A DNA stretch of 64,000 nucleotides, taken from Eubacterium limosum. GTDB lineage: Bacteria > Bacillota > Clostridia > Eubacteriales > Eubacteriaceae. The notes under the pieces are model-generated. The model was given only the letters and a program-made list of their open reading frames with translations, searched no databases and was not told the DNA's origin. This document shows positions 1 to 64,000 of this stretch, one piece after another. Position 1 is the first letter of the stretch. Each line of letters begins with the position of its first letter. Where the stretch lies: contig NZ_CP019962.1 in assembly GCF_000807675.2 (NCBI RefSeq), forward strand, positions 1,240,001 through 1,304,000, read 5' to 3'. The position numbers and the translations under genes are program-made.

Positions 1-342
1 AGAAAAAGTGCGGAAATCAAAACAAAGACTCCGGCACTGAAAGCAAACCCCCAAAAAAGAGGTGTTTGTACTGCAGTTAGAACATCTACACCAAAGAAAC
101 CAAACTCTGCTCTGAGAAAAATTGCCAGAGTTAAACTGGTAAACGGTATGGAAGTAACTGCTTATATCCCAGGTATCGGCCATAACTTACAGGAACATAG
201 TATCGTTCTGGTAAAAGGCGGCCGTGTTAAGGACTTACCAGGGGTTCGTTACAAGATCATCCGTGGTGCATTAGATACCGCTGGCGTAGAAAATCGTAAA
301 CAAGCTCGATCCAAATACGGGGCTAAAAAGCCTAAGAAGTAA
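1..342 (+). CDS. rpsL: 30S ribosomal protein S12 (5' truncated by window edge)
   Basis: Ribosomal protein S12, part of the decoding centre of the small subunit. The reading frame is open from base 1, so about a dozen N-terminal residues lie outside the window; 113 residues are visible. The invariant segment [10 protein letters not shown] and the loop [12 protein letters not shown] are both present. Lysine is retained at the [10 protein letters not shown] position where streptomycin-resistance substitutions usually occur (established knowledge), so the sequence looks wild type there. It is the first gene of a classic str operon, followed by rpsG after about 110 bp. Confidence 0.97.
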
Positions 343-426
343 GAGTAGTGCATCGTACTGCAAATCTGATAATAGATCTAGATTGTATGTATAAGCACAA
401 CGACTTTGGATGTCGAGTACCGATGA

Positions 427-924
<498 letters not shown>

Positions 925-925
925 A

Positions 926-1067
926 GGCCGAATCCAAATTCTGCAAGAATTTGGCAGCGCACTGTTCAATGAGCCGTCAGGCGAAGGTGCGCGGCAATAA
1001 GGCTAACGCAAATTTTTTGAAAATTTTCTATCGGATATTCAAGATTTTTGAAATAATTTGTGCTCCA
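926..1067 (+). repeat. Structured intra-operon repeat, copy 1 (rpsG-fusA spacer)
   Basis: Most divergent of five copies. It starts just after the rpsG stop. Helix 1 is CCAAATTC/GAATTTGG; helix 2 is GCGCAC/GTGCGC enclosing the small hairpin GCC-gtca-GGC; a 3' domain is closed by GCAAATT/AATTTGT. Helix 2 differs from the other copies (GGACGCA/TGCGTCC) on both sides, so pairing is kept. There is no U-run, so it is not an ordinary terminator. The class is unidentified. Confidence 0.8.
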
Positions 1068-1121
1068 TATGATGCGTGATCGTTTGTTTAGTATTCAAAT
1101 TAAAATTGCGAGGAAAAATCT

Positions 1122-3197
1122 GTGCCAAGAGAATATAGTTTAGAGAACACAAGAAATATCGGTATTATGGCGCATATTGACGCAGGAAAAACCACTACTA
1201 CTGAAAGAATCCTTTACTATTCTGGTAAAATCCATAAAATCGGCGAAACCCATGATGGTGGCGCGCAGATGGACTGGATGGAACAGGAACAGGAAAGAGG
1301 TATCACCATTACCTCAGCTGCTACAACATGTCATTGGAAAGGCAACCGTATCAACATTATCGATACTCCTGGCCACGTTGACTTTACCGTTGAAGTAGAA
1401 CGTTCTTTAAGAGTTCTTGACGGTTCTGTAGCGGTATTCTGTGCCAAGGGTGGTGTTGAACCTCAGTCCGAAACCGTATGGCGTCAGGCTGACCAGTACC
1501 ATGTACCGAGAATGGCTTATATTAATAAAATGGACATCACCGGTGCGGACTTCTACCATGCGGTAGACATGATCCGTGACCGTCTGGGCGCAAACCCAGT
1601 ATGTATCCAGCTGCCAATCGGTAAGGAAAGTGATTTTATTGGTATCATTGACCTGCTTACCATGAAGGCTGAAATCTATAAGGATGACTTAGGTGAAGAA
1701 ATTGAAATCACCGATATTCCTGACGACATGAAAGAAGAAGCTGAAAGCTATCGCGATAAGATGCTTGAAGCCCTTTCTGAAGTAGATGAAAACCTGATGG
1801 AAAAATACCTGGAAGGTGAAGAAATCACCATCGAGGAAATCAAGGCAGCCATCCGTAAGGGAACCTGTAACGTAGAATTGATCGCAGTAACCTGCGGCTC
1901 TTCCTATAAAAACAAGGGTGTTCAGATGATGCTGGATGCTGTTGTTGACTATATGCCGTCACCGCTTGACGTACCTGCTATCAAGGGTACAAATCCGGAA
2001 ACGGACGAAGAAGATGAAAGAAAACCAAGCGATGAAGAACCATTCTCCGCTTTAGCTTTCAAGATTATGACAGACCCATATGTTGGTAAACTGGCATTTA
2101 TGCGTGTTTACTCCGGTACTGCAGAAGCAGGCTCCTATGTTCGTAATACCACAAAAGGTAAGAGAGAACGTTTTGGCCGTATCCTGCAGATGCATGCGAA
2201 CCACCGTGAAGAAATCTCCAAGGTTTACACCGGTGATATCGTAGCTGCCGTTGGTCTGAAAGATACCACTACCGGGGACACCCTGTCTGATCCGGATCAC
2301 CCGATCATTTTGGAATCCATGGTATTCCCTGAACCGGTTATCGATGTTGCCATCGAGCCTAAGACAAAAGCCGGCCAGGAAAAAATGAGTGTTGCACTCC
2401 AGAAACTGGCAGAAGAAGATCCTACTTTCCGTACACATACCGATGAAGAAACCGGCCAGACCATTATCTCTGGTATGGGTGAGCTTCACCTGGATATCAT
2501 CATTGACCGTATGCTGCGCGAATTCAAGGTAGAAGCCAACATTGGACAGCCTCAGGTAGCTTACAGAGAAAAGATCACCAAAACCGTTGACGCAGAAGGC
2601 AAATTTGCCCGTCAGTCCGGTGGTCGTGGTCAGTATGGTCACTGTCTCATCACACTTACACCGCTGGAACCAGGCGAAGGTTATATTTTTGAAAATAAAA
2701 CCGTTGGTGGTTCAATTCCGAAGGAATACATCGGACCAATTGACCAGGGTATTCAGGAAGCAATGCAGAATGGTGTCTTAGCCGGTTATCCGGTTATCGA
2801 CTTTAAAGCAACTGTTTATGACGGTTCTTACCATGAAGTTGACTCCTCAGAAATGGCCTTCAAGGTTGCTGGTTCTATGGCTTTCAAAAACGGTATGCGC
2901 AAAGCAGATCCGGTTATTATGGAACCAATGTTCAAACTGGAAGTTGTTATTCCAGAAGAATATATGGGCGATGTTATGGGGGATATTAACTCCAGACGTG
3001 GCCGTGTAGAAGGTATGGAAGCCCGCAACGGCGCTCAGGTTATCAATGGTATGGTGCCGCTGGCAGAAATGTTCGGTTATGCAACATCCCTGAGAAGTAA
3101 AACCCAGGGCCGTGGCGTTTACACCATGCAGTTCTCACACTACGAACCCGTACCAAAGAGCGTTTCAGAAAAAATCATCGAAGGACGCACTAAATAA
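1122..3197 (+). CDS. fusA: Elongation factor G
   Basis: Ribosomal translocase GTPase, 691 residues, normal length. It starts with GTG ([20 protein letters not shown]) after a GCGAGG ribosome-binding site. The P-loop [13 protein letters not shown] sits near residues 17-29; the switch segment [11 protein letters not shown], the DTPGHVDF G3 motif and the NKMD G4 motif follow; the C-terminal domains IV and V are intact ([16 protein letters not shown]). The gene lies between rpsG and tuf and is followed by two tandem copies of the structured repeat. No oddity in the protein itself. Confidence 0.98.
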
Positions 3198-3198
3198 A

Positions 3199-3338
3199 GC
3201 TGAGTCCGGTTTTTGAAGAAAACCGGCAGGACACAGATTTATGAGCCGAAAGGCGAATGCGTCCGATAACGAAGCGAACGCAGATGATGAGGAAATCATC
3301 CGATAAGGATGAAGGGATTTCCGAAGCATCTGTGAACT
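3199..3338 (+). repeat. Structured intra-operon repeat, copy 2 (after fusA)
   Basis: Begins one base after the fusA stop. Helix 1 is CCGGTTTT/AAAACCGG, which replaces the AT-rich CCAAATTC/GAATTTGG of other copies on both strands. Helix 2 is GGACACA/TGCGTCC with an A-C mismatch; the inner hairpin GCC-gaaa-GGC has a GNRA loop; the 3' domain has GGAAATC/GATTTCC and ATCC/GGAT pairings. Confidence 0.8.
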
Positions 3339-3340
3339 TT

Positions 3341-3480
3341 CCGAGTCCGGTTTTTGAAGAAAACCGGCAGGGCGCAGATCTATGAGCCGAAAGGCGAATG
3401 CGTCCGATAACGAAGCGAACGCAGATGATGAGGAAATCATCCGATAAGGATGAAGGGATTTCCGAAGCATCTGTGAACCT
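3341..3480 (+). repeat. Structured intra-operon repeat, copy 3 (tandem with copy 2)
   Basis: Near-identical to the preceding copy with a period of 141 bp. The few differences include helix 2, which here reads GGGCGCA and so forms a G-U pair instead of the A-C mismatch of copy 2. This points to a recent tandem duplication inside the fusA-tuf spacer. Confidence 0.8.
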
Positions 3481-3496
3481 TATAAAAAAACAAACG

Positions 3497-3522
3497 GTCT
3501 GCCGGATCGTTACGGCAGACCC
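3497..3522 (+). other. Perfect hairpin in fusA-tuf spacer
   Basis: GGTCTGCCG and CGGCAGACC form a perfect 9-bp stem with an 8-base loop, upstream of tuf. It is followed by CCCATTAAA rather than a U-run, so it is more likely an mRNA processing or stability hairpin than a full terminator (inference). Confidence 0.55.
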
Positions 3523-3557
3523 CATTAAATATTTAAAATAATAATAGGAGAAATAAA

Positions 3558-4751
3558 ATGGCTAAGGAAAAATTTGAAAGATCCAAACCACATGTTAACA
3601 TTGGTACCATCGGTCACGTTGACCACGGTAAAACAACATTAACCGCTGCAATCACCACCGTATTAAACAAACGTTTCGGAACCGGTGAAGCTGTAGCTTT
3701 CGACAACATCGATAAAGCACCAGAAGAAAGAGAACGTGGCATCACCATCTCAACCGCCCACGTTGAATATGAAACCGACGCACGCCACTACGCGCACGTT
3801 GACTGCCCGGGCCATGCCGACTACGTTAAAAACATGATCACCGGCGCAGCCCAGATGGACGGCGCGATCTTAGTTGTATCCGCAGCCGACGGCCCAATGC
3901 CGCAGACCCGTGAACACATCCTGTTAAGCCGCCAGGTAGGCGTACCTTACATCATCGTATTCTTAAACAAAGCCGACATGGTAGACGATGAAGAATTATT
4001 AGAACTGGTCGAAATGGAAGTTCGTGAACTGTTAGACGAATACGAATTCCCAGGAGATGACACACCAATCGTCGTAGGATCCGCTTTAAAAGCATTAGAA
4101 GATCCAGACGGCGAATGGGGCGACAAGATCGTTGAACTGATGAAAGAAGTTGACGCATACATCCCAGAACCAGAACGCGACACCGACAAACCATTCTTAA
4201 TGCCAGTGGAAGACGTATTCTCCATCACCGGCCGTGGTACCGTAGCAACCGGTAGAGTTGAACGCGGGATCGTACACGTAGGGGACGAAGTAGAAATCGT
4301 TGGGATCCACGAAATTAAGAAAACCGTTGTAACCGGGATTGAAATGTTCCGTAAGCTGTTAGATGAAGGCCGTTCAGGCGACAACATCGGCGCGTTACTG
4401 CGTGGGATCGACCGTACCATGATCGAACGTGGACAGGTACTGGCAAAACCAGGCTCCATCCACCCACACACCCACTTCACCGCCCAGGTATACGTTCTGA
4501 CCAAAGAAGAAGGCGGCCGTCATACCCCATTCTTCGATGGCTACAGACCACAGTTCTACTTCAGAACAACCGACGTAACCGGTAATATCAAACTGCCAGA
4601 AGGCGTTGAAATGGTTATGCCAGGGGACAACGTAGAAATGGAAATCACATTGATCACCCCAATCGCGATCGAAGAAGGTTTACGTTTCGCGATCCGTGAA
4701 GGCGGCCGTACCGTTGGTTCCGGAGCCGTTGCTAAGATTATCACAGACTGA
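3558..4751 (+). CDS. tuf: Elongation factor Tu
   Basis: GTPase that delivers aminoacyl-tRNA to the ribosome; 397 residues, normal length. It starts at ATG ([16 protein letters not shown]) after [15 protein letters not shown] (about residues 18-26), [16 protein letters not shown] and the SALKALE G5 motif are all present, as are domains II and III ([26 protein letters not shown]). Codon choice is narrow, as expected for a very highly expressed gene. It is the last gene of the str operon and is followed by repeat copy 4 and then a strong terminator. Confidence 0.98.
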
Positions 4752-4752
4752 C

Positions 4753-4892
4753 GCTGAGTCCAAATTTCTACGAAATTTGGTAGGACGCAGTGGTTGAGCC
4801 GTGAGGCGAATGCGTCTGGCAACGAAGCTAATGCAAATTTTTCAAAAATCATCCGAAAGGATGAACAGGATTTTTGAAATAATTTGTAAACC
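4753..4892 (+). repeat. Structured intra-operon repeat, copy 4 (after tuf)
   Basis: Starts just after the tuf stop codon. Helix 1 is CCAAATTTC/GAAATTTGG, helix 2 GGACGCA/TGCGTCT (G-U tolerated), inner hairpin GCC-gtga-GGC (GNRA loop). The 3' domain contains a perfect 10-bp stem TTCAAAAATC/GATTTTTGAA around ATCC-gaaa-GGAT. In copies 2, 3 and 5 this stem is GGAAATC/GATTTCC, again changed on both sides. Confidence 0.82.
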
Positions 4893-4915
4893 AATTTAGA
4901 AATTAATTAAAAATT

Positions 4916-4953
4916 AAAAGGATCGGGCTTATCGCTAAGCCTGATCCTTTTTT
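4916..4953 (+). terminator. Rho-independent terminator of the str operon
   Basis: AAAAGGATCGGGCTTA pairs with TAAGCCTGATCCTTTT (one G-U) around a 4-base loop and runs into TTTTTT. Strong canonical terminator after tuf and repeat copy 4. Confidence 0.9.
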
Positions 4954-5011
4954 ATTTGCAAATGCGTTTTTGGGATTTCGGGATATCTTTTGTAATTAAA
5001 AACAAAAAAAT

Positions 5012-5045
5012 AAAAAGCAACGGGCTCCGATACCCATTGCCTTTT
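5012..5045 (-). terminator. Terminator for the minus-strand GDPD operon
   Basis: Read on the minus strand, AAAAGGCAATGGG pairs with CCCGTTGCTTTT and is followed by a T-rich run. It lies about 110 bp beyond the stop of the phosphodiesterase gene, where convergent transcription from tuf also ends. Confidence 0.8.
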
Positions 5046-5153
5046 ATATAAATTAGGAATGAAAAGAAAAAGGGGAGATGTTTATCTCTCAAATACTATT
5101 CTAATCGTTCAACCTTTAGAATATCTTTAATTCCCTATAGCTTAATAAAAAAT

Positions 5154-7019
5154 TTACATACCGAATACAATTTGTTCGAGTGTTTTTCTGAAAATATCCT
5201 GGCTGTTAATGCCATTTTCTTTTACCAGCTCCTTAGCCAGAGGCACATCGTCAGTGATGATGTTATCCACATTAAGGTCAATCATATCATCGATGAGCTC
5301 CTCATTGTCCACTGTCCAGACGTAAATATCCTTGTTTTGCCGGTGGACAGCATCGACAAGCTTTTTGTTGACAAAGGTGGCTTCAATGCTGAAAGCATCT
5401 ACCGGAAGGGTATCAATGTCACCGTAGGCAATGGCGCTGATGTAGGCAGTGCGGACGCTGGGGTCGATTTGTTTTACCCGCTCAATAGTGGTATAATCCA
5501 GCGAAGCGAGAATACACTCCGTCTTAAAATCCTGCTTTTGAATCACATCCACAGCTTTTTCCACGAATTCGTGATCGTGGGAGGTGGGCTTAAGTTCGAT
5601 GTTCATCTTTACCTTGCCCCGGCAGGTCTCAATGGCTTCGTCTAAAGTCATGAGACGCTCACCGCTGAACTCGGGGGAGAACCAGCTGCCAATGTCAATG
5701 TCTTTAAGATCATCGTAATTGCTGTTCCAGATGTCAATGTCCTGTCCGGAAATCCGTTTGATATTGTTGTCATGGGAGACCACCAGAACGCCATCTTTGG
5801 TCTCCGCAATATCAATTTCCACATAATCGGCGTTGTTGGCAATGGCAGCCTCCAGTGCAGCCCGGGTATTTTCCGGAGCCTCGGTGGAATTACCGCGGTG
5901 CCCGGTGACCTGGGGACCGCTCAGCAGGATATTGGCAGTGTCAACGTCAAAAGCCAGTATAATCTGTGCGCTTTTAACGCCGATGGAAATGACCAGCAGA
6001 ATACAGGCAGCAATGACCAGATGTTTTTTCTTAGGCGCAAGGGACATGTTGTTGTTGACCAGCGGTATATCTTCCTGCACGGCGTTGTCGGCCCGAGAGT
6101 ATGCGTCATAAAGCTTTGAGATAAAAGCAAAATTTAAAGGGGTGACAACTGCGTCCAGAATGCTTGAACCTAAAAGAAAAATAATGGAGACCACACTGAT
6201 CAAAAGCGTAAACCAGAAAGAAGGATCGCTCATTCCCTGGATATGCTCAATAATCAAAGCGGCCGGGATAACGCAGACCACTAAAAATACCAGTGCTACA
6301 AGCAGGCTGATGGCCACAAGAAACAGATTCCAGAGAAAAAACCGCCACAGGGTGTGGAAGAAACGTCCTTTAATCCGTTTTGCGCTTTGACGCCGGGCGT
6401 CTTTAAAGGATGAGTCCTTTAGAACAAAGATGTTAAAAACAAAGAGCCATCGGATGACCAGGATGGCCAGAGAGACAACCAGAGCCAGAAAGATAACCGA
6501 TAAAAGGGCAGAGTCGGCAATATAGTCCGAGATAAATCCTGGAATGGTGAGTTCTCTAATAAAATTGGAGGTGACCATCATGTTCATAAACGGGATAATG
6601 AGGATCAGGAAAAGAATCATCAGGAAATTTTTAGGTTTAAAAATCGCCAGAGCCCGTTTAAATCCGCTCCGCATCAATGGAATGATCTGAACCTTCCGCC
6701 CGGCAAGGCTTTCGTGAAAGCAGACAGCCAGCGTGGTAAACTCGATGAGGGTATAAAAGGCCAGAATGAGCAGCAGCACAAATCCCACAATCCAGAGCAT
6801 TGGATGGTTGAGCAGCTCGCTGATATTGGAGCCTGTAATATAGAAAAGTCCTGCGGCCGAGAGTGAATGCTTTAGAACAAAACCGGTCGCAGGAAAGATA
6901 ATCGTGCTTCCGCAGAAAGAGTATAGGATTTCGAAAATGACCAGGGGCCAGAAATTAAAGCGAAATAACCCAAAGGTCTCTCTTGAGAAGCGTTTATATT
7001 GAATTTTTTGTTTTTTCAT
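5154..7019 (-). CDS. Membrane-anchored glycerophosphodiester phosphodiesterase
   Basis: Predicted to hydrolyse glycerophosphodiesters to glycerol-3-phosphate and an alcohol, at the membrane. The N-terminal ~350 residues form a multi-pass membrane domain (GPDPase_memb type, repeated hydrophobic segments). A GDPD domain follows, opening with TGHRGNSTEAPENT near residue 370 and containing the metal-binding EIDIAETKDGVLVVSHD and the NIELK strand. The chosen start gives MKKQKIQYKRFSRETFG, 621 residues, 13 bases beyond the regulator's stop and preceded by GGGAG at good spacing; an in-frame upstream start would overlap the regulator. It is last in a minus-strand operon with the GntR regulator and a corrinoid protein. 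Its physiological substrate cannot be told from sequence. Confidence 0.9.
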   Translation of the reverse strand: MKKQKIQYKRFSRETFGLFRFNFWPLVIFEILYSFCGSTIIFPATGFVLKHSLSAAGLFYITGSNISELLNHPMLWIVGFVLLLILAFYTLIEFTTLAVCFHESLAGRKVQIIPLMRSGFKRALAIFKPKNFLMILFLILIIPFMNMMVTSNFIRELTIPGFISDYIADSALLSVIFLALVVSLAILVIRWLFVFNIFVLKDSSFKDARRQSAKRIKGRFFHTLWRFFLWNLFLVAISLLVALVFLVVCVIPAALIIEHIQGMSDPSFWFTLLISVVSIIFLLGSSILDAVVTPLNFAFISKLYDAYSRADNAVQEDIPLVNNNMSLAPKKKHLVIAACILLVISIGVKSAQIILAFDVDTANILLSGPQVTGHRGNSTEAPENTRAALEAAIANNADYVEIDIAETKDGVLVVSHDNNIKRISGQDIDIWNSNYDDLKDIDIGSWFSPEFSGERLMTLDEAIETCRGKVKMNIELKPTSHDHEFVEKAVDVIQKQDFKTECILASLDYTTIERVKQIDPSVRTAYISAIAYGDIDTLPVDAFSIEATFVNKKLVDAVHRQNKDIYVWTVDNEELIDDMIDLNVDNIITDDVPLAKELVKENGINSQDIFRKTLEQIVFGM

Positions 7020-7032
7020 AAAACCGCTCCCG

Positions 7033-7737
7033 TTAATCGAAGGAAGCAACCGCTTCGAGACCTGCATCTTCACCTGCCAGGTACATCATCCCCCAGCCGA
7101 TGGGCTTGTCCTTTTCGTCCAGAAGCTTTTCTTCAACAACCAACAGAGGCATTCCCACAGGGATCTCAAGATTTCTGGCGGTTTCGTCCTCTGCGATGGC
7201 GGCCCGGATTTTAAGCTTCTTGGTCATGGCAAAAATCGAGTTTTTCTTTGCTACCATTTCCGGGAAGGTTGCGTAGCGGATTTCCTTTTCGACGATTGGA
7301 ATCCCACGATAGTAGGGAATGTACTTAATGTCGTAGGCAGTTGGAAAGCCGTCCTTTAAAAAGATGCGTTTTACCACAATGACATGCTTGGTCTCGGGAA
7401 TTTCCAGATTAAAGCCGACCTCATAGCTGGGCTTGACAACGTTCACCTCAATGAGGCGGACTTCATCGCCGCGCTCATTGCCTGGCGCCATCTCGTTGTA
7501 GTGGAGGATATACTGGTCCAGATCCGGCTCACAGACATAATTGCCCTTGCCGGGAATCGAATAGATGTAACCCTCATTGACGAGTACGGCCAGACCCTTG
7601 CGCACTGTCATCCGGCTGACGTTAAATTCCTCGCAGAGAAGGTTCTCTGACTGGATGGCGTCCCCGGGCTCAAGCTCCTGGCTGGTTATTTTATTTTTTA
7701 TCGCTTCGACAATTTTAATATATTCAGGTGCACCCAT
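7033..7737 (-). CDS. GntR-family (HutC/UTRA) transcriptional regulator
   Basis: DNA-binding regulator of 234 residues. An N-terminal winged helix-turn-helix (about residues 8-72, including SENLLCEEFNVSRMTVRKGL) is followed by a UTRA ligand-binding domain (about 90-230) ending in the family-typical strand PLLVVEEKLLDEKDKPIGWG. It lies 3 bases after the corrinoid protein gene and upstream of the membrane phosphodiesterase, so the three genes form one operon. The inverted repeat TTGTGT-tc-ACACAA in the operon's 5' region (8398-8411) is the most likely binding site (inference). The effector is unknown; a methylated amine or a phosphodiester breakdown product are guesses only. Confidence 0.9.
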   Translation of the reverse strand: MGAPEYIKIVEAIKNKITSQELEPGDAIQSENLLCEEFNVSRMTVRKGLAVLVNEGYIYSIPGKGNYVCEPDLDQYILHYNEMAPGNERGDEVRLIEVNVVKPSYEVGFNLEIPETKHVIVVKRIFLKDGFPTAYDIKYIPYYRGIPIVEKEIRYATFPEMVAKKNSIFAMTKKLKIRAAIAEDETARNLEIPVGMPLLVVEEKLLDEKDKPIGWGMMYLAGEDAGLEAVASFD

Positions 7738-7740
7738 GAC

Positions 7741-8382
7741 TTACTTTTTCTCCTGTATCCATTGTTTGCATATTTCCACCGCTTTGGTTACGTCCTTTGT
7801 GCCGTAATCTGCGCCCACACTGAGATGCGTTACGCCGTCATCCACGCATGCGCCGCCGATCATCACACGTATCTGATCTCTTATGCCGAGATCTTCGAGT
7901 CCATCGGTGATTTTTTTCATTTCGATGGTTGTTTCCTGCTGCATTCCACTGAGGCCGATAATATCAGGCTTGTGCTCCTGTACCTTTTCAAGGATAGTGG
8001 AGGAAGGAACGTCAATGCCGATGTCGATGACTTCAAAGCCTGCTGTGGTTGCAAAGGAGGCAAAAATATTTTTTCCGATATCGTGGCAGTCTCCATAAAC
8101 AGAAGCGACGACAATTTTGCCCATTCTGGGCACTGACGGCATGGCATACAGCGCTTTCAGCTCATCGAGATCCATAACCTCCTGAAAGATAATGCCGGCA
8201 AAAATAAGGTCTGCAATGAAATAGTCACATTTCTCATAATGGTCGCCGACCCGTTCCATGCCGATGCGCAGCCAGTCCAAAATCTGAAGTGGGGTAAAAC
8301 CCTTGCGTACGGCAATTTTTACCAGCTCCAGCGTCCGCTGTTCATACAACCCTTCTACTGATCTTACAATACTCTCTTTCAT
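7741..8382 (-). CDS. Corrinoid (cobalamin-binding) methyl-carrier protein
   Basis: 213-residue protein of the MtbC/MttC/MtqC type that carries a methyl group on cobalt between a substrate methyltransferase and an acceptor methyltransferase. A helical cap domain (about 1-88) is followed by a Rossmann-like B12 domain with DxHxxG at D98, H100 and G103 (GDCHDIGKNIF); H100 is the expected lower axial cobalt ligand. A SGMQQET turn and the GGACV phosphate loop follow. It is first in the operon with the GntR regulator and the membrane phosphodiesterase. No methyltransferase partner is encoded nearby. The cap sequence (KGFTPLQILDWLRIGMERVG) is divergent from the second corrinoid protein in the window. 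Confidence 0.9.
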   Translation of the reverse strand: MKESIVRSVEGLYEQRTLELVKIAVRKGFTPLQILDWLRIGMERVGDHYEKCDYFIADLIFAGIIFQEVMDLDELKALYAMPSVPRMGKIVVASVYGDCHDIGKNIFASFATTAGFEVIDIGIDVPSSTILEKVQEHKPDIIGLSGMQQETTIEMKKITDGLEDLGIRDQIRVMIGGACVDDGVTHLSVGADYGTKDVTKAVEICKQWIQEKK

Positions 8383-8397
8383 GATTCTTTACCTAAC

Positions 8398-8431
8398 TTG
8401 TGTTCACACAAAGAATTATTCAAAAATTATA
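8398..8431 (-). promoter_or_regulatory. Promoter -10 and candidate GntR operator
   Basis: On the minus strand a TATAAT box (8426-8431) has a plausible TTCACA -35 about 16 bases upstream. The inverted repeat TTGTGT-tc-ACACAA (8398-8411) lies just downstream, about where transcription would start. Its place in front of an operon that encodes a GntR/UTRA repressor makes it a good autoregulatory operator candidate. Confidence 0.6.
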
Positions 8432-8571
8432 CCATAAAAAGATTGTTTGTGAAAAAATTATCTTAATAAACTTAAAAAAATTCAAACAATCTGAAATCGT
8501 TTTGTCTTTATTATACCATACTTATACTAACCTGTATATACAAATCTAGACATAAGACAAAAAAAGACATT

Positions 8572-8601
8572 AAAAAAGACACCAATACTGGTGTCTTTTT
8601 A
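8572..8601 (-). terminator. Terminator after corrinoid protein gene
   Basis: AAAAAAGACACCA-atac-TGGTGTCTTTTT is a perfect stem with T-runs on both strands. It follows the minus-strand corrinoid gene ending at 8629 and separates it from the next minus-strand operon. Confidence 0.88.
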
Positions 8602-8628
8602 TATTTGATCTTACTTTACGGATTTGTC

Positions 8629-9261
8629 TCAGCCAACCCATGCCTGGCAGATCTTAACGCCTTCAGCTGCATTTGTTGTGAAGTCGTCAGCGCCAACATA
8701 TTCGCAGGCTTCTTTAGTAACAGGGTTACCACCGATGATTAATTTAGAGTCAACGCCAGCTGCTTTCAGAGCGTCTGAAGTTTCTTTCATAGAGTCGATA
8801 GCCAGGGTTAAAACGCCGCTGATACCGATGATGTCAGGTTTGATTTCTTTAGCTTTTTCAACGAATGTATCGATTGCTACGTCAATACCTAAGTCAGTAA
8901 CCTGGAAGCCAGCTGCTTCAGCCATGCTTCTGAAGATGTTTTTACCGATGTCATGTAAATCGCCGTGAGCGGTACCAATTAAGATGGTGCCAGCAACTGC
9001 GGTGTCGCCGCTGCCTAATACTGGTTTTAATACGTTGATTGCTTCAGTTAATAATTCGCCTGCGAAAATTAAGTCCCCAACAAAATATTCGCCTTCTTCG
9101 AATAAATCACCAACAACAGCCATACCAGCCTGACAAGCTGCAACTGCTTCTTCAGCTTCTGCTTCAGTAGGATTTGTAGCTACGAAATCATTTAAGATTT
9201 CCATTACATCGTCTTCTTCTAAGTCTCCAACTGCCTGTGTTAAATTTTTCCAATCTGCCAT
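8629..9261 (-). CDS. Corrinoid methyl-carrier protein (MtqC/MtbC-like)
   Basis: 210 residues, typical of corrinoid proteins in methylamine and quaternary-amine demethylation systems. The cap domain is followed by the B12 domain with D101, H103 and G106 (GDLHDIGKNIF), SGVLTLAIDSM and the GGNPV loop. I chose the MADWKNLTQAVGDLEEDD start, which gives the family length; a longer in-frame start upstream has no good ribosome-binding site. It is transcribed alone from a strong minus-strand promoter and ended by its own terminator, suggesting high independent expression. In acetogens such proteins serve many MttB-family methyltransferases (established knowledge); none is nearby, so it may be shared by methyltransferases encoded elsewhere (inference). 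Confidence 0.92.
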   Translation of the reverse strand: MADWKNLTQAVGDLEEDDVMEILNDFVATNPTEAEAEEAVAACQAGMAVVGDLFEEGEYFVGDLIFAGELLTEAINVLKPVLGSGDTAVAGTILIGTAHGDLHDIGKNIFRSMAEAAGFQVTDLGIDVAIDTFVEKAKEIKPDIIGISGVLTLAIDSMKETSDALKAAGVDSKLIIGGNPVTKEACEYVGADDFTTNAAEGVKICQAWVG

Positions 9262-9309
9262 TTTAAAATACCATCCCTTCATTTTTTGAATAAATAATTT
9301 TTCAGTAAG

Positions 9310-9370
9310 CACATGTGTGTACATGTGTTGTTTGTGATTATATAATACTCTCTTTTGAATCCGTTGTCAA
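9310..9370 (-). promoter_or_regulatory. Strong promoter plus 5'-UTR inverted repeat of the corrinoid gene
   Basis: On the minus strand TTGACA (9365-9370), a 17-base spacer and TATTAT (9342-9347) form a consensus vegetative promoter. Just downstream, CACATGT-gtgt-ACATGTG (9310-9327) is an inverted repeat that could act as operator or mRNA 5' hairpin. Confidence 0.75.
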
Positions 9371-9489
9371 GAAAACGCTTTCGATTTTTTGCTCAAAAAT
9401 GGCAAAAAACAAAAATTTATCTGTTTCGAAGTATGTGCAGGAGGAATTACACTAATTTACATGAAAAAAGAGAAGTTTTCTTAAGAAAG

Positions 9490-9558
9490 CACCTCCCGAA
9501 ATCCCGAAAACACCTTTAAAATAATCAGGTAAAAGGGTTTTGGGATTCCGGGAGGTGT
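9490..9558. repeat. Hairpin of the CCCGAAATCCCGAAAA repeat family
   Basis: CACCTCCCGAAATCCCGAAA at the left pairs imperfectly with TTTTGGGATTCCGGGAGGTG at the right around a ~28-base loop. Neither strand has a strong T-run directly after it, so terminator function is weak at best. It is one of about thirteen sites of the same motif in the window. Confidence 0.7.
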
Positions 9559-9559
9559 A

Positions 9560-9899
9560 TGGGTGGGGAATAGATATTTAGCGGGGGGACCGTCAAAAAA
9601 TTTTTCTGTGGTAGGCCGCAAATCGTGGCACTCTTATTTCGCAGCTTCGATGGCTCTTTGAAAAATCAACAGTAATTGACAGGTAATGAGACCATAGGCG
9701 CAGCTCAATAAAGTACCACGCTCTGCGGCGCGAGTGGATGAAAAATTCTTTGACTCCGCAGTGTTTTGTGATGATGGTGGCTTATTGGTTTTCGAGCCGT
9801 CTGGATGCTTTTAAAAACACTGAACTTCAAGTATTCAATTTTTTGAGGAGACGGCATATTGCTGAAAATCTCCCGTCGGTCTTAAGCTGCAAGCCCAAT
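9560..9899. other. Unassigned 340-bp intergenic stretch downstream of the FAH gene
   Basis: I see no convincing gene. A plus-strand open frame starting at 9738 is mostly the shadow of the FAH-family gene. The composition is unlike the AT-rich spacers around it, and the run GACCGTCAAAAAATTTTT followed by non-coding sequence resembles the end of a decayed insertion sequence, but I cannot name a family. Confidence 0.3.
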
Positions 9900-10793
9900 C
9901 TACTGTATATGATTTCTGAGGATACCGATCTTTTCGATTTCGGCTTCGACGATGTCGCCGTGTTTCAGGAAAGCGGGCGGGTCCTGGGCCAGACCAACGC
10001 CGGCTGGGGTTCCGGTCAGGATGATATCGCCGGGGTACAGGGTAACGCCCTGAGACAGGTCGCTGATGATGGTGGGGATATCAAAGATCATGTGGCTGGT
10101 GGTGGATTCCTGGCGGGTCTCACCATTGACGCGGCAGCGGATGCCGAGATTCAGGGGAAGGGGCAGAGCGCTTTTGTAGACAATGGCCGGGCCGAGGGGG
10201 CAGAAGGTGTCCAAGGATTTGCCCTTATACCACTGAGAATGCTTTTTCTGGAGGTCTCTGGCGGTGATGTCATTGGCGACCGTATAGCCGAAAATATAGT
10301 CTTCAGCGTCCGATTTGGCGATATCTGAGCCCTCCTTACCAATGATGACTGCCAGCTCGGCTTCATAATCAATCTGTTTGGTGGCGTTGGCGTGGGACAG
10401 GATTACCGAATCGGGGCCGGTAACGGATGAGGAAAGCTTTGAGAAGTAAATAGGGCTTTCCGGAACCGCGCCGAGGCCGGGAATATTTTTAATCTCCTGG
10501 ACATGCTCGGTGTAGTTTTTGCCTAGACAGAAAATATTACGCTCAGGCTTGGGAATGGGGGCCAGCAGCTTGACAGAGTTCAGGTTAATACCCATATTGG
10601 GATTGTCGGCCATGGCTTTTTCGATCGAAGCGATCAGAGCATCATCAGCCAGACGGATAAAATCCGTCATCTGTTCAGGCAGTTTAACACCAAGCACCTT
10701 ACCGATGGTGGTAACGGGCACTACGCGTTTGAAATCCGCGGTGAGAATTCCTGCTTCGCTGAAAGATGCGTATTGATAGGTGACAAAATACAT
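9900..10793 (-). CDS. Fumarylacetoacetate hydrolase (FAH) family protein
   Basis: 297-residue enzyme of the FAH superfamily, which hydrolyses or decarboxylates 2-oxo acid-type C-C bonds with a divalent metal. The family fold is clear: FCLGKNYTEHVQE, PIYFSKLSSSVTGP, the metal-binding DYEAELAVIIGK, YTVANDITARDLQ, QWYKGKSLDTFCPLGP and the C-terminal TGTPAGVG. The N-terminal ~60 residues carry the short domain common in bacterial members. It starts at ATG (MYFVTYQYASF) behind a CGGAGG site. It is single and transcribed opposite to the pyr operon. Close relatives act as acylpyruvases, oxaloacetate tautomerases or decarboxylases; the substrate here cannot be assigned. Confidence 0.9.
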   Translation of the reverse strand: MYFVTYQYASFSEAGILTADFKRVVPVTTIGKVLGVKLPEQMTDFIRLADDALIASIEKAMADNPNMGINLNSVKLLAPIPKPERNIFCLGKNYTEHVQEIKNIPGLGAVPESPIYFSKLSSSVTGPDSVILSHANATKQIDYEAELAVIIGKEGSDIAKSDAEDYIFGYTVANDITARDLQKKHSQWYKGKSLDTFCPLGPAIVYKSALPLPLNLGIRCRVNGETRQESTTSHMIFDIPTIISDLSQGVTLYPGDIILTGTPAGVGLAQDPPAFLKHGDIVEAEIEKIGILRNHIQ

Positions 10794-10875
10794 TTGAATT
10801 ACCTCCGTTCATTTCATTTGCTTAATCTTATCATAATTTCTTAGTAAAGGCCAATATTTTGAACCTTTAAGATAT

Positions 10876-11035
10876 TGACTTTTTTGAGGTTATACTTTAT
10901 CATTAATTTAATTAAACTCTTAACAAAAGGGCAGAGGAAACCCCTGTTAAAGATGACCACGACCTTAGAGTATTATAGTGCATAAATATTGCGTGAAACG
11001 CCCTTTTAACAGTTTGAAAAGGTGTTTTTTTTTGC
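10876..11035 (+). promoter_or_regulatory. Attenuator leader of the pyrimidine operon
   Basis: A weak promoter (TTGACT at 10876, TATCAT near 10898) precedes a leader that can fold two ways. A 5' hairpin pairs TTAACA (10920-10925) with TGTTAA and GGG with CCC, with CAGAGG in the loop side. AAAAGGGC (10925-10932) can instead pair with GCCCTTTT (11000-11007), which is the left arm of a terminator ending in TTTTTTTTT (to 11035). This is the anti-antiterminator/antiterminator/terminator layout of PyrR-type attenuation; the purine-rich loop resembles a PyrR-binding loop but is not an exact consensus match. No pyrR is in the window. Confidence 0.7.
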
Positions 11036-11079
11036 AAAAATGCATGTCGTGGACGAATTTTAAGCCAAGGAGGCAAGAG

Positions 11080-12006
11080 ATGCTAAAAGGAAGACATTTA
11101 ATAGAACCCGGTGACTTTACCATAGAAGAATTAGAATCCATTTTTGGGCTGGCTGATAATATTATTGCAAATCAGGATGATTATATTGACGTTTGCAAGG
11201 GAAAATTATTAGCCAGCCTTTTTTACGAACCATCCACCCGTACACGGTTCAGCTTTGAGTCGGCCATGCTGCGCTTAGGCGGCAAGGTCATTGGATTTGA
11301 CAACCCTGCCAACTCGTCAGTATCCAAGGGCGAAAGCATTGCGGATACCATCCGCACCGTCGGCTGCTACGCCGATATCGCGGTGATCCGCCACCCGAGA
11401 GAAGGGACCGCCAAGCTGGTATCTAAGGCAGCCTGCGATATGCCCATCATCAACGCTGGTGACGGCGGCCATGAACACCCCACTCAGACCTTGACAGACC
11501 TGCTGACCATCCGCCATGAACGCGGCAGCTGCGACGGCCATGTGGTGGGCCTCTGCGGGGACCTGCTTTTTGGACGGACCATCCACTCGCTGGTCAAAAC
11601 CCTGAACCGCTACAAGGGCAACAAATTTGTGTTTATCTCGCCAAAGGAACTGAAAATGCCAGAATTTTTCCTGAGCATGCTGGAACCCGGCTCTTATATT
11701 GAAACAGACAGCCTGGACGATGTCATCGGGGATCTGGATATCCTGTACATGTCCCGCGTGCAGCGCGAGCGCTTTGTCAGCGAGGAAGAATATCTGCGTT
11801 TGAAGGACTACTACATTTTAGATAAAAAGAAAATGAAAAAAGCCAAGGAAGACATGATCGTCATGCACCCGCTGCCGCGTGTCAATGAGATTGCCGTGGA
11901 GGTGGACAATGATCCGAGAGCGGTTTATTTCAAACAGGCAAAATACGGCATGTATGTGCGTATGGCCCTGATTTCAAAATTACTGGGGGTAGACATCAAT
12001 GATTAA
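11080..12006 (+). CDS. pyrB: Aspartate carbamoyltransferase, catalytic chain
   Basis: Catalyses the committed step of pyrimidine synthesis, carbamoyl phosphate plus aspartate to carbamoylaspartate. The start at 11080 gives [13 protein letters not shown] and 308 residues, the normal length, behind AAGGAGG. An upstream in-frame GTG at 10978 would read through the attenuator and is rejected. The carbamoyl-phosphate loop [10 protein letters not shown] spans residues 51-60; [11 protein letters not shown] and the HPLPRVNEI loop are intact. It is followed by pyrI with an 8-base overlap, so this is the PyrB-PyrI type allosteric enzyme. Transcription is probably controlled by the attenuator upstream. 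Confidence 0.97.
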
Positions 12007-12430
12007 TGTATCAAAACTGAAAAAAGGAATTATTATCGACCACATCGAATCCGGCCACGGCTTTGAAATTTACAAGGAGCTGCACCTCAACGAAATCGAC
12101 GATGTTGTCGTGCTGATGAAAAATGTCCCCAGCAAAAAAATGGGGCAGAAAGACCTGATCAAAATTGAAACCGACCTGGAGCTCGATATGAATGTTCTAG
12201 GGCTTATCGACCCCAACGTCACCATTAATTTTGTGAACAACGGCGAGCTTGTGAGCAAGGTGCAGCTGACCCTGCCCACCCGGGTAACCGGCATCATGAA
12301 ATGTAAAAATCCGCGCTGCATCAGCCAGTACGAAGATGTGGGCGATATTGACTTCTACCTGGTAGACGCAGAAAAGAAATTATACCGCTGCGAATACTGC
12401 GATTCTTATACGACGTTTATTGAGAAGTGA
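11999..12430 (+). CDS. pyrI: Aspartate carbamoyltransferase, regulatory chain
   Basis: 143-residue nucleotide-binding regulatory subunit that gives PyrB its feedback control by CTP/ATP. An N-terminal allosteric domain is followed by a zinc domain with the four expected cysteines C102, C107, C131 and C134 (CKNPRC...CEYC). Its start overlaps the pyrB stop, so the subunits are translationally coupled. It is followed by the fifth copy of the structured repeat, not a terminator. Confidence 0.96.
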
Positions 12431-12431
12431 A

Positions 12432-12571
12432 GCTGAGTCCAAATTCTGAAAGAATTTGGCAGGACGCAGTTCTATGAGCCGTCAGGCGAATGCGTCCGGT
12501 AACGAAGCAAACGCAAATGATGAGGAAATCATCCTGAAAGGATAAAAAGATTTCCGAAGAATTTGTGATCC
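12432..12571 (+). repeat. Structured intra-operon repeat, copy 5 (pyrI-pyrC spacer)
   Basis: Starts one base after the pyrI stop. Helix 1 CCAAATTC/GAATTTGG, helix 2 GGACGCA/TGCGTCC, inner hairpin GCC-gtca-GGC, then GATGA-ggaaa-TCATC or the alternative GGAAATC/GATTTCC around ATCC-tgaa-AGGAT, closed by GCAAAT/ATTTGT. It shows that the element is not tied to translation genes but to operon spacers in general. Confidence 0.82.
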
Positions 12572-12595
12572 TTAAATAAAGGGGAAGGAACTACC

Positions 12596-13768
12596 ATGAA
12601 AACTTTAATTACAAATGTTGAAATCATCGACGCCACTGGCCGCAGGCCGGGGAAGGTGCTTATTGATGATGATGGTAAGATCAAAAAGGTTTATAAGGAA
12701 AAGGGACAGGTAAAGGCAGCGCACGACCGGGAAATCGACGGCCAGGGCAAGGTGCTGATGCCGGGCTTTATCGACATGCACTGTCACCTGCGCGATCCTG
12801 GACTTACCTATAAGGAAGACATGGAAACTGGCATGAAGGCAGCCCTGAAGGGCGGCTTTACCACGTTGGTAGCCATGGCCAATACCAAGCCGATCATGGA
12901 CAACGCAGAAGCTCTGAAGGCCAATATGGACAAAGCAGACGCCATGGGTCTCTGCGACCTGGTACAGGTTTGTGCCCTGACAAAAGATTTCAGCGAAGAC
13001 GACCTGGTGGATTTTGAGAGCACCCGGGAATACACGAATGTCTACTCCAACGACGGACACAACGTGGACAACGAAGGAACCATGAAAAAGGGGCTGGCGG
13101 CCTCCACCGAGTACAATTTTATTCTAGCCACCCACTGTGAGCCGGAAACCGAGACTGTGGAGCGGGACATCGCCCTTCTGCGAGAAACGCCAGGACACCT
13201 GCATGTGTGCCATATCAGCAAAAAGGATACCCTGGACGCCATCAAGGCCGCCAAAGCAGAAGGTCTGGACATTACCTGTGAGGTCACCCCGCACCATCTG
13301 TACGCCTCTGCCATGGAATATAAGGTACATCCGCCGTTCAGAAGCTATCCGGACCGCCGGGCTCTGATCGAGGGCGCCAGGGACGGCAGCATTGATATCT
13401 GCGGCACCGACCACGCCCCGCACAGCGACGAGGACAAGCTGAAAGGCGCACCGGGGATCAATAATTTTGAGACTGCCTTTGCCATGTACTACACTGTTTT
13501 TGAAGGCGCGGGCATCCCTGTAGAACGCCTGAGCCAGATGCTGAGCGAAGCACCGGCTGAGCGCATGGGGATAAAGGCCGGGCTGGTCAAGGAACGCTAC
13601 GCCGGCGACCTGGTTTTAGTGGATCTGGATGCCGAGGAGCGGGTAGATCCTAAGACTTTTATCTCAAAAAGCCACAACACTCCCTTTGGCAGAGAACTGC
13701 TCAAAGGCAAGGTGCTCATGACATTTAAAGGAGGAGAGATCGCATATGATAATGGATCGCTTGTATAA
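12596..13768 (+). CDS. pyrC: Dihydroorotase
   Basis: Zinc metalloenzyme that cyclises carbamoylaspartate to dihydroorotate. At 390 residues it is of the bacterial class I / AllB-like type. The metal-binding DMHCHLRDPG is at about residues 60-69 (H62, H64). TKPIMDN, THCEPE, CHISKKD and the catalytic-Asp segment CGTDHAPH follow in order. It starts at ATG after GGGGAAGG. Its end overlaps the start of pyrF by 23 bases, and the pyrF ribosome-binding site lies inside it. Confidence 0.96.
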   Translation: MKTLITNVEIIDATGRRPGKVLIDDDGKIKKVYKEKGQVKAAHDREIDGQGKVLMPGFIDMHCHLRDPGLTYKEDMETGMKAALKGGFTTLVAMANTKPIMDNAEALKANMDKADAMGLCDLVQVCALTKDFSEDDLVDFESTREYTNVYSNDGHNVDNEGTMKKGLAASTEYNFILATHCEPETETVERDIALLRETPGHLHVCHISKKDTLDAIKAAKAEGLDITCEVTPHHLYASAMEYKVHPPFRSYPDRRALIEGARDGSIDICGTDHAPHSDEDKLKGAPGINNFETAFAMYYTVFEGAGIPVERLSQMLSEAPAERMGIKAGLVKERYAGDLVLVDLDAEERVDPKTFISKSHNTPFGRELLKGKVLMTFKGGEIAYDNGSLV

Positions 13769-14612
13769 CGAAGCATTAAAAAGCCCCGTCTGTGTGGGCC
13801 TGGATACAAAAATTGACTTTCTGCCCCAGTACCTGAAGGACAAGGACTGGTCGACCGGTGAAAAAATCACGGCGTTCAACAAAAAGATTGTAGACGCCAC
13901 CGCAGATATTGCGGCCTGTTACAAAATGCAGATTGCCTGCTATGAAGCCCTGGGCCTGGACGGCATGAAGGCTTACTCAGAAACCGTCAAATATGTGCGG
14001 AAAAACGGCAAAATCGCCATTGGAGACGCGAAAAGAGGCGACATTACCTCCACAGCTACCCAGTATGCCAAAGGTCATTTTGAGGGCGATTTCGAAGTGG
14101 ATATCCTGACCGTCAACGCCTACATGGGAGAGGACGCCGTATCGCCTTATTTCCCTTATATCGAAAACAATGAAAAAGGCCTTTTTGTCCTGCTTCACAC
14201 CTCCAACCCGTCATCGCGGGATTTTCAGGAGCTGAAGCTGGAAGAAGACGGCCAGAAGCTGTACGAGGCAGTCGGCGACAAGATCACTGAATGGGGCAGA
14301 CCATTTATCGGTGAGAGCGGCTACTCCGCAGTGGGCGCTGTGGTCGGACTGACCTTCCCAGAAGAATTTGAAGCGCTGCAGGACCAGTGCCCGTCCACCT
14401 TTTTCCTGGTACCCGGCTACGGCGCCCAGGGCGGTACCGGCAAGGATATCGCCAATATTTTCAAAAAGTCCCGCTGTGCGGTCATCAATTCCTCCAGAGG
14501 GCTGATTACCGCTCACCAGAAGGCAGAGACGCCCTGTGAGACCGAGGGCTTTGAAGCGCTGATCCGTGAAAAAACGCTGGCCATGAAGGAGGATATTTTA
14601 AAGTGGCTTTAA
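13746..14612 (+). CDS. pyrF: Orotidine 5'-phosphate decarboxylase
   Basis: Decarboxylates OMP to UMP. The 288-residue length and motif spacing indicate the long subfamily (type 2) rather than the ~230-residue type. The catalytic segment IGDAKRGDITSTA includes K96; ECP-like loop LFVLLHTSNPSS, the phosphate-binding PGYGAQGG and NSSRGLI are present. Start ATG behind AAAGGAGGAGAG, inside the 3' end of pyrC. Its stop overlaps the GTG start of pyrK. Confidence 0.95.
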   Translation: MIMDRLYNEALKSPVCVGLDTKIDFLPQYLKDKDWSTGEKITAFNKKIVDATADIAACYKMQIACYEALGLDGMKAYSETVKYVRKNGKIAIGDAKRGDITSTATQYAKGHFEGDFEVDILTVNAYMGEDAVSPYFPYIENNEKGLFVLLHTSNPSSRDFQELKLEEDGQKLYEAVGDKITEWGRPFIGESGYSAVGAVVGLTFPEEFEALQDQCPSTFFLVPGYGAQGGTGKDIANIFKKSRCAVINSSRGLITAHQKAETPCETEGFEALIREKTLAMKEDILKWL

Positions 14613-15301
14613 TTTTAGATAACCAGCTTGTGGCTGAGGGCATTTGCAAAATGGACGTGGCCTATAAAGGCGAAGTGGGCGTCGGCCAGTTTTTCATGCT
14701 GAGAGCCTGGGATAAGGACCCGCTGCTGTCACGGCCTATCTCTGTCCATAATTACGAAAACGGCGTGCTCACCTTCCTGTATCAGGTCGTGGGCAAGGGT
14801 ACCCAGCTTTTATTAAAACTGGAAAAAGGCGACACCGTGCAGTTACAGGGCCCTTATGGCAAGGGCTTCCCGGATGTGGACGCCGATCTGGTGGTGGTGG
14901 GCGGCGGTATTGGCATCGCGCCCCTGTACTATGCGTGCCGCGACTTCAAGAAAAAACACCCGGACCGCAGCCTGCGCGTTTACCTGGGCTACCGCGATAC
15001 GGCCTATTGTGTGGAGGCCTTTGACGCAGTGGCCGATGAAGTGACTGTGGATATCGGCGGCATCATCACCCACCAAGTAGAAGCCCGTTCCGGCGAGGTA
15101 TTCTTTACCTGCGGCCCGGAAATCATGATGAAGAGCCTGTGTGACGTCGTCCCGGCCGAAAACCCGGTTTACGTGTCGCTGGAGGCGCATATGGCCTGCG
15201 GCATCGGCGCCTGTCTGGGCTGCACCTGCAAGACCAGTGAAGGCAATAAGAAGGTCTGTAAGGACGGGCCGGTATTTACCAGAGAGGTGGCAGCCCTATG
15301 A
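14603..15301 (+). CDS. pyrK: Dihydroorotate dehydrogenase B, electron transfer subunit
   Basis: FAD and [2Fe-2S] subunit that passes electrons from PyrD to NAD+. It is 232 residues with a GTG start overlapping pyrF. The ferredoxin-reductase-like N-terminal domain contains RPISVHNY for flavin binding; GGGIGIAPLYYA binds NAD. The iron-sulfur cysteines near the C-terminus are C199, C204, C207 and C219 (CGIGACLGCTC...VC). Its ATG-overlap with pyrD indicates coupled synthesis of the heterotetramer. Confidence 0.95.
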   Translation: MALILDNQLVAEGICKMDVAYKGEVGVGQFFMLRAWDKDPLLSRPISVHNYENGVLTFLYQVVGKGTQLLLKLEKGDTVQLQGPYGKGFPDVDADLVVVGGGIGIAPLYYACRDFKKKHPDRSLRVYLGYRDTAYCVEAFDAVADEVTVDIGGIITHQVEARSGEVFFTCGPEIMMKSLCDVVPAENPVYVSLEAHMACGIGACLGCTCKTSEGNKKVCKDGPVFTREVAAL

Positions 15302-16206
15302 GTAAAGCGTTAGAAACGAAATTTAACGATATTGTCTTTAAAAACCCCGTTCTCACCGCGTCGGGCACCTTTGGCTTCGGGCGTGAGTTTGAGGAATACT
15401 ATGATCTGGCAGCGCTGGGCGGCCTGTGCACCAAGGGGCTGACCCTTGAACCGCGTCCGGGAAATACGGGGATGCGTTTGTGGGAGACACCGGCAGGCAT
15501 TATCAACAGCATTGGACTTGAAAACCCTGGTGTGGACGCCTTTATCGAAAATGAGTGGCCTCACCTCAAGGAGATCGACACCGTCACCGTGGTCAACGTG
15601 GGCGGTAAGGATGAAGCCTCCTACCTGGAAGCCATTGAGCGGGTCAACGCCATCAATGCCCAGCTGGTTGAGCTGAACATTTCATGTCCCAATGTCAAGG
15701 CTGGCGGTATGGCCTACGGCATCAAGGCAGAAATGGCGGCAGATATCACCCGTAAGGTGGTGGCTGTCTCCAAGGCGCCAGTCATGGTCAAGCTGTCACC
15801 GAATGTTGAAAACATCGCAGAGATCGCTCTGGCCTGTGAGGAATCCGGCGCCTGCGGTATCTCGCTCATCAACACCATCCAGGCCATGGCCGTTGATTAC
15901 AAAAAGAAGAAAATCGTGTTTGACAACACCTACGCCGGTCTGTCCGGCCCGGCGGTCAAACCCATCGCACTGCGCATGACCCATCAGGTCTGCAAGGCGG
16001 TGGACGTGCCGGTGATGGCCATGGGCGGCATCAGCACCTGGGAAGACGCCCTTGAGTTTATCATGGTCGGCGCGGCCTGTGTGCAGGTGGGAACCATGAA
16101 CTTCATCGACCCTAAGGCACCGGTTAGGATCATTGAAGGCTTAGAAGCCTACTGCCAGGCCGAGGACCTGGTAAACATCGATGAGGTGCGCGGTATTTTA
16201 TTATAA
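15298..16206 (+). CDS. pyrD: Dihydroorotate dehydrogenase, class 1B catalytic subunit
   Basis: FMN enzyme that oxidises dihydroorotate to orotate; 302 residues. The catalytic cysteine is C130 in NISCPNVKAGG, as in class 1B enzymes that use PyrK. TASGTFGFG, the Lys-containing VKLSPNV and the FMN-phosphate loop MGGISTWEDALEF are present. It is the last gene of the pyr operon. carA/carB and pyrE are not in this window. Confidence 0.96.
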   Translation: MSKALETKFNDIVFKNPVLTASGTFGFGREFEEYYDLAALGGLCTKGLTLEPRPGNTGMRLWETPAGIINSIGLENPGVDAFIENEWPHLKEIDTVTVVNVGGKDEASYLEAIERVNAINAQLVELNISCPNVKAGGMAYGIKAEMAADITRKVVAVSKAPVMVKLSPNVENIAEIALACEESGACGISLINTIQAMAVDYKKKKIVFDNTYAGLSGPAVKPIALRMTHQVCKAVDVPVMAMGGISTWEDALEFIMVGAACVQVGTMNFIDPKAPVRIIEGLEAYCQAEDLVNIDEVRGILL

Positions 16207-16218
16207 ATAAAAGCTGAA

Positions 16219-16286
16219 AACACCTCCTGAATATCCCGAAAACTCAGTAGTCAGAGTTTTCAGGATTTCGGGAGGTGTTTTTTTAG
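16219..16286 (+). terminator. pyr operon terminator (CCCGAAATCCCGAAAA family)
   Basis: AACACCTCCTGAATATCCCG pairs with CGGGATTTCGGGAGGTGTT around a central loop and is followed by TTTTTTT. The stem belongs to the window's recurrent CCCGAAATCCCGAAAA motif. Confidence 0.85.
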
Positions 16287-16296
16287 GCCAGAAAAC

Positions 16297-16331
16297 AAAA
16301 ACCGCGCTCAGGGGAGTGAGCGCGGTTTTAT
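16297..16331. terminator. Bidirectional terminator between pyrD and hsp20
   Basis: AAAACCGCGCTCA and TGAGCGCGGTTTTA form a perfect 13-bp stem around GGGGAG, with T-runs on both strands. It probably ends the minus-strand hsp20 transcript and backs up the pyr terminator. Confidence 0.85.
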
Positions 16332-16390
16332 GGTTACGGGGGAGTAATAAAATGAATATCGGAATGATCCGATAAGGGGTAATCTATGAT

Positions 16391-16813
16391 TTATTCAATC
16401 GCAATGTATTTTTTCTGTTCTACTTGCTTGGTTTCGTTTTTCGGGAATTCCAGATGGAGAATACCATCCTTATAACCGGCTTTGATGTCGTCTTCCTTTA
16501 CGTTGTCACCAACGTAGAAGCTTCTTGAACACTGACCGGTGTAGCGTTCCTGATGGACCAGGTTGCCTTTTTCACCCTTTTCTTCCTTTGTGTCATCTCT
16601 GGAAGCGGTAATGGTCAGGTAGCCATTTTCAAGGTCAGCTTTGATATTTTCCTTGCCAAAGCCCGGCAGGTCCATATCCAGGATGTACTTGCCATCCTTT
16701 TCCTGAATATCTGTTTTCATGAGAGCAGGTGAATCTGCTTTTTTAAAAAACGGATCATTAAACATATCATCAAACAAATTAAAACCGAAACGATCTCTAG
16801 GCATCAACAACAT
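16391..16813 (-). CDS. Small heat-shock protein (Hsp20/alpha-crystallin)
   Basis: ATP-independent holdase chaperone of 140 residues. A short N-terminal arm (MLLMPRDRFGFNLFDDMF) precedes the alpha-crystallin domain, with DIQEKDGKYILDMDLPGFGKENI and the terminal YKDGILHLEFPK strand typical of the family. The start follows GGAGGA at ideal spacing; a longer in-frame start lies inside the ribosome-binding site. Its promoter overlaps a CIRCE operator, so it is very likely repressed by HrcA and heat-inducible. It is a single-gene unit. Confidence 0.95.
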   Translation of the reverse strand: MLLMPRDRFGFNLFDDMFNDPFFKKADSPALMKTDIQEKDGKYILDMDLPGFGKENIKADLENGYLTITASRDDTKEEKGEKGNLVHQERYTGQCSRSFYVGDNVKEDDIKAGYKDGILHLEFPKNETKQVEQKKYIAIE

Positions 16814-16928
16814 AAGGCATTCCTCCTTTTTTGTTTTAGTTTTCATGATTTATGAAGTGATAAACCTTTATAACCATTGAGTTCGGTTCCTTTTTCAAGG
16901 GACTTCGCTTAATTTTGTTTACGTGTAT

Positions 16929-16971
16929 ATTATAGGTCAGATTGTTAGCACTGTCAAGAGGTGAGTGCTAA
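16929..16971 (-). promoter_or_regulatory. CIRCE operator overlapping a consensus promoter (hsp20)
   Basis: TTAGCACTG, nine bases, GAGTGCTAA (16945-16971) matches the CIRCE consensus with one mismatch. On the minus strand TTGACA (16952-16957) lies within the operator and is spaced 17 bases from a perfect TATAAT (16929-16934). HrcA bound to CIRCE would directly block the -35 region. Confidence 0.93.
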
Positions 16972-17063
16972 AATTTAGAAAGATTTAAGTTTGCAAATTG
17001 ACCGAAATCCCGAAAAAATATTTTAGTAAAAGCTTTTAAAAAAAGATTCGCGATATAAAAAAA

Positions 17064-17092
17064 TTGTATATTTAACTTTATCGGTATATAAT
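17064..17092 (+). promoter_or_regulatory. Promoter of the sensor diguanylate cyclase gene
   Basis: TTGTAT, a 17-base spacer and TATAAT (17087-17092), about 45 bases upstream of the GTG start. Confidence 0.6.
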
Positions 17093-17138
17093 AAAAGGTA
17101 ATACCGGAATCGAAAGACAAAAAGTCTGGGAGGAAAGA

Positions 17139-18992
17139 GTGAGAAAGTACATCAATCAGATATGGAGTATCAGCCTGGCCCTGTGTCTTGTTTTCTGCCT
17201 GACAGCCTCTCGGGTACAGGCAGAAGAAAAGAAGGTCATCCGGGTTGCCTTTCCTGAGCAGGCGGGGTTTTCATCCACCAATGCTGCGGGAAACCATTCG
17301 GGCTATACCTATGAGTTTTTAGAAGAAATTGCAAAATATACGGACTGGGAGTATGAGTTCATCACCGGAGACGGCAGCGATGAGAGCCTATTGAAAATGA
17401 TGGAGGATCTGAAAAACGGCGAGATTGATATTATGGGCGGCATGGTATCCACGCCGGAACTGGCCGAGGATTATGATTTTCCAGAATATAACTGCGGCTA
17501 CAGCTACTCCACTTTGTCGGTGTTAAAGGATAATGAGGATATCAACGCAACCAACTATTCAACTTTTAATAATATAAAGGTGGGGGCACGCAAGACCGCA
17601 GCCCGAAGAATACAGGCCTTAAATGAATTTTGTAAGGCCAATGGGATTACCCTGGAAATCATCGAATATGATAACAGTGATGATGCACTGCACAATGCTT
17701 TGAAATCGGGTGAGGTGGACGCTCTGCTGGGGCCGGACGTCGCCATGGGTGACGATGAGCGTATTGTTGCGCGGTTTGACGGGCGGCCCTATTATTTTGC
17801 GGTCACCAAGGGCAATACCGAGGTGGTCAGCGGTATCAACTCCGCCACGGCGATCATCAATGAGCAAAACCCCAACTACGCCACCGAGCTTTACATGAAA
17901 TATTTTAACAAGAATAACCAGCAGGTTACCCTGGAGAGCTTTATCAAGGCCAACCCCACTGAGAGTATTGTGGCAGCGCTGGGTATCGGTCTGGTGCTGG
18001 CCGCAGTGGTCGGTATGACCATGTATATCCGTATGCAGCGAAACCAGCAGCTGCTTTTGAATTATGAGCGGTACCGTATTCTGTCAGAGATGTCCAAGGA
18101 ATTTATTTTCGAGTATGACTACCGTGAGGACAGCATTGTGGTATCCGAGCAGTTTGCCAATACCTTTGGCGGAAAGTCACAGGCCGATCATTTTTTTTCC
18201 GCAATCCTGAGCAAGGAACTGGATACCAATGAAAGCGCCCGCTTTTTTGCGGGCTTGATAAAACGGCGTCCGCCTGAGGAGGCGCGCTATGAGGTAGAAT
18301 ACAAAACCAAAGTGTCTTCTGGAAATAAAGAGTGGGTTCGCGCCACCAGCATGATCATTTTTGACAGGCATAACCAGCCCATGCGGGCCATCGGCAAAAT
18401 CATCAACATCAATGATGAAAAATGCGAAAAAGAAGCGCTGATCAACCAGGCGCACCGTGACGCCCTCACCGGGCTCTATAACCGCAAGACCTTTGAAGAA
18501 CGGGTGAATACCTATCTGCAGGAACGCGGCGATGAAGAAGGCGCCATGATGGTCGTGGATCTGGACCACTTTAAAACCGTCAATGACACCCTGGGCCACC
18601 AGGGCGGCGATGAGGTACTGGAAGATCTCGCCCGGGAAATGGCTGCCTGCTTTGGCGAAGAGGCCATTTTAGGCCGTCTGGGAGGCGATGAATTTCTGGT
18701 CTTTGTGAGAGACATCAAAGCTTGTAAGGACAAGCCTGTAAAGACTGCCAGAGCGCTCTGCCAGGTCATGAACCGCTGCTATGAAAGAAACAGCGGCCGA
18801 ACTGAGGTCTCTGTGAGTGTCGGGCTTGCCTATTCCTTCAGAGACAGCGCTTTTGAGACGCTTTACGGCATGGCCGACGAGGCGCTTTACTATATGAAGG
18901 ATCACGGAAAAAACAACGTTAAGGTTTATGACGCGTCCGTAAGGGATGCTTTGGGTAATAATGATAACAATACACGAAAAGGAGCATTTTGA
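17139..18992 (+). CDS. Diguanylate cyclase with extracellular solute-binding sensor domain
   Basis: Predicted membrane receptor that makes c-di-GMP in response to a small extracellular ligand. 617 residues, GTG start behind GGGAGG. A signal peptide or first membrane helix (SLALCLVFCLTA) is followed by a periplasmic-binding-protein type 3 domain (about 30-265), a membrane helix (about 275-298, GIGLVLAAVVGMTMYI), a PAS-like region and a GGDEF domain. The catalytic motif GGDEF is intact (about residues 515-519, GRLGGDEFLVF). No RxxD inhibitory site is seen at the expected place five residues upstream. Amino-acid-like ligands are typical for this sensor fold; the real ligand is unknown. It is one base upstream of the DJ-1/PfpI gene. 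Confidence 0.92.
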   Translation: MRKYINQIWSISLALCLVFCLTASRVQAEEKKVIRVAFPEQAGFSSTNAAGNHSGYTYEFLEEIAKYTDWEYEFITGDGSDESLLKMMEDLKNGEIDIMGGMVSTPELAEDYDFPEYNCGYSYSTLSVLKDNEDINATNYSTFNNIKVGARKTAARRIQALNEFCKANGITLEIIEYDNSDDALHNALKSGEVDALLGPDVAMGDDERIVARFDGRPYYFAVTKGNTEVVSGINSATAIINEQNPNYATELYMKYFNKNNQQVTLESFIKANPTESIVAALGIGLVLAAVVGMTMYIRMQRNQQLLLNYERYRILSEMSKEFIFEYDYREDSIVVSEQFANTFGGKSQADHFFSAILSKELDTNESARFFAGLIKRRPPEEARYEVEYKTKVSSGNKEWVRATSMIIFDRHNQPMRAIGKIININDEKCEKEALINQAHRDALTGLYNRKTFEERVNTYLQERGDEEGAMMVVDLDHFKTVNDTLGHQGGDEVLEDLAREMAACFGEEAILGRLGGDEFLVFVRDIKACKDKPVKTARALCQVMNRCYERNSGRTEVSVSVGLAYSFRDSAFETLYGMADEALYYMKDHGKNNVKVYDASVRDALGNNDNNTRKGAF

Positions 18993-18993
18993 A

Positions 18994-19509
18994 ATGTCTA
19001 AAAAAATTATCGCACTGATCAGCGACGACTTTGAAGATCTGGAATTATGGTATCCGGTACACCGCCTTCGCGAGGAGGACGGCGTGACCGTCGATGTGGT
19101 AGGCGAGGAAAAGGGTAAAACCTATATTGGAAAATACGGTGTGCCCTGCGTGTCGGACTACCGCTTTGACGAAATCAATCCTGACGAATACGACGGGATT
19201 CTGGTGCCTGGCGGCTGGGCGCCGGATAAGCTGCGCCGATTCCCGGTCGTTCTGGACATGGTACGGGCCATGGATAAAGCCGGCAAGCCCATTGGGGAAA
19301 TCTGCCACGCGGGCTGGGTGCTCATCTCCGCTGGTATCCTGAAAGGGAAAAATGTCACCAGCACCCCAGGCATCCGGGACGATATGGAAAACGCGGGCGC
19401 TATCTGGCACGACACCCCGTCCATTGTCGACGGACATATTATTTCCGCCAGACGGCCACCGGATCTGCCGCAGTATATGAAGGATTACATCAAGGTTTTG
19501 ATGAAGTAG
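18994..19509 (+). CDS. DJ-1/PfpI family protein (type 1 glutamine amidotransferase-like)
   Basis: 171-residue protein of the PfpI/YhbO branch of the DJ-1 superfamily; members act in protein or nucleotide deglycation, chaperoning or proteolysis. The reactive cysteine C104 and adjacent H105 sit in the nucleophile elbow EICHAGWVLISAG; VPGGWAPDKLRR precedes it. The ATG start follows AAAAGGAG and lies one base after the cyclase stop, so the two are co-transcribed. The reason for that pairing is not clear from sequence. Confidence 0.9.
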   Translation: MSKKIIALISDDFEDLELWYPVHRLREEDGVTVDVVGEEKGKTYIGKYGVPCVSDYRFDEINPDEYDGILVPGGWAPDKLRRFPVVLDMVRAMDKAGKPIGEICHAGWVLISAGILKGKNVTSTPGIRDDMENAGAIWHDTPSIVDGHIISARRPPDLPQYMKDYIKVLMK

Positions 19510-19513
19510 AAAC

Positions 19514-19570
19514 CAGGTCCCGAAATCCCGAAAATCTAAAAACGGTTTTCAGAATTTCGGGATTTTTTTA
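19514..19570 (+). terminator. Terminator (CCCGAAATCCCGAAAA family)
   Basis: GTCCCGAAATCCCGAAAA pairs with TTTTCAGAATTTCGGGA and is followed by TTTTTTTA. It ends the cyclase/DJ-1 unit before the pilB promoter. Confidence 0.85.
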
Positions 19571-19595
19571 CTATCATTCACAATTGTGGTATAAT
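19567..19595 (+). promoter_or_regulatory. Promoter of the pilB-pilT operon
   Basis: TTTACT (19567-19572), 17 bases, TATAAT (19590-19595), about 33 bases upstream of the pilB ATG and directly beyond the preceding terminator. Confidence 0.65.
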
Positions 19596-19627
19596 ATACC
19601 AATTATAAAGCGTTAAGGAGTAGAAGC

Positions 19628-21304
19628 ATGAAGAACATCCGTATAGGGGATATACTGGTCGGTGACGGCTATATTACAGAGGGGCAGCTTCAGGAAGCCC
19701 TGGCCTATCAAAAGGTGGATAAGAGCAAGCGTCTGGGCGCGATCCTGGTCGATTACGGTTACGTGACAGAGAGCCAGCTGCTGGGGGCGCTGGCAAAACG
19801 TCTGGACCTTCAGGTCATCAATCTGATCCAGATTGAGGTAGATCTGGAGGCAGCCGCTAAAATACCCAAAAATATTGCACAGAAGTACACCCTTATCCCA
19901 ATAGGGTTTTCAAACGGCCATTTGCTGGTTGCCACCAATGACCCGCTGGATTTTTACGCCATCGAGGATCTGCGCCTGATCACCAATATGCCCATTGACA
20001 TTGTCCTGGCCGAAAAGGACGCCATTCTCAAGGGTATTGACAGCAGCTATTCGGAAATCGAGGCCCGCCAGGCGGCCACCAGTGCCAACGAGATGGCCGA
20101 CGATATGGAAACTGTCTCCATCGTAGAGGACCTGGACGCCGCCGGAGATGACGCGCCAGTGGTCAACCTCATCAATACCATGCTCATAAAGGGCTATAAT
20201 ACCGGCGCCAGTGACATTCACATCGAGCCCTTTGAGGATAAAACCAACGTGCGCCTGCGTATTGATGGCCTCATCGTCGATTACCTGACACTGGCCAGCG
20301 CTCTGCACCAGTCCGTGATCGCCCGTATTAAGATATTGTCAAACCTGGATATTGCCGAGCGGCGTCTGCCCCAGGACGGCCATTTTCGCGCCCGGATCAA
20401 GGGCATTGAGATGAATATCCGTACCTCAGTCATCCCGACTGTCTACGGTGAGAAAGCCGTTCTGCGTTTCCTGAACCAGAACACCAAGCTCGACCATTCC
20501 GGCACCTTTGGCATGAACGACGACAATTACGCCCGCATGCGCCAGATCCTGCAGAGCCCCCACGGCATCATCTATATCACCGGGCCCACCGGGAGCGGTA
20601 AAACCACCACCCTGTACATGGTTCTGGAAATGCTCTCGAGCAAAAACGTCAATATCTGTACCATTGAGGATCCTGTAGAACGGAATCTGGACAGCATCAA
20701 CCAGACACAGGTGAACAACGTGGCCGGCCTTACCTTTGAGAGCGGCCTGCGCTCCCTTTTACGGCAGGACCCGGATATCATTATGGTCGGTGAAACCCGT
20801 GACTCGGAAACCGCCAACATCGCTGTGCGCGCCGCCATCACCGGGCACCAGGTGCTCTCCACCCTGCATACCAACGACGCCGTGTCCACCATTGTGCGTC
20901 TGGTGGATATGGGGGTCGAGCCCTATATGGTTGCCAACTCCCTGACCGGGGTTGTGGCCCAGCGCCTCGTCAAGAAAATCTGTCCGGACTGCAAGGAGGC
21001 CTACAGCCCCAGCGAGGCCGAGCGGGAGCTTTTGGGCAGGGATATACCGGTGCTGTACCGCGGACGGGGCTGCCACCAGTGCAACCACACCGGCTATAAA
21101 GGCCGTATCGCCGTCCATGAAATTTTAGCCATCGACAAAACCATAAGGAACATGATTTCCAGCCAGTCCCCCATCGAGGATGTCTATGAGTACGTGGCGG
21201 CAGGCCACAAAACCACCAGCCTCCGCCAAAGTCTGGTCGAGCTGGTAGAACAGGGCGTGACAAGCATGGAAGAACTGCTGAAGGTTACGTATTACGTTGA
21301 ATAA
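19628..21304 (+). CDS. pilB: Type IV pilus extension ATPase PilB (GspE family)
   Basis: Hexameric cytoplasmic ATPase that powers pilus assembly; 558 residues. An N-terminal MshEN/GSPII_E domain (about 1-150) precedes the ATPase core. The Walker A GPTGSGKTTT is at about residues 319-328; an Asp-box region (CTIEDPVER), Walker B (PDIIMVGETRD) and the His-box TGHQVLSTLHTNDA follow. A tetracysteine zinc motif has CPDC at about 452-455 and CHQC at about 482-485. MshEN domains in some PilB/MshE proteins bind c-di-GMP (established knowledge), which would fit the surrounding genes. It heads an operon with pilT and a GGDEF-EAL gene. Confidence 0.95.
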   Translation: MKNIRIGDILVGDGYITEGQLQEALAYQKVDKSKRLGAILVDYGYVTESQLLGALAKRLDLQVINLIQIEVDLEAAAKIPKNIAQKYTLIPIGFSNGHLLVATNDPLDFYAIEDLRLITNMPIDIVLAEKDAILKGIDSSYSEIEARQAATSANEMADDMETVSIVEDLDAAGDDAPVVNLINTMLIKGYNTGASDIHIEPFEDKTNVRLRIDGLIVDYLTLASALHQSVIARIKILSNLDIAERRLPQDGHFRARIKGIEMNIRTSVIPTVYGEKAVLRFLNQNTKLDHSGTFGMNDDNYARMRQILQSPHGIIYITGPTGSGKTTTLYMVLEMLSSKNVNICTIEDPVERNLDSINQTQVNNVAGLTFESGLRSLLRQDPDIIMVGETRDSETANIAVRAAITGHQVLSTLHTNDAVSTIVRLVDMGVEPYMVANSLTGVVAQRLVKKICPDCKEAYSPSEAERELLGRDIPVLYRGRGCHQCNHTGYKGRIAVHEILAIDKTIRNMISSQSPIEDVYEYVAAGHKTTSLRQSLVELVEQGVTSMEELLKVTYYVE

Positions 21305-21324
21305 ATAAAAGTGAGGTAAAACAC

Positions 21325-22374
21325 ATGCCAACCATCTTAGACCTAATAGCCTACGGCCGCCAGACGGGCTGTTCGGATATACATTTGACGGCGGATCTGC
21401 CGCCAGTGTTCAGGAGCAACGGGGTGCTTGTCAAAGGCCCCTTTGAAATGAGCAAACAGGAAATCGGGGAGATGATCATCGGGATGCTCAGTGAGATGAA
21501 CCGTGAGAAAATAAAGCGGGGAGAGGACGCGGATTTTACCTTTGTCACGCCGGAGGGGCTCAGACAGAGAGTTAACGTGTACCGCCAGCAGAATGAGCTC
21601 TGCGCTGCCGTTCGCCTGCTCAACGACACCATTCCCACCTTTGAGGAGCTGGGTCTGCCGCCCATTATCCGCAAGCTTGCCGCTGAACCGAGAGGGCTGA
21701 TCCTGATCACCGGGCCGACCGGGAGCGGGAAGTCCACCACACTGGCAGCCATGATCGACTATATCAACATCAATTTTGCCAAGCACATTATCACCATTGA
21801 GGACCCGGTGGAATATCGTCATTACCATAAGCTGAGCATGATCCACCAGCGCGAGGTGGGAGTGGATGTAGCCTCCTTTGCCGACGCGCTGCGCTCATCC
21901 CTGCGCGAGGACCCCGACGTTATTCTGGTAGGGGAAATGCGTGACTACGAAACCATCTCAGCCGCTGTAACCGCCGCTGAAACCGGACATCTCGTGCTGT
22001 CTACCCTGCACACCATCGGGGCTGCCAACACAGTGGACCGTATTATCGACGTGTTTCCGCCCCACAGCCAGCAGCAGATAAGAACACAGCTTGCCAGCAC
22101 CCTGAAGGGCGTCGTGACCCAGCAGCTTGTGCCGCTGGCCTCCGGTGAAGGCCGAATGGCAGCCCTCGAGGTGATGACAGGCACCGACGCGGTGCTCAAC
22201 CTTATCCGTGAAAACAAAACCCATCAGCTTTCCTCAGCCATGCAGACCGGCAGCCGGGACGGTATGAACACCCTGAACAGCCACTTGGCCAAGCTGGTAA
22301 AAGAAGGAAAGATCGGCTTTGATACCGGCCTCCAGTGGTCGTCTGACAAAAACGAGTTTAACCAATACTTTTAG
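21325..22374 (+). CDS. pilT: Type IV pilus retraction ATPase PilT
   Basis: Hexameric ATPase that disassembles the pilus and drives twitching motility; 349 residues, the usual length. Walker A GPTGSGKSTT is at about residues 130-139, Walker B is DPDVILVGEMRD, and the His box TGHLVLSTLHT is followed by DRIIDVFPPHSQQQIRTQLA, diagnostic for PilT. The start ATG follows GTGAGG, 20 bases after pilB. Its presence indicates dynamic, retractable pili. Confidence 0.95.
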   Translation: MPTILDLIAYGRQTGCSDIHLTADLPPVFRSNGVLVKGPFEMSKQEIGEMIIGMLSEMNREKIKRGEDADFTFVTPEGLRQRVNVYRQQNELCAAVRLLNDTIPTFEELGLPPIIRKLAAEPRGLILITGPTGSGKSTTLAAMIDYININFAKHIITIEDPVEYRHYHKLSMIHQREVGVDVASFADALRSSLREDPDVILVGEMRDYETISAAVTAAETGHLVLSTLHTIGAANTVDRIIDVFPPHSQQQIRTQLASTLKGVVTQQLVPLASGEGRMAALEVMTGTDAVLNLIRENKTHQLSSAMQTGSRDGMNTLNSHLAKLVKEGKIGFDTGLQWSSDKNEFNQYF

Positions 22375-22392
22375 GTAAAGGAGAAAATCACC

Positions 22393-25300
22393 ATGAGCAA
22401 TGAACAGCTTTCTGTTTTGGAAAAGAAAATAGAACGCTATGGGATTATCCTGGAAACCACCGGCGATATCATATTTGATTATTATATCGACGAGGACCGG
22501 ATGCTGTTCGACGAAGCCAGACTGGAGAACGGCCAGTATGTGCATTACCCGCTGGTGGTGGACCGTTATACCGAGGCGCTGCACCTGGGCAATCTGGTGC
22601 ACCCCGATGATATCGAGGAAACCATCCGGCTGGTCAACGGCCTGACTGCCCAGGCCATTGTTATCCGTGTGACCCGTCCCGACGAAGCGGACGGGCGCTA
22701 CCACTGGACCCTTGTCCGGGCCGCCACTGTCCGTAACAGCGAGGGCAGAGTGACAGAGACAGTGGGCATCATGCGGGATATCGACGACCAGAAGCGCAGG
22801 GAAGACCGATTGATTGAGGAATCCCGGTGCGACCAGCTCACAGGGCTCTATGACAAAAAATGGACCCGTATAAAAATTGGTGAGGCTCTGGACGCAAACG
22901 CAGAGATGGATAAAGGTATCCTGATGCTGGTAGACATTGACGGCTTTCGCGCGGTCAATGAGAATCTGGGCCATATTTTTGGCGACGCCGTCCTGGTGGA
23001 AACCGCCGAAAAGCTGACAGCCCACGCGGCTCCCGGCGATGTCATCGGCCGCATCGGCGGCGATGAGTTTCTGGTTTACAGCCCTGGCGTGGCAGAGAAC
23101 CAGATTGCTGAGCGGGTGGCCCGTATCCGCCGCATTTTTGACCATACCTTTGAGGGGAAAAGCCAGGCCTACCGCATTTCATGCAGCCTGGGTGTTGCCG
23201 CCTGCCCTAAGGATGGCAGCACCTTTGAAACACTGTTTCACTGCGCTGACCTGGCCCTGAGCATGGCAAAAATGGAGGGGAGAGACCGCTGGTGCCGCTA
23301 CGATGAAAAAATGAGCGGCATGTCTTACCTGAACAGCCATGCCACCAATATTGACGCTGCGGTTTTTCAGAAAAGCGGCATCTCCGCAGAAAACCGGGTA
23401 CTCATCAACATTTTTGAAATCCTGGCCGATTCCAAGGATTTCACCTCATCCATGCTTCTGATTCTGGGCATGATCGGCCGTTTTATCGGCGTGGAACGGG
23501 TCTGTATCTTTGAACAGGAGCAGGAAGGAAAGGAGCTGGTCAACCAGTACAGCTGGTATTCCGGCACTGCTGTCCGCCCAAAGACAGAACGGGTTGGCGA
23601 AGAAGCGCATGCGTATTACAGATCCTTTTTTGATGAAAACGGCCTGTATGTTCTGCCCAGTGTGGACAACTTCCCGGCCCGGGAGCGCGCGTTTTTCAGG
23701 GAAAGGGGCATCTGCTCCGGGCTTTATAAAACATTGGTGGAAAACGGACAGTTTCTAGGGTGTATCGGGCTCTCCGGCAGTCAGAACAACCGTGTCTGGA
23801 ATGAGGCTGAAAAAGAATTCGTCAGCCTGGTGGCTAAGATCATTAGCGTAAACTTGTACAAAGCAAAGCTGCAGACGGAAAACGCCTACGAGAGCCAGGT
23901 GGCCCGCGCCATCGTGGATTCCCAGAGCATCAAAAGCCATGTGGTCGATCCCGAAACCTATGAGCTGCTGTTTGTCAGCGCGTCTCTGAAGGCGGAGCGG
24001 CCAAACGCCCGGGTGGGTAGCCTGTGTTACCAGACCGTCATGGGCCTGGACGCGCCCTGTCCCTTCTGCCGCCTGGAGGAAATATCCCAGGAAACACCAG
24101 ATTTTAACTGGCAGCGCTACATCAGCGGCTGGAACCGCTGGTTTAATTTTCAGTGTCACAGCCTGCAATGGCGGGGCGAAAGAGAAGCAGTGCTCGTCGC
24201 CATGGACGACATCTCCAATTTTGTGGATAACATCCTGTATGTGGATAAGCTTACCGGCATTTCCACCTTCAGCCGTTTTGAACTGGATACCACCGAAATC
24301 TTTGACCATGAAACCGGCAAAGAATATGCCATGGTCACCTTTGACATCGACGAGTTCCGGTACATCAATGAGTTTCACGGCTACAGCATGGGCAACCAGC
24401 TGCTGCGCTATATTTCCGGCGGCCTGGTGGGGGCCATGAGCGGCGCAGAGGTCTGCGCCCGCGTGACTGGCGACGTGTTTGTGGCCCTGGTGGAATGGAC
24501 CAGTGAGGAAGCACTGGTCATAAGGATTATGCAGATGGTCGACGGGATCAACAAGCGGCTGGACTACGTGATACCAGGTATCCGCCTCAACTTCCAGATT
24601 GGTGTCTACCACGCCAGGGAGGGCGAGCGGGATATCGGTAAAATGATGGACAACGCCGACATTGCAAGGAAATCCATCAAGGGCAGCCGTAAGACAGGCA
24701 TCGCCTTTTACAATAAATCCATGGGAGAAAAGATCCTGAAAACCCGTAAAATCGAAGCGCGGATGGAGAGAGCCCTGAGAGATAAGGAGTTTCTCGTCTA
24801 TCTGCAGCCCAAAATTGACCTGGAAACCAGCCGAGTGGTGGGCGCTGAAGCCCTGGCCCGCTGGGTGGATGACCGGGGCAATATCGTGCTGCCCGGGGAA
24901 TTTATCCCCATTTTCGAGAGCAACGGCTTTATTGTCGAGCTGGACTTTTACGTGTACGAGGAAGTCTTTAAAGCTCACTATTACCGCAAAACCAGAGGTT
25001 TGAAATGTGTCCCCATCTCCATGAATATGTCCAGAATCCATTTAAAATCCGGCAACTACATCGAGCGCTTCAGGGCCCTGGCAGACAAATACCAGATCGA
25101 TCCCAGCCTTATTGAGGTGGAGGTGACCGAGACCATCTTCATCGAAAACAGCAGCTATGTCAAACGGCTGGTCAGCGAGCTGAGAAGCGACGGTTTTAAG
25201 GTCTCCATCGACGATTTTGGCTCAGGCTATTCCTCATTAAATCTGCTGTCCGAAATCGACGTGGATGTGCTCAAGCTTGACCGCTCCCTCTGCCGCGAAG

Positions 25301-25509
25301 AAAACCTCTCGCCCAAGGAACGGGTCATCCTCAAGAATATTGCCGCCATGGCCAAGGAGCTCGACCTCCAGGTGCTGGCTGAGGGCATCGAGACCACCGG
25401 CCAGGCCGAATTCCTGAAAAGTATCCAGTGCGACAGCGCCCAGGGCTTCCTGTTTGCAAAACCCATGCCCATGGACGAGTTTTTTAAGAAGCTGGATGGG
25501 GAATGGTAG
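22393..25509 (+). CDS. Dual c-di-GMP protein: GGDEF, GAF-like, degenerate GGDEF, EAL
   Basis: 1038-residue cytoplasmic protein with no membrane segment. A PAS-like N-terminus (about 15-135) leads to an intact GGDEF domain (GRIGGDEFLVY, about residue 221). A GAF-like sensory region follows (about 330-510), then a segment with CxxC-like cysteines, a second GGDEF domain whose motif is degraded to TGDVF (about 692), and a C-terminal EAL domain with EALAR (about 818) and DDFGSGYSSL (about 940). The EAL phosphodiesterase residues look intact and the first cyclase domain looks active, so the protein could both make and degrade c-di-GMP. It is co-transcribed with pilB and pilT, 18 bases after pilT, suggesting local control of pilus motors. 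Confidence 0.9.
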   Translation: MSNEQLSVLEKKIERYGIILETTGDIIFDYYIDEDRMLFDEARLENGQYVHYPLVVDRYTEALHLGNLVHPDDIEETIRLVNGLTAQAIVIRVTRPDEADGRYHWTLVRAATVRNSEGRVTETVGIMRDIDDQKRREDRLIEESRCDQLTGLYDKKWTRIKIGEALDANAEMDKGILMLVDIDGFRAVNENLGHIFGDAVLVETAEKLTAHAAPGDVIGRIGGDEFLVYSPGVAENQIAERVARIRRIFDHTFEGKSQAYRISCSLGVAACPKDGSTFETLFHCADLALSMAKMEGRDRWCRYDEKMSGMSYLNSHATNIDAAVFQKSGISAENRVLINIFEILADSKDFTSSMLLILGMIGRFIGVERVCIFEQEQEGKELVNQYSWYSGTAVRPKTERVGEEAHAYYRSFFDENGLYVLPSVDNFPARERAFFRERGICSGLYKTLVENGQFLGCIGLSGSQNNRVWNEAEKEFVSLVAKIISVNLYKAKLQTENAYESQVARAIVDSQSIKSHVVDPETYELLFVSASLKAERPNARVGSLCYQTVMGLDAPCPFCRLEEISQETPDFNWQRYISGWNRWFNFQCHSLQWRGEREAVLVAMDDISNFVDNILYVDKLTGISTFSRFELDTTEIFDHETGKEYAMVTFDIDEFRYINEFHGYSMGNQLLRYISGGLVGAMSGAEVCARVTGDVFVALVEWTSEEALVIRIMQMVDGINKRLDYVIPGIRLNFQIGVYHAREGERDIGKMMDNADIARKSIKGSRKTGIAFYNKSMGEKILKTRKIEARMERALRDKEFLVYLQPKIDLETSRVVGAEALARWVDDRGNIVLPGEFIPIFESNGFIVELDFYVYEEVFKAHYYRKTRGLKCVPISMNMSRIHLKSGNYIERFRALADKYQIDPSLIEVEVTETIFIENSSYVKRLVSELRSDGFKVSIDDFGSGYSSLNLLSEIDVDVLKLDRSLCREENLSPKERVILKNIAAMAKELDLQVLAEGIETTGQAEFLKSIQCDSAQGFLFAKPMPMDEFFKKLDGEW

Positions 25510-25526
25510 GAGAGAATATGGTTGTG

Positions 25527-25555
25527 CTTACAATGTGCGCATAATATGCTATAAT
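25527..25555 (+). promoter_or_regulatory. Promoter/operator of the toxin-antitoxin remnant
   Basis: CTTACA, 17 bases, TGC-TATAAT (extended -10 at 25550-25555). The small palindrome GCATAATATGC overlaps the spacer and could be the antitoxin operator. Confidence 0.45.
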
Positions 25556-25586
25556 TTATTTACAAAAACAGATTGGAGGAAGCGCC

Positions 25587-25867
25587 ATGTCGAATAATGT
25601 AAATATCAACGTCCGGATGAATGAAGAACTTAAAAAAAGGCAGAAGTTTTGTTTGAAGAATTAGGGCTGAACATGAGCACTGCGGTTAATATGTTTGTCA
25701 GACAGGCCGTTCGAGAAGGCGGGATTCCCTTTAAACCGACAACAGAGGTATATAACGGAGAGACAATAGCCGCTTTGCAGGAAGCTGAGCGCATTGCAAA
25801 AGATCCTGAGGCAAAAAAATACGCGAGTTTCGCGGAGGTGCTGAAGGAGCTTGAGATTGATGTATAG
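25587..25867 (+). pseudogene. RelB/DinJ-family antitoxin, frameshifted
   Basis: The ATG at 25587 behind TTGGAGGA gives MSNNVNINVRMNEELKK, then the frame shifts at a run of seven A (about 25631-25637) and hits a stop at about 25664. The correct continuation VLFEELGLNMSTAVNMFVRQ lies in another frame and runs to 25867. One extra A would restore a normal ~93-residue RelB/DinJ antitoxin. Either this is a one-base deletion or an A-tract slippage site; a sequencing error in the homopolymer is also possible. Confidence 0.8.
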
Positions 25868-26116
25868 CATTAAGGTGACCAGCCGTTTTAAAAAGGATTT
25901 AAAACATATGCACATAAGTTGCTGGACGAAGTGATTAATAAACTGGTAAAAGGTGAAAAACTCCCCGAAAAGAACAGGGACCATTCCTTGACAGAAAATT
26001 GGGTAAACCATCGTGAATGTCATGTTACACCCGATTGGCTTTTGATTTATAAGGTAGAGGCAGACATTTTAGTGCTCACCTTGACACGGACAGGCTCACA
26101 CAGTGATCTGCTGTAA
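25860..26116 (+). pseudogene. YafQ/RelE-family toxin, disrupted
   Basis: The ATG overlaps the antitoxin end by 8 bases, as in intact pairs, and encodes MYSIKVTSRFKKDLK. A small deletion and frameshift near 25905-25918 follow. The remainder (LLDEVINKLVKGEKLPEKNRDHSL to TRTGSHSDLL) is in a different frame and preserves the C-terminal RelE fold including HRECHVTPDWLLIYK. About seven residues that YafQ proteins normally have in the middle are missing. Unlike the antitoxin lesion, this cannot be repaired by one base, so the toxin is very likely dead. Confidence 0.8.
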
Positions 26117-26173
26117 AAACACATCCCGAAATCCCGAAAAAGGGGCGGCCGCACTAAGTTAAGCAGAAAAAGC

Positions 26174-26326
26174 GTCAAAGGATTGTGAAAGCTTGATGTG
26201 CCTTGCCGCTGTCCGTGGATTAAAAACACCCTCTCTTGGTAAAATGCGACACCTGCGGTGTGCATTTTAATCTCGAACCGGGTGTTCTTTAATCCGCGGA
26301 CAGCTTTTTTTGTACAATCCATTGAC
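26174..26326. repeat. Inverted-repeat element IR-154, copy 1
   Basis: A ~153-bp element whose ends are GTCAAAGGATT and AATCCATTGAC (inverted). Inside lies a second, longer inverted repeat: GCTGTCCGTGGATTAAAA opposite TTTAATCCGCGGACAGC with the CACC/GGTG continuation. The core holds a smaller hairpin AAAATGC...GCATTTT. A second copy in opposite orientation is at 60144-60298. It has no coding capacity and looks MITE-like. Confidence 0.75.
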
Positions 26327-26496
26327 TTAAAACGGGGTCAGTCTGCCTCTGTTTAGTAAGACAGCCCCATTTAAGTTAGTCGCCGGTAATCTTGTTATTA
26401 TGAGAAAAGAATGACGATGGACCAAGTGTACGATTCAGGATGTGTTTATGGGAAAAATATGCTACAACTTAAGAAAAAATACTGATATTGAGGAAA
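26327..26496. other. Spacer upstream of the O-antigen-ligase-like gene
   Basis: About 170 bp with no recognisable gene. It contains GGGGTCAGTCTGCCTCTG opposite AGACAGCCCC, a weak inverted repeat. The promoter of the downstream gene should be here but no strong box is visible. Confidence 0.35.
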
Positions 26497-27780
26497 ATGA
26501 TGCGAAAACTCGAACTTAAAACGACCGTCTCCGCAGTGCTGGCCATCATTGCCGGAGCAGTGCCGCTGATCATTGTGCCGCCCTTTGGGGATACCCTGTA
26601 TATGCCCAAGCTGATGACTATCGAGGTGCTGGTGTTTGGGCTGCTGCTCTTGTATGTGCGACCCATTACCGAGTATTTTACCGGGAAGCCGAAAATTCCT
26701 TTGCCCGTGAAGCTGGTGCTTTTGTACCTTTTGTGTATTACCGTTACCCTGCCCTTTTCGACAGATGTGATGCTGTCGCTCAAGGGGCGGTCCTTCCGGC
26801 TGGAGAGCTACTCCGCCATTTTGTTTTATGGTCTTTTAATGATGTTGGGCGCTTTTTTCTATACCTTTAAGCCCTGGCATGTACGCCTTTACGCAGCGGG
26901 GGTATCCTGCGTGGCGGTTTATGGCATCTTTCAGAAATTTGGTTTGGACTTTCAGCCACAGGACCCTCTGATGTACGGCGGGCCAGGCGCCTCCTACGCC
27001 ACCATTGGCAACCCGAATTTTCTGGGCTCTTTTCTGACACTGGCGCTGCCAATTCTTGTCTATGCTTTTATCAGAGGATCGAAGGCTTATCTGCTGCCCT
27101 GCGGACTAGTATATTTCTGCCTGTTGTGCACCAATACAAGGGGGGCGTGGATCGGCAGCTTTCTGGGGTTTGCCCTGTTGGGGGTGTTTTTGCTGAGAGA
27201 GCAGGAGAATCGGCGCCGTTTCGCAGTGGTGAGCGGTGTGTTTGCCTTTTTAACCCTTGTTTTTCTGTTGGTGAACAGCGGCTTTGGCGCGCGATTTTTC
27301 AGCGTTTTTGCAGATCTGTCCAGAATGCTCAAAGGCGATGACTGGGAAAAGGGCGGCTCCTACCGGCTTTTTATCTGGTCAAAAACTCTGGAACTCATCC
27401 GAATGCGCCCGCTGACCGGTTTTGGCATTGAAACCCTGGGGCAGGTCATGGGCCAGTATTTTGAAAACGATATTGTACAGGTAACGGGTCACCATCTGGT
27501 CATCGACCGGGCCCACAACGAATACCTGCACATTGCTGTGAGCAGCGGCGTCCCCGCGGTTCTCAGCTACCTGGCCTTTGAAAGCGCGACATTGTATCAG
27601 GGCTTCAAAAACTGGCGTTATTCGCCCCTGCTTGTGCCCCTTGTCTGCAGCATCGCCGCCTACATGGCCGCCGCCTGCTTTAATATTTCCGTGGTAAGCG
27701 TGGCTCCGGTCTTCTGGATATTCTGTGGAATCGCAGTGCGTTTGAGTGGTGAAATTCAATCAAATTTGAATATGATTTAA
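26497..27780 (+). CDS. O-antigen ligase/polymerase-like membrane protein (Wzy_C family)
   Basis: About 428 residues with roughly ten hydrophobic segments and a large non-membrane loop. The Wzy_C-type segment IDRAHNEYLHIAVSSGVP is clear, as is GGSYRLFIWSKTLELIRMRPLTGFG before it. The family joins or polymerises glycans on the outer face of the membrane, and includes PglL/TfpO enzymes that glycosylate type IV pilins. It stands directly before the pilus operon, so pilin glycosylation is an attractive but unproven role; a cell-wall glycan ligase is the alternative. Three possible starts lie within 12 bases; GAGG spacing favours the ATG pair at 26497/26500 over the TTG at 26488. Confidence 0.8.
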   Translation: MMRKLELKTTVSAVLAIIAGAVPLIIVPPFGDTLYMPKLMTIEVLVFGLLLLYVRPITEYFTGKPKIPLPVKLVLLYLLCITVTLPFSTDVMLSLKGRSFRLESYSAILFYGLLMMLGAFFYTFKPWHVRLYAAGVSCVAVYGIFQKFGLDFQPQDPLMYGGPGASYATIGNPNFLGSFLTLALPILVYAFIRGSKAYLLPCGLVYFCLLCTNTRGAWIGSFLGFALLGVFLLREQENRRRFAVVSGVFAFLTLVFLLVNSGFGARFFSVFADLSRMLKGDDWEKGGSYRLFIWSKTLELIRMRPLTGFGIETLGQVMGQYFENDIVQVTGHHLVIDRAHNEYLHIAVSSGVPAVLSYLAFESATLYQGFKNWRYSPLLVPLVCSIAAYMAAACFNISVVSVAPVFWIFCGIAVRLSGEIQSNLNMI

Positions 27781-28012
27781 GGAAATAAAAATTGAAAATA
27801 ATTTGAAAAAGATTTAGTATTTTACCCAAATAGTGCTGTTTTTACCATCGCTTTAATGCTGGTGGTAAATGAAATGGCATTTATAATAACTTATAGCTAT
27901 AAGAGAAGCGAAAAAAGCAAATTTGTATGGTTTTGAAAGTGTGCATACATGTATTAATGATGAATAACAGGATACTTTTAGAATATTTAAAAGTAACTGG
28001 TTTTTATAGTTC
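27781..28012. other. AT-rich spacer before the pilus operon promoter
   Basis: About 230 bp of AT-rich sequence between the ligase-like gene and the pilus promoter. No gene, terminator or repeat was recognised. Confidence 0.5.
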
Positions 28013-28041
28013 TTGACAAATGCCAGAATCAGTTGTAGAAT
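28013..28041 (+). promoter_or_regulatory. Promoter of the type IV pilus operon
   Basis: TTGACA (28013-28018), 17-base spacer, TAGAAT (28036-28041). Transcription would start within about 10 bases of the riboswitch's 5' edge. Confidence 0.8.
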
Positions 28042-28050
28042 AGAATTGTT

Positions 28051-28137
28051 CAAAAGGCAAAGCGGTGCGAAAGCCCGTGGCGCAAAACTACAGGGTCTAC
28101 GTCGGGAGCTCCAGCCTGATATGACAGCCAGATGCCA
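28051..28137 (+). promoter_or_regulatory. c-di-GMP-I (GEMM) riboswitch aptamer
   Basis: The sequence has the conserved order of the GEMM-I class: AAGGCAAAGC, a GAAA tetraloop on the P2 side (GTGCGAAAGCCC), GGCGCAAAACTACAGGGTCT, then a P3 hairpin and the closing GCCAGATGCC, with GGCA pairing to TGCC. A terminator-like hairpin follows. It lies between a good promoter and the first pilin, so c-di-GMP should switch pilus operon transcription; whether it is an ON or OFF switch needs the expression platform to be tested. Confidence 0.88.
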
Positions 28138-28148
28138 AAAACGGTAGA

Positions 28149-28192
28149 TGGCCGAAAACCCCTGTATGGTTTCCGGCTATTTTTATTTTTTG
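28149..28192 (+). terminator. Riboswitch expression-platform terminator
   Basis: GCCGAAAACC pairs with GGTTTCCGGC (one mismatch) around a 7-base loop, followed by TATTTTTATTTTTT. It stands directly after the GEMM aptamer, about 130 bp before the first pilin gene. Confidence 0.8.
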
Positions 28193-28319
28193 AGTAGCCT
28201 TTAACAAAAAGGTACGCTGGGGCAGTCAATCACTCTGTTTATAATCGTCATGGCGCGGACGGTTAAAATAAAGGTTTATATTTAAAGGTAAACAAGAGAA
28301 CATAAAAGGAGAGATGTAA

Positions 28320-28820
28320 ATGATTCAGATGATTAATAAGCTGAAGAAAAACCAGAAGGGTTTTACTTTGGTAGAATTGATTGTAGTATTGGTTATTTTG
28401 GCGATTTTAGCAGCGTTCACGATTCCGGCGATGTTGGGGTTTGTGAATGATGCGAAGAAGAAAGCTTCTTTGGCTGAAGGACGTGAGGTTTATGTGGCGT
28501 CTCAATCCGCTGCATCAGAGATCACAGCCAAATCATCTACAGGAAAAGTAGCAACAGAAGATGCAGGAGCTGTGGAAACTAAAGCAGAAGAGTTGATCAA
28601 TAATGATATTCCTGAAAATGGAAATATAACGGTTACTGTAAGTGATAGCAAACCTGAGGGTTTTGATGCGAAGATTGATAATGGCAACACTTCCAAAGTA
28701 TGGGTAACAACAGCTGGACAAGTTTCTGGAGTGCGTTACACGGATGCAGCTGCCAAGTACTTAGTTAAAATTGATAAAACTACTTCTGGTAACAGTGCTG
28801 ATGTTGTAGATAATAAGTAA
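28320..28820 (+). CDS. Type IV pilin (putative major pilin)
   Basis: 166 residues. A short basic leader (MIQMINKLKKNQKG) ends at the prepilin cleavage site G/FTLVELIVVL; the mature protein has F1 and E5 and a classic hydrophobic N-terminal helix up to AAFTIPAMLGFV, then a small, acidic, serine/threonine-rich globular part. It starts at ATG behind AAAGGAGAG. First gene after the c-di-GMP riboswitch, and followed by its own terminator, so it can be made in excess over downstream genes; this is why I favour it as major pilin (inference). Confidence 0.9.
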   Translation: MIQMINKLKKNQKGFTLVELIVVLVILAILAAFTIPAMLGFVNDAKKKASLAEGREVYVASQSAASEITAKSSTGKVATEDAGAVETKAEELINNDIPENGNITVTVSDSKPEGFDAKIDNGNTSKVWVTTAGQVSGVRYTDAAAKYLVKIDKTTSGNSADVVDNK

Positions 28821-28857
28821 TAAATTAAAGATGTAGAGTTATAAAGCATAATGCATA

Positions 28858-28890
28858 GGCCGAGTCTGCAGCGCCGCAGCCGGCCTTTTT
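28858..28890 (+). terminator. Partial terminator after the first pilin
   Basis: GGCCG and CCGGCC with inner CTGCAG/GCCGCAG pairing form a GC-rich hairpin followed by TTTTT. It probably limits read-through from the first pilin into the rest of the operon. Confidence 0.7.
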
Positions 28891-28936
28891 CCCCATTTTT
28901 CCAGGCGCTTTTTTTATTGCCCAAAGAAAAAACAAA

Positions 28937-29067
28937 ACTATAGTTGACAGTTGATAGTGGATAGTGGATAGTTTTGGAACATTTGCCGCGCAAATTTGAT
29001 TTAGATCAAAATCGCTGTGTGATTTGGTACATGAATGATTCACTGTCTATTATCAACTATCAACTCA
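28937..29067. repeat. AGTTGATAGT-ended palindromic element, copy A
   Basis: The left end carries TAGTTGACAGTTGATAGTGG and the right end TATCAACTATCAACT, which are inverted. The ~130-bp interior is palindrome-rich and non-coding. It shares its ends with elements at 46634-46763 and 57056-57147. MITE-like. Confidence 0.7.
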
Positions 29068-29140
29068 TTTAAAATTGGTTTAAATGCTTTTCTGCCTTAA
29101 AAACAGGATTTTATTGCTTTTTAGCAGAGAGGCCATTGTG

Positions 29141-29186
29141 TTTTCGGGATTTCGGGACAGGCTTTCTCTGCAGAAAGCCTGTCCGG
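29141..29186 (+). repeat. CCCGAAATCCCGAAAA motif with adjoining perfect hairpin
   Basis: TTTTCGGGATTTCGGGA (29141-29157) runs directly into GGACAGGCTTTC-tctgca-GAAAGCCTGTCC, a perfect 12-bp hairpin just upstream of the second pilin. No T-run follows, so a mRNA stability or processing role is as likely as termination. Confidence 0.65.
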
Positions 29187-29215
29187 GATCCGTTTTGAGG
29201 ATAGAGGAAAACAAA

Positions 29216-29746
29216 ATGATTAATCTTAAACAGCGTCTGAAAGCCAGCGCAAGGTCTGAACAGGGCTTTACGCTGGTTGAACTGATCGTGGTGCTCGTAA
29301 TTTTGGCCATCTTAGCAGCCTTTACCATTCCCGCTATGCTGGGGTTTGTGGAGAATGCTAAAGAAAAAGCGGCCCTTGCTGAAGCAAGGGAGGTATATGT
29401 TGCTACACAAGCTGGAATAACAGAATTTTTTAAAAATCATGCTAAAGTAGAAGATGGTAATTTCATTGAAATTACTGAAAATATAATGAAGTTTTTGGAT
29501 AGTGATTTAAAAAACAAAGAAGAATTTGAATGGGGAACCTCCTTTTTTTCAATGCCTAATCAGCAGAATATGATGGATGATATAATTATAGGTAAGAAGA
29601 TAAGATTATATGTTTTTATGGGGGAAAAAGGAACAGAGGAGGAAACAAAGGTGGTAAAGATACAATATAAAGATTACACTGGAAATTATATTACGACGAT
29701 TACCCCCGGCGGCTCCGCCGAAGTCACAAAAATAGAAAAAGCTTAA
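29216..29746 (+). CDS. Type IV pilin-like protein
   Basis: 176 residues from the ATG at 29216, which follows GAGGAAAACAAA; a longer in-frame start at 29084 would run through the repeat and is rejected. Leader MINLKQRLKASARSEQG, then FTLVELIVVLVILAILAAFT, identical at protein level to the first pilin through the helix but with different codons. The C-terminal ~110 residues are unrelated to the first pilin (EEFEWGTSFFSMPNQQNMMDD...). It could be an alternative or minor pilin. Confidence 0.88.
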   Translation: MINLKQRLKASARSEQGFTLVELIVVLVILAILAAFTIPAMLGFVENAKEKAALAEAREVYVATQAGITEFFKNHAKVEDGNFIEITENIMKFLDSDLKNKEEFEWGTSFFSMPNQQNMMDDIIIGKKIRLYVFMGEKGTEEETKVVKIQYKDYTGNYITTITPGGSAEVTKIEKA

Positions 29747-29809
29747 AATTTGTATCCCAAAAACCCGAAAAGTTAATCAATTCTCCATTGAAAAAAAAGA
29801 GGTGCCTCT

Positions 29810-30265
29810 ATGACCCTTTGCCGCAAACTTAAAATTCTCATCAAATCCCCCTCCGGCTTCACCATGATGGAACTCATCGCTGTCACTGTCGTCATTGCCC
29901 TGCTGGCAGTGATCATCATTCCGGGGTACCTCCACTTTATTGACGACGCCAAAAAGGATGCGGTGGTGGCTGAGGCGAGGACCATCTATCTGGCGGCCCA
30001 GATACGGGCGACGGAGTTTAAATCCGCCGAGACAGCGGAAAACCCTTACCGCATTCCGGATGCCAATGATCTGCGGGATCTGGTGGGGCCGGATAACGTC
30101 TATGAGGGGGTTACAAAGCTGACCATTGTGGACGACAACCGTGACGGCACCATTGATAAAATTGAGATGATTAAAAATAACATCAATGTTATAATTGAAC
30201 CAGGAAAAAATGTGATTGTCGATGGAAAGGTGAGAACTGTTTATTCCAAGGATGATCAAAAGTAA
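29810..30265 (+). CDS. Type IV pilin-like protein
   Basis: 151 residues, ATG behind AGAGGTG. Leader MTLCRKLKILIKSPSG, then FTMMELIAVTVVIALLAVII with E5 retained. Its helix is more divergent (IIIPGYLHFIDDAKKD) than in the first two pilins. The C-terminal part contains DDNRDGTIDKIEMIKNN, similar in look to a calcium-binding loop. It sits between two pilins and the prepilin peptidase. Confidence 0.87.
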   Translation: MTLCRKLKILIKSPSGFTMMELIAVTVVIALLAVIIIPGYLHFIDDAKKDAVVAEARTIYLAAQIRATEFKSAETAENPYRIPDANDLRDLVGPDNVYEGVTKLTIVDDNRDGTIDKIEMIKNNINVIIEPGKNVIVDGKVRTVYSKDDQK

Positions 30266-30303
30266 AATGTATGAATTCACACATAAGTCCTGGAGGTTTC
30301 GCT

Positions 30304-31077
30304 TTGTATGATTCTTTATCTTTGATATATTTTGTGCTGTATGCCTTTGTCTTTATCTTTGGCTGTATGATTGGCAGTTTTTTAAACGTGGTGGTCTACC
30401 GGGTGCCCATTGGCATTTCAATCGCCAAGGGCCGGTCTTTTTGCCCGAACTGCGGCAAGCCCATCGCGTTTTATGATAATATCCCGCTGCTCAGCTATCT
30501 GTGGCTGCGGGGAAAATGCCGGAAATGCGGGGCGAAGATCGCGCCGCGGTATTTCTTTACCGAGCTGTGCGGTGGGCTGCTGGCCCTGCTCATGGCCTGG
30601 CATTATGATTTTGGCCTTCAGGCGGTGGTTGGGTTTGCGGTAGCGGCCATTTTACTGGCAGTTACCCTTATAGATTTTGACACCATGACCATCCCCAATG
30701 GCCTGGTGATCGCCTTGATAATACCTGCGGCGGCCAGCTATTTTGTGTTTCTGGAACCCGGCCTTATTTCCCGGGTAATTGGTGTGTTTGTCATATCGGT
30801 GCCCATGCTGGTATTATCCCTGGTTATTCCCGGCGGCTTTGGCGGCGGGGATGTCAAGCTCATGGCAGTCGCAGGATTTCTCCTCGGCTGGCCCTGTACC
30901 CTGCTGGCGACCTTTATCGGCCTGGTGCTGGGCGGCATTGTAGGCGTCATCAAGCTTATCCGCAAGAGTGGGGAAAAGCATATGGCCTTTGGCCCATACC
31001 TCTCGGCGGGGATTTTGGTATCCATGCTGTGGGGAATGCAGATCATCTTTTGGTATTTGGATTTTTTTGGACTTTAA
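30304..31077 (+). CDS. pilD: Prepilin peptidase/N-methyltransferase
   Basis: Membrane aspartic protease that removes pilin leaders and methylates the new N-terminus. 257 residues from a TTG (MYDSLSLIYF) preceded by TGGAGG at good spacing; an ATG at 30271 is in frame but lacks a site. The N-terminal methylase part has GSFLNVVVYRVP and two CxxC pairs (CPNCG and CRKCG). Catalytic aspartates lie in IDFDTMTIPNG and in the GxGD motif GFGGGDVKL. About eight membrane helices. It processes the neighbouring pilins. Confidence 0.94.
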   Translation: MYDSLSLIYFVLYAFVFIFGCMIGSFLNVVVYRVPIGISIAKGRSFCPNCGKPIAFYDNIPLLSYLWLRGKCRKCGAKIAPRYFFTELCGGLLALLMAWHYDFGLQAVVGFAVAAILLAVTLIDFDTMTIPNGLVIALIIPAAASYFVFLEPGLISRVIGVFVISVPMLVLSLVIPGGFGGGDVKLMAVAGFLLGWPCTLLATFIGLVLGGIVGVIKLIRKSGEKHMAFGPYLSAGILVSMLWGMQIIFWYLDFFGL

Positions 31078-31137
31078 TGAGAGGGCAGACACCCTGGACT
31101 TCAACCTTATGAAGCGGCTGGAAGGAGCGATGAGACT

Positions 31138-32328
31138 TTGCCAAAGTTTAAGTATAAAGCAAAAAACATGAACTCAAAAATAGTAAATGGAATGGCGGAC
31201 GCCATTGACGAGAGCACGCTGCGTAAGGCTCTGCGGGAAAAGGATGAATTTCTGCTGGAGTGCCGTGAAGTGGACGCTGAGAAGAAAGCCTACAAGATGA
31301 AAAACATGGAGCTTTCGGATTTCTCGAGGGAGATTGAGAACATGCTGGCCTCGGGGATTACGGTCATCCGCGCGCTTTCCATTATGATGGAGCGTAACAT
31401 CAAGCCCAATGTGGCGAAGGTGTACAAAGCCCTTTACCGTGAGGTACAGCAGGGGATCACCCTGTCGGAGGCCATGGAAAACAGCCGCGGCTCCTTTCCG
31501 CAGCTCATCATCAACATGTTCCGGGCGGGCGAGTCCAGCGGCCAGATGGCCGAGACAGCGCACAAGATGGCGCTGTACTATGAGAAGGAGCACCGCCTCC
31601 ACACCAAAATAAGAAACGCCATGATCTACCCGATCCTGCTCTTAGTGGCAACGGTCGTGGTGGTGATCGGGCTGTTTACTTTTATCCTGCCCCAGTTCTT
31701 TGATTTGTTTGAGGGGATGGACGCAGCACTGCCAGCGATTACGGTCATGGTGATCGGGATTTCCAACTTCATGACCACCAACTGGTACTGGCTGCTCATT
31801 GCGGTGGCCTTGTGTATTGTGGCTTTCCGGGCGCTTCTCGGGACACCGTCCTTCAGGCTGCGCTTTGACAGGATGAAGGTCCATCTGCCCTGGGCAGGCA
31901 AGCTTATTAAAATTATATACACCGCGCGTTTTGCCAGGACGCTGAGTTCGCTGTATTCCAGCGGTCTTTCCATGATCAACGCCATGGACATCAGCGCGAG
32001 CATTGTGGGCAATAAGTATATCGAGGGACAGTTTGGCCCGGCCACCCAGATGGTGCGCAGCGGGAGCACTCTGTCCGAGGCCATTGGCAGCATTGACGGT
32101 ATGGATAAGAAGCTGGTATCCACCATCTTTATCGGTGAGGAAACCGGGAATCTTGACACCATGCTGGATTCCATTGCGGATTCCTACGATTATGACTCAG
32201 AAATGGCTATACAGCGAATGGTTACGATCATCGAGCCGGTAATGATTATTATCATGGCTGTGATCGTTGGGACGGTAATGCTGTCCGTTATGGTACCGAT
32301 CGTCACACTTTATCAGAGCATCGGTTAG
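31138..32328 (+). CDS. pilC: Type IV pilus inner-membrane platform protein PilC
   Basis: Polytopic protein of the GspF family that couples the PilB/PilT motors to pilin insertion. 396 residues with two repeated T2SSF domains, each ending in membrane helices. The first has FSREIENMLASGITVIRALSIM and GESSGQMAE; the second has FARTLSSLYSSGLSMINAM and GEETGNLDTMLDSIADSYD. TTG start (MPKFKYKAKNMNSK) about 12 bases after AAGGAG. It lies between pilD and the PilM-PilN fusion. Confidence 0.93.
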   Translation: MPKFKYKAKNMNSKIVNGMADAIDESTLRKALREKDEFLLECREVDAEKKAYKMKNMELSDFSREIENMLASGITVIRALSIMMERNIKPNVAKVYKALYREVQQGITLSEAMENSRGSFPQLIINMFRAGESSGQMAETAHKMALYYEKEHRLHTKIRNAMIYPILLLVATVVVVIGLFTFILPQFFDLFEGMDAALPAITVMVIGISNFMTTNWYWLLIAVALCIVAFRALLGTPSFRLRFDRMKVHLPWAGKLIKIIYTARFARTLSSLYSSGLSMINAMDISASIVGNKYIEGQFGPATQMVRSGSTLSEAIGSIDGMDKKLVSTIFIGEETGNLDTMLDSIADSYDYDSEMAIQRMVTIIEPVMIIIMAVIVGTVMLSVMVPIVTLYQSIG

Positions 32329-32345
32329 GGGGATAATAAGAGAGT

Positions 32346-33893
32346 ATGCAGACAACCATCTATTTAGGCAGCGACGCCATCCAGATACTCCAGGGGGATG
32401 TGCGCGGCGGCAAGCTGACCATTTCAAAGCACCTGACCGTGGAGATGGGACCGGGCGCCATGATCAACGGGGTCATCACCAACGAGGATATGCTTCTTGA
32501 CGCCATCGACCAGGCCGATGAGGCAGGCGATATTGATTTTCACAACACTAATCTGGTCATCAATTCCAGCCTGATCGTCAACAAAAATGTGGCTGTGCCC
32601 AAGATGACGCCAAAGGAGCTCACCGAGCTGTCCCACCACGAGTTTGAGGACGCCACTAATTTTGAGAATCTGATCATTGACTACAGCGGTATCCGCGGAA
32701 AACAGGGCACCAACATGCTCTGCTGTGCCGTGGAGCGTGAGGTGCTGGAAAGCTACATCCGCCTTTTTGAGACGGCAGGCATCAAGCTCAGACGCATCGA
32801 CACTGCCCTGAACGCCACCATTAATTATGTGGAGGCCACAAACGAATACGACGGCCAGACCTTTGCCATCAACATGCTGGACGGCAACAACCTTATGTAC
32901 GCCCTTTTCGAAAATGGTGTGTATACATTCTCCAGCCAGGCCAGAATCATGGCAGAGCGCGGTACCGAGGCTTTTACCATCGAGATGGCCTCCAAGCTGT
33001 CCTCACTGGTACAGTTTAACAAGAGCCAGAAATCCGAGTACATTCTGGACAAGGCCTACTATGCTGGGCTGACAAGAGACGAGATCCGGCGGCTGCAGGC
33101 CTATGTGGACGATACAGAGGTATCGGTCCATGCGGTGGAGAACACCGGGAATATCCAGGAAAATTTCAACATTGATGACGATTTTCTCCTGTCCGACTAT
33201 TTCTATCCCGCGTCTCTTTTCTTTGAGAAAAAGAACGACGTCAATCTGCTGACGAGCTACAAGACAGCGCTCAAGCCCCAGCGCTCCTTTTCCATCAAGA
33301 ACAAATGGGCTATTCCGCCACTGGTGGTCGTGGCGGTCATGGTCATTGGCTTCACGTTTTTTACTATCATGAATTACAATGTGGACCGTGCCCTTAAAAA
33401 GGCCAACAAATACATCAATGACCCCACCAACGTGTCCGAATACAGCGAGGCTCAGCAGCTTGACAGCGCCCTGAAGATCATCCAGAGCCAGACCAGTATT
33501 CTGGATACTAACCGCAAGGCCATGGAATCCTATCCGGTGGTCAACAGCGATAAAGCTTACCAGGTGCTCAACCTTGGCAATAACATTACCGTGGGCGCCC
33601 TGAGCTACGACTGGACCACTGGGGGCGTGAGTATTACCGCCTCTGCGCCCAACGAGTTTGCGGCAGCGGCCTATGTCAGCGAGCTCAACCGCTCTGGCCT
33701 GTTCAGCAGTATTGAGTACCAGGGCTACAGCCTGAGCGAAGGCAGCACCTCCACGGTGGCCAATGGCTCATCCACAAGCACATTGCCAAACGGCCAGACG
33801 GTGACCACGCCAAATACCGAAACCGTCAAAACGCCGGACAGCTACGGCTTCTCCGTTGTGGCCTATCTGAAACCGGGGGTGGTGCAGCAATGA
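32346..33893 (+). CDS. PilM-PilN fusion protein (pilus alignment complex)
   Basis: 515 residues. Residues about 1-300 have the actin-like PilM fold (TTIYLGSDAIQILQGD, LVINSSLIV, MTPKELTELSHHEFED). About 322-344 form one membrane helix (IPPLVVVAVMVIGFTFFTIM), followed by a PilN-like extracytoplasmic part with a coiled-coil stretch and a ferredoxin-like fold region (YVSELNRSGLFSSIEYQGYS). In Gram-negatives PilM is a separate cytoplasmic protein that binds the PilN N-terminus; here both are one chain. PilO follows with a 4-base overlap, so the alignment subcomplex is made as a unit. Confidence 0.85.
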   Translation: MQTTIYLGSDAIQILQGDVRGGKLTISKHLTVEMGPGAMINGVITNEDMLLDAIDQADEAGDIDFHNTNLVINSSLIVNKNVAVPKMTPKELTELSHHEFEDATNFENLIIDYSGIRGKQGTNMLCCAVEREVLESYIRLFETAGIKLRRIDTALNATINYVEATNEYDGQTFAINMLDGNNLMYALFENGVYTFSSQARIMAERGTEAFTIEMASKLSSLVQFNKSQKSEYILDKAYYAGLTRDEIRRLQAYVDDTEVSVHAVENTGNIQENFNIDDDFLLSDYFYPASLFFEKKNDVNLLTSYKTALKPQRSFSIKNKWAIPPLVVVAVMVIGFTFFTIMNYNVDRALKKANKYINDPTNVSEYSEAQQLDSALKIIQSQTSILDTNRKAMESYPVVNSDKAYQVLNLGNNITVGALSYDWTTGGVSITASAPNEFAAAAYVSELNRSGLFSSIEYQGYSLSEGSTSTVANGSSTSTLPNGQTVTTPNTETVKTPDSYGFSVVAYLKPGVVQQ

Positions 33894-34690
33894 AAAAACC
33901 AGAATTTAAAAAGCCTAACATCAAGCTGAACATCAATTACGAGTTTACCAAACGTGAAAAGGGACTGCTCTATATTTTAGGCATGGCCCTGCTCATCGTG
34001 GCTGCCCTGTACCTGGTGTTTTTTCCGGGGATCAACAAATATCAGGCCCTGTCCGAAGAGCGGAGTGAGGCCGAGTTTAAGCAGCAGAAAATGGAAATGG
34101 CCATTGCCAGCCTGCCAGCCAATAAGACCATCAAGGACGCAGCCGCAGCCGATCTTTCGGCCAAAAAAGAAGGCTATGAAAAGCGCATGACCAACGATGA
34201 GCTGGATAACCTCATCACCAACCTGGTGGTCGACGAGGGCTTTAAAGCCCAGGATCTCGCTATTACGGCCAATGAGATTGCTACGGTGGCTACCTTCGGC
34301 AGTGACGCTGCCGAGTCCAATGAATCTTCAGACACCACCACCGAAGCCCAGGAAATGAAAGACCTGGCCGAGATGCAGGGCAATACCACCACTGACGAAA
34401 ACAGCACGACTACCACTGCCGAGCCCACCATCAGCGGCATCTATATCGGGACCGTCACCATGACGATCCAGGGAAATATCGGCCAGTTTGAGAACCTGTT
34501 AGACACCGTCAATGGCCGCTCCGATATCCAGATCACCGCTTTTGACGTGAGCCCGGGAACCAGCAGCGCATCAAGCTCAGGCAGCAGCAATAAGGTTGCC
34601 AACCTGCGTGCCGGCACAAACACGGTCAGTGTGACCTTTAACGTGTATATGGTCGATAAAGGCGCTGCCGCGGCCAACACGGCTGAATAA
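33890..34690 (+). CDS. PilO-like pilus alignment protein
   Basis: 266 residues. A short cytoplasmic N-terminus, one membrane helix (about 27-46, LLYILGMALLIVAALYLVFF), a coiled-coil region (LSEERSEAEFKQQKMEMAI) and a C-terminal domain with VTMTIQGNIGQFENLLDTVN typical of PilO. A threonine/serine-rich linker (about 145-185, SDTTTEAQ...STTTTAEP) separates the two and may be a glycosylation target (inference). Overlaps the PilM-PilN gene by 4 bases. Confidence 0.85.
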   Translation: MKKPEFKKPNIKLNINYEFTKREKGLLYILGMALLIVAALYLVFFPGINKYQALSEERSEAEFKQQKMEMAIASLPANKTIKDAAAADLSAKKEGYEKRMTNDELDNLITNLVVDEGFKAQDLAITANEIATVATFGSDAAESNESSDTTTEAQEMKDLAEMQGNTTTDENSTTTTAEPTISGIYIGTVTMTIQGNIGQFENLLDTVNGRSDIQITAFDVSPGTSSASSSGSSNKVANLRAGTNTVSVTFNVYMVDKGAAAANTAE

Positions 34691-34734
34691 CAAGCTATTA
34701 ATTGAGGATGGGCACACCCCATTCTCCTTTGATA

Positions 34735-34789
34735 AACCTCCCAAAGTCCCCAAAATACTGCGCCAGGTACTTTTCGGGATTTCGGGAGG
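34735..34789 (+). repeat. CCCGAAATCCCGAAAA-family inverted repeat after pilO
   Basis: CCTCCCAAAGTCCCCAAAA opposite TTTTCGGGATTTCGGGAGG around a ~16-base loop. No immediate T-run, but the T-rich run at 34797-34815 is close. A weak internal terminator is possible between pilO and the minor pilins. Confidence 0.6.
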
Positions 34790-34822
34790 ACATTTTAGCA
34801 TTGTTTTTATTTTTTGATCAGA

Positions 34823-34972
34823 GCGCACCTGAGGGTGCTTTGTGATAAGGAAATGAAAAAGCCCGGGGCGGTAACGAAAAGTTACGTCCTGGGAAGCGAT
34901 GAGACGACAGCCGGTAAAATTTACCGGCCCAGCACCACGGGCAGAACATCCAAAAGCCCGGAAAGGAGCGTT
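34823..34972 (+). promoter_or_regulatory. Structured leader of unknown class before the minor pilins
   Basis: Dense complementary segments are visible: GCACC-tgag-GGTGC, GTAAC-gaaaa-GTTAC nested inside CCCGGGGCG/CGTCCTGGG, GCCGGTAAA-a-TTTACCGGC, and GGGC/GCCC near the end. AAAAGCCCGG occurs twice (about 34857 and 34952). The layout, a multi-helix RNA ending about 10 bases before the ribosome-binding site, looks like a riboswitch or RNA-protein binding leader. I cannot match it to a known class. Confidence 0.6.
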
Positions 34973-34977
34973 GATGG

Positions 34978-35967
34978 ATGAAGAAACAATGGAAGCTCGA
35001 CAATAAAGGCATGACCCTGCTGGAAGTGATCGTGGCCTTTGCGATTTTTGCGATTGCGGCTACGATTTTGATTACTGGGTTTAATGGGGCGCTGAAGGTT
35101 ATGGGGAATAGTGAGAAAATAAAAAACGCCAGCCAGGAGAATACAGGGAAATTAAACGCGGTGGGTGCTTTGGCACTTGATGATCTTGAAGAATTAAAAA
35201 ATTCTGAGATTACGACGATTCCAGAGAATGGTAAGGCGACGATATTAACCTTTTTTAAAAAATACGCAGTGCCTGGCACATTTTATATTGCGACTTCGAC
35301 AGAAAAGGCAGATATGGATATGAAACTGTTTCAGCCAGATAATAGCGTGGACGCTCTAACTACGCCAACACTATCAGAAATACCCAAAAAAGAAGCAAAA
35401 CCAGTGGAAGCGCCTACAGTGCCGGCTGAACAAAATGCCAATGTTGGTTATGGTGGATCAGTGCTCGACAGCAAAACAGGTAAATATTATGATAAATTGA
35501 AAAAAGATACATATATTGGCGTAATCACTTTAACACAGCCATTTACCGATGCAGATGCAGGTGGTGCTAATCAGATTCGTCAGCTCTATTTTACAAAAGA
35601 TACGACTTCTATTGAGGTAAAAATGCCGGAGATACAAAAAAACCTGAAATTGGATTTGGATTTTCTTTATGTTAAAGGTAATATTATACAAGAAAACAAT
35701 AGTAAGCTAATACTAACCAATATAAAAACAGTTAAGGACACTAATAAAAATAAAATTTTAATTTATTTTGCCAATGATGTTACTGTCGGGACAACGACAG
35801 GCATTGAAAAAGGATATTATCTGATTGATTTAGGTACGGCGGGGAAAGATCTTTTTAGCATGAAAAAAGAAGATTTTGATGTCTGCAATATCAAAAACAT
35901 GTCCTATTTAGATCAAAATCAGATCGTGTATGATTATGTCACAAATTTATTTAAGGATAATAACTAG
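34978..35967 (+). CDS. Pilin-like minor subunit (PilV/GspI-type)
   Basis: 329 residues. ATG start (MKKQWKLDNKG) after AAAGGAG. Cleavage site G/MTLLEVIVAFAIFAIAATIL, with E5 present and M1 in place of F1. The mature C-terminal part is large and low-GC (NIKTVKDTNKNKILIYFAND), unlike the pilO region upstream in base composition. A proline-rich linker (EIPKKEAKPVEAPTVPAEQ) lies near residues 136-155. Probable initiating minor pilin of the operon's distal part. Confidence 0.82.
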   Translation: MKKQWKLDNKGMTLLEVIVAFAIFAIAATILITGFNGALKVMGNSEKIKNASQENTGKLNAVGALALDDLEELKNSEITTIPENGKATILTFFKKYAVPGTFYIATSTEKADMDMKLFQPDNSVDALTTPTLSEIPKKEAKPVEAPTVPAEQNANVGYGGSVLDSKTGKYYDKLKKDTYIGVITLTQPFTDADAGGANQIRQLYFTKDTTSIEVKMPEIQKNLKLDLDFLYVKGNIIQENNSKLILTNIKTVKDTNKNKILIYFANDVTVGTTTGIEKGYYLIDLGTAGKDLFSMKKEDFDVCNIKNMSYLDQNQIVYDYVTNLFKDNN

Positions 35968-35969
35968 CC

Positions 35970-37271
35970 ATGAAAGCAATAAATAACAAGCAGGGATCTG
36001 CATTGGTGTGGGTGTTGGTTATTTGCCTGATTTTTGGTCTTTTAGGAATCGCCATTGGTTGGGTTGCCCTGTCCATGAACCGGCGAAGTATAAAAAATGA
36101 CAATCTTAATCAGAGCTATTTTACTGCACTGTCTACAGCTAATTCGGTTTTTAATAGCTTGAATGGATATGTTAGCGGCAATAATCAAAGTAAAAATTTT
36201 TATGATGATTTATATAAGAATCTTGTCTATGGAAATAAAGTGAGCGGGCAGAATTATTTTGTGAAATATGACAATGTTCTCGAAAAGGATGGTGGCTCTG
36301 TTCAGGAAAATACGGAGGGTATGGGAGAAGCGAATGTAGAAGCTGCCATGTCCAAAGGACATGCCATTATTACCTCTACCGCAACGGTAAACGACACAAC
36401 AGAGACAGTTATTTTAGATGCTTACCGAAAGCCGGAAAGTATTATCTGGCCAGCGAAAGAATGGGCGACTACGTTGAAAGATGATGAACAGTTAAGCGGA
36501 GACAAAAACAGCAGAAAAATTTATGTGGGAAACAACAGCAGTATCGTGAACGATGAAACAAAAAAGAATGTAGCAGATAACACAATGGATGTGGCAGTCT
36601 ATAAGTTGGAAGCAGAAAAAACACTTTCAGGTAAATTAACCATTAGCAGGGATATAGTGGGAAACGGCAACCTTGAAAAAAGAGCGGTTTTTATTTATTT
36701 AGAAAAAGGCGCAACTCTCAATATTTATGGAATGGATTATGAGCTTTTTAAAAATACTACGGCTCAAAATGTAACATCAACACAAAAGGATAAATGGTTT
36801 GAAAATGAGAAGGGCGAGTATACCACTGAAGCTTGGGAATATTATTATGGGCCAGATATTTTTATTTATATGGAGGATGAAGCTTCCGTTAATTTTATGA
36901 ATCCTAATCGAAATGCAAATAGTAGCGAGATTGTGCCATTTCCCTTTTACATTACAGGTACAAGCAATACTGAAACAAAGCCAAAAGTAACGACAGAGAA
37001 GAATACAGATGTTAAAATTTATTGGATACAAGATGTCGAAATTTCAAAAAAAAATAATTCCGATGAATGGCTGACGGACAATGAAGGAAAAGTCTTTTCT
37101 AAAAATGAAAATAATGGTGTTCCGAGCCGTTTGCCCTTAAGTGGCTACAAGCAGGCTGGAAAACCTTATAATAATAATGCGACAAAGGTAGGGGAGACGC
37201 TTGCAGATAAAGGCGGTATTCTTCAAAACAGCTGGGAAATATACCAGTACGAAAGGAAGAAAATCGAATGA
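35970..37271 (+). CDS. PilX-like pilin-operon membrane protein
   Basis: 433 residues. N-terminus MKAINNKQGSALVWVLVICL followed by one helix, as in PilX/GspK-type subunits: a cleavable G/SALVWVL with no Glu at position 5. The lack of E5 suits a tip subunit added last (established for GspK-like subunits). The long C-terminal domain is rich in Asn, Lys and charged residues, with no recognised fold. Starts 3 bases after the preceding minor pilin and overlaps the next gene by 4. Confidence 0.75.
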   Translation: MKAINNKQGSALVWVLVICLIFGLLGIAIGWVALSMNRRSIKNDNLNQSYFTALSTANSVFNSLNGYVSGNNQSKNFYDDLYKNLVYGNKVSGQNYFVKYDNVLEKDGGSVQENTEGMGEANVEAAMSKGHAIITSTATVNDTTETVILDAYRKPESIIWPAKEWATTLKDDEQLSGDKNSRKIYVGNNSSIVNDETKKNVADNTMDVAVYKLEAEKTLSGKLTISRDIVGNGNLEKRAVFIYLEKGATLNIYGMDYELFKNTTAQNVTSTQKDKWFENEKGEYTTEAWEYYYGPDIFIYMEDEASVNFMNPNRNANSSEIVPFPFYITGTSNTETKPKVTTEKNTDVKIYWIQDVEISKKNNSDEWLTDNEGKVFSKNENNGVPSRLPLSGYKQAGKPYNNNATKVGETLADKGGILQNSWEIYQYERKKIE

Positions 37272-38569
37272 AAATTTTAAAACTGTCAGGAAAGGCAAAA
37301 AGGAATCAGAACGGCTTTACGCTCATCGAGCTAATCGTGACGCTGGCTATTTTTTCCATTATACTGGCAGTGGCCGGAAATTATTTGTATTTTGGAAACA
37401 ATCTTTTTGCTCAAACTGAAGTTAAAAATACCCAAAAATATATTGGTGACAGTGTTTTTGAATATGTACAGAGACGTCTTACTTACGCTACACATGTGGA
37501 GATCATGAATCCAGATAAAACGAAAGATAAAGATCCTCAGTATGATAAGCTTTTTAGGCTAAGCGATAGCGGACAGCTTATGATTGGAACGTTTGAAAAA
37601 GAAGAAGAAAAGAAGAAAACTTACGCTTACACCAATGTTTTTGGTTCAGCATTTTATGATAGTGGCTATCAGGTAGATTATCAGGTAAAAGTGTTGGATA
37701 CAACCCATTTAGAATTAACAGTCAATGTACTGGACAAGGGAAACACCAGTCCGGTTTATAGCACCAGCGAGGTGTTAAAAACCATTAATTTAAAGGCCAA
37801 TACACGGGATAGCGGGAGCATTTTAGTGACAGGCGGCGAACGCAATGTTATTTATACGAACCCGGTGATTTCATACAACGAAGAAAAAACAGCCACCACC
37901 ACCTATGATCCACTCGCGTTGAAAGATCAGATATTGGATACTTACAGTAGAATCATAAAGGGTGAGGCCCTTAAAGACGGTGAAGCGATAACGGGCTTAA
38001 TTAATAATCAATTTGCTTCAAATGATTTCATTTCAGCTTACGTTACACAATTTTACTATAAAGGACAGCCTTATCTGGGAAGCTGGAGTAAAGATATTGT
38101 TTATGCATACTGGCCGGATTTCCCGGGATTCGATCAAAATACCATCGATAATGTTGACAAAAAAGTAATGGAACTTACAGAGTATAAGGGGACAGCAGAT
38201 GACAAAAAAAGTGATAATCAAACCTTGACGAATTATCTGACAAATTATAAAGGCACGATGAAAATGCGGGCATATCTTATATCGGAATCCAATACAAAAA
38301 AAGTCTCATGCTTTGTATATGTTTCGAATTCACAGGGGCAACAGTGGGCAACCCGATTGATTTACTGCGATGTACCAGGAGAAAGCGGATGGTATTATCT
38401 TGCTTATAGAGAGGGTAAAAGAACAAACGGGAGAATTACAGATAATATTACTATAGACAATAAAGTTTGGCGAAAAGAGGATGGTGTATCTAGCAGTAAA
38501 ACCCCCGTTTATGATGAAATAACAAACAAAGCCAGCACGCAGGAAGGGACATGGGTAAAAGTGGAATGA
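37268..38569 (+). CDS. Pilin-like minor subunit (PilW/GspJ-type)
   Basis: 433 residues. Leader MKILKLSGKAKRNQNG, then FTLIELIVTLAIFSIILAVA with E5. The sequence after the helix (FVQ-like EVKNTQKYIGDSVFEYVQRRLTYATHVEIM) is typical of GspJ/PilW-type subunits. The rest is a long globular part without clear homology. Overlaps the upstream gene by 4 bases and the downstream gene by 19, so the minor pilins are tightly coupled. Confidence 0.82.
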   Translation: MKILKLSGKAKRNQNGFTLIELIVTLAIFSIILAVAGNYLYFGNNLFAQTEVKNTQKYIGDSVFEYVQRRLTYATHVEIMNPDKTKDKDPQYDKLFRLSDSGQLMIGTFEKEEEKKKTYAYTNVFGSAFYDSGYQVDYQVKVLDTTHLELTVNVLDKGNTSPVYSTSEVLKTINLKANTRDSGSILVTGGERNVIYTNPVISYNEEKTATTTYDPLALKDQILDTYSRIIKGEALKDGEAITGLINNQFASNDFISAYVTQFYYKGQPYLGSWSKDIVYAYWPDFPGFDQNTIDNVDKKVMELTEYKGTADDKKSDNQTLTNYLTNYKGTMKMRAYLISESNTKKVSCFVYVSNSQGQQWATRLIYCDVPGESGWYYLAYREGKRTNGRITDNITIDNKVWRKEDGVSSSKTPVYDEITNKASTQEGTWVKVE

Positions 38570-39429
38570 AAAAGCGTTGTTTGAGGTTTTTTAAAAAAAA
38601 TTACTTTCAAACTGAAAAGGGCTTTACCATGATCGAGCTCATTGTCACGATTACTGTACTGGCCGTTATCGCGGCTTTTACCATCCCGTCACTTCTGGGT
38701 TTTGTTGATGATGCCAAGGCCAAAGATTGCCGGTCGAAAATAAATGATATTAAGCGATCCTATACGGATTTAGTAGTGGACAAAGGTGTAGAGGTGCCGA
38801 CAAAGTATCGTAGTTTTTTGCTTGTCGATAAAATTGTTGTTGATAAATATGGTGGAAAAACCCAAGTGCCCGATACAGAAGATGAAACAGGAAGTAAAGT
38901 AGAAAAAGTTTATAAGGGTATTTGTCCGAGTGGAGGTATTTATCTTATTCAGTTCGTAGACACCAAAGAAAATGAAGATACGGAAGTTCAAATTCGTATT
39001 TTATGCTCTTGTGAAGGACATACAAGCGACAAGGCTGGGGTAACGCATATTGCGATACGTACTCTTGAGAATGATATAAAAAGTGAGAATTCCTTTATAG
39101 TAAGCTATTTTAATGCACATCCCACGAGTACATTGGACTCTACAGGTAAGAATTTTGCGCCAGATGTACAAAAAATATTGGAATTTTTAGGCGTTGATAC
39201 AAAGACAACATGTAGTTGGCGGATTGAAAAAATTGGTGAAGACTATAATATTTATTGGACAGAAATTTTTATTGATGATTTACCAGAGGGAAGTGAAATA
39301 TATGTAACAAAATATAATGTGTCAACAGGTAAGTTTTATTATGCTAAGACAAAAGTTGGAGTACACTCTGATGGTGAAAAGAATATAAAACATATCGAAA
39401 CAAATGCGGATTGGATAGAAAATAAATGA
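38551..39429 (+). CDS. Type IV pilin-like protein with CPxGGxY motif
   Basis: 292 residues from the ATG at 38551 behind AGGAAGGG; a second ATG at 38566 is possible. Leader ending KG/FTMIELIVTITVLAVIAAFT, helix ending in PSLLGFVDDAKAKDC. After about 80 residues comes KGICPSGGIY followed about 24 residues later by CSCEGH. The same arrangement occurs in the next gene. The paired cysteines may form a disulfide in the mature pilin (inference). Confidence 0.83.
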   Translation: MGKSGMKKRCLRFFKKNYFQTEKGFTMIELIVTITVLAVIAAFTIPSLLGFVDDAKAKDCRSKINDIKRSYTDLVVDKGVEVPTKYRSFLLVDKIVVDKYGGKTQVPDTEDETGSKVEKVYKGICPSGGIYLIQFVDTKENEDTEVQIRILCSCEGHTSDKAGVTHIAIRTLENDIKSENSFIVSYFNAHPTSTLDSTGKNFAPDVQKILEFLGVDTKTTCSWRIEKIGEDYNIYWTEIFIDDLPEGSEIYVTKYNVSTGKFYYAKTKVGVHSDGEKNIKHIETNADWIENK

Positions 39430-40298
39430 TAAATAATTTGAGAAAGATGAAAAAATATAAAAATTCTAGCGGCTTCACCCTCGTAGAACTAATCATCGTC
39501 CTCGTGATCCTCGCTATCCTTGCAGCATTTACCATCCCCGCCATGCTAGGCTTTGTGGGAAACTCAAAAGAAAAGCTGTGTGAATCAGCCCGGAGCGACT
39601 GCCTGCGTTATTATCAGACCCAGGCGACAGAAAAATTGCCAATAACCAGAGAAGAAGCGATTCCTATTTTAGCAAAGGCAATTCAAAACAGCTATGGTGA
39701 TGCAACAGTAGAAAATAATGTCGCAAAAGGTGTTTGCCCGGCAGGTGGTGAGTACAATCTGGCAGAATGTAGGTTTGAACTAGAAAACGGATATTATCGT
39801 TTGAAAGAAGTGCCATGTAGTGTGCATCATGATAAGGATTCATCACGACCGAATTTGGATGCATCAAAGAGTTTGGCAGAAAAATTATTGGATTTATTTA
39901 AATCAAATCAGCAGTCAGATTTTATCAAAGAGTTTTTCAAAGAAAATAATAACAGCTTAAAACCTGTGGACGACATTGACCTGAAAAATATTTTTGGTGA
40001 GGATTGGAATTCAACGATTAACGGAAAACCAGAGTCGCTATATTGGCGTCCATTGACCATGGAAGTGAATGGTGAAAAAACTTATATCATGTATGCTAAT
40101 ACAACGAATACACAAGACCATGCGCAGTGGAAAGGATATGTTGTTGAAATAAATGGTGTGTATTACAAGACAACAAAAACAAATAGCTATAACGGAATGC
40201 TTGATCAATCTGACAGTCTGTCTAATAAAACTAGTTTTCAAAATAGCGAGGAACTGGAACAATGGATAATAGACCATCACTTTGAAAAAGTGAGTTGA
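39426..40298 (+). CDS. Type IV pilin-like protein with CPxGGxY motif
   Basis: 290 residues, start ATG overlapping the upstream stop; ATG at 39447 is an alternative. Leader ending SG/FTLVELIIVLVILAILAAFT, with helix almost identical to the first two pilins. KGVCPAGGEYNLAEC and, about 20 residues on, CSVHHD mirror the preceding protein. The C-terminal half is low-GC and unrecognised. Last gene of the pilus operon. Confidence 0.83.
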   Translation: MINNLRKMKKYKNSSGFTLVELIIVLVILAILAAFTIPAMLGFVGNSKEKLCESARSDCLRYYQTQATEKLPITREEAIPILAKAIQNSYGDATVENNVAKGVCPAGGEYNLAECRFELENGYYRLKEVPCSVHHDKDSSRPNLDASKSLAEKLLDLFKSNQQSDFIKEFFKENNNSLKPVDDIDLKNIFGEDWNSTINGKPESLYWRPLTMEVNGEKTYIMYANTTNTQDHAQWKGYVVEINGVYYKTTKTNSYNGMLDQSDSLSNKTSFQNSEELEQWIIDHHFEKVS

Positions 40299-40313
40299 AA
40301 TTTTTTTGAATCT

Positions 40314-40374
40314 ACCTCCCGAAAACCCGAAAACTCCTTTTTCTCAAACTTTTCAGGATTTCGGGAGTTTTTAC
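40314..40374 (+). terminator. Pilus operon terminator (CCCGAAATCCCGAAAA family)
   Basis: CTCCCGAAAACCCGAAAA pairs with TTTTCAGGATTTCGGGAG around a ~16-base loop, followed by TTTTTA. Confidence 0.85.
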
Positions 40375-40437
40375 TTGCTTAACAAAAGGTATGTGTTTAG
40401 GCGAAATCGGAATAACATATTATTATATTCAAACATC

Positions 40438-40475
40438 AAAAAACGACCGGCAAATTTTGCCGGTCGTCTTTTTTA
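40438..40475. terminator. Bidirectional terminator before the XRE gene
   Basis: AAAACGACCGGCAA-att-TTGCCGGTCGTC is a perfect GC-rich stem with T-runs on the plus side and A-runs giving T-runs on the minus side. It ends the convergent XRE transcript. Confidence 0.87.
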
Positions 40476-41204
40476 TTCTTCTTCTCCAAATTCCTCATCC
40501 ACTTCCCTTAGCCATTTAAAATGCTTGTTCAGCTTCATCTGGTCTTCTGGTGGGAAAGGGCGGCCTTCCTTTGTATAAATACGGTATTTATACAAAAGCT
40601 CAAGGCAGTCGTCCAGCTGGTTGGGCACATTTTCGGAGATATGCTGGAAGGCAGGGTGGCTGGCGCCCTTTTCGATCATTTCGGCTTCCATGCTTTTTTC
40701 GAGACGGCGGAGCTCCTGGCTGTAGCTGGTTTCAATGCTCTCCTCGATCAGGGTGTGCAGCAGCTTTTCATTTTCGTCGGCATCGGGGTCGGGGGCCTCT
40801 TTGCGCAGCTGGCGGATGGCTTTGTCGGCCAGCAGACGGGTGTACTCAAAAAAGCTCTGGGATTCCAGCAGGATATTGAGGGCGGCATTATCGGTATGGG
40901 TTTTGTTAAAATGCTCGACGATGTTATCGCAGGCAGCAGGGCTCAGGTCCAGGAAATCCAGAACAGTGGGGTCTGGCGGCAGGGGGGACTGGGTATAGCC
41001 CAGCATATACTCGAAGCTGACGTCAAACTCATTGTAGAGGGTATCCATGACGCGCAGGTCGGGCAGGCGCTCGCCGCTTTCGTAATAGCTGAGGCTGGCC
41101 GGGGCGATGCCGAGGCGGGCGGCCATCTGAGCCTGGGTAAGTTTATGGGATTTCCGGAGCTCCCGGAGGCGGGCTGGAAAATAGGAAAGGTTGATTTCAG
41201 ACAT
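40473..41204 (-). CDS. XRE-family transcriptional regulator
   Basis: 243 residues. An N-terminal Cro/C1-type helix-turn-helix (about 9-62: RELRKSHKLTQAQMAARLGI, YYESGERLPD) is followed by a ~180-residue C-terminal helical region of no recognised family, with many acidic and Leu residues and the tail KLNKHFKWLREVDEEFGEEE. It is divergent from the DUF3987 gene, with a large palindrome between them that is the obvious operator. Higher GC than the pilin genes next door. Confidence 0.87.
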   Translation of the reverse strand: MSEINLSYFPARLRELRKSHKLTQAQMAARLGIAPASLSYYESGERLPDLRVMDTLYNEFDVSFEYMLGYTQSPLPPDPTVLDFLDLSPAACDNIVEHFNKTHTDNAALNILLESQSFFEYTRLLADKAIRQLRKEAPDPDADENEKLLHTLIEESIETSYSQELRRLEKSMEAEMIEKGASHPAFQHISENVPNQLDDCLELLYKYRIYTKEGRPFPPEDQMKLNKHFKWLREVDEEFGEEE

Positions 41205-41283
41205 TTAGTGCCTCGTTTCTTAAATAATACTTAAATTTTATAAAAAGTTGATTATTTTAAAGGAGTTTGGATAATAAAATAGA

Positions 41284-41331
41284 ATAATCACTATAGTGAA
41301 TAATTAATATTTTATTCACTATAGTGATTAT
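41284..41331. promoter_or_regulatory. 48-bp palindromic operator between XRE and DUF3987 genes
   Basis: ATAATCACTATAGTGAATAA (41284-41303) and TTATTCACTATAGTGATTAT (41312-41331) are exact reverse complements with an 8-base spacer. Each arm itself contains the perfect 12-bp palindrome TCACTATAGTGA. Two tandem dimer sites in an overall palindrome indicate cooperative binding by the neighbouring XRE protein (inference). Confidence 0.85.
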
Positions 41332-41343
41332 ATCAAGAATAAG

Positions 41344-43065
41344 ATGAATTGGCAAGTAGTTTTCAAAAATTTAAGAAAGCATGGGGTAATGATGATGTCA
41401 ACAACCACGAATTTATTGGTTCAGGGGAATGGGTGCATGATTGGGGAGAAAACACCCAACGCGTTGAGACTGGAGGCAGAAACGCGTGAAAAGCGCCGTC
41501 AGGATGAAATTGCGCAATACGCGCCGCTCAAGTGCATTGAGCTGGTTCAAGATCAGCTGCCGGATTTTCCGCTGGACTGCCTGCCCGATGAATTAAGGAA
41601 ATTTGCCGAGCAGGTTTCTGTCTGTAAGCAGGCCCCTGTGGACGCGGTGGGGGTATCGCTGCTTTCCATGATCTCTCTGGCGGAAGGGGGCCGTTTTAAG
41701 GTGGATCCGGGTGTAAAGGCAGTGTACCAGAAGGGGATCAATCTGTATACCATGACGGTGATGGAATCGGGTACGGGCAAATCGGAGATCATGAATGTGT
41801 TAAAAAAGCCGGTGGAGGATTTTCAGCGTGATTACAATAAGAAGTATAAAGAGCAGATTGAAATGGACGCAAACTGGCAGAATGTTTTGAGGGACCGTGT
41901 GGAAAAGACAAAAAAACAGTGTGTGAATGGCAAGGCGGAGTATTCGGATCTGCAGAAGGCACAGGCCGAGTTTGCGGCCTTTAAGCCGATGAAAAGGCTG
42001 CAGTGTATAACGGATAATGTGACCTCGGAGGCACTGGAAAACCTGTTGGCTGAGAATGGCGGTGTCATGTCGGTGGTATCGACAGAGGGGGGCGTCATTG
42101 ATATTATGGCAGGGCGCTACAGCAAGGACGGCACTTTGAATATTGATGTTTATCTGCACGGGTACAGCAATGAATCTCTTGATAAGGGGCGTATGAAGCT
42201 CCACATACATCTGGATAACCTTTATCTGACGGTAATTTTTTCGATTCAGCCCACGGTGCTCAGCAGCTTTATGCGCAGGGATTTTATTGAAAAGGGAATG
42301 ACGGCGCGCTTTCTGTACGCCATTCCAAAGGATTTTGGGAAGCGTCTGCTCAGGGATTCTAAGGATATTGAGCCTCTGTGCCAGGCCAATTATGAAAATA
42401 AGATTCGTGATATTATGGCCATCCCGCGCAATGAAGGAGAATTGTATGAACTGCGGTTTTCGGAGGCGGCGACGGAGCTTTTGGTGGTTTATAACGATGA
42501 TGGGATTCAGGAGCGTATCGGGGAGGATCTTGCCTGTATCCCAAAGGCGAGCAAGCGCGTGATCGGCCAGACCATCCGCCTGGCGGGGATTTTACACCTC
42601 ATGGAGCATGGCAGCGGTGCGGTGGAAAAGCGTGAGATTTCGGCTGAGACAGTGAAAAAAGCGATCCGCCTGACCGATTATTTTCTGGAGCACACCAAGG
42701 CGGCGCACAAAACGGTGGAGGACAGCGAGGAAGTGCAGAATCTGAAATATGTGTGGGAAAAATGCCGTGCGCTCAAAAAGCCTGTGGTGCCCCATGATGT
42801 GCTGCGTGAGAGCTGCCGCGGCCGTCTGCGCACCAATGAGGAGCAAAGGCCGTATATCGGCGGCCTCATTGAGAAGGGCTACCTGAGAGAGCTGCCAGCC
42901 GATAAAAAGGAAAAGGGAAAGGATGGAAGGCCCAGGGCAGTGCGTTACGGGATCAATCCGCTTTTATATGATGAGGTATTGGGTAAAAAAGATTCTGTTG
43001 TCACAAAATTGCATCCCGAAATCCCGAAAAAAACGCCGCTGGAGGAGACTGCGGAGGTATCGTAA
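41344..43065 (+). CDS. DUF3987 (YfjI-like) domain protein
   Basis: 573 residues as the longest frame; the start is uncertain because several ATGs (41344, about 41389, about 41437) lack a clear site. The family signature PLKCIELVQDQLPDFPLDCLP is followed by the helical LRKFAEQVSVCKQAPVDAVGVSLLSMISLA. A Walker A-like GTGKSEIM lies in MESGTGKSEIMN. DUF3987 proteins occur mostly in mobile elements and are thought to be primase/helicase-related; function here is unknown. The last ~20 codons are made of the CCCGAAATCCCGAAAA repeat (HPEIPKKTP), so the C-terminus seems remodelled by the repeat. With the XRE gene it looks like a small mobile-element remnant. Confidence 0.8.
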   Translation: MNWQVVFKNLRKHGVMMMSTTTNLLVQGNGCMIGEKTPNALRLEAETREKRRQDEIAQYAPLKCIELVQDQLPDFPLDCLPDELRKFAEQVSVCKQAPVDAVGVSLLSMISLAEGGRFKVDPGVKAVYQKGINLYTMTVMESGTGKSEIMNVLKKPVEDFQRDYNKKYKEQIEMDANWQNVLRDRVEKTKKQCVNGKAEYSDLQKAQAEFAAFKPMKRLQCITDNVTSEALENLLAENGGVMSVVSTEGGVIDIMAGRYSKDGTLNIDVYLHGYSNESLDKGRMKLHIHLDNLYLTVIFSIQPTVLSSFMRRDFIEKGMTARFLYAIPKDFGKRLLRDSKDIEPLCQANYENKIRDIMAIPRNEGELYELRFSEAATELLVVYNDDGIQERIGEDLACIPKASKRVIGQTIRLAGILHLMEHGSGAVEKREISAETVKKAIRLTDYFLEHTKAAHKTVEDSEEVQNLKYVWEKCRALKKPVVPHDVLRESCRGRLRTNEEQRPYIGGLIEKGYLRELPADKKEKGKDGRPRAVRYGINPLLYDEVLGKKDSVVTKLHPEIPKKTPLEETAEVS

Positions 43066-43180
43066 AGTCAAACCAGCTGTGTATTTTTCAGATGTTTAAG
43101 GTTTGTAAAGGAGAAGCAGTTGTGATAAAATATAACATGATATTATAGAAGGCATCGGACAGATAAAGGGGGTTGCTTTT

Positions 43181-45016
43181 ATGAGAAATCAGAAAAAAGT
43201 CAAACGAACAGGCAAGCGCATTGTCCTGGATATTTTGTTTGCCGCTCTGATTGTTTTCCTGATTGCGGCCTCCTTTTTTGATTTTACCAAGCGCGTCCGG
43301 TTATCTGTCCATGAAAATGCCGAACAGACTCTGCGTGAGATGAACCAGGAGGGCGCTCTGCTGCTGGAAACGCAGATCAAGCGGGATTTTGAGTTTTTAC
43401 ATAGCCTGGCGGCCATTATGGTAGAGGATGGCTCCATTGACTATCCGGAGATGATCATACGCAATCTGGGCCTTGGCCGTGACAATTATTCCTTTGACCG
43501 GATGACCTTTATCCAGGCAAACGGCATAGCCTATACATCTACAGGTGCCGAGCAGGATCTGAGCGGCCGCGAGTATTTTAAAAAGGCCATTGGCGGCGAG
43601 GACGCTGTCTCGAATATTTTGATTTCGGAGTATTCGGGTAAGGAGGGCTTTGCTGTGGCGGTGCCGGTTTATAAGGATGATGCTGTGGTTGGCGTTCTTT
43701 CAGGCTCGTATCTGACGGAAACCTTCAGCAATGTGGTAAACATGGAAGTTTTTGGCGGCCAGAGCATGACTTATGTGGTGCAGCCAGACGGCAGCTATAT
43801 TCTGCTGCCCGAGGATGGCGCCATTGAGGTGCAGCAATGGTCAATGGACGGCGACTCTCAGGAGACAATACGGGAAAAGATGCGGAATGGCGAGGAGGGC
43901 TACGCCTCCTTTGGCAACGGGGAAGAAACCTGGCGTTTCAGCTATGTACCCACCACCATCAACGACTGGTATGTGGTGACCATTGTACCGGACCACGTGA
44001 TCATGAACCAGGCGGATTATATCAGCCAGATGGCGCTGGTTCTCTGCGTCAAGATTGGCCTGGCGCTGGCCCTTGTGGGTGTTTATGTCGCGGTGAGCCA
44101 CCAAAGGAATGAGCGCAAGGAACGGGAGCATCGGGAGCTGTCCCGCATGGATAATGCGCGCTACCGTGTGCTGCTTGAAAATATGGATGCTCTGTTTTTT
44201 GAATGGGATTTGACGGACAATACTCTGGCCTGTTCCCAGGGCTGGAAAGAGCAGCTGGGCTATACGCCAGGGCTCGATGACATTGAGAACGGCACGATTG
44301 TGGACGCGCCGGAGTCCCTTTCCTTTACGGGTTTTCTGGAGAGTGTGCGCGGCGGCCTGAGCCACGGTGAGGAGGAATACCGTATGGAACGCGCGGACAG
44401 CACTGTTTTCTGGTGCCGTGTGCGTCTGACCGGTATCAAGGACCAGCAGGGCAATGTGCGCCGGATCATGGGCCTCATCGAGGATATTGACACCCGGAAA
44501 AAGCGTGAAGTCCAGCTCATGAACCAGGCCAGCCGGGACTCGCTGACCAATCTTTACAACAAAAAGGCCACCGAGGAACAGATCACCTTTATTCTGAAAA
44601 ATGAGCAGCGCGAAACCTATTGTCATGGCTTTTTCCTTTTGGATATTGATGATTTCAAGGGCATTAACGATACCTATGGCCATGGTGTGGGCGACCAGGT
44701 GCTCCGGGACATTGCGGACTGCCTGCTGCGCCTGTTCAGGACCTCGGATATAGTGGGCCGCATCGGCGGTGATGAGTTTGCCGTTTTTCTGAGAAATACC
44801 AACACCTCTGAAGATATACTGAAGCGCGCCCGGGAGCTGATCGCGGATTTCCGCCAGATTCCTGTGACCGAGGGGCAGTATGTGAGCTGCAGCCTGGGCG
44901 TGGTGGTTGCCGAGAACGGCGAAAAGGATTTTAAGAGCCTGTACAGCCACGCGGACGAGGCCATGTATGAGGCCAAACGCAAGGGTAAAAACCAGTACGC
45001 GGTCTACGGAGAATAA
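43181..45016 (+). CDS. Cache-PAS-GGDEF membrane diguanylate cyclase
   Basis: 611 residues, ATG behind AAGGGGG. First membrane helix about 16-35, an extracytoplasmic dCache-type sensor (about 40-275: GREYFKKAIGGEDAVSNILIS, FAVAVPVYKDDAVVGVLSGSY), a second helix about 285-305, a PAS domain with PAC-like end (FWCRVRLTGIKDQQG), and a C-terminal GGDEF domain. The catalytic motif GRIGGDEFAVF is at about residue 529, and RTSD five residues before it fits the RxxD inhibitory I-site, so product feedback is likely. Third c-di-GMP enzyme around the pilus locus. Confidence 0.92.
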   Translation: MRNQKKVKRTGKRIVLDILFAALIVFLIAASFFDFTKRVRLSVHENAEQTLREMNQEGALLLETQIKRDFEFLHSLAAIMVEDGSIDYPEMIIRNLGLGRDNYSFDRMTFIQANGIAYTSTGAEQDLSGREYFKKAIGGEDAVSNILISEYSGKEGFAVAVPVYKDDAVVGVLSGSYLTETFSNVVNMEVFGGQSMTYVVQPDGSYILLPEDGAIEVQQWSMDGDSQETIREKMRNGEEGYASFGNGEETWRFSYVPTTINDWYVVTIVPDHVIMNQADYISQMALVLCVKIGLALALVGVYVAVSHQRNERKEREHRELSRMDNARYRVLLENMDALFFEWDLTDNTLACSQGWKEQLGYTPGLDDIENGTIVDAPESLSFTGFLESVRGGLSHGEEEYRMERADSTVFWCRVRLTGIKDQQGNVRRIMGLIEDIDTRKKREVQLMNQASRDSLTNLYNKKATEEQITFILKNEQRETYCHGFFLLDIDDFKGINDTYGHGVGDQVLRDIADCLLRLFRTSDIVGRIGGDEFAVFLRNTNTSEDILKRARELIADFRQIPVTEGQYVSCSLGVVVAENGEKDFKSLYSHADEAMYEAKRKGKNQYAVYGE

Positions 45017-45037
45017 AGAATCATAACAGGAAAAGAG

Positions 45038-45076
45038 AAGCCGGCGCTGCCGGCTTTTTTTCGGGATTTCGGGAGG
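45038..45076 (+). terminator. Terminator plus CCCGAAATCCCGAAAA motif
   Basis: AAGCCGGC-gct-GCCGGCTT followed by TTTTTT is a compact terminator. It runs straight into TTTTCGGGATTTCGGGA, a single unpaired copy of the recurrent motif. Confidence 0.88.
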
Positions 45077-45195
45077 CCTGGAGTGGAAAATTTTGAAAAG
45101 AATTGGATTTGAACGGGCTAAAGTGCTACAATAGAGAATGAAACACGCATCCATCGAAAAAACGGATAAACCGATGTGTGATAAAGGAGAGACTT

Positions 45196-46629
45196 ATGCA
45201 GTTTGAACGGAAACTCCAGCTCGCGACCGACTTGTATCAGATGAGTATGGGCAACGTTTATGTAGAGGACGGCAAACAGGACGAAATGGCTGTCTTTGAC
45301 GTTTTTATCAGAAACAACCCCTTTAGCGGCGGCTATACCGTGGCGGCCGGGCTGGAACAGGTCATAGAATATATAGAAGGGCTGGCCTTTGAAGAGGAGG
45401 ATGTACAGCTTCTCAAAAAGAACCACCCGGAATTTTCAGATAAGTTTATCAGCTATCTGCGCAATTTTAAATTTACCGGAGAGCTTTACGCCCTGCCGGA
45501 GGGGACGATTTTCTTCCCCTTTGAGCCCATTATCCGGGTCAAGGCGCCGCTGGTACAGGCTCAGCTGGTTGAGACCACTATCCTGAGCATCATCAACCAC
45601 CAGACGCTGATCGCCACCAAGGCCTCCCGCATTGTGGAGGAAGCCCGTGGCGGCGCGGTCATGGAGTTTGGCCTGCGGCGTGCCCACGGCACCGAGGCGG
45701 GCTATTTCGGCGCCCGCGCCGCAGTCATCGGCGGCTGTGTGGGCACCTCGGTGGTGGAAACCGAAGCCATGCTGGACCGGCCCTCCATGGGAACCATGTC
45801 CCACAGCTTTATCCTCAGCTATGACACAGAGCTGGAGGCCTTTGAGAAGTTTGTCAAATACAATCCGCAGAACGCTACGCTGCTGGTCGATACCTACAAC
45901 ACCCTGGAACAGGGGGTGCCCAATGCTATTAAAGTCTTTAAAAAAGCGCTGGCAGAGGGCGGTATTACCGGGAAATACGGTATCCGAATTGATTCCGGTG
46001 ACCTGGCTTACCTGACCGCAGAAGCCCGAAAGCTGCTGGATGAGGCGGGGCTCCAGGATGCGGCCATCTGCGCGTCCTCAGACCTCGACGAGTACCTGAT
46101 CAAGGACCTGAAGCTCCAGGGCGCCAAAATTGATTCCTGGGGCATTGGCACCAAGCTCATCACCGCCTATGATTGCCCGGCCCTCGGCGGGGTATATAAA
46201 CTGGCGGAAATTGATGGCAAGCCCAAGCTCAAGGTATCTAACGATCCCTGGAAGATCACCAATCCGGGCTATAAGAAAATTTACCGGATCTACGGAAAGA
46301 GCAATAACATGGCTCTGGCTGACCTGATGACCCTGGATTCTGAAACCATTGACGAAAGCCAGCCGCTCACCATCTTCCACCCCATGCACACCTGGAAAAA
46401 GCGCACCATTACGGATTATTACGTGAAGAAGCTGCTGGTGCCGGTGTTTGTGGACGGGAAATGTGTATATGAGAAGCCCACCATCCGCGAAATTCACGAC
46501 CGGCTCGTGCAGGAAAAACAAACCCTGTGGCCTGCCTTCAAGCGTATGGTGAACCCCCACGTATACCACGTGGACCTCTCCCAGCCGCTCTGGGATATGA
46601 AGCAGCAGCTGCTGAGCGAGGCAGAGTGA
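45196..46629 (+). CDS. pncB: Nicotinate phosphoribosyltransferase
   Basis: Makes nicotinate mononucleotide from nicotinate and PRPP in NAD salvage. 477 residues from the ATG at 45196 (MQFERKLQLATDLYQMSMGN) behind AAGGAGAG; the upstream in-frame ATG is rejected. Family motifs TDLYQMSMGN, EFGLRRAHGTEAGYFGARA, MGTMSHSFIL, GIRIDSGDLAYL and SWGIGTKL are present. The histidine expected to be phosphorylated lies in MSHSF. The gene stands alone; its spacer contains an imperfect hairpin (CACGCATC/GATGTGTG) just upstream. Confidence 0.94.
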   Translation: MQFERKLQLATDLYQMSMGNVYVEDGKQDEMAVFDVFIRNNPFSGGYTVAAGLEQVIEYIEGLAFEEEDVQLLKKNHPEFSDKFISYLRNFKFTGELYALPEGTIFFPFEPIIRVKAPLVQAQLVETTILSIINHQTLIATKASRIVEEARGGAVMEFGLRRAHGTEAGYFGARAAVIGGCVGTSVVETEAMLDRPSMGTMSHSFILSYDTELEAFEKFVKYNPQNATLLVDTYNTLEQGVPNAIKVFKKALAEGGITGKYGIRIDSGDLAYLTAEARKLLDEAGLQDAAICASSDLDEYLIKDLKLQGAKIDSWGIGTKLITAYDCPALGGVYKLAEIDGKPKLKVSNDPWKITNPGYKKIYRIYGKSNNMALADLMTLDSETIDESQPLTIFHPMHTWKKRTITDYYVKKLLVPVFVDGKCVYEKPTIREIHDRLVQEKQTLWPAFKRMVNPHVYHVDLSQPLWDMKQQLLSEAE

Positions 46630-46633
46630 ATAT

Positions 46634-46763
46634 AATGGATAGTTGATAGTGGGTAGTGGATAGTTTCTAAGCAAAATGCCTTTGGCATTTTGCTTAGAAA
46701 TCAAATTTTCTGAAAAGAAAATTTGTACAATAACTATTAACTATTAATTGTCAACTATCAACT
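46634..46763. repeat. AGTTGATAGT-ended palindromic element, copy B
   Basis: The left end is ATAGTTGATAGTGGGTAGT and the right end TGTCAACTATCAACT (inverted). Inside is a perfect hairpin CTAAGCAAAATGCC-ttt-GGCATTTTGCTTAG followed by a second, CAAATTTTC-tgaaaa-GAAAATTTG. Non-coding, about 130 bp. Confidence 0.72.
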
Positions 46764-46779
46764 GGATAAAGGTGTTTTT

Positions 46780-47817
46780 ATGAAAACAGAACTATTTAAA
46801 ACGGACAGCCCCCTGCTCGGGGTTGTCCATTTGACCAAGGCCGGCGAACTGATTGCCAGGGGAGAGACGGTGGTTTTTCCCACAGAGACGGTGTACGGCC
46901 TGGGGGCCAACGCCCTGGATGAAAGCGCCGTGAAGAAAATATTTGAAGCCAAGGGACGCCCGGCGGATAACCCGCTTATTGTGCACATCGCCGACCGGAA
47001 TGACCTTGAAAAGCTGGTGACAGAGGTGCCTGAAAAGGCCGAAAAGCTCATGGATGCCTTCTGGCCCGGGCCACTGACACTGATCATGCACAAGAGCAGC
47101 GAGGTGCCGGAGATCGTGACCGCAGGGCTTGATACCGTTGCGGTGCGCTTTCCGTCCAACCTTATCGCCCTGGGGCTGATCAAGTCCGCCGGGGTTCCCA
47201 TCGCGGCGCCCAGCGCCAATATCTCGGGACGGCCAAGCCCCACAAAAAGCGAGCATGTGATCGAGGATATGATGGGCCGCGTCTCTGCCATCATTGTGTC
47301 TGAGGATACAGATGTCGGGCTGGAATCTACGGTGGTGGACACCACCACCGAACCGCCGACTGTGCTGCGCCCGGGCGGGGTGACCGTGGCAGAGTTGGAA
47401 GCCGTCATTGGCAGGGTGCAGGTATCGCCCAACGCCACCCAAAATGTGATCCCGGAAAAGGCCAAATCGCCGGGGATGAAGTATACGCACTATTCCCCGA
47501 AGGGCGATCTGGTCATTGTGAAGGGCACAGACGCCGAGAAGGTTGAGAAAATCAACCGCCATATCAAGAAGCACGAGGAAATGAAAATCGGCATTCTGGC
47601 AACCGACGAGACCATGAGCAATTACCATTCGGGTATCATCATCTCCCTGGGAAGCCGGGAAGACCCGGATGAAATGAGCCATAATCTTTTCGCCAGACTC
47701 CGCACTTTTGACGACCTGGGCATTGAGAAGATCTACGCCGAGGACATCGAAGTCGGCAACGACACCCTGGCACTGGCCAACCGGCTGTATAAGGCCGGAG
47801 GGTACCATTTTATATAA
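46780..47817 (+). CDS. tsaC: Threonylcarbamoyl-AMP synthase (Sua5 type)
   Basis: Makes L-threonylcarbamoyl-AMP for t6A modification of tRNA. 345 residues: a YrdC/TsaC catalytic domain (about 1-205: FPTETVYGLGANAL, IFEAKGRPADNPLIVHI, SANISGRPSPT) fused to the C-terminal Sua5 domain (about 230-345) that marks the long Sua5 form. The ATG is preceded by TAAAGG. tcdA, which matures t6A further, is elsewhere in the window. Confidence 0.95.
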   Translation: MKTELFKTDSPLLGVVHLTKAGELIARGETVVFPTETVYGLGANALDESAVKKIFEAKGRPADNPLIVHIADRNDLEKLVTEVPEKAEKLMDAFWPGPLTLIMHKSSEVPEIVTAGLDTVAVRFPSNLIALGLIKSAGVPIAAPSANISGRPSPTKSEHVIEDMMGRVSAIIVSEDTDVGLESTVVDTTTEPPTVLRPGGVTVAELEAVIGRVQVSPNATQNVIPEKAKSPGMKYTHYSPKGDLVIVKGTDAEKVEKINRHIKKHEEMKIGILATDETMSNYHSGIIISLGSREDPDEMSHNLFARLRTFDDLGIEKIYAEDIEVGNDTLALANRLYKAGGYHFI

Positions 47818-47864
47818 AACCAAAACCAACCCGTATCGCCGCGATACGGGTTGATTTTGGTTTT
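47815..47864. terminator. Long terminator with AACCCGTATCG stem
   Basis: AAAACCAAAACC, then AACCCGTATCG-cc-GCGATACGGGTT, then GATTTTGGTTTT form one extended hairpin. The AACCCGTATCG core recurs at 59549 and 59851. Confidence 0.85.
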
Positions 47865-47909
47865 GGGAAAATTGAAAGAAAGCGTTCATCAACTATCAAC
47901 TGAATTATT

Positions 47910-48458
47910 TCACGTTTCAAACACATCGTCCAGCGCGAGCTCCAGTCCCTTAAAGAGCGGTGTCGTCAGCACTTCTCCGCGGATGTAGATGTCGGCCTCA
48001 CTGAGCTCAAAGTGATGGATCGTTATATTTTGGGATTTGGGATCGACAATCCAGTATTCTTTCACGCCGGCCATCTGGTACTTGTTGAGCTTGGTAAAAA
48101 GGTCATAGCTTCTGGTGGCTGGGCTGAGCACCTCGATGATAATGGTGGGCGTATCCTCGTATCGAGCGCCTGAAAACTGGTCAGGGTCGCACAGGATGCT
48201 GATATCGGGAATAAAAATATCGTTTTTCAGCTTGATCTCAGCCTCGGAAAAAACCTTGCAGGTTTTTCCTTTAAAGTAAGGGCCAAGCCCGATGATCAGA
48301 TTGGTGATGAGCATCTGGTGTATCAAGGTGGCTTTGGGTGACATCATGACCATCCCATCTACAAATTCATAGCGTTCCTGCTGGTCTCTTGGCAGCTTAT
48401 CAAATTCTGTCAGTGTCATATTTTCAAATTTTGTATCATTTTCCTGTAACAAGCCCAT
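47910..48458 (-). CDS. Uma2-family (DUF820) putative endonuclease
   Basis: 182 residues. The PD-(D/E)XK-like core is visible: DIFIPDISILCDPD, PTIIIEVLSPATRSYDLFTKLNKYQ and GVKEYWIVDPK. The family was named from cyanobacterial transposon-associated genes and its biological role is not settled. ATG start (MGLLQENDTKFENM) behind GGGGG. It is a single gene of opposite orientation between tsaC and rpiB. Confidence 0.87.
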   Translation of the reverse strand: MGLLQENDTKFENMTLTEFDKLPRDQQERYEFVDGMVMMSPKATLIHQMLITNLIIGLGPYFKGKTCKVFSEAEIKLKNDIFIPDISILCDPDQFSGARYEDTPTIIIEVLSPATRSYDLFTKLNKYQMAGVKEYWIVDPKSQNITIHHFELSEADIYIRGEVLTTPLFKGLELALDDVFET

Positions 48459-48620
48459 AGGATTACCCCCTTTTTCTTAATCATACTTGCTGGACGATAA
48501 AATGTCAAGGAAAGCCATTTTGATTAAGAATAATACTTTTACAAAGTTTCTTAATGTTTACTATCGTTAAAATTGGGAAAGTATGATATAATAAACAAAA
48601 ACGAATCGGAGGAAACTCAA

Positions 48621-49070
48621 ATGAAATTAGCAATTGGATCGGATCACGGCGGGTTTGACCTGAAACAGGTTGTCATGGAATTGCTCCGTGAAGAAGGCGT
48701 TGACTATACAGATATGGGGCCAGAAACAGCGGAATCAGTGGATTATCCCATATACGGGCAGAAGGTTGCTGAGGCGGTAGCGAGCGGCGAATACGACCGG
48801 GGGATTGCCATCTGCGGTACCGGCGTGGGCATCTCCATCGCGGTGAACAAGGTTCCCGGCATCCGCGGTTCACTCTGTACTAACGAATATATGGCTGAGA
48901 TGACAAGACGCCACAACGACTCCAATGTGCTCGTGCTGGGCGGGCGCGTCCTGGGAGACGACCTGGCAAAGAACATTGTCAAGACCTGGCTGCACACCGA
49001 GTTTGAGGGCGGCCGCCACCAGCGCCGGATCGACATGATTGGCGACATTGAAAAAAAATACGATAAATAA
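48621..49070 (+). CDS. rpiB: Ribose 5-phosphate isomerase B
   Basis: Interconverts ribose 5-phosphate and ribulose 5-phosphate. 149 residues from the ATG at 48621 (MKLAIGSDHGGFDLK) behind CGGAGG; a longer in-frame start is rejected. Active-site Cys65 lies in AICGTGVGISIA, and the RpiB signature SDHGG and RRHNDSN are intact. A TATAAT box is at 48596-48601. Single gene with its own terminator. Confidence 0.95.
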   Translation: MKLAIGSDHGGFDLKQVVMELLREEGVDYTDMGPETAESVDYPIYGQKVAEAVASGEYDRGIAICGTGVGISIAVNKVPGIRGSLCTNEYMAEMTRRHNDSNVLVLGGRVLGDDLAKNIVKTWLHTEFEGGRHQRRIDMIGDIEKKYDK

Positions 49071-49077
49071 GACGATA

Positions 49078-49121
49078 AGGCCTTCCAAAAACCCTTTTCA
49101 GGATTTTGGGAGGCTTTTTCC
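49078..49121 (+). terminator. rpiB terminator
   Basis: GCCTTCCAAAA pairs with TTTTGGGAGGC (with G-U pairs) and is followed by TTTTTCC. Divergent member of the CCCGAAATCCCGAAAA family. Confidence 0.75.
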
Positions 49122-49250
49122 ATGCCTGGGAATCAGAATTTCTAATGGAAAATTAACGGTGTTTATGTTATAATTTGATATTAAGTATACCATTTATAAA
49201 GCACTAAATACTGCTGTAAAGGGCGGTGTTTATTTTTGAAGGAGAGCAAA

Positions 49251-50573
49251 TTGATCATTAGTGTAATAGGCGCAGGTGTCCTGGGACTGGCGTACGCGGC
49301 TTCCTTTGCCCGCGGCGGCCATCAGGTTTACTGCACCGACATGGATGAAGAAATTGTCAATGCCGTGAAGGAAGGCGAGCTTCCCGGCTATGAATCCGGA
49401 CTGGAACGGGTGGTGGCTGAGGCTGAGGCCACGGGCAATCTGGAGTTTACCGGCCATCTGCGCAAGGTTATCAAGGAGGCGGAGGTCATTTTTATTACCT
49501 GTGAGGTGCCTGAGGATGACGAACACATGCCAAGCCTGCGGTTTGTACGGGCCATTGCCCAGAGCATCGGCAGCCAGATGGAGGAGCCCAAGATTGTAGT
49601 CTTAAAATCCAGCGTGCCCCCCGGCTCGTCGGTGGTCATTGAGGAGACTATCCAGAAAGCCCTTGACGAGCGTGAGGCGGATATCCATTTTGATGTGGTG
49701 TCCTCACCGTCCTTTGCCAAGGCCGGCAGCTTTTTGAAGGACATTGAGCGCCCCCGGTTTGTGGCCATCGGGGCGGATAATGAGGAAGCGCGTGAAAAGG
49801 TACGGAACCTGTACCGCGAGACGGGCATTGTGATGAACAAGATCATTGACGCCTCCCCGGCAGAGGTGGAGATGGCCGACTATGCTATCAGCGGCCTGGT
49901 CGCGGTAAAAACCGCGTTTATCAACGAGCTGGCCATGCTGTGCGAGAAGCTGGACATCGACGTGGACATGACCACCCGGATCATGGGCAAAGACTCCCGG
50001 ATTTCACCCCAGCTGATGGACCCGGGGCCGGGCTACGGCGGCAGCATTCTGCCCAAGACGGCCCGCGCCATGGTGCGCATTGCCGAAGAAGCGGACGAAA
50101 CCGCTGAGGTTCTGAAGGGCGCCATCACAGCCAATGAGTGCCAGAAGCAGAAATGTGTGGCGAAGATTGAAAACATCATGGATGGCGTGGGCGGAAAGAC
50201 CATCGGTATTCTGGGGCTGTCCCCGGATTTCGGCACCGATGACCTCCGGGAGGCGCCGTCGCTGGATATTATAAGATGCCTTGTGGAAAAGGAAGCCAGC
50301 CTGCGGATTTACAATCCCGATGGCTACCAGCAGGCAAAATGGCGGCTGTTTAAGGAAAAAGACGCCATTACCTTCTGCGATGACATCTACGAGGCGGCTG
50401 AGAACGCCGACGCGCTGGTGGTACTGACCAAATGGCCAAACACCCGGGCGACGGACGAAAACCAGCTGAAGGAAAAAATGAAGGGCGATATACTCATCGA
50501 CCTGCAGAACCTTTTTGTGAAGCGCAAGGAGGTTAAGCAGCTCTTTAAATACTATGGATTAGGGATGCATTAA
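49251..50573 (+). CDS. UDP-glucose/GDP-mannose dehydrogenase-like protein lacking catalytic residues
   Basis: 440 residues from a TTG at 49251 (MIISVIGAGVLGLAYAASFA) behind AAGGAGAG. The fold is that of the UDP-glucose 6-dehydrogenase family: N-terminal NAD domain with GxGxxG, central helix (ISGLVAVKTAFINELAML) and C-terminal UDP-binding-like domain. The catalytic residues are replaced: the GGSCFPKD cysteine is Ile266 (GPGYGGSILPKT); the NPEFL glutamate is Ser154 (SSPSFAKAG); the catalytic Lys and Asn of the central helix are Asp210 and Ser214. NAD-dependent double oxidation of UDP-glucose is therefore unlikely. It is followed by galU and pgm, so a sugar-nucleotide link is still plausible. 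Confidence 0.85.
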   Translation: MIISVIGAGVLGLAYAASFARGGHQVYCTDMDEEIVNAVKEGELPGYESGLERVVAEAEATGNLEFTGHLRKVIKEAEVIFITCEVPEDDEHMPSLRFVRAIAQSIGSQMEEPKIVVLKSSVPPGSSVVIEETIQKALDEREADIHFDVVSSPSFAKAGSFLKDIERPRFVAIGADNEEAREKVRNLYRETGIVMNKIIDASPAEVEMADYAISGLVAVKTAFINELAMLCEKLDIDVDMTTRIMGKDSRISPQLMDPGPGYGGSILPKTARAMVRIAEEADETAEVLKGAITANECQKQKCVAKIENIMDGVGGKTIGILGLSPDFGTDDLREAPSLDIIRCLVEKEASLRIYNPDGYQQAKWRLFKEKDAITFCDDIYEAAENADALVVLTKWPNTRATDENQLKEKMKGDILIDLQNLFVKRKEVKQLFKYYGLGMH

Positions 50574-50590
50574 GCATCAGAGGAGGAATT

Positions 50591-51463
50591 ATGAAAGTAA
50601 AAAAAGCGGTCATTCCGGCTGCGGGCCTGGGCACCCGTTTTCTGCCGGTGACCAAATCGGTCCCAAAGGAAATGCTGCCCATTGTAGACAAGCCGACGAT
50701 TCAGTATATTATTGAGGAGATTGTGGACTCTGGCATTCAGGAAATCCTGATCATCACCGGGCGGAACAAGGACATCATCACCAACCATTTCGACAATGTG
50801 CCAGAGCTGGAGTTTAACCTGAAGATGAAGGGCAAAACCGAGGAGCTCAGGATGATCGAGGACATTACCAATATGGCCCGCATCTTTACCGTGCGCCAGA
50901 AGGAAGCCAAGGGCCTGGGCCACGCGGTGCTCTGCGCCAAGGAGTTTGTGGGCGATGAGCCCTTTGCCGTGGTGCTGGGGGACGATATTGTCTACAACCC
51001 GGAAAAGCCTGCTCTCAAGCAGATGATCGAGGTCTTTGACGAATACCAGGCCTCTGTGATCGGCGTGCAGACCGTGCCGGATGACCAGGTGGACAAATAC
51101 GGCATTGTCTCTGGCAAGCCTGTGACCGGGGACATTTTTGAGGTGGACGACATGGTCGAAAAACCAGCCATCGGCACCGCGCCGTCTAATTTAGCCATCC
51201 TGGGCCGCTACATCATCACACCGGCTATCTTCAACATTCTGGAAAATACCGGGAAAGGCGCCGGCGGCGAGATCCAGCTGACTGACGGCCTGAAGACTCT
51301 GGGCGAAAAACAGCGCATACTGGCCTATGACTTTAAAGGCCGCCGCTACGATGTGGGCGACAAGCTGGGCTTTCTGGAAGCCACGGTTGAGTACGGCCTG
51401 CGCACACCAGGGCTTGAGGAGCGCTTTACCGAATACCTGAAAAATTATTTCCATCACAACTAA
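50591..51463 (+). CDS. galU: UTP--glucose-1-phosphate uridylyltransferase
   Basis: Makes UDP-glucose from glucose-1-phosphate and UTP. 290 residues. The nucleotide-binding AAGLGTRFLPVTKSVPKEML is at about 11-30; IVDKPTIQYIIEE, GLGHAVLCAKEFVGDEPFAV, VEKPAIGTAPSNLAILGRY and GGEIQLTDGL complete the family pattern. ATG behind GGAGG, 17 bases after the dehydrogenase-like gene. With the phosphoglucomutase downstream it supplies UDP-glucose for cell-wall or surface glycans. Confidence 0.95.
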   Translation: MKVKKAVIPAAGLGTRFLPVTKSVPKEMLPIVDKPTIQYIIEEIVDSGIQEILIITGRNKDIITNHFDNVPELEFNLKMKGKTEELRMIEDITNMARIFTVRQKEAKGLGHAVLCAKEFVGDEPFAVVLGDDIVYNPEKPALKQMIEVFDEYQASVIGVQTVPDDQVDKYGIVSGKPVTGDIFEVDDMVEKPAIGTAPSNLAILGRYIITPAIFNILENTGKGAGGEIQLTDGLKTLGEKQRILAYDFKGRRYDVGDKLGFLEATVEYGLRTPGLEERFTEYLKNYFHHN

Positions 51464-51475
51464 ACAAAAGCGTCA

Positions 51476-51546
51476 TGGGGGACGCGCGGTCTGGAGCAGG
51501 GGATAAAACCGTCTGCCCGGAGCGGCGTGTTCCCTGTTGTTTTTTG
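51476..51546 (+). terminator. GC-rich hairpin after galU
   Basis: GGGGGACGCG pairs loosely with CGTGTTCCC, and the inner GGTCTGGAGCAG/CGTCTGCCCGGAGC region adds partial pairing. TTGTTTTTTG follows. Probable terminator. Confidence 0.6.
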
Positions 51547-51590
51547 TGAAAATTTTATAGAAGTTTTACAGAATTTGACACGCATTTTTG

Positions 51591-51619
51591 TTGAGTCAAA
51601 CCATTATTTCGGGTATAAT
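51591..51619 (+). promoter_or_regulatory. Promoter of the phosphoglucomutase gene
   Basis: TTGAGT (51591-51596), 17-base spacer, TATAAT (51614-51619), about 50 bases before the ATG. Confidence 0.7.
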
Positions 51620-51670
51620 AAGATCATGTAACCGAAATCAATCATTTAAAATCATATAAGGAGGAACACA

Positions 51671-53374
51671 ATGGGCTACAAAGAAGTATACCAATTATGG
51701 AAAGATTATCCGGAGCTGAACGCAGACCTGCGGGCTGAGCTTGAGACAATGACCGACGAGGGTGAAATCGAGGACCGTTTTTACCAGGACCTTGAATTTG
51801 GCACTGGCGGGATGCGCGGCAAGATCGGCGCGGGCATTAACCGGATGAATGTTTATATTGTGGCAAAGGCGACCTATGGACTGGGCAAATACCTGCTGGG
51901 GGCAGACCCCAAAAATGCTGAAAAGGGTGTGGCCATCGCCTTTGACTCCAGAAATAAATCGGCTGAATTCGCACAGACCGCCGCGCGTGTGCTGGCGTCC
52001 ATGGGCGTTCAGGCCTACCTGTTTGAAAGCCTGAGACCAACACCAGTGCTGTCCTTCACCGTACGCCACGTGGGCGCTGCTGGCGGGATTGTCATCACCG
52101 CTTCCCACAACCCCAAAGAGTACAACGGCTACAAGGTCTACGGCCCCGATGGCGGCCAGATGGTTTCTCCGGCGGCTGACGAGCTGGTGGCTGAGATTGA
52201 AAAAATTGACAATTATTTTGATATTCCGCTGGCCAATATGCAGACAGCTGTGGAAGACGGCATGATCCAGATCATCGGCAGAGAAGTGGACGACGCTTAC
52301 GCCGCTGCGGTCGAAAATGTGGTAAAGGCGAACCCGGGCAGCGACTTAAAGGTGATTTACACGCCCATCCACGGCAGCGGCAATGTGCCGGTGCGCCGTG
52401 TGCTGGATGACCTCGGCTATAAAAATGTGACAGTGGTGGCTGAGCAGGAACAGCCGGACGGCAGTTTCCCGACGGTTTCCTATCCGAATCCTGAGGAACG
52501 GTCAGTGTTTAACATTGCCATGGAAATGCCTGAAGCCAGGGATGTGGACATCATCATCGGCACCGACCCGGACTGCGACCGTGTGGGCGTGGTCGGACGC
52601 AACGCAGAGGGCGAGTTCGTGGTCTTTACCGGTAACCAGACCGGCGCGCTGCTGGTGGACTATTTCCTCAAGACCCGCACCGGGCTGCCCGACAACAAGG
52701 TGGTCATCAAGACCATTGTGACCAGCGAGCTGGGCGGTATCGTGGCCAAATCCCACGGGGCTGAGGTGGTGGATGTGCTCACCGGCTTTAAATACATCGG
52801 CGAACACATGACAGAATACGAGGCGACCGGCGAAAAGACCTTTGCCTTTGGCTATGAGGAAAGCTATGGCTACCTGGCAGGCAACTACGCCCGCGATAAG
52901 GACGCTGTGCTGGCCTCCGCGCTGGTCTGCGAGATGGCGGATTACTATAAAAAACAGGGGATGACCCTGTACGATGCCCTGGAAGGACTGTACCAGAAAT
53001 TCGGCTACTTTATTGAGGGCATCCAGTCCATGACGCTGGAGGGCATCGAGGGCAAAAAACAGATCGCAAACATCATGGAAAAATTCCGCGCCAACCATTT
53101 CAACACCTTTGCGGATGAAAAGCTGGTGACCTACAATGACTACCAGTCTAAGGAAAGCCTGGATCTGGCGGGCGGCGAAAAATCCGCCATTGACCTGCCA
53201 AAATCCAACGTGCTCAAATTTGTCTTTAACGAAAATTCATGGTACGCCCTGAGACCTTCGGGCACTGAGCCGAAGCTGAAGGTTTACTACTCTGTGACCG
53301 GCAGGAGCCGCGAGAGCGCAGAGGAAAAAATGGAAATTCTGAGAAAAGCGGTTAATGAAATCATCGAGGCCTGA
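51671..53374 (+). CDS. Phosphoglucomutase/phosphomannomutase (alpha-D-phosphohexomutase)
   Basis: Interconverts glucose-6-phosphate and glucose-1-phosphate, feeding GalU. 567 residues, as in Gram-positive PgcA-type enzymes. The phosphoserine loop TASHNPKEYNGYK contains S145; the metal-binding GTDPDCDRVGVV, the sugar-binding GYEESYGY and the phosphate-binding PSGTEPKLKVYY follow in order. ATG behind AAGGAGG. Has its own promoter, separate from galU. Confidence 0.94.
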   Translation: MGYKEVYQLWKDYPELNADLRAELETMTDEGEIEDRFYQDLEFGTGGMRGKIGAGINRMNVYIVAKATYGLGKYLLGADPKNAEKGVAIAFDSRNKSAEFAQTAARVLASMGVQAYLFESLRPTPVLSFTVRHVGAAGGIVITASHNPKEYNGYKVYGPDGGQMVSPAADELVAEIEKIDNYFDIPLANMQTAVEDGMIQIIGREVDDAYAAAVENVVKANPGSDLKVIYTPIHGSGNVPVRRVLDDLGYKNVTVVAEQEQPDGSFPTVSYPNPEERSVFNIAMEMPEARDVDIIIGTDPDCDRVGVVGRNAEGEFVVFTGNQTGALLVDYFLKTRTGLPDNKVVIKTIVTSELGGIVAKSHGAEVVDVLTGFKYIGEHMTEYEATGEKTFAFGYEESYGYLAGNYARDKDAVLASALVCEMADYYKKQGMTLYDALEGLYQKFGYFIEGIQSMTLEGIEGKKQIANIMEKFRANHFNTFADEKLVTYNDYQSKESLDLAGGEKSAIDLPKSNVLKFVFNENSWYALRPSGTEPKLKVYYSVTGRSRESAEEKMEILRKAVNEIIEA

Positions 53375-53402
53375 TCCTTCACCAAACCGGAGGACAGAGC
53401 AG

Positions 53403-53455
53403 CCCCCGGAATCCTGAACACGATGTTTTCGGGATTTCGGGAGGCTTGTTTAAGG
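53403..53455 (+). terminator. Terminator (CCCGAAATCCCGAAAA family)
   Basis: CCCCGGAATCCTGAACA pairs with TGTTTTCGGGATTTCGGG, followed by AGGCTTGTTT. Lies between the phosphoglucomutase and AIM24-like genes; the T-run is short. Confidence 0.65.
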
Positions 53456-53469
53456 AATAGGAGTAAAAA

Positions 53470-54156
53470 ATGAAATATGAAATTATTGGCGATACCCTGC
53501 CGGTTGTAGAGCTTGAGCTGGACCGGGGTGAGCAGATTTATACAGAGTCCGGCGGCATGTCCTGGATGGACCCCTGTTTTGATATGGAAACCAGCACCAG
53601 AGGCGGTGCGCTGAAAGCCATTAAGAGGAGCTTCAGCGGCAATTCGCTATTCCTGACCACCTACACCTGTACGGGCGACAAGGGAAAGATCGCCTTTGCG
53701 TCGTCCTTCCCGGGCAACATCCGGGCAGTGCATCTGGAGGCGGGACAGTCCATCATCTGTGCCAAAACAGCTTTTTTGGCGGCTGAGGAATCTGTAGATT
53801 TCTCAATTTTCTTTAAGAAGAGTGTCAAGACCGGCGTTTTTGGCGGCGCAGGCTTTATCCTCCAGAAGCTCACAGGGCCTGGGCTGGTGTTCCTTGAGCT
53901 CAATGGCAGCACCATTGAGTACAACCTTGAGGAAGGGCAGACCATCAATGTGGATCAGGGACACATCGCTGTGTTCCAGGAAAAGGTGCACTTTGACGTC
54001 ACCCAGGTAAAAGGCGCTAAAAACATCCTGTTCAGCGGCGAGGGCCTGTTCTTTGCCACACTGACCGGCCCGGGGCGGGTTGTGCTTCAGAGCATGCCAG
54101 TGGACAAGCTGGCCAAAGCCCTGATCCCCTATATGCCGACCAGCACCAGCAGCTGA
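53470..54156 (+). CDS. AIM24 / TIGR00266 family protein
   Basis: 228 residues, all-beta, of the family related to mitochondrial AIM24 and bacterial YdjI-like proteins; function is unknown. The typical N-terminus YEIIGDTLPVVELELDRGE, ESGGMSWMDP, the Gly-rich GGAGFILQKLTGPGLVFLE and terminal TLTGPGRVVLQSMP repeat pattern are present. ATG behind ATAGGAG. No membrane segment. Confidence 0.88.
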   Translation: MKYEIIGDTLPVVELELDRGEQIYTESGGMSWMDPCFDMETSTRGGALKAIKRSFSGNSLFLTTYTCTGDKGKIAFASSFPGNIRAVHLEAGQSIICAKTAFLAAEESVDFSIFFKKSVKTGVFGGAGFILQKLTGPGLVFLELNGSTIEYNLEEGQTINVDQGHIAVFQEKVHFDVTQVKGAKNILFSGEGLFFATLTGPGRVVLQSMPVDKLAKALIPYMPTSTSS

Positions 54157-54170
54157 GGCTGAAAAGATAA

Positions 54171-54204
54171 GAATCCATTCCCGCAAAGGGGTGGATTTTT
54201 TTGT
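54171..54204 (+). terminator. Terminator after AIM24-like gene
   Basis: AATCCATTCCC pairs with GGGGTGGATT around GCAAA, followed by TTTTTTTGTTTTT. Confidence 0.85.
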
Positions 54205-54262
54205 TTTTATCCGGGCGGTGTGGTAAAATGAAGTAAATGAAGGAAAGGAAAAATGTGCGGAA

Positions 54263-54889
54263 ATGAGAGAAATGGTGGTTATAGGAACAGGCCTTGCTGG
54301 CAGAGTGATCGCGGACGCTTTGAGAGGGCCTGAGGTCACCTTGGCAGGCTTCCTGAGTGCGGACCTGCCCCCGGACGGCTGGCCCTATCCGGTGCTGGGA
54401 GCACCGGAGGATGCCCCAGGCCTTTCCAGGGATGGCAGGGGCTTTATTGTGGCAGCGGACAGCCTGAAAGACCGCGAGGCTGTGGTCAGGGCTTTTCCGG
54501 AGCTCGGCTATCAGGCGGTAATCCATCCGGCGGCCCATGTGGCAGCGGACGCGGTGGTAGAGCCCGGCGCCTATATCGGAGCCGGCGCTGTTGTGGGGAC
54601 TGGCGCGTCGATCGGTGCTCACAGCGTCATCGGAGAGGGCAGTATCGTCGGGGCTCTGAGCCGGATCGAGCCCTATTGTGAGCTGCTGGCCCGGGTCAAT
54701 ATCGGCCATGAGGTTACAGTGAAGGACCACACCTTTATCGGTCACAGCGCCACGCTCAAGGATAAGATTACCATTGCCGCAGGTACGGTGATTCAAACGG
54801 GCGAGATTGTGGTAAAAGATATGGTGATGAAAATGGTCTACAAACGCGGGGCTTGGATTTATAAAGAGAATGAAGTGCCGAAGGAATGA
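54263..54889 (+). CDS. NeuD/PglD-like sugar O/N-acyltransferase
   Basis: 208 residues. A Rossmann-like N-terminal PglD_N domain (MREMVVIGTGLAGRVIADAL) leads to a left-handed beta-helix of hexapeptide repeats (about 90-195: VEPGAYIGAGAVVGTGASIG, AHSVIGEGSIVG, VKDHTFIGHSATLKDK). The family acetylates sialic acids or bacillosamine-type sugars. The His base expected in NeuD/PglD may be that of NIGHEVTV. Its substrate is not clear, but a surface glycan precursor is likely. The stop overlaps the start of the DUF523-Ddl gene (ATGA). Confidence 0.85.
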   Translation: MREMVVIGTGLAGRVIADALRGPEVTLAGFLSADLPPDGWPYPVLGAPEDAPGLSRDGRGFIVAADSLKDREAVVRAFPELGYQAVIHPAAHVAADAVVEPGAYIGAGAVVGTGASIGAHSVIGEGSIVGALSRIEPYCELLARVNIGHEVTVKDHTFIGHSATLKDKITIAAGTVIQTGEIVVKDMVMKMVYKRGAWIYKENEVPKE

Positions 54890-56415
54890 GAGCAGATAAA
54901 ATGAAAAGGGCGGAGCTCGTCATCAGCGCTTGCCTGGCCGGGGAGGCCTGCCGTTACGACGGCCGGGACAACCTGGTGCCCGAGCTCAGGGCGCTGGTGG
55001 AGGAAGGAAAGGCAGTGACCATTTGTCCGGAATGCCTGGGCGGACTGGAAATTCCCCGAAAACCCTGTGAAATTAGGGTAGTCAAAGGGGAAAGGAAAGT
55101 GTATAATGTAAAAAATGAAGATTTAACGAACGCCTTTAAAAAAGGGGCGGAAAAAGCGTTATCCCTTGCCAGGAATGCGGGCGCGCGGCTGGCGGTGCTC
55201 AAGGCAAAGAGCCCCTCCTGCGGGTGCGGCTGTGTCTATGACGGCAGTTTCCATAAACGGCTGGTGCCTGGAAATGGCATAACAGCGGAGCTGTTCCTGC
55301 AAAACGGCCTGACGGTCATGACAGAGCAGGAGTGGCTGACGCAAAAATTTAAGGAGGAATCCATTATGGAGAAAAAGATTAATTTAGGCATTGTATTCGG
55401 TGGACAGTCTGGCGAACATGAGGTGTCACGCGCCTCGGCCTGCAATGTCATTGAAGTGATTGACAAAGAAAAATACGATATTACCCTGATCGGCATCACC
55501 AAAAACGGTGACTGGAAGGTCTACACCGGGGACTATAAAAACATTAAGGACGGCTCCTGGGAGCAGGATACGGACAAAATCCACGCGGATTTTTCCATTT
55601 TCCACGATCCCATTATCCAGGATGTGGATGTGTTCTTCCCCGTGCTTCACGGACCAATGGGCGAGGACGGCACCATCCAGGGCCTCTTTGAGCTGATGAA
55701 CAAGCCTTATGTGGGCTGCGGTGTGCTGGCTTCCGCTGCTGGCATGGACAAGGTGGCCTCCAAAATGCTTTTTGAGAGCGCTGGCATCCCAGTGGGCCCA
55801 TATGTTTACTTCAAACGCAGAGACTGGGAAAAGGATCCGGACCGCATCATCGATGACATCGCAGGCCGGGGCTTCCCGGTATTTATCAAGCCCTCCAACA
55901 TGGGCTCCAGCGTCGGCATCAGCAAGGCGCATAATAGGGAAGAATTCATCGACGGCGTCAACGAAGCGCTCCGTTACGATCATAAAATCGTGGTTGAAGG
56001 CTTCCTGAACGCACGGGAAATTGAATGTGCGGTTCTGGAAGAAAACGGTGAGATCAAAGCAGCGATTCCTGGCGAAGTGGTCGCCTCCAAGGAATTTTAC
56101 GATTATGAAGCAAAATACAGCGACAACCAGGACTCCAAAATCGTGATCCCTGCACAGATCAGCGACGCTTTGCTCGAGAAAATCCGCGAATACGCCATCA
56201 AGGCCTTTGAGGTGATTGACGGCAGCAGCCTCAGCCGTGTAGATTTCTTTGTGACCCGCGCGACCTACAACATTTATATCAATGAAATCAACACCATGCC
56301 AGGCTTTACCAATATCAGCATGTACCCGAAAATGTGGGAGAACATGGGCGTTTCTTACGCTGAGCTGGTTGAAAAGCTGATCCAGGGCGCTGCGGTTAAG
56401 CGTGTCAACAACTAA
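54886..56415 (+). CDS. DUF523 domain fused in frame to D-alanine--D-alanine ligase
   Basis: 509 residues without a stop between two normally separate genes. Residues about 5-155 are a DUF523 protein (LVISACLAGEACRYDGRDN, CPECLGGLEIPRKPCEI, AKSPSCGCG). Residues 161-509 are a complete Ddl ATP-grasp ligase that makes D-Ala-D-Ala for peptidoglycan (VFGGQSGEHEVSRASACN, LHGPMGEDGTIQG, KPSNMGSSVGISKA, EINTMPGFT). An internal in-frame ATG at 55366 stands 8 bases after AAGGAGG (55351-55357), so free Ddl of 349 residues (55366-56415) is probably made too. Either a real fusion with internal start, or loss of a short spacer and stop. First Met may be 54886 or 54901. Confidence 0.88.
   Translation: MRADKMKRAELVISACLAGEACRYDGRDNLVPELRALVEEGKAVTICPECLGGLEIPRKPCEIRVVKGERKVYNVKNEDLTNAFKKGAEKALSLARNAGARLAVLKAKSPSCGCGCVYDGSFHKRLVPGNGITAELFLQNGLTVMTEQEWLTQKFKEESIMEKKINLGIVFGGQSGEHEVSRASACNVIEVIDKEKYDITLIGITKNGDWKVYTGDYKNIKDGSWEQDTDKIHADFSIFHDPIIQDVDVFFPVLHGPMGEDGTIQGLFELMNKPYVGCGVLASAAGMDKVASKMLFESAGIPVGPYVYFKRRDWEKDPDRIIDDIAGRGFPVFIKPSNMGSSVGISKAHNREEFIDGVNEALRYDHKIVVEGFLNAREIECAVLEENGEIKAAIPGEVVASKEFYDYEAKYSDNQDSKIVIPAQISDALLEKIREYAIKAFEVIDGSSLSRVDFFVTRATYNIYINEINTMPGFTNISMYPKMWENMGVSYAELVEKLIQGAAVKRVNN
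55366..56415 (+). CDS. ddl: D-alanine--D-alanine ligase (internal start product)
   Basis: The strong internal site AAGGAGG and ATG (MEKKINLGIVFGGQSGEHEV) would give a free ligase of normal length (349 residues). ATP-grasp features include KPSNMGSSVGIS, VEGFLNAREIECAVLE and the metal-binding NEINTMPGFT. Listed separately because this start looks more like a true gene start than the upstream one. Confidence 0.8.
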   Translation: MEKKINLGIVFGGQSGEHEVSRASACNVIEVIDKEKYDITLIGITKNGDWKVYTGDYKNIKDGSWEQDTDKIHADFSIFHDPIIQDVDVFFPVLHGPMGEDGTIQGLFELMNKPYVGCGVLASAAGMDKVASKMLFESAGIPVGPYVYFKRRDWEKDPDRIIDDIAGRGFPVFIKPSNMGSSVGISKAHNREEFIDGVNEALRYDHKIVVEGFLNAREIECAVLEENGEIKAAIPGEVVASKEFYDYEAKYSDNQDSKIVIPAQISDALLEKIREYAIKAFEVIDGSSLSRVDFFVTRATYNIYINEINTMPGFTNISMYPKMWENMGVSYAELVEKLIQGAAVKRVNN

Positions 56416-56469
56416 TTGCAGATTATTTAAGAAAATCCTTGAAAAATAAAGCCATAAATGATTTAATAG

Positions 56470-56568
56470 AGACACTAAAGTTAAAAGTGTACAAAGCGCG
56501 AAGCAAGGTGCCTCCGGGTAGCGGCTTCCTGCTGTGCAGCAGCCTGAAAAGTTTGTAACGATTCGGAG
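56470..56568 (+). promoter_or_regulatory. Structured leader of the DUF1934 gene
   Basis: ACACT-aaagttaaa-AGTGT is followed by a ~65-base domain closed by ACAAA/TTTGT with an inner CTGCTG-tg-CAGCAG hairpin and a GCC/GGC pairing. No T-run. Class unknown. Confidence 0.4.
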
Positions 56569-56577
56569 GTGATTGTT

Positions 56578-57024
56578 GTGACAGATGATGAAAGAAAAAA
56601 AGTATGGCTTTCGATTACTGGAATCGTGAGCGATCAGCACCGTAGTGAGGATAAGATGGAGTTTTCAACCGAAGGCGATATGTATAAGGAAAAAAACATC
56701 TCTTGTCTGACCTATAAAGAATCTGAGGTCTCCGGCATGGAGGGCACCACCACCACTGTGAAGGTGGAGGGCGGTAAGATTTCCGTGATCCGCCTGGGCT
56801 CAGTAAACTCACTCATGGAATTTGAAGAGGGCAAGCGCAATGTGACGCTCTATTCCACCCCCTATGGTGACATTGCCATGGGCATCTTTACCAAGGGTGT
56901 GAACATTGCCTACAACGACCGGAAGGACCCGGTCAATGTCAAGGTCGATTATGCCATCGAGGTTGAGGGAATGACCAATACAGAAAATACGCTGGACATT
57001 CGGATCAGTAATTATAAAAACTAA
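56578..57024 (+). CDS. DUF1934 (YwiB-like) beta-barrel protein
   Basis: 148 residues from the GTG at 56578, which is 8 bases after CGGAGG. DUF1934 proteins are small calycin-like beta barrels of unknown function common in Firmicutes, usually next to argS as here. Visible family segments are TYKESEVSGMEGTTTTVKVE and RNVTLYSTPYGDIAMGIFTK. Not a membrane protein. Confidence 0.87.
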   Translation: MTDDERKKVWLSITGIVSDQHRSEDKMEFSTEGDMYKEKNISCLTYKESEVSGMEGTTTTVKVEGGKISVIRLGSVNSLMEFEEGKRNVTLYSTPYGDIAMGIFTKGVNIAYNDRKDPVNVKVDYAIEVEGMTNTENTLDIRISNYKN

Positions 57025-57028
57025 GAAA

Positions 57029-57056
57029 AAAGGGCGAACGCTGTTCGCCCTTTCTA
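57029..57056 (+). terminator. Terminator between DUF1934 gene and argS
   Basis: AAAGGGCGAAC-gct-GTTCGCCCTTT is a perfect stem, followed by CTAG rather than a long T-run. Probably a partial terminator. Confidence 0.75.
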
Positions 57057-57147
57057 GTTGATAGTTTATTATGGATAATGGATAGTTAAGGTACAAATTT
57101 GCCAAGCAATTTTGTACCATAACTATACACTGTCAACTATCAACTAT
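57056..57147. repeat. AGTTGATAGT-ended palindromic element, copy C
   Basis: The left end TAGTTGATAGT and right end TCAACTATCAACTA are inverted; GGTACAAATTTGCC and GGCAAG...TTTTGTACC form the core hairpin. About 92 bp, shorter than copies A and B. It lies in the argS 5' region. Confidence 0.7.
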
Positions 57148-57169
57148 TCATTGAATTTTGGAGGCTATT

Positions 57170-58861
57170 ATGTATATCAGAGAAAAAATTGAAAACCAAA
57201 TAAAGGCGCTCATTGCGGCATCTGTGGACGCTGCCATGGAAGCCGGCGACTTCTCTGTCGAAGCGCTGCCGGAGATTTATCTGGAGGTGCCCCGCGAGAA
57301 GGAACACGGCGAATACGCCACCAATATTGCCATGCAGCTGCCAAAGCAGGCTCACAAAGCGCCGCGTGTGATTGCTGAGAGCATTGTGCGCCATATGGAC
57401 ATTGACAACTCCTACGTGGAGGTCGTTGAGATTGCCGGACCGGGCTTTATCAACTTTAAGCTCAAGTCCGACTGGGTGTATGAGGTGCTGCTGGAAATTG
57501 AAACCATGCAGGAAAACTACGGGAAAACCGGAGGCAACGCCGGAAAAAGATACAACCTTGAGTTCATATCTGCCAATCCGACAGGCCCAATGCACATGGG
57601 GAACGCCCGCGGCGGTGCTATCGGGGATATTCTCGCCGCCATTGCAGAGTGGACGGGCTATGATGTGACCCGCGAGTTCTACGTCAACGACGCTGGCAAC
57701 CAGATCGCCAAGTTCGGGGATTCACTGGACGCGCGTTTCCGCCAGCTCATGGGCGAGGACATTCCTTTCCCGGAGGACGGCTATCAGGGCAATGACATCC
57801 GTGTGCACATGGAGGAATTCATCGACCAGGAGGGTGGCGCAGAAGCCTGCAAAAAATATCTGGCCATGGACGAGACTGAGCGAAAAGACGTTCTTGTCGA
57901 CTATGCCCTTGAAAAGAACCTGAAAAAAATGCACGCCGACCTTGAAAAATACGGCATCCATTATGATATCTGGTTCTCTGAGCAGAGCCTTTACGACCAG
58001 GGCGCCATCGAATCGGCCCTGAAAATTTTACAGGACAGCGGCGCGGTCTATGAAAAGGAAGGGGCCCTGTGGTTTACCACCAGCGAGTTCGGCTGTGAAA
58101 AGGACGATGTCCTTGTGCGTCAGAACGGACTGCCCACCTATTTTATGGGGGATATTGCCTACCACCTGAACAAATTTAAGACCCGCGGCTTCGACCGCTG
58201 TATCAATGTCTGGGGCGCCGACCACCATGGCCATATCGCACGCTTAAAGGCCGCCATGCAGGCTGCCGGTGTGAACCCGGACCATTTGGAAATTGTCATC
58301 ATGCAGCTTGTGCGTCTCATGCGTGACGGCGAAATCGCGCGTATGTCCAAGCGCAAGGGCGAAATGATTACCCTGACCGACCTGATTGAGGAGGTTGGCC
58401 GCGATGCTGCCCGCTTCCTGTTTAACATGCGCTCACCGGACAGCCATCTGGATTTCGATCTGGATCTGGCCATCGAGCAGTCCAATGAAAACCCGGTATT
58501 CTATGTTCAGTACGCCCATGCCCGCATCTGCAGTATCCTGCGCCAGATGGCAGAGGACAAAAATACCGAAGGGCCGGCCAACCTGACCCTGCTCAGGGAA
58601 AAGGAAGAGCTTACTCTGCTGGATATGCTGTCAAACCTGCCAAACGAGATCATCGTGGCTGAGGAAAAGATGGACCCGAGCCGGATCACCCACTACGCCA
58701 TGGATCTGGCCGCTGCGTTCCACAGCTTCTACAACGCCTGCCGCGTGCGCGTGGAGGATATCGAGCTGATGAAAGCACGTCGGACCCTGATCAAGGGAAC
58801 CAAGCAGGTACTGGCCAATGTCCTGGGGATCCTGGGTATTGACGCGCCGGAAAGAATGTAA
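57170..58861 (+). CDS. argS: Arginyl-tRNA synthetase
   Basis: Class I aminoacyl-tRNA synthetase. 563 residues from the ATG at 57170 (MYIREKIENQIKAL) behind TTGGAGG. The N-terminal Add-1 tRNA-recognition domain is followed by the HIGH-like PTGPMHMGNARGG, the family WGADHHGHIARL and the KMSKS-like RMSKRKGE, and the DALR anticodon-binding domain with YVQYAHARICSILRQM. ATG of tcdA overlaps its stop. Confidence 0.96.
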   Translation: MYIREKIENQIKALIAASVDAAMEAGDFSVEALPEIYLEVPREKEHGEYATNIAMQLPKQAHKAPRVIAESIVRHMDIDNSYVEVVEIAGPGFINFKLKSDWVYEVLLEIETMQENYGKTGGNAGKRYNLEFISANPTGPMHMGNARGGAIGDILAAIAEWTGYDVTREFYVNDAGNQIAKFGDSLDARFRQLMGEDIPFPEDGYQGNDIRVHMEEFIDQEGGAEACKKYLAMDETERKDVLVDYALEKNLKKMHADLEKYGIHYDIWFSEQSLYDQGAIESALKILQDSGAVYEKEGALWFTTSEFGCEKDDVLVRQNGLPTYFMGDIAYHLNKFKTRGFDRCINVWGADHHGHIARLKAAMQAAGVNPDHLEIVIMQLVRLMRDGEIARMSKRKGEMITLTDLIEEVGRDAARFLFNMRSPDSHLDFDLDLAIEQSNENPVFYVQYAHARICSILRQMAEDKNTEGPANLTLLREKEELTLLDMLSNLPNEIIVAEEKMDPSRITHYAMDLAAAFHSFYNACRVRVEDIELMKARRTLIKGTKQVLANVLGILGIDAPERM

Positions 58862-59541
58862 TGGCAACACAGTTTGACCGAACGGCCCTTGTCCTTGGTG
58901 ACGAGGGCCTTAAAAAGTTGCAGAACGCCCGGGTGATCCTGTTTGGCGTGGGCGGCGTCGGGTCCTTTACCGCAGAGGCGCTCATCCGGGCGGGGGTGGG
59001 CAGCCTGACCCTGGTGGATAAGGACGTGGTGGACATCACCAACCTCAACCGCCAGCTCATCGCCCTGCATTCTACCATCGGCCGCGTTAAGGTCGAGGTG
59101 GCCGCGGAGCGGCTGAGGGACATCAACCCAGCGGCAGAGATCATCCCGCTGCACCAGTGCTTTCTACCGGAGAACGCCGAGGATTTCGAGCTGGAAACTT
59201 ATGATTACGTCATTGACGCCATCGACATGGTCACCGCCAAGCTGGCTTTGATCTGCGCGTGTCAGGAAAAAGGTATTCCCGTGCTTTCAAGCATGGGCAC
59301 CGGCAATAAGCTGGACCCCTCTCGCTTCGAGATCACCGACATTTACAAAACCTCGGTCTGCCCGCTGGCAAAGGTGATGCGCCGGGAGCTGAAGGCCCGG
59401 GGCATCAGAAAGCTGAAGGTGCTCTACTCAAAGGAAGTACCTGCCCTGAAGTGCACCCCGCCGGGCAGCGTGAGTTTCGTGCCTTCCGTAGCCGGCCTGA
59501 TGATTGCCGGGGAGGTGACGCGGAGTCTGGCTGGGCTTTAG
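58861..59541 (+). CDS. tcdA: tRNA threonylcarbamoyladenosine dehydratase
   Basis: ThiF/E1-like enzyme that cyclises t6A to ct6A in tRNA. 226 residues. The ATP-binding FGVGGVGSF is at about 24-32; DKDVVDITNLNRQ and VIDAIDMVTAKLALICAC follow; the C-terminal TSVCPLAKVMRRELKARGI and PPGSVSFVPSVAGL are typical of the TcdA/CsdL branch. It starts one base into the argS stop, so both are co-transcribed; tsaC in the same window acts earlier on the same nucleoside. Confidence 0.92.
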   Translation: MATQFDRTALVLGDEGLKKLQNARVILFGVGGVGSFTAEALIRAGVGSLTLVDKDVVDITNLNRQLIALHSTIGRVKVEVAAERLRDINPAAEIIPLHQCFLPENAEDFELETYDYVIDAIDMVTAKLALICACQEKGIPVLSSMGTGNKLDPSRFEITDIYKTSVCPLAKVMRRELKARGIRKLKVLYSKEVPALKCTPPGSVSFVPSVAGLMIAGEVTRSLAGL

Positions 59542-59544
59542 ATC

Positions 59545-59808
59545 TTTCAACCCGTATCGCGGCGATACGGGTTGTTTTTTTAGATACGGTGTGGAACGCG
59601 CCGTACCTCTTGGAGGAAGGAGCCGAAGTCCGAGACTGCGCCTTTTATCCAGATAAGAAAAAAGGTCCAGGCGCTGTGGGTGACGGACAGAAATCGTGCC
59701 GTTTTATCGGAGCAGCCGGACATTGGAGAGCAGAGAGGTTTGCGTTATAAAGGGAAGGTGTTGTTGGGAGGTTGAAGCCCGCAGAACGCTTTTTTCTTCC
59801 TTAGGTAA
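59545..59808 (+). repeat. Tandem unit 1: terminator plus ~230-bp conserved stretch
   Basis: About 264 bp that recur almost unchanged 302 bp later. After the terminator come GATACGGTGTGGAACGCGCC, TTGGAGGAAGGAGCCGAAG, a TATCCAGATAAG-centred hairpin and GGAGAGCAGAGAGGTTTGCG, ending in TTGAAGCCCGCAGAACGC and T-rich sequence. No convincing gene; frames are open over parts of it but the differences between units do not favour synonymous changes. Confidence 0.8.
59548..59580 (+). terminator. tcdA terminator (AACCCGTATCG stem)
   Basis: AACCCGTATCGC-g-GCGATACGGGTT followed by GTTTTTTTA: a textbook terminator, forming the 5' part of tandem unit 1. Confidence 0.92.
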
Positions 59809-59846
59809 AAGGCTTTGTCTCTTGGATTTTTAAACTTTCCTGACCA

Positions 59847-60108
59847 TTTCAACCCGTATCGCGGCGATACGGGTTGTTTTTTTAGATACGGTGTGGAACG
59901 CGCCGTACCTCTTGGAGGAAGGAGCCGAAGTCCGAGACGGCGTCTTTTATCCAGATAAGAAAAAAGGTCCAGGCACTGTGGGTGACGGCCGGAAATCGTG
60001 CCGTTTTATCGGAGCAGCCGGACATTGGAGAGCAGAGAGGTTTGCGTTATGAAGGAAAATACTGTTGACAGGTTGAAGCCCGCAGGACGGCTTTTCCTTC
60101 CTTAGGTG
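59847..60108 (+). repeat. Tandem unit 2 of the tcdA-downstream duplication
   Basis: About 262 bp, roughly 93-95% identical by eye to unit 1, including the AACCCGTATCG terminator and the T-rich end. Differences cluster in TGCGCC/GGCGTC, GCGCTG/CACTG and ACAG/CCGG. An ~38-bp spacer separates the units. Confidence 0.8.
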
Positions 60109-60143
60109 AAAAACACCGCCTTTTGGGATGCTCCGCTTTTCCA

Positions 60144-60298
60144 GTCAATGGATTCACCAACCAAAGCTGTCCGCGGATTAAAGAACACCTGGATCGATTT
60201 CAAAAATAACTTTCGCGGATTGTTATTTTTGCATGAGAGAAGGTGTTTTTAATCCACGGACAGCGCCAATTCTCCGCTTTCTTTCAAAATCCTTTGAC
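60144..60298. repeat. Inverted-repeat element IR-154, copy 2 (opposite orientation)
   Basis: Ends GTCAATGGATT and AATCCTTTGAC (inverted), enclosing GCTGTCCGCGGATTAAAG opposite TTTTTAATCCACGGACAGC. The core hairpin AAAAATAAC...GTTATTTTT differs in sequence but not in design from copy 1 at 26174-26326. Non-coding. Confidence 0.75.
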
Positions 60299-60457
60299 AC
60301 CATTTATCACAGATCTTGCCCATTTTCGCATTTGTTCTGTCCCCTTCAAATTTATTAATTATTCATTAATTCGTACCGGCGGCGGTGAAGCTTTTTCCGA
60401 TTTATGGTATAATAGAGCCATAAAAGTCCCGGTGGGACAACAGAATGGAGGCGTGAA

Positions 60458-60778
60458 ATGGCAAAGAGCAGTAAGGTTGATGCTTATTTATTTTGCATGA
60501 ACTGTGATAAAGAAACCGAGCATGAGATTGATTATCTGGACGGGCAGATCCATAAGATAACCTGTAAGAATTGTGGGATCGGCATTCAGATTAACCAGGA
60601 ATATGTCAAGGAACACTACAAAGATGATTTTATTTCCCGGGTAATGTCGAAGCCGAAGCGGATGACAAAGGAAATGGAGGCAGACCTTAACGGCTTCTTG
60701 CGCTCACTGCCTTACCGTGTGATTACCAAGCCTTACCGGGTATATAAGGAATTCTCGGAGGAGGATGAAATCCGCTGA
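60458..60778 (+). CDS. Small zinc-ribbon-like protein of unknown function
   Basis: 106 residues, ATG behind GGAGGCG. Two CxxC pairs (C13/C16 and C36/C39, in CMNCDKE and CKNCGIG) suggest a zinc ribbon. The rest is charged and helical, with SRVMSKPKRMTKEMEADL and a basic/aromatic tail YRVYKEFSEEDE. I do not recognise a named family. It has its own TATAAT-like box about 45 bases upstream. Confidence 0.75.
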   Translation: MAKSSKVDAYLFCMNCDKETEHEIDYLDGQIHKITCKNCGIGIQINQEYVKEHYKDDFISRVMSKPKRMTKEMEADLNGFLRSLPYRVITKPYRVYKEFSEEDEIR

Positions 60779-61078
60779 GTGCTCGATGAGAATGCATTTA
60801 ATTTTGTAAAAATTGGCATCTGCTAAACCCGCTGTTGTCGGACGAACAGCACAGCATTTTTACTTAATTAAACATAATGTGCATATTCTTGAATTTTCGG
60901 AAAAACCGTAAATTTGCATAGGATTACATGAATTTTTGTTCAGGGATTCTCTATGCAAATCTTTTAGAATATGATAAGATTCAGCTATCGGGAGCATTGT
61001 TTTTTTCAGGGTGAAAAAGGCAGTTCTGCCCGGGCGATTTCAGAAATAATGATGACAAGCATTCGTGGAGGTAACCCT
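60779..61078. other. Spacer upstream of ispF with long inverted repeat
   Basis: TTTGCATAG (about 60912) and CTATGCAAATCTTTT (about 60952) form a 9-bp inverted repeat around a ~31-base loop, and GGGCAG-ttct-GCCCGGGC lies nearer the gene. No coding sequence recognised; a promoter or regulator site for ispF is likely here. Confidence 0.4.
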
Positions 61079-61561
61079 ATGAATCCCTTTCGAGTCGGAC
61101 TCGGTTATGATGTGCATCAGCTGGCAGAGGGCCGTAAGCTGATCCTTGGAGGTGTGGAGATTGAGCACACCAGAGGACTGCTCGGCCATTCGGACGCGGA
61201 TGTGCTGGTCCATGCTATTATGGACGCGATGCTGGGGGCGTTGGCCCTCGGTGACATTGGAAAATGGTTTCCAGATACGGATGAAAAATATAAAGGCGCG
61301 GACAGCATCGGCCTGTTGGCAGAGGTGGGCGCGCTGATCGCTGAAAAAGGCTATGAGGTGGGCAATATTGACGCCGTCATCGTGGCCCAGGCGCCGAAAT
61401 GCGCCCCCCACATTGACGCCATGCGGGAGAACATCGCAGAGACCCTGGGGGTTGACCGGGACCAGGTCAGCGTGAAGGCGACCACTGAGGAAAAGCTTGG
61501 CTTTACCGGGCGCCAGGAGGGCATTGCCGCCAAGGCAGTGGTGCTGTTGGTTAAAAAATGA
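61079..61561 (+). CDS. ispF: 2-C-methyl-D-erythritol 2,4-cyclodiphosphate synthase
   Basis: MEP-pathway enzyme for isoprenoid precursors. 160 residues from the ATG at 61079 behind GTGGAGG; an in-frame upstream start is rejected. Metal ligands D11 and H13 are in GYDVHQL and H45 in [25 protein letters not shown] and [17 protein letters not shown] complete the pattern. Confidence 0.96.
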
Positions 61562-61590
61562 GAATGAAAAGAAGAGAGTGGAGATAGATT

Positions 61591-62277
61591 ATGATCGGAA
61601 TCATTGCGGCACTGAAGGATGAAGTGCGGGACATTAAAAACAACATGACACAGGTCGAGACCAGTGAGAAGGCGGGAATGACCTTTTATAAGGGCATGCT
61701 TTACAGCAAGCCGGTGGTGGCTGTGATGTGCGGCGTGGGCAAGGTCAACGCGGCGCTGTGCACCCAGGCTCTGGCAGACCTTTTTAATGTGGACTGTGTG
61801 ATCAATGTGGGCGTGGGCGGCGCTGTGGCCAAAGGCCTGACCGTGGGCGACATTGTGATCTCGAAGGATTCGGTCCAGTATGATATGGACGCCTCAGCCT
61901 TTGGGCACCCCAGAGGTGAGATCCCCAACATGGACATTACCTTTTTCCCGGCCGATGAGCGGCTGATTAAACTGGCCAAAGAGGCGGCAGCCCAGGTCGG
62001 GGCGGCAGCCCTGGTGGGCCGTGTGATGACCGCTGACCTGGGGGTTGATTCTCAGGCGCTCAAGCAGGAGCTGACCGAGCTTTTCGGCGGGGCCTGTGTG
62101 GAGATGGAGGGCGCGGCCATCGGCCAGGCAGCCTACATCAATCACATTCCCTATATCGTGATCCGCTCCATTTCAGACAATGCGGACGGTAACCTGGTAG
62201 AAACCTACCAGAATAATTTCCAGATGTCTGTGGTCAACGCAGCCAAGATGGTGCTGGAAATGGTTAAAAATTACTAA
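61591..62277 (+). CDS. mtnN: 5'-methylthioadenosine/S-adenosylhomocysteine nucleosidase
   Basis: Hydrolyses MTA, SAH and 5'-deoxyadenosine to adenine plus the sugar moiety, removing inhibitors of methyl transfer. 228 residues. Catalytic residues fit the family: E11 near the N-terminus (IIAALKDEV), the glutamate of CVEMEGAAIGQ and the aspartate of RSISDNAD. Base-binding segment GHPRGEIPNMD is present. ATG behind AGTGGAG, 30 bases after ispF. Confidence 0.95.
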   Translation: MIGIIAALKDEVRDIKNNMTQVETSEKAGMTFYKGMLYSKPVVAVMCGVGKVNAALCTQALADLFNVDCVINVGVGGAVAKGLTVGDIVISKDSVQYDMDASAFGHPRGEIPNMDITFFPADERLIKLAKEAAAQVGAAALVGRVMTADLGVDSQALKQELTELFGGACVEMEGAAIGQAAYINHIPYIVIRSISDNADGNLVETYQNNFQMSVVNAAKMVLEMVKNY

Positions 62278-62295
62278 AGACAGAAGGTGTTTCCC

Positions 62296-63495
62296 TTGGA
62301 TCTTTTTGATGATTTTAGTGTAGTCCCGGCCCACCGGCCTACCTGGGCGGAGATCAAGCTTGAGAACCTGCTCTTTAACCTTGAGCAGATAAAAAAAGCG
62401 GTAGGGCCAGAGGCCCGGATCATGGGCGTGGTCAAGGCGGACGCCTATGGCCACGGCGTGGATGTGGCCGAGCTCCTGCAGGACGAGGGCGTGCCCTGGC
62501 TGGGAGTCGCTTTTCTGGACGAGGCCATCGCCCTGCGCCAGAAAGGGATTGACCGCTGCGATCTCTTTATTCTGGGCTACACCGGCGCCGACCAGATTCC
62601 AGAGCTGGTGGAATGGGATGTGACGCCTGGGGTTTATCAGCTTGAGTTTGCCCAGGCCCTCTCGGACTACTGTGTGGTCAATGGCTCGGTGCATCCGGTC
62701 CATATCAAGGTGGACACCGGCATGGGCCGGATCGGCTTCCGGTGGGATGAGGCGGTGGAGGCGGTCCTGAAGATCGCAGAGATGCCGGGCATCCGCATCG
62801 AGGGGCTTTACACCCACTTTGCCACTGCGGATGAAGGCGACAAGGACTTTACGCATTTACAGCTCATGCGCTACGCTCAGGTGGTCAAGGCGCTTTCCGA
62901 TAAGGGCGTTGAGATTCCGCTCAAGCATGTGGAAAACTCAGCCGCCATCATTGATTTTGATAAAACGGTTTTTAACATGGTGCGGCCGGGCATCATTCTC
63001 TACGGCCACTACCCCTCAGACGAGGTGAAAAAGGAAAAGCTTGGGCTAAAGCCGGTTATGAGCTTTAAAACCAGAATCGTCCATATCAAGACCATTCACG
63101 CGGGGGACTCGGTGAGCTATGGACGAAAGTTCACGGCTGAGTGTGACCGAAAAATCGCGACACTGCCGGTGGGCTATGCTGACGGCTACAGCCGGATGCT
63201 CTCCGGAAAGGGTGCGGAGGTACTGATTAACGGCTACCGCGCGCCTGTTGTGGGGAATATCTGTATGGACCAGTGTATGGTTGATATTACAGGCCTTGAG
63301 GGCGTTTCGCTCTATGATGAGGTGGAGCTTTTCGGGGAGAACCTCCCCGCCGAGGAGCTGGCTGAAAAGCTGGGCACCATCTCCTATGAGCTGCTCTGTA
63401 TGGTCAACAAGCGGGTTCCCCGCATTTATGATTTTATGGGTGAGAAACATCTGGAGGTAGAGATACTGAACGATGGATTTTTTGGCGGCCTCTGA
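62296..63495 (+). CDS. alr: Alanine racemase
   Basis: PLP enzyme giving D-alanine for peptidoglycan, upstream of Ddl's reaction. 399 residues from a TTG at 62296 placed 6 bases after AGAAGGTG; a GTG at 62287 lacks a site. The PLP lysine is K47 in GVVKADAYGHG. VDTGMGRIGF, HFATADE and the second-subunit catalytic Tyr region GDSVSYGRKF are intact, as is CMDQCMVDITG. 18 bases after mtnN, so probably co-transcribed. Confidence 0.95.
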   Translation: MDLFDDFSVVPAHRPTWAEIKLENLLFNLEQIKKAVGPEARIMGVVKADAYGHGVDVAELLQDEGVPWLGVAFLDEAIALRQKGIDRCDLFILGYTGADQIPELVEWDVTPGVYQLEFAQALSDYCVVNGSVHPVHIKVDTGMGRIGFRWDEAVEAVLKIAEMPGIRIEGLYTHFATADEGDKDFTHLQLMRYAQVVKALSDKGVEIPLKHVENSAAIIDFDKTVFNMVRPGIILYGHYPSDEVKKEKLGLKPVMSFKTRIVHIKTIHAGDSVSYGRKFTAECDRKIATLPVGYADGYSRMLSGKGAEVLINGYRAPVVGNICMDQCMVDITGLEGVSLYDEVELFGENLPAEELAEKLGTISYELLCMVNKRVPRIYDFMGEKHLEVEILNDGFFGGL

Positions 63496-63555
63496 CCGCT
63501 GTAAAATTTATGAGGTTAGGCCGGCCGGCGGTGTGTCGGCCGATGTGATGGGGAA

Positions 63556-64000
63556 ATGGAAAACAAAATCAAAGATAATAAGGTCGCCCGTACCATTTTT
63601 GAGTACGTGGGCATTTTGTTCGGGACATTTATGACAGCCCTGGCTGCCAATATGTTCATGATTCCCAATAAGCTGGCACCCGGGGGCTTCAGCGGGCTTG
63701 CCACTGTGCTCTACTATGTGACGGGGCTGCCGGTTGGGACGGTTACCTTTGTATTCTCTGTGGCCACACAGCTGATCTCGCTCAAAGTGCTGGGCAAGAG
63801 CGTGGGCCTCAAGAGCTTTGTCTGTACCCTGGCCTACGGGGTTCTGGTCGATGTGATGGCAGGTGTGATACCGCCCTTCTCAGACGACGTCCTTCTGGCC
63901 AGTATTTTCGCCGGCGTCCTTTACGGGGTCGGCATGGGCGTGCTGTACCGCATGGGCGGCTCCGGCGGCGGGACAGACCTGCTGGCCCGGATGCTCCATA
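63556..64000 (+). CDS. YitT-family membrane protein (3' truncated by window edge)
   Basis: First 148 residues of a DUF161/YitT membrane protein of unknown transport function. ATG behind TGATGGGG. Membrane segments include GILFGTFMTALAANMFMIPN and the Gly-rich LAPGGFSGLATVLYYVTGLP; GMGVLYRMGGSGGGTDLLAR near the cut is the family signature. Follows alr after about 60 bases. Confidence 0.9.
   Translation, partial: MENKIKDNKVARTIFEYVGILFGTFMTALAANMFMIPNKLAPGGFSGLATVLYYVTGLPVGTVTFVFSVATQLISLKVLGKSVGLKSFVCTLAYGVLVDVMAGVIPPFSDDVLLASIFAGVLYGVGMGVLYRMGGSGGGTDLLARMLH

Follow-up and report, generated by a model that had tools for sequence, protein, structure and literature searches.

Why should one and the same repeat lie exactly at the ends of very different units? 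The question is raised by a 64,000-nt stretch of the Eubacterium limosum genome (GCF_000807675.2, NZ_CP019962.1, positions 1,240,001-1,304,000; hereafter, the window), in which a reading from sequence alone had placed five copies of an element of about 140 nt at positions 926, 3199, 3341, 4753 and 12432, each directly after a stop codon and inside an operon. These positions proved accurate to within 1-3 nt, and the copies can be described as follows.

925 to 1068, plus strand: copy 1, in the rpsG-fusA spacer, directly after the rpsG TAG (922-924); 112.8 bits
3197 to 3340, plus strand: copy 2, in the fusA-tuf spacer, its first A doubling as the final A of the fusA TAA; 131.8 bits
3338 to 3481, plus strand: copy 3, a tandem repeat adjoining copy 2, with no stop codon before it; 124.7 bits
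4751 to 4894, plus strand: copy 4, after tuf (TGA at 4749-4751) and ahead of a terminator at 4916-4951; 115.6 bits
12430 to 12573, plus strand: copy 5, in the pyrI-pyrC spacer, its first A doubling as the final A of the pyrI TGA; 146.1 bits
12431 to 12573, plus strand: the anatomy as read on copy 5, a three-way junction of P1, P2 and P3 followed by the 3' hairpin P4

A stop codon precedes four of the copies (those after rpsG, fusA, tuf and pyrI), and the copy at 3341 is preceded by the copy at 3199. The location inside operons likewise stands only in part: the copy at 4753 has its terminator behind it, and the gene that follows (5154-7073) is encoded on the opposite strand. The genome's second tuf gene is followed by a copy identical to this one.

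The stem pairs quoted in the sequence-only reading are present in the sequence, and they belong to a compact fold. In copy 5, the 5' strand of P1 is followed by the P2 hairpin, which sits directly on P1, by a YA linker and by P3, in which a nested hairpin is optional; a GGYA linker then leads to the 3' strand of P1. P1 in this copy is GCUGAGU/AACGAAGC and includes a tandem G.A in the middle of the helix, whereas in the other subtype it is fully paired. P4 is closed by GCAAAU/AUUUGU and holds an inner helix and a bulge, and behind it comes the tail GAUCCUU; a switch between this tail and the P4 loop (GAUCCUU versus AAGGAU) showed no covariation. The 5' consensus of the element is A-N-G-C/T. The folding z-scores of copies 1 to 5 are -2.1, -5.0, -4.7, -4.5 and -4.7, respectively.

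The claim that several helices covary is upheld in larger alignments. Among 17 sequence-aligned copies from the same genome, RNAalifold yielded 31 pairs, 20 of them with changes on both sides; with 142 matches (135 distinct rows), two-sided changes were found at all 31 pairs. In the latter alignment, which was fitted to the model, 95.7% of the cells pair, compared to 71.7% after shuffling, and none of five covariation measures was reached in any of the shuffles (0/500). Among all column pairs at least 4 positions apart, the 16 strongest are structural, every one. An independent realignment by sequence only, of 33 copies from the same genome with less than 85% identity, folds at -13.5, as opposed to a mean of -0.02 and a minimum of -1.25 in 200 column shuffles. 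Alignment A3 comprises matches in 93 chosen sources, the relatives' copies being part of the matches listed; copy 3 was absent from the matches collected for it and is therefore outside A3.

The fold is also maintained where the element resides. When orthologous copies were compared (31 comparisons, 918 pairs), 13 pairs were broken compared to 37.4 expected (minimum of 25 in 2000 simulations), and 11 pairs were doubly changed yet kept, compared to 1.4 expected (maximum of 5). The fuller count is 41 broken pairs in 37 comparisons (1104 pairs), from which six comparisons were dropped because they were redundant or truncated or their orthology was in doubt. Because pairing between orthologous sites is kept beyond chance, the resident copies are subject to structural selection. 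Paired columns contain 163 G.T and 84 A.C combinations, an excess that leans on one pair (64 of the 163) and stands at 97 to 46 once two special pairs are removed.

The element could not be assigned to a named family, in agreement with the sequence-only reading: at the gathering score, Rfam 15 gave no family on the copies, and its one hit in the whole window is a c-di-GMP-I riboswitch away from them. With E allowed up to 10, the region 900-12700 produced only weak matches, and those that touch a copy, at 4831-4958, run from the 3' portion of copy 4 into its terminator. Thus, of the two outcomes that had been named as speaking against a new functional RNA, loss of covariation in a larger alignment and a match in Rfam, both were looked for and neither was found. 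The available portions of the literature on E. limosum, bacterial repeats, REP and HEARO contain no description of the element that we could find, and the word 'repeat' is absent from the accessible text of the E. limosum transcriptome paper (PMC5651825).

Several specific identities were considered, and most were set aside. An intrinsic terminator is ruled out, as had been proposed, given that no T-run follows the copies themselves, no plus-strand terminator lies inside any of the five, and the sole terminator sits behind copy 4. A selenocysteine or read-through element, with a UGA some 8 nt ahead of a helix, is out because the stop is TAG or TAA in rpsG, fusA and other genes, and another stop in the same frame occurs in many copies. 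The flush 5' end brought self-cleaving RNAs to mind, and the element may yet be a ribozyme of the HDV or hammerhead kind, although no Rfam match and no core motif recognizable by eye turned up. The seven-layer P1 with its tandem G.A similarly suggested an RNase P substrate or a kink-turn, for which there was no support.

The family extends far beyond the window. The covariance model matched 49 sites at E<0.01 in the same genome, including a copy outside the model-building set (145723-145856) with an E-value of 1.5e-25, and 11 tandem arrays, each made of two to four units, some near-identical. Outside the arrays, and with the exception of the tuf pair, copies from this genome are at most 83% identical. 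The element was matched in 21 of 37 genomes of the Eubacteriaceae and, by covariance-model search, in 0 of 24 genomes from the other families of the order; a phylum-wide search found it in 0 of 397 other genomes, a weak negative because 8 candidates were scored per genome. The carriers are Eubacterium and, most likely, Acetobacterium.

The genes that end at a copy include tuf, fusA, rplJ, gyrB, dnaA, pgk and rny. A stop codon is flush with the element in 22 of the 34 copies that are single or first in an array in this genome (one of these, L086, is doubtful, because the end of a longer gene is 147 bases upstream); these stops are TGA in 17 of the 22, compared to 16 of the 50 other genes in the window. 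A restriction to stop codons and operon interiors did not survive this wider survey. Gapless starts behind the CCA end of tRNA-Tyr were found at L095, L102, L117, L060, L067, L140, L143 and L144, with one intervening base at L061; further copies follow T-runs, including, in two genomes, one downstream of a T-box leader, and one starts behind a TATAAT. Copies also precede trpE, polA and an ABC-F gene. The position behind EF-Tu is filled in this genome and in three genomes of the genus labelled g3, and that after tRNA-Tyr in both genera.

The P1 subtype is associated with place: the tandem G.A is present in 57 of 72 copies at TGA, TAA or TAG trinucleotides compared to 1 of 28 at CCA or T-runs. 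With only open frames and array-first copies retained, the counts are 45/47 versus 1/17 in four Eubacterium genomes and 4/9 versus 1/11 in other genera. However, orthologues enter these counts repeatedly, some of the CCA rows belong to copies in the 23S-5S spacer and not behind a tRNA, and the subtype tracks subfamilies (12 tree changes versus 26 when shuffled, at least 3 being forced), and accordingly, we draw no functional conclusion from this association.

Presence of the element varies between sister genomes, where some sites are empty or truncated and deletion remnants are seen; therefore, none of the copies on its own is shown to be indispensable. The rpsG-fusA site of copy 1 lacks the element in all three other Eubacterium genomes compared, and the pyrI-pyrC site of copy 5 is filled in two and internally deleted in a third. 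The 16 sites followed here were selected for an apparent gap at the matching position in one or more sister genomes, and they illustrate differing states and not their frequency; 14 could be aligned, L042 having no match and L038 matching many places. At the 8 sites with an empty orthologue, a TGA in the filled state faces TAA at 4 and TAG at 1, and the stop is unchanged between states at the remaining 3 (TGA once, TAA twice). The L096 site could be read as a TGA duplication. Together with the low identity among copies outside arrays, these differences mark the element as old and slowly turning over.

What, then, might the element do? The explanation we prefer, although somewhat short of even confidence, is that it is a lineage-restricted structured repeat that acts in cis, as a folded RNA within transcripts, to form a boundary behind a functional unit. 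The element starts where the preceding unit ends, be it a coding sequence, a tRNA, a leader terminator or an earlier copy, so that its compact fold would leave no bare RNA behind the upstream unit. Trimming from the 3' end, endonucleases or Rho would thereby be directed to a fixed point, and the flanking cistrons could meet separate fates. The data establish the fold, its position, the selection on it at resident sites and a slow gain and loss of copies, whereas the boundary role, as well as action as RNA rather than as single-stranded DNA, we infer. An intrinsic terminator lies about 20 bases downstream of the copies after both tuf genes, where a boundary would add little. Two further observations run against the boundary reading: in genus g3, the copies that adjoin the 23S gene run antisense to it, and 12 of the 34 first copies in this genome lack a flush stop codon.

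A non-autonomous mobile DNA element of the MITE or REP kind, with a fold that serves transposition as single-stranded DNA and copies kept where they are harmless, with no role for the host, is a serious possibility, if one to which we give rather less than even credence. The dispersal and the arrays, the sites that differ between sister species, the deletion remnants and the narrow distribution are all features expected of such an element, and covariation alone cannot separate RNA from single-stranded DNA. However, the 34 copies show no terminal inverted repeat and no target duplication of at least 7 bases, no gene-bearing version was seen in the same genome (150 of 1433 candidates scored), and the genome's own Y1 genes are interrupted by stops, with no copy closer to them than 57 kb. 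Moreover, the low identity among copies outside arrays argues against recent spread, and the fold is retained at resident sites. The initial label of a functional RNA thus holds as far as selection on the fold is concerned, but the repeat is also dispersed, tandem-forming and patchily present, and accordingly, the two labels, functional RNA and mobile element, do not exclude each other here; the boundary role and a mobile origin may both be true. Chance likeness of intergenic hairpins or ordinary terminators has nothing in its favor beyond the hairpins themselves and is already refuted by the model matches, foremost the copy from outside the model set, and by the covariation; the lack of T-runs behind the copies also speaks against it.

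The places occupied by the element, after stops, in tRNA and rRNA operons and after leader terminators, share RNA that is uncovered by ribosomes, as would suit an antitermination or anti-polarity RNA that shields untranslated stretches from Rho or permits polymerase read-through, and the copies upstream of trpE, polA and the ABC-F gene fit as well. Nevertheless, we consider this reading unlikely, given the terminators closely behind both tuf copies and the lack of a common downstream target among those seen. Still less probable is entry of the element as RNA at transcript 3' ends (tRNA CCA, terminator U-runs, mRNAs cut in the stop codon or its own 3' end), followed by copying back into DNA, in what would be a prokaryotic counterpart of SINEs. 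Such entry would explain a 5' junction flush with RNA ends of very different kinds, the abundance of TGA among flush stops and the filled TGA sites that face TAA or TAG, but three of the eight sites have the same stop in both states, the antisense copies beside 23S rRNA genes and the copy behind TATAAT do not fit, and mRNA ends at stop codons are an assumption. An extended version, in which the SINE-like RNA joins transcript 3' ends, brings its own UGA as the new stop and is then kept as a cis boundary, strikes us as similarly improbable.

Whichever of these readings applies, acetogens carry a large family of covarying structured elements that is absent from Rfam and lies at the ends of core genes. 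If the element sets the stoichiometry of cistrons, it would be relevant for the engineering of these strains.

Among known systems, the MITEs Correia/NEMIS, ERIC, YPAL, RUP and others of their kind in bacteria resemble the element in their length of 100-200 bp, mainly intergenic location, many copies and folded transcripts, as far as the available text of the source goes (PMC2229807), and some of them have been proposed to set mRNA fate via RNase III (PMC2229807). According to the same partial text, most of these MITEs are bounded by terminal inverted repeats, carry TA ends and show target duplications (PMC2229807), whereas here no inverted repeat was found: the first 15 bases and the reverse complement of the last 15 show a mean identity of 29% in 34 copies, near the 25% that unrelated bases would give. 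Direct matches flank these 34 copies as 4-mers in 9, 5-mers in 5, a 6-mer in 1 and 7-mers in 0, counts that come with no chance control. The three-way junction with a separate hairpin, and a 5' end mostly flush with the preceding unit, also set the element apart from these MITEs as described in the portions consulted.

REP, BIME and REPIN sequences, in the parts of their literature that were available, are likewise extragenic repeats with a folded single strand and composite arrangements, but REPs are GTAG- or CGTC-tagged palindromes of 20-40 bp with RAYT genes, whereas the element is about 140 nt long and untagged. No Y1 (RAYT) gene lies near any copy in this genome: the Y1 matches, at 2573302-2573664 and 4032636-4032991, contain internal stops, and their nearest copies are at 2630853 (57 kb) and 4119085 (86 kb).

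The RNAs associated with HEARO and IS200/IS605 are, in the available descriptions, structured and have a fixed short sequence on the 5' side, as here, and HEARO inserts behind ATGA or GTGA. Unlike in those systems, there is no Rfam match and no gene-bearing copy in the same genome, the latter because the 49 matches of a 5'-domain model all fall on known copies (150 of 1433 candidates scored); model R3, of poor structure with 10 pairs, was used only for the search for gene-bearing copies. Finally, put and EAR are processive antitermination RNAs that are folded and occur in leaders and operons, whereas the present element is found in many unrelated operons, at the ends of units and also directly before terminators.

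The repeat is a structured RNA-like element of about 140 nucleotides, with a three-way junction of helices P1, P2 and P3 and a separate P4 hairpin on the 3' side. Sequence inspection found the same element at all five positions claimed in the sequence-only reading, and the folding energy of each of these copies lies below that of shuffles (z −2.1 to −5.0). The relevant features of the window are as follows.

925, + strand: copy 1, rpsG-fusA spacer
3197, + strand: copy 2
3338, + strand: copy 3
3496-3521: extra hairpin GGTCTGCCGGATCGTTACGGCAGACC just upstream of tuf, present in two sister genomes too
4751, + strand: copy 4, after tuf
4916-4951: intrinsic terminator
12430, + strand: copy 5, pyrI-pyrC spacer
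28046-28139, + strand: c-di-GMP-I riboswitch aptamer (59.1 bits)

The flanking genes match Pfam families for ribosomal protein S7, EF-G, EF-Tu, aspartate carbamoyltransferase and its PyrI chain, and an amidohydrolase; the names rpsG, fusA, tuf, pyrI and pyrC follow from these matches and gene order. The description of the copies as lying right after stop codons stands for four of them, which are flush with the stop codon, but not for the one placed at 3341, which is in tandem behind copy 2. Location inside operons, likewise claimed, fails for the post-tuf copy, with the terminator behind it.

The proposed covariation across several helices is borne out. All 31 pairs show two-sided change in an alignment of 142 matches (135 distinct rows) that was fitted to the model, and the 16 strongest covarying column pairs are all structural. 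The signal holds without guidance from the model: in a sequence-only realignment of 33 copies from the window's own genome, the fold lies far below column shuffles, and a sequence alignment of 17 own copies contains two-sided changes at 20 of the 31 pairs. P1 occurs in two forms, one fully paired and one with a tandem G.A at its centre, mirrored in the covariation of columns 6 and 7 with column 64, and pairing in the lower P4 helix is interrupted by a G.U or a C.A pair. Because G.T outnumbers A.C at paired columns (163 vs 84, or 97 vs 46 without two special pairs), folding as the sense strand is favoured.

Selection acts on the fold of resident copies. In a reduced set of 31 ortholog comparisons, covering 918 pairs that are formed in the own copy, single changes kept pairing in 23 cases and broke it in 11, and double changes kept it in 11 and broke it in 2. 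Random placement of equal numbers of changes, assuming 65% transitions, gave means of 18.5 kept and 36.0 broken for single changes and 1.4 each for double changes; some lineages enter more than one comparison, so that the minimum of the simulations cannot be taken as a strict probability. Six comparisons were omitted here (the second relatives of loci L089, L080 and L090; L106; L082:4555/L104:2214; window:3197/L125). With these included (37 comparisons, 1104 pairs), single changes kept pairing 29 times and broke it 33 times, double changes 18 and 8 times, and the change rate was 5.2% at paired vs 12.3% at unpaired sites.

The window spans bases 1,240,001-1,304,000 of the own chromosome (4,422,837 bases), on which BLAST with copy 5 returned 19 matches. 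The covariance-model search suggested by the sequence-only reading, with a model (R1) built from 17 own copies, yielded 51 matches at E≤1, 49 of them with E<0.01, including 11 hand-counted tandem arrays, each with two to four units. Under stricter filters, R1 matched at least 21 of 61 relatives' genomes; within the family these were at least 21 of 37, spread over four genera, and among the matches listed none fell in the 24 genomes of the order's other families. A low-sensitivity search of the wider phylum with a second model (R2) gave no match in 397 further genomes.

The copies tend to begin where another unit ends. The alignment from 93 chosen sources contains 45 own matches, 11 of them array-internal. 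The remaining 34 divide into 22 whose first base is flush with a stop codon, seven where a gene ends at some other point within 200 bases, and five with no such gene end. Counting all 142 matches, and each orthologue separately, a flush stop codon precedes 55 of the 119 array-first copies. Copies also follow tRNA-Tyr with zero gap at eight loci and with a one-base gap at one further locus, and tRNA-Asp with zero gap at L061 or with one base between at L140 (twice), L142 and L147. Further copies follow a T-run that by eye resembles a leader terminator; Rfam identified a T-box leader at two of 12 loci scanned, ending 28 (L093) and 36 bases (L106) before the copy. One array, upstream of polA, sits behind a TATAAT resembling a −10 box. 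In a set of 19 copies, few or none of them stop-flush, an adjoining gene, tRNA or leader has the same sense, a weak criterion. At L101 a strong match is faced by a weak one (26 bits) on the opposite strand. Genes 5' of copies include those for RlmH, GyrB, L10, DnaA, EutL, glycerol kinase, a second EF-G and RNase Y and, by sub-threshold or partial matches, GTP diphosphokinase, acyl-CoA dehydrogenase, phosphoglycerate kinase and a glutamate-synthase-like protein. Those on the 3' side, some by partial matches, encode L7/L12, DnaN, GyrA, triosephosphate isomerase, TrpE, DNA polymerase I, an ABC-F protein and a P-II-like protein. At five loci (L143, L144, L146, L147, L148) the 16S-23S spacer contains a copy that is antisense to the rRNA operon; 3 bases separate the copy's 5' end from the 23S gene start.

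Occupancy varies. Fourteen sites, picked because a counterpart seemed absent somewhere, are variously filled, truncated or empty when up to three sister genomes are compared. Three other genomes have no copy at the rpsG-fusA site; in this spacer three sister genomes carry a short hairpin at the place of copy 1, its outer pair T-A in one and C-G in two. The pyrI-pyrC site is filled in two sister genomes and internally deleted in one, and no copy was found there in a fourth Eubacterium genome or in eight listed genomes of other genera. Two genomes of another genus, most likely Acetobacterium judging by PyrI identities, have longer unrelated sequences in this spacer, one with inverted repeats, which are perhaps other repeat families. 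Sites such as L082, L093 and L089 have counterparts in all three sister genomes, and both main genera have copies behind EF-Tu and tRNA-Tyr. Among the 45 own matches of the alignment, no two copies outside arrays exceed 83% identity, apart from the identical pair that follows the two tuf genes; the median is 60%. At the rny site (L097), only the 3' part of the copy remains in two sister genomes (L209, L196), and the gene's present TAA end lies within the remnant. In the array before polA (L089, own chromosome about 2631270-2631508), the third copy is apparently interrupted within the P4 loop by some 240 bases; sequence 78% alike is present elsewhere in a relative (L133).

Taken together, we tentatively rank as most likely, at somewhat under an even chance, that the element is a boundary in RNA trimming, processing or insulation. 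The fold starts at the end of the preceding unit, and a ribosome on the stop codon should cover the 5' strand of P1 and leave P2 free. That the element is mobile would account for the arrays and variable sites; the exact insertion product is obscured, because filled and empty spacers differ at other bases too. Mobility leaves selection in place and the flush start unexplained, and we regard it as possible but doubtful as the explanation. In the own genome the Y1 gene nearest to a copy is 57 kb away. Intergenic TGA (either strand) occurs 262 times in the window vs 18 as stop codons, and therefore a random TGA target would rarely be a stop codon. A boundary role and a mobile nature are compatible, and both can be true together.
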